From assembly GCA_025774615.1 (NCBI GenBank), contig JALGVQ010000135.1, positions 1 through 7,793 of the forward strand: a DNA stretch of 7,793 nucleotides. Reading direction: 5' to 3'. Numbering within the stretch: position 1 is the first letter of the stretch; each line of letters opens with the position of its first letter. A model generated the notes under the pieces. That model was not told where the DNA came from. It worked only from the letters and a program-made list of their open reading frames with translations, and searched no databases. Made by a program: the position numbers and the translations under genes. This DNA is from a bacterium. GTDB taxonomy: Bacteria; Blakebacterota; Blakebacteria; Blakebacterales; Blakebacteraceae. This document shows, in pieces, positions 1-7,793 of the stretch.

Positions 1-671
1 GCACTCCGCCTGCTGCTGATCGATGATCCAACCGACCGGATACCCGATACAATCGCTGTGAACACCTTGCCCACTGTCCCTGAGATGGATGCCGCCCCGC
101 TCCCGGTCGTGCGTCCTACCGAGGCCACCGCCCCGGCTATCTCACCCGGTTTGAGGCCGAAGGCCGCCATCAGGAAGAGAAGAAGCAGTGTGAACCAGAC
201 AAGAGGCGCGCCAATACCGACGTTGGTCACCAGGAAACCGGCGATCTGTCCGCCCCACTCCCCCGCAAGATCGTATGAGATCGTCCCGCCCAGCAGAAAG
301 TGGGGGAAAGCCAGCAGGATCGAGAGGAGTACCTGGATTCCCAGAATCTTGAGTGAGGTGGCGATCAGGGTGCGGTTCACGGAATTCCGCAGGAGTCGCC
401 ATCCCCAGAGCAGGATCACCAGAATCGTGAGGAGCGGCGGGATCCGGCCCAGCTTCCCGACCATCCCATAGGCGAGGAGCGCTCCCAGCCGGCCCATCCA
501 GTTACGTGGATATTCTGCCGCGGTATCAATTGCCGGCGGGTCGGTCGGGCTGTAGGAGATGAGACTCAACAGCAATACGAGTCCCAGGAGGAGCACAACA
601 ATACCAAGCGCCTCACCCCGGCGGTTGGACTTGCGTTTCTTGCGACGACTCCTGGAAACGGTTTTACTCAT
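1..671 (-). CDS. ftsK: DNA translocase FtsK, N-terminal membrane domain (partial, 3' end beyond window)
   Basis: FtsK is the septum-anchored DNA pump that moves chromosome termini through the closing division site. Only the first 223 codons are present, and the frame stays open to the left edge, so the linker, the RecA-like motor and the gamma domain lie outside. The start is very basic (residues 8-18, SRRKKRKSNRR), then come hydrophobic helices at about 21-39, 63-91, 105-127 and 142-172, which matches the four-helix FtsK N-terminal domain. Family-like signatures are LISYSPTDPP after helix 1 and GEWGGQIAGFLVTNVGIGAP before the last helix. From residue 175 the sequence becomes Gly/Ser/Thr-rich, as expected for the start of the linker. 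The ATG at 671 is preceded by a strong Shine-Dalgarno (GGAGGGG, 7-nt spacer). It lies 94 bp after the comB-like gene in the same direction. Without the motor domain the call rests on the membrane domain alone, but the fit is good. An unrelated four-helix membrane protein is the alternative. Confidence 0.85.
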   Translation of the reverse strand, partial: MSKTVSRSRRKKRKSNRRGEALGIVVLLLGLVLLLSLISYSPTDPPAIDTAAEYPRNWMGRLGALLAYGMVGKLGRIPPLLTILVILLWGWRLLRNSVNRTLIATSLKILGIQVLLSILLAFPHFLLGGTISYDLAGEWGGQIAGFLVTNVGIGAPLVWFTLLLLFLMAAFGLKPGEIAGAVASVGRTTGSGAASISGTVGKVFTAIVSGIRSVGSSISSRRS

Positions 672-678
672 GCTCAAA

Positions 679-685
679 CCCCTCC
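679..685 (-). promoter_or_regulatory. Shine-Dalgarno of ftsK
   Basis: GGAGGGG, read on the minus strand, lies 7 nt before the ATG at 671. It fixes the ftsK start. The rest of the 94-bp gap between the comB-like stop (766) and ftsK shows no convincing promoter or terminator hairpin. Confidence 0.75.
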
Positions 686-765
686 GCCAGTATCCGTTAT
701 GACCCTGACAGAGCCCACGTTGCCGTCAGCACAGTGACAACGCCCGAAATGACTCTTCACGAAGT

Positions 766-1500
766 TCAGAATACCTGGTCGGAATGTACGATCACGTAAT
801 CCTTCAGGACCGGGAGAACCGGATGGGAATCAACATCTGCGCAGAGGGCCAGGTCACTCCCGTAGCCGGCTTCCTCCAGCCGCCGGCTGTGAGCTGCTCG
901 ACGAATCATGCGAAGAGGACTCTTCGGAGTTCTCTTACCCAGTTCAAGAGCCACCCAGGCACCATCATTCAGGGGCAGGACCTCCCGCCCGGTCGTTTCA
1001 CTCAGGCGGTGCAGGAGGAACCCTGCGCACGCAGTGTCCTCGAGAGAAAAGCCGCCATGGTGACCAGCGCATGCGATGGCTACGCTGTCACCTTTCGCGA
1101 TCTCCTCGATGACCCGACCGGCATTCACATACCCCCCGACGATCACCTTTCGCGCGCTCTGGGACGCCACGATCGCCCGACTGCCATTCGATGTGGACAG
1201 CACCAGCAGTTTGCCCTCTACCCGATCACGTGTGTATTCGGCCGGTGAATTGCCGAGATCACACCCCTCGACACGCTCCATCTCCCGCTCGGCACAGAGG
1301 AGAACGTCATCCATGCCCAGCTTCGAAACCATCTCGGTGGCGTCTTCCAGACTTTTTGCCGGGATGACTCCACGGGCACCATGATGGATCGCGGTGATGA
1401 TCGTTGTGGATGCTCGCAGAACGTCGATGACAACCACCGTACGCCCCCGTACCGCATCCTCATTGATCTCACCGGGAGCGAAATAGACCTGTACTTCCAT
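766..1500 (-). CDS. comB: ComB-family 2-phosphosulfolactate phosphatase
   Basis: ComB is a Mg-dependent phosphatase that converts 2-phosphosulfolactate to sulfolactate. This is the second step of coenzyme M synthesis in methanogens, and homologues are widespread in bacteria, where the role is often unclear. Family signatures are visible in order: VYFAPGEI at the N-terminus, VVVIDVLRASTTI (the DVLRA-T motif), ERVEGCDLGNSPAEY, LSTSNGSRAI, then AGHHGGFSLEDTACAG, and a C-terminal SRRLEEAGYGSDLALCADVD ending in LPVLKDYVIV. The product is 244 residues from the ATG at 1500, close to the usual family length. An in-frame ATG at 1518 would add six residues (MPGTPD). The 1500 start is preferred because MEVQVYFAPGE matches how the family begins and AGGA lies 9 nt upstream. 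It starts 27 bp after the gcvT stop (9 bp for the longer form), so the two are likely co-transcribed. No ComA, ComC or other sulfolactate gene is in the window, so the in vivo substrate is uncertain. Confidence 0.88.
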   Translation of the reverse strand: MEVQVYFAPGEINEDAVRGRTVVVIDVLRASTTIITAIHHGARGVIPAKSLEDATEMVSKLGMDDVLLCAEREMERVEGCDLGNSPAEYTRDRVEGKLLVLSTSNGSRAIVASQSARKVIVGGYVNAGRVIEEIAKGDSVAIACAGHHGGFSLEDTACAGFLLHRLSETTGREVLPLNDGAWVALELGKRTPKSPLRMIRRAAHSRRLEEAGYGSDLALCADVDSHPVLPVLKDYVIVHSDQVF

Positions 1501-1527
1501 GTCTGGTGTTCCTGGCATAATCAGCGG

Positions 1528-2637
1528 TTACTTCCGGCTACCCCGGGTATAGAACGGTAATCCAACGACAGTGGCTTCCACCTCACGTCCCCGGCAATCG
1601 ACGATGAGTTCACTCCCCTTGCCTGCCAGCTCGGTCGGCACATACGCCATGGCAATAGGAACACCTACCGAGGGACCTACTGTTCCACTGGTAACCTGAC
1701 CGATTTCGGCGTCACCTCGCAGTACGGGGTAACCAGGGCGGGGAAAGGCCTGTCCGCGCAGTTCGAGTCCAACCAGCCTGCGGCTCAATCCTTCCTCTTT
1801 CTGCTTCATCATGGCCTCACGTCCGAGAAAATCGCCCTTCTCCAATTTGACCACCCACGCCATCCGCGCTTCCAGTGGGGTCGTCTCCTCCCAGATATCA
1901 TTTCCGTAAAGATTATAGCCCACTTCCAGTCTGAGGGAATCCCGCGCGCCAAGTCCCACCGGCACGATCCCGACACTTTCACCCGCCTCCATCAGGGCAT
2001 CCCATACCGTTACGGCCCCCTGAGGATCATCGATGTAGATTTCGAAACCATCCTCGCCCGTATACCCGGTCCGTGATATGACCGCGGGAACTCCGGCGAC
2101 CTCCCCCGGCACGAACCAGTAGAACGCGATCCTCTCCAGGTCTGAGGATGTGAGGCTCCGGAGCGCAGCTTCGGACTTCGGGCCTTGCAGCGCGATGAGC
2201 GAGAATTCCTCACTGCGATTCCGGATCTCCACGTCACCGGCGACATGCTGCTCGAGCCAGTCCAGGTCTTTGGGGATATTGGACGCATTGACCACCATCA
2301 GATAGTGGTCGGGAAAACGGTAGAGGGTCAGGTCGTCTACCAGCCCTCCATGTTCGTAACAGAGGCCGGTATACTGAACCTGGAAAATCTTCAACTGTCC
2401 TGCGTCGTTGGTCACCATCCGCTGTACGTATTCGAAGGCGTCCTGACCCCAGATCTCGAACTCCCCCATGTGGCTGATGTCGAACATCCCGACTCCGGTC
2501 CTGACTTTGCGATGCTCGTCCTGGATACCCGAATACTGGACCGGCATCTGGAAGCCATGGAAATCCACCATTTTCGCGCCGAGTGCTGTATGTCTGTCAA
2601 AGAGGGGTGTTCGCACGGGCTCGGAACGATCAGTCAT
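1528..2637 (-). CDS. gcvT: Aminomethyltransferase, glycine cleavage system T protein
   Basis: GcvT takes the aminomethyl group from lipoylated H protein and transfers the carbon to tetrahydrofolate, giving 5,10-methylene-THF and ammonia. The product is 369 residues, full length for the family. Motifs in order: RTPLFDRHTALGAKMVDFHG (9-28), MPVQYSGIQDEH (31-42), GMFDISHMGEFEI (50-62), GGLVDDLTLYRF (97-108, containing the conserved Asp region for folate/aminomethyl chemistry), SRTGYTGEDGFEIYI (188-202), GLGARDSLRLEVGYNLYGND (228-247) and the C-terminal barrel with GQVTSGTVGPSVGVPIAMAY (313-332). The ATG at 2637 has AAAGGA 7 nt upstream. It is the first gene after a 234-bp gap with repeats and is followed closely by the comB-like gene. 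The partner genes gcvH, gcvP and lpd are absent from the window. A YgfZ-type paralogue is unlikely because the catalytic-region motifs are intact. Confidence 0.96.
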   Translation of the reverse strand: MTDRSEPVRTPLFDRHTALGAKMVDFHGFQMPVQYSGIQDEHRKVRTGVGMFDISHMGEFEIWGQDAFEYVQRMVTNDAGQLKIFQVQYTGLCYEHGGLVDDLTLYRFPDHYLMVVNASNIPKDLDWLEQHVAGDVEIRNRSEEFSLIALQGPKSEAALRSLTSSDLERIAFYWFVPGEVAGVPAVISRTGYTGEDGFEIYIDDPQGAVTVWDALMEAGESVGIVPVGLGARDSLRLEVGYNLYGNDIWEETTPLEARMAWVVKLEKGDFLGREAMMKQKEEGLSRRLVGLELRGQAFPRPGYPVLRGDAEIGQVTSGTVGPSVGVPIAMAYVPTELAGKGSELIVDCRGREVEATVVGLPFYTRGSRK

Positions 2638-2871
2638 GAATCCATCCTTTCCACCAGCCGTGGAGGGTTCAGTCAGCTCTCAGCCAGATCTACTGTCCTG
2701 TCACGCAACAACCGTGGCATGACACCCGATGGTCGAGGTCCGCAAGGTAATCAACAGGATCGTGGAGGTGCAACCGGCCCTGTCACTTCCGGGACGATAT
2801 CCAGACACTTCCGGGACGATATCCAGACACTTCCGGGACGATATCCAGGTGGAACCTGAACATTCAGCCGG
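2638..2871. other. alr-gcvT intergenic region
   Basis: This 234-bp stretch lies downstream of alr and upstream of gcvT. The half near alr holds the 22-bp repeat array. The half near gcvT (2638-2780) presumably holds the gcvT promoter, but no hexamer pair close to consensus was found. A short inverted repeat ctgaa-ca-ttcag (2856-2867) has too small a loop and no T-tract, so it is not called a terminator. No convincing riboswitch was found. Confidence 0.6.
2784..2848. repeat. Three head-to-tail copies of a 22-bp repeat in the alr-gcvT gap
   Basis: Units lie at 2784-2805, 2806-2827 and 2828-2848, the last lacking its final matching base. The shared core on the plus strand is ttccgggacgatatcc, flanked by cac and aga. 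The copies are identical apart from the last base. The spacing of 22 bp is about two helical turns, so each copy presents the same face of the DNA. The first unit is preceded by tgt in place of the aga junction. A period of 22 is not a multiple of three, so this is not coding. It may be a protein-binding array, an orphan insertion-sequence end, or a small dispersed repeat. No inverted partner copy was seen elsewhere in the window. Confidence 0.9.
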
Positions 2872-4002
2872 TCACCTGTACCGTCGTGGGAGGCGGCCGT
2901 TGAGTCCGACCAGCAGTTCGTACTGTTCCCTGCCCGTGGCCCTGCCGATCTCGGCTGGATCGATGGTTCCCTCAGGTCCGGACCCCAGCAGGAGCGCGGT
3001 ACTGCCGATCCCCTCATCGGGGAGATCGGTCAGGTCGACGACACAGGAGTCCATGCTCACACTTCCCATAAGCGGGGCCCTCCCGGAGGGGAAAAGCACA
3101 TACCCCCCTTCAAGCCCCCACCGGTTCGGGATGCCATCGGCATAACCGATCGGGATAATACCGACCCTGCGACCCTCACCGACCGGTGTCTGTGAATACC
3201 CTACCAGGGCGTCAGCAGTGGTAGTCTTTACCACCGCAACACGTGCCCGCACGGCGATGACCGGTTCGAGCTGTACGTCATTGCCGAGCCAGTCCGCCGG
3301 CATCCAGCCGTAAAGTGTCAACCCCGGACGTACCAGATCGAAGGCCGATTCCTTTACTGAAAGGAGCGCGCTCGAGTTCGCGGCGTGGGCAATGAGTGTT
3401 CCATGGCTTTTACGAAGGCGTTCCACGAGCCGGGCAAACTCCGCCACTTCTGATCTGGTCCGCTTCAACGATTGCTCATCACCTGCATGTGCCGCTGCCA
3501 GGTGCGTGGCAACACCCTCCAGGGAAAGTCCATCGAGGGAGGCAATATCGCCTGCCACCAATTCCGCTTCTTCGAATGGGAATCCGAGGCGGTGCATCCC
3601 CATATCGACCTTCATGTGGACACGCTGCTTTATTCCGCGCCCTTTCGCCTCCGCATCGAGGGCCCTGGCCACCCGCATGTCGGAGAGGGCAATCACCGCG
3701 TCACATTCCATGGCCTCTTCAGCCTGCTCAGGCAGAAGCCCCCCCGGGATCAGGATCGTACCCCGGTACCCGTGCTCACGCAGATGGCGCGCCTCTGTCA
3801 CCAGGACGACTCCCACTCCCCATACCTTATCGATAGTCGCCAGGCGATCCACCACCGCCTCAGCGCCATGGCCGTAAGCATTGGCCTTCACGATCGGTAA
3901 CAGGGGAACCCCGGCGATCCCGGCCAGGGTCCGGGCATTTGATTCCAGGGCGTTCAGGTCGATATCGCACCATGCAGATCTCATGATCGCCACCATCGTC
4001 AT
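2872..4002 (-). CDS. alr: Alanine racemase (PLP-dependent)
   Basis: Alr interconverts L- and D-alanine in the cytoplasm, supplying D-Ala for peptidoglycan. Numbered from the ATG at 4002 the product is 376 residues, a normal length. The PLP lysine motif PIVKANAYGHG puts the Schiff-base lysine at K39. KVDMGMHRLGF (131-141) carries the conserved Lys and Arg of the active-site region. GVATHLAAAH holds H167, NSSALL (209-214) the phosphate-contacting serines, and RPGLTLYG (225-232) the pyridine-binding Arg. The C-terminal beta domain has VGYSQTPVGEGRR with catalytic Tyr Y269, IPIGYADG and MGSVSMDSCVVDL, and ends YELLVGLNGRLPRRYR. All key residues are present, so it should be active. The start is uncertain: in-frame ATGs at 4002, 3996 and 3984 all have weak ribosome sites, and 3984 (MRSAWCDIDLNAL) matches family N-termini best, giving 370 residues. 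It begins 27 bp after the preceding envelope gene (45 bp from the 3984 start), so read-through from that operon is plausible. Confidence 0.96.
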   Translation of the reverse strand: MTMVAIMRSAWCDIDLNALESNARTLAGIAGVPLLPIVKANAYGHGAEAVVDRLATIDKVWGVGVVLVTEARHLREHGYRGTILIPGGLLPEQAEEAMECDAVIALSDMRVARALDAEAKGRGIKQRVHMKVDMGMHRLGFPFEEAELVAGDIASLDGLSLEGVATHLAAAHAGDEQSLKRTRSEVAEFARLVERLRKSHGTLIAHAANSSALLSVKESAFDLVRPGLTLYGWMPADWLGNDVQLEPVIAVRARVAVVKTTTADALVGYSQTPVGEGRRVGIIPIGYADGIPNRWGLEGGYVLFPSGRAPLMGSVSMDSCVVDLTDLPDEGIGSTALLLGSGPEGTIDPAEIGRATGREQYELLVGLNGRLPRRYR

Positions 4003-4029
4003 CCATGACTGTTCACGTCAACAGGTTAT

Positions 4030-5484
4030 TCACCTGTGGGAGCGCCAGCACACCAGAAAACCAGCCTCTGAACCGGGTTCGAACACAATCTGAAAGTGAA
4101 GTCCCTCCGGTCGGGAGGAAATACCGATGATAAACCGGAGATTCCGTTCTCTCTCCGTTCTCATACGCCACATCCAGGCTGGCCCTGGATCAAACCAGTA
4201 GAGGGGAATCCCCGGCTGTGGCTGTGAGTACGTCCCGCGAAGATATCCGTTCCAGCCCTTACCTTTGTAAGCGGCCTGCAGCCACCAGCCGATCGATCGT
4301 GGATCACTGTTTTCAGATTCAGCACGCAGCTCTCCCGACACACTCGATTTCTTCCCGGAACCACTCCAGATCCGAAGAACGGCAAGTCGCCGTTCGGTCA
4401 CTTTGTCGGGTTCCCAGCTCAGCCGCTCAAGGTCTGTGGTCCGGCGCAGTCTCAACAACCACCCAGCCCGGCGGATCGATTTCCGGCTGACCTCGAGTTG
4501 CTCTCTCCACCAGAAGGGTCCCGCAACCTGGCCGGGCGTACCTGCCGCCGTGACGGATCCGGGTTCGCCTGCCGCCGTAACCGACAGATCCCCTCGTATC
4601 GGTCCGGGAGGATGCATCGTTGCAGCAAATCGCAGACCTTCCCGTTTTTTCCGGGTCGCTCCCGATACCGGAGAAGCCATGGGAGGGGCACTTCCATCCC
4701 ACATCCACAACCGCATCTCCCACCTGATCACGTTGCCTATTGAGGTCATCACCGCTTCAAGCGAAGCACCATCCTCTCCACTGCGGGAACTCCAGCCGGC
4801 TGCGCCCAACCGCCAGGATACCTTGCCGCGCCGCCTTCCCATCACGATCTCCACAGCCGCTGTTCCAGCTGACGCAAGGAGCACACCCCCACGACCCTCA
4901 CGGTCAAGGACCCCGAACGCAACAAAGGATTCCGCCTCTTCCTCCCGCTCCTTCTTCCGCTCTCTCAGGATCGCCAGTGATACCCCCCGACCGTCATCTC
5001 TCTGCAACGCGATACTCACCGGAGTGTTCGAAGAAGCCGATACCGGGCCTGACCTGAGCCCAGTGGGCACACCCGACCAGGCCGACCGCGCACCCGCGCC
5101 ACGATAATCGAGTGTGTTGGCACGTACGAGCAGACCTCCGCCCATTCCCCCCCGGAGCGGGCCGAAAAGCAGCTTCCACCTTCCCGCTTCGATCTCAAGA
5201 GAAGAACTGCTGAAGGGACGATCACCTGTCAGGGCTTGATCGATCCTGACACGGCATCTGGCATCGAGCAGACTGAAGGAGGGATCGAGCGATGTCTGCA
5301 GGGAGAGTGATCCCTCTCCTTCGGCGTACCTCAACCATGCCCGGGTGCCGGTACCCTGCCGGGGTTCAGGCAGGCGCAGTTCAGCATCGGCGAGCAGGTT
5401 CCCGGTGATCTCCAGCCAGCGATAATCCGCGATCGGTCCCACTGTCATAAGCCTCACCACCAGGATCAGCATCAGAGGATTCAT
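4030..5484 (-). CDS. Exported beta-rich protein, probable outer-membrane barrel
   Basis: No function can be named. The product is 484 residues from the ATG at 5484, which overlaps the upstream stop as ATGA. A longer frame starting at 5547 is rejected because it would run 64 bp into the upstream gene and bury the signal. The N-terminus (MNPLMLILVVRLMTVG) is a short hydrophobic signal or anchor segment. The rest is dominated by alternating polar/hydrophobic beta strands with Trp, Tyr and Arg. The stretch LEIEAGRWKLLFGPLRGGMG (96-115), followed by GGLLVRAN, resembles the strand-turn seen in ComEA-like outer-membrane barrels of FCB bacteria. So does the late IPLYWFDPGPAWMWRMR (426-442). No helix-hairpin-helix domain is present. 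A highly charged ERKKEREEEAE (174-184) looks like a loop. A 9-residue tandem repeat SVTAAGEPG/SVTAAGTPG lies at 301-318. The last residues (FEPGSEAGFLVCWRSHR) lack a classic terminal Phe/Tyr, a point against canonical Bam-inserted porins. The gene itself is well supported, the barrel role only moderately. Confidence 0.8.
   Translation of the reverse strand: MNPLMLILVVRLMTVGPIADYRWLEITGNLLADAELRLPEPRQGTGTRAWLRYAEGEGSLSLQTSLDPSFSLLDARCRVRIDQALTGDRPFSSSSLEIEAGRWKLLFGPLRGGMGGGLLVRANTLDYRGAGARSAWSGVPTGLRSGPVSASSNTPVSIALQRDDGRGVSLAILRERKKEREEEAESFVAFGVLDREGRGGVLLASAGTAAVEIVMGRRRGKVSWRLGAAGWSSRSGEDGASLEAVMTSIGNVIRWEMRLWMWDGSAPPMASPVSGATRKKREGLRFAATMHPPGPIRGDLSVTAAGEPGSVTAAGTPGQVAGPFWWREQLEVSRKSIRRAGWLLRLRRTTDLERLSWEPDKVTERRLAVLRIWSGSGKKSSVSGELRAESENSDPRSIGWWLQAAYKGKGWNGYLRGTYSQPQPGIPLYWFDPGPAWMWRMRTERERNLRFIIGISSRPEGLHFQIVFEPGSEAGFLVCWRSHR
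4541..4594. repeat. 27-bp in-frame tandem duplication inside the 484-residue gene
   Basis: Two adjacent 27-bp units (4541-4567 and 4568-4594) share cctgccgccgt and encode SVTAAGEPG and SVTAAGTPG. The units have diverged at several bases but keep frame. This is likely a repeat-length change in a surface loop or linker. Confidence 0.75.
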
Positions 5485-6338
5485 CGCTCCCGCCCTTCCG
5501 ACGCTCTGATGCTCCACAGCAGATAAAGTCCCGGCCCGGCAACCCATCGACCCTCAACACACCACGTGATCCCGCCGATGGTCAAATCGATCCCTGCCGC
5601 GGGTGCCACCGGTGCTCCCCATCCGCCCACACTGAATCGGACACCTCCATACTTCCAGTTGATCGATATGGAAGGCTCCAGGGGTTTTCGCTGTTTTTTC
5701 AGGCCGCCGAGATATCTCACACCGCCGATCCGCAGGGTGACGGGACCATCACTGCAGGCCACCGCGCACCCGAGCCGAGTCTGTCTCCTCTCCCGGTCGA
5801 CTGGTTTGTCGATCGTTCCCCGTACCTCGGCAGCCGCGGACCAGGTTCCCCTAAAGAGTCGGACAACGCCGATCCTGTATCGGTTCCATCTCAGGCTTCT
5901 CGCCCCCGCGCCCCCCAGACTCAGAAAGGTGAGGCCCGAAACCACATGAGTTTCTGAGTATCCCGATGGCGCCGGAACCTGTCCGGTATTCGTGGAACGA
6001 GGGAGCTGAGTTGCCAGTGCGAAATGGATCGACCGATGCTGGAGACCATCACCTGACAACTGGCGCCATTCAACAGCAACACCCGAACGACCCTGTCTGA
6101 TGGCAATTGCCGCTCCCGAACAGGAAAGTCCCGGTACCCCGTACGGGGTTGCATGGGAAATCCACCAGCCAGGACCACTATCGATCGAGAGAAGTGAGGC
6201 ACCCGCCACGGCTGTGGAATCAAGCAGTGCCCCTGCGCCTTCAACGGTCCAGCCATGCCGTGGAGGAAGCAGATCCTGGCCAGCGACCATCCATTGTGAT
6301 ACCAGCAGGGCAGGGAACAGAAATACCCGGGCCCTCAA
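5481..6338 (-). CDS. Secreted beta-rich protein, probable envelope/outer-membrane component
   Basis: Not a recognised family. The product is 285 residues if it starts at the TTG at 6338, which overlaps the stop of the preceding gene as TTGA. A GTG at 6371 would add 11 residues (MDCSSGVGGAA) and overlap the upstream gene by 37 bp. The TTG start is preferred because it gives a clean signal peptide (RARVFLFPALLVSQWMVAGQ, cleavage probably after VAG or GQ) and has GGGGGT 6 nt upstream. The mature part is beta-rich with many Gly and Trp: GWWISHATPYGVPGLSCSGA (57-76), a central AAAEVRGTIDKP, then evenly spaced strands VTLRIGGVRYLGG, EPSISINWKYGGVRFSVGG, IDLTIGGITWCVEGRW and LYLLWSIRAS. This regular strand pattern at the C-terminus suggests a small beta-barrel. 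Its stop overlaps the next gene as ATGA, so it is translationally coupled on both sides. It is probably a partner of the following 484-residue protein. Confidence 0.8.
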   Translation of the reverse strand: MRARVFLFPALLVSQWMVAGQDLLPPRHGWTVEGAGALLDSTAVAGASLLSIDSGPGWWISHATPYGVPGLSCSGAAIAIRQGRSGVAVEWRQLSGDGLQHRSIHFALATQLPRSTNTGQVPAPSGYSETHVVSGLTFLSLGGAGARSLRWNRYRIGVVRLFRGTWSAAAEVRGTIDKPVDRERRQTRLGCAVACSDGPVTLRIGGVRYLGGLKKQRKPLEPSISINWKYGGVRFSVGGWGAPVAPAAGIDLTIGGITWCVEGRWVAGPGLYLLWSIRASEGRER

Positions 6339-7750
6339 GGCCGCACCCCCAACGCCTGACGAACAGTCCACTCCAGGGAGCTGTCTTCATCATGGGCCTG
6401 TACCGTGAGCAGGTAAATACCCGGCGCAACCTGGTTGCTCCCGGAGCGCGGATCCCAGATCTCCTCTCCGGTCCCCGGAACCAGGATACCCCGGATGAGG
6501 AGAGCCACCTCACGACCCGACATATCGAACAGCCTCGCCCACACCCGCAGGCGCGTTGCCGAACTATTCCACCGCAGAGTGATCCGACCATCCGGGAGAT
6601 GATCGGTTCCGAACCGGAATACCCCCGTCTCTTCCACCGGTGATCGAGCCGCATCGATCCGGCCGGGTGATGAATCATCGACAGATCGCCCGATTCCCCA
6701 TGCCTCGGGTGACCATCCGGGGAGATCGGGCCGCCATCTCTGCCACGTGATCCCGCGTGGCAATCCATCTACCGGACGGATCACCGCACTGTCCACTACC
6801 GCTCCGGCCGGGTCGGTCAGGGTGATGACACTGCCCCCATCGGCGATCCGCAGACCGGGCCAGATGTGAGGCACAACGGTCTGATCGAAGCCCTGAGAGA
6901 GCAATGGATCCCTGATAGTGCTGTCTGAGGCAACGAGGAGAACCTGACCGGTTCTGTCGCCTATGACCGATCGTCTCCCACTGGAAAGTGGTGACGCCAT
7001 GGAGCGTATGGTAAGGCTCCATCCGAACCATGTTGCATCAGGTGTGGTTCCGGAAGCTGTCACCCCCATGATGCCGGCCTCCGCGCATTCCACCCATTCA
7101 CTCCACCCCTCGAGGGGACGTGGCTGAACCTCGGAGATGACTCTCGAAAGGGGCCGGTGGGGTATTGGCGCTGGTGAGTTTTCTCTCCCCGGAGTCGACC
7201 CGGTCGGGTCACGGCTCGGTATCCATGAAACCACCCCGGAATCATCCACTTGCCGTTCCCAGGAAATCCCGTCACCGGAATCAGATTCCCAGGCAACCGA
7301 ATCGACAATGCCACCAGAGGGACCGATGAGTACCAGCCTGTCTCCCGCTGCCCGGAGACCGTTTCCCAGAGTGGTGTCATCAGTTTTCAGAACCAGTACA
7401 TCAGGGAGGAGATCGAACGTGGCCGGATCACCATCAGGATCGAGAATGAGCGCGAACCCGTCCGGTTGGAGCAGTGTAGAGCCCCCGCTGTACCACGGCA
7501 CGATCAGGTCAGTGGGATCATGGGTGTCTCCCAGAACCCACCCGGAAAGGTCGACCGCCTGATCGCACCTGTTTATCAGTTCGATCCACTCACCGGCACC
7601 GTTTCCCTCGGAACCGGGCGCGTTCGCCATCACCTCGTTGAACAGGATCGTATCGGAGTAGTGCCAAACGGAATGTTCAGTACGGAATGTCGAACCGGTG
7701 GTGCAGATACAGCAGATGCAGACGAGCGTGATCACCTGAGAACGACTCAT
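6335..7750 (-). CDS. Secreted protein with two lamin-tail domains and a FlgD-like/type IX-like C-terminal domain
   Basis: The product is 471 residues from the ATG at 7750. A GTG at 7762 would add four. The N-terminus (MSRSQVITLVCICCICTTGS) is a Sec-type signal peptide, with no good lipobox despite the Cys cluster. Residues about 34-187 form a lamin-tail domain: ILFNEVMANAP, GEWIELINRCDQAVDLSGWV, LRAAGDRLVLIGPSGGIVDS, ISWERQVDDSG and TPGREN. Residues about 204-366 repeat this plan in diverged form (VISEVQPRP, EWVECAE, LRIADGGSVITLTDPAGAVV, ITWQR, SPGRID), so a second lamin-tail copy is likely. Residues about 381-466 resemble FlgD Ig-like/secretion C-terminal domains: VWARLFDMSGREVALLIRG, EEIWDPR, VAPGIYLLTVQA. 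Bacterial lamin-tail domains occur in exported proteins, often beside nucleases or adhesins, but no catalytic domain is present here. It is therefore probably a surface binding or structural protein. It is the first gene of a coupled envelope operon, joined to the next gene by a TTGA overlap. Confidence 0.88.
   Translation of the reverse strand: MSRSQVITLVCICCICTTGSTFRTEHSVWHYSDTILFNEVMANAPGSEGNGAGEWIELINRCDQAVDLSGWVLGDTHDPTDLIVPWYSGGSTLLQPDGFALILDPDGDPATFDLLPDVLVLKTDDTTLGNGLRAAGDRLVLIGPSGGIVDSVAWESDSGDGISWERQVDDSGVVSWIPSRDPTGSTPGRENSPAPIPHRPLSRVISEVQPRPLEGWSEWVECAEAGIMGVTASGTTPDATWFGWSLTIRSMASPLSSGRRSVIGDRTGQVLLVASDSTIRDPLLSQGFDQTVVPHIWPGLRIADGGSVITLTDPAGAVVDSAVIRPVDGLPRGITWQRWRPDLPGWSPEAWGIGRSVDDSSPGRIDAARSPVEETGVFRFGTDHLPDGRITLRWNSSATRLRVWARLFDMSGREVALLIRGILVPGTGEEIWDPRSGSNQVAPGIYLLTVQAHDEDSSLEWTVRQALGVRP
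6345..6350 (-). promoter_or_regulatory. Shine-Dalgarno supporting the TTG start at 6338
   Basis: GGGGGT on the minus strand lies 6 nt before TTG, inside the last codons of the upstream lamin-tail gene. It decides the choice of the TTG start over the GTG at 6371 and supports coupled translation. Confidence 0.55.
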
Positions 7751-7755
7751 GGTAT

Positions 7756-7760
7756 CCCTC
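7756..7760 (-). promoter_or_regulatory. Shine-Dalgarno of the lamin-tail gene
   Basis: GAGGG on the minus strand, within GTGAGGG, lies 5 nt before the ATG at 7750. It favours this ATG over the GTG at 7762, which sits inside the ribosome site. The remaining 30 or so bases to the window edge are too short to judge for a promoter. Confidence 0.65.
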
Positions 7761-7793
7761 ACCAGGCCAGGGCCGAAGGGTGGCCGGAATGGG

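Follow-up and report, generated by a model that had tools for sequence, protein, structure and literature searches.

The stretch of DNA analyzed here (the window, 7,793 nucleotides) is a whole contig, C197, of a draft genome of 3.3 Mb that is 82% complete. Its minus strand carries three genes in one run, which we call P1, P2, and P3, followed 3′ of P3 by the genes for alanine racemase (after a gap of 27 bases), gcvT, comB, and the start of ftsK. The P1 gene begins either at a GTG codon at position 7762 (475 aa) or at an ATG codon at position 7750 (471 aa), whereas the start codon of P2 is TTG. P1, P2, and P3 are considered real genes because the proteins are conserved in relatives at 34 to 50% identity. 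Two stop/start overlaps join the three genes, as the earlier note on this DNA had read them. These overlaps show translational coupling of P1 with P2 and of P2 with P3, but the fixed stoichiometry that had also been drawn from them is not something that overlaps demonstrate.

Table 1. Features of the window, with the basis for each assignment.
Feature	Coordinates	Strand	Basis
P1, predicted exported protein (two lamin-tail domains, then a T9SS/FlgD-like C-terminus)	6335..7762	-	domain matches below; ortholog in G002 (48% identity)
P1, first lamin-tail domain (residues 37-159)	7286..7654	-	Pfam PF00932, E 2.7e-14
P1, second, diverged lamin-tail domain (residues 203-377)	6632..7156	-	local LTD profile
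P1, C-terminal domain, FlgD_ig/CHU_C/T9SS-tail-like (about residues 391-473)	6344..6592	-	hhalign
TTGA overlap, P2 start TTG/P1 stop TGA	6335..6338	-	sequence; GTGA counterpart in G002
P2, 285-aa outer-membrane barrel, PorV/FadL superfamily, signal-like N-terminus	5481..6338	-	profile and AF2 model
ATGA overlap, P3 start ATG/P2 stop TGA	5481..5484	-	sequence; identical in G002
P3, 484-aa beta-rich protein, probably an HhH-less large barrel	4030..5484	-	weak profile matches, synteny
P3, residues 82-166	4987..5241	-	hhalign to HhH-barrel core GnY.l.fGQGL
P3, residues 404-455, LYWF(D/E)PGP	4120..4275	-	hhalign to C-terminal motif RiY.yE.dLPG...Rwyv
Alanine racemase (alr)	2872..4002	-	TIGR00492, 244.8 bits; order kept in G001 (L028)
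gcvT	1528..2637	-	directly 3′ of HhH-less barrel in G284 (L156)
2-phosphosulfolactate phosphatase (comB)	766..1518	-	after gcvT in window and in G284

P1 is likely a surface protein. The two lamin-tail domains (LTDs) reported earlier are both present, wherein the first passes the curated PF00932 cut-off (53.9 bits versus 34.3), and the second falls below the Pfam threshold and is recognized only through a local LTD profile from related loci (E 1.1e-9; hhalign probability 96%, P 4.7e-9). The type IX-like C-terminal domain previously proposed for P1 is borne out in part. This region aligns with the tails of LTD proteins from other loci carrying such a trio (hhalign 97.5%, P 5.3e-12), and those tails match CHU_C or FlgD_ig, but P1 alone yielded no FlgD_ig, Por_Secre_tail, or CHU_C match in Pfam and NCBIfam HMM searches. 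Signal peptides had been attributed to all three proteins. Hydrophobic N-terminal stretches consistent with such peptides are clear in P1 and P2, but the stretch is weak in P3.

Searches of P2 against Pfam and NCBIfam HMMs gave nothing significant, and no match to PorV/PorQ (NF033709), NF033710, or BamG was seen in NCBIfam at E values up to 1. The similarity of P2 to known proteins emerges from profiles and from its predicted fold. Profiles of PorV-like proteins, whose genes in distant genomes lie 5′ of those for the HhH-barrel proteins described below, align with P2 at a global hhalign P of 1e-5, wherein none of 100 shuffles was equally good. These distant PorV-like neighbors match the NCBIfam PorV/PorQ model NF033709 (PorV_fam) below its cut-off. 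The AF2 model of P2, which was built from 16 sequences, has 14 strands (pLDDT 64.6, pTM 0.66), and its top match in the PDB is the T9SS protein PorV (8gl6_F; Z 24.2, 2.8 Å, 253 residues), tied with FadL (Z 24.1) and accompanied by 6h3i_F (24.0), TodX (23.0), and BamG (9n2d_B, 21.4). The P2 model therefore has the FadL/PorV fold, with PorV, FadL, TodX, and BamG all matched at Z 20 to 24. Because it lacks a match to a curated HMM, we refer to P2 as PorV-like, by fold and distant homology, rather than as a PorV.

P3 gave nothing significant with Pfam and NCBIfam HMMs and no match when searched alone against the genome contigs, and a scan of the contigs with its alignment recovered only the two known relatives, from the genomes G001 and G002. 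A P3 profile run across 386 genomes found only its own phylum plus weak matches, and those weak matches that were inspected proved unrelated. AF2 predicts an all-beta P3 of some 24 strands, with low confidence (mean pLDDT 39), and the word “barrel” for P3 therefore rests on its family assignment. The earlier note had named predicted structures that are not membrane barrels as grounds for rejecting its proposal; P2, with its 14-strand model, is a membrane barrel and does not give such grounds, whereas the model of P3 shows an all-beta fold.

The family in question comprises the HhH-barrel proteins, wherein an HHH_3 domain is followed by a large beta-rich region for a total of about 560 to 840 aa. 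These proteins were first met in two genomes (G004 and G055), in both cases encoded directly 3′ of a PorV-like gene. The P3 profile matches this family weakly, in colinear segments, with single-test hhalign P values of 0.02 to 0.1 and with two of 100 shuffles equally good. Among 450 neighboring proteins, the best match of the P3 profile is a member of this family encoded at locus L156 of G284, and family members make up four of the five best matches, although this ranking is not many-fold independent evidence because the members are interrelated. L156 has no detectable HhH, which suggests that HhH-less members of the barrel family exist, and likewise no HhH domain was found in P3 or its two homologs (the N-terminus of one, G1_3, is missing at a contig end). 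In blastp searches, two different P3 homologs match L156 at colinear positions (E 0.006-0.007), and the match of G1_3 covers 41 aa at 41% identity (E 0.007). Furthermore, gcvT and comB lie directly 3′ of the L156 gene, on the same strand, and the window has the order P3, alr, gcvT, comB. The context of P3 also fits the family, given that its gene lies directly 3′ of a PorV-like gene with an LTD gene upstream, both in the window and in G002. We read P3 as an HhH-less large barrel because the gcvT-comB synteny and the HhH-less intermediate L156 support the otherwise weak match, and on these grounds P3 is quite likely this family's large barrel, minus its HhH domain.

Relatives of the trio were sought in four genomes of the same candidate phylum (the host, G000, and G001 to G003), which are 63 to 85% complete. 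In G002 (JAGLTZ010000165.1, Candidatus Latescibacterota bacterium RS_11_2), which represents a second genus of the phylum, a YbbR-like gene and tsaD are followed by genes for the LTD protein, P2, and P3, where the contig ends. Both 4-base overlaps are kept there, as GTGA and ATGA. The P1 ortholog of G002 carries an additional segment of about 100 aa between its LTDs. The contig from G001 (JALGWK010000331.1, Meg22_46_Bin_213) contains P3, alr, and gcvT before it ends. Identities to these relatives are 48% for P1, 34% for P2, and 37 to 50% for P3. P2 and P3 were not found in G003, whose genome is 63% complete, and the one P1-like match in that genome is an unrelated LTD protein of 1103 aa.

A profile search enlarged the HhH-barrel set by 40 loci. 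The profile matched 256 genomes, most of them through the HhH part only, and these were not counted as carriers. In the HhH search that had yielded the proteins of G004 and G055, most of the long matches lie in ORFs that resemble, by sequence, the S1 RNA-binding protein Tex and not barrels. Neighborhoods were counted for 58 loci of the family, of which 17 belong to another candidate phylum, that of G341, and 41 lie elsewhere. In the G341 phylum, an LTD gene is located upstream of the HhH-barrel gene in 16 of the 17 loci, and a PorV-like gene adjoins it in 15. The corresponding counts outside this phylum are 3 of 41 for the LTD gene, plus L154 by Pfam, and 19 of 41 for the PorV-like gene. The order LTD, PorV-like, HhH-barrel, often with overlapping genes, occurs at L131, L132, L141 (with one extra ORF within the run), L153, L154, and most of L189 to L204. 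LTD loci that had been picked in distant genomes by P1 alone (L029-L038) are generally not trios.

The window trio is a divergent case of this set of LTD, PorV-like, and HhH-bearing large-barrel proteins, which is present in several FCB phyla, and it is not confined to the lineage of the window. We are highly confident in the gene set and in P2 as its PorV-type barrel. Lack of conservation in relatives had been named in the earlier note as grounds for abandoning a joint system; instead, gene order and overlaps are preserved in G002, and within the G341 phylum the arrangement recurs at 16 of the 17 loci.

The position of the HhH domain varies within the set, as it is carried by the large barrel in 48 of the 58 family members, and six loci encode a PorV-like barrel with C-terminal HhH domains. 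HhH-barrel proteins also give weak matches to comEA HMMs, and a weak T2SSK match was seen among the domain searches of trio-type loci. In G064, the HhH-barrel gene overlaps comEC by 10 bases, and recQ is next. In G210, the LTD and PorV-like genes are followed by the HhH-barrel gene, a second barrel gene, one further gene, and then comEC, which is located about 2.4 kb past the HhH-barrel gene. This comEC neighborhood was noticed post hoc and is found in two lineages among about 40 loci, which is above the expectation for random placement. A second barrel follows the HhH-barrel in several loci and has partial similarity to BamG (at L132, 4.2e-26, below cut-off).

Genes for export and for competence are located elsewhere in the phylum's genomes. 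SprA, the T9SS channel, is encoded in all four (in the host on contig C7, 669.8 bits, over the cut-off), and the tail of P1 can therefore be served by a T9SS. SprA was rejected as a missing large barrel of the trio, as it is on a different contig with its own neighbors. A full PorU sortase was not found in G000 to G003, where only C-terminal-domain matches were seen; the full protein was found in G341, G396, and G137. ComEC is likewise encoded in all four genomes (in the host on contig C96, E 5.3e-45). Close to sprA, the host encodes a ComEA-like protein of 159 aa with one N-terminal hydrophobic helix and an HhH, and this protein has counterparts in G001 and G002. Thus, the host genome encodes both ComEC and an HhH protein.

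These observations are consistent with a model wherein P3 would form a large beta-barrel with P2 alongside it as a 14-strand partner of the PorV/BamG type. SprA would export P1, and P2 would hold P1 at the surface through its C-terminal domain, such that the lamin-tail domains would lie over the pore. The earlier note had considered that the two barrels might export P1, which is less likely than export by the T9SS because the genome encodes SprA. Its other proposal, a joint surface complex, is the natural reading of the trio, and we judge it reasonably probable that P1, P2, and P3 act together in this manner, wherein P2 may anchor P1.

The HhH domains and comEC neighbors are the best functional lead and point to DNA uptake, a possibility that the earlier note did not raise. 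Given HhH on either barrel and comEC as an operon neighbor, this is the function that explains the family most economically. The module would then be an outer-membrane DNA portal that passes DNA to HhH proteins and subsequently to ComEC. In the lineage of the window, where the HhH is off the barrel, the separate membrane-anchored ComEA-like protein could supply it. Several findings weaken this reading, namely that P3 has no HhH and matches the family weakly, and that adjacency to comEC is seen in two lineages only. HhH folds are also known from proteins without known DNA binding, such as T2SS protein K, and this lessens the force of the domain as an indicator. Outside the G341 phylum, most of the HhH-barrel genes have no LTD neighbor, and the P3 model is of low confidence, which also counts against the reading. 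The function of the trio may have drifted in the lineage of the window because its barrel lacks HhH. Accounting for these points, DNA uptake, with DNA as cargo, is a plausible but tentative function for the trio. That the trio is one outer-membrane assembly of a P2 and P3 pair with P1, most likely serving as a DNA-uptake portal, is an interpretation in which our confidence is slightly less than even. The fuller proposal of an undescribed FCB portal, built on the SprA-PorV or BamA-BamG plan instead of on a PilQ secretin, and with the HhH of the window lineage moved to a separate protein, is advanced cautiously as one possibility.

A somewhat unlikely alternative is a T9SS accessory or display module that does not involve DNA. 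P2 would be a PorV/PorQ-like shuttle dedicated to P1, P3 would be a partner barrel that anchors or processes P1, and the lamin-tail domains would serve in adhesion or envelope structure. The T9SS/FlgD-like tail of P1, the best structural match of P2 to T9SS PorV, the NF033709 matches of its PorV-like relatives, and the SprA gene in the genome would all be expected of such a module. However, the pair of PorV-like and HhH-barrel genes lacks an LTD neighbor in most other lineages, and the complete genome G064, which has no SprA match, keeps an HhH-barrel gene beside comEC. The phylum's four genomes, which are incomplete, also yielded no full PorU.

It is improbable that the trio is a BAM-like accessory for envelope biogenesis, wherein P2 would act like BamG beside a large barrel and P1 as a BamH-like extracellular canopy in the insertion or maturation of particular outer-membrane proteins. 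The P2 fold does match BamG, second barrels with partial BamG similarity occur in several loci, and the Flavobacterium BAM complex is likewise built with a surface protein upon a barrel of the FadL type (PMC12611786). However, P2 matches neither BamG nor PorV HMMs, P1 has no visible lipobox and no resemblance to BamH, and the HhH domains and comEC neighbors of the relatives would be left unexplained. Uptake of nutrients or hydrophobic compounds, with P2 as a FadL-type transporter, P3 as a porin, and P1 as a binding protein, is very unlikely. In its favor, FadL, TodX, and PorV are equally good matches for P2, but the HhH fusions, the conserved LTD protein, and the conservation among physiologically different phyla would go unaccounted for.

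Little is understood of how Bacteroidota and related phyla bring DNA through their outer membrane, and a conserved set consisting of a PorV-type barrel and an HhH-bearing large barrel, sometimes overlapping comEC, offers a concrete candidate for knock-out. If the DNA-uptake portal proposed here is correct, it would broaden the scheme of FCB outer-membrane machines that combine a large barrel with a FadL/PorV-type partner and a surface protein, and it would give bacterial lamin-tail domains a role. The parts belong to known families, and the combination appears to be unnamed. In agreement with the earlier remark that no named system has this composition, no description of the set was found in the open-access literature on lamin-tail domains with T9SS or the outer membrane, or on PorV with competence and HhH.

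Lamin-tail domains are carried by ExeM and similar extracellular nucleases, and the LTD of ExeM aids activity in vitro and is dispensable for extracellular DNA degradation (PMC6085458). For the architecture as a whole, namely a large barrel, a PorV/BamG-type partner, and a surface protein, precedents exist among solved structures, in 6h3i/8gl6 and in the Flavobacterium BAM complex (PMC12611786). Like PorV (8gl6 chain F and 6h3i chain F), P2 is predicted to be a 14-strand FadL-type barrel (Z 24) that partners a large barrel and is encoded with a protein bearing a T9SS-like tail. Unlike PorV, it matches neither NF033709 nor NF033710, it is shorter (285 aa, where the chains of known structure have 345-367 residues), and it is encoded with P3 rather than with SprA. 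The trio also resembles BamG and BamH of the Bacteroidota BAM complex, wherein the partner of the large barrel is of the FadL type and holds a surface protein next to it (PMC12611786), but it has no BamA, BamD, or BamH, and P2 has no BamG HMM match. P3 shares with the HhH-barrel proteins of FCB bacteria its position after a PorV-like gene, weak colinear motifs, and the gcvT-comB synteny of L156, whereas it lacks HhH and has 484 rather than about 560 to 840 aa.

A functional parallel is provided by Riemerella anatipestifer, in which transformation needs a surface protein (RA0C_RS04920), a barrel (RA0C_RS04915), an HhH protein (RA0C_RS02645), and ComEC, and a transposon screen yielded surface, barrel, and HhH proteins unlike those of the well-known transformation machinery (PMC8459023). 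The proteins themselves differ from the trio, as the R. anatipestifer system includes DUF5689 and a carboxypeptidase-regulatory barrel, with no LTD or PorV-like protein reported (PMC8459023). The likeness lies in the arrangement, wherein a surface protein and a barrel are encoded in one operon and the HhH protein and ComEC are encoded separately (PMC8459023).

In three genomes of the window's phylum, a common cluster was found in which sprA, the gene for the type IX secretion channel, is followed by genes for a peptidase-like protein, a ComEA-like protein with a transmembrane segment and a helix-hairpin-helix (HhH) domain, and a pilin-like protein (compared loci L213, L214 and L216).

ComEA-like HhH domains, one or two in number, are also carried at the C terminus by the PorV-like barrels of six loci, each encoded directly upstream of a large-barrel gene. 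The HhH-barrel, a large beta-barrel family of FCB bacteria, is often followed by a second FadL/BamG-like barrel of ~400 to 430 amino acids. In G064, a complete genome in which no match to SprA or to the sortase PorU was found, the gene for the HhH-barrel shares 10 bases with comEC, which has recQ next to it on the far side.

Within the window, the gap separating alr from gcvT holds a 22-base unit, CACTTCCGGGACGATATCCAGA, in three copies that match at 100%. The lamin-tail-domain (LTD) protein of G002, from a second genus of the phylum, includes an additional segment of ~100 amino acids between its two lamin-tail domains, which is possibly a CARDB-like domain.

Locations of the features described
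Feature	Locus	Coordinates
sprA cluster	L213 (source genome, G000:C7)	6369-14546
PorV-like barrel, C-terminal HhH	L142	6019-7299
Same	L139	4820-6100
Same	L143	1391-2755
Same	L144	1632-3053
Same	L157	5243-6667
Same	L121	5233-6327
Second barrel after HhH-barrel	L131, L132, L143, L146, L147, L152, L154, L157, L158	
HhH-barrel, comEC, recQ	L134 (G064:C1)	1-5807
22-base repeat	Window	2779-2848
G002 LTD protein	L027	6785-8563
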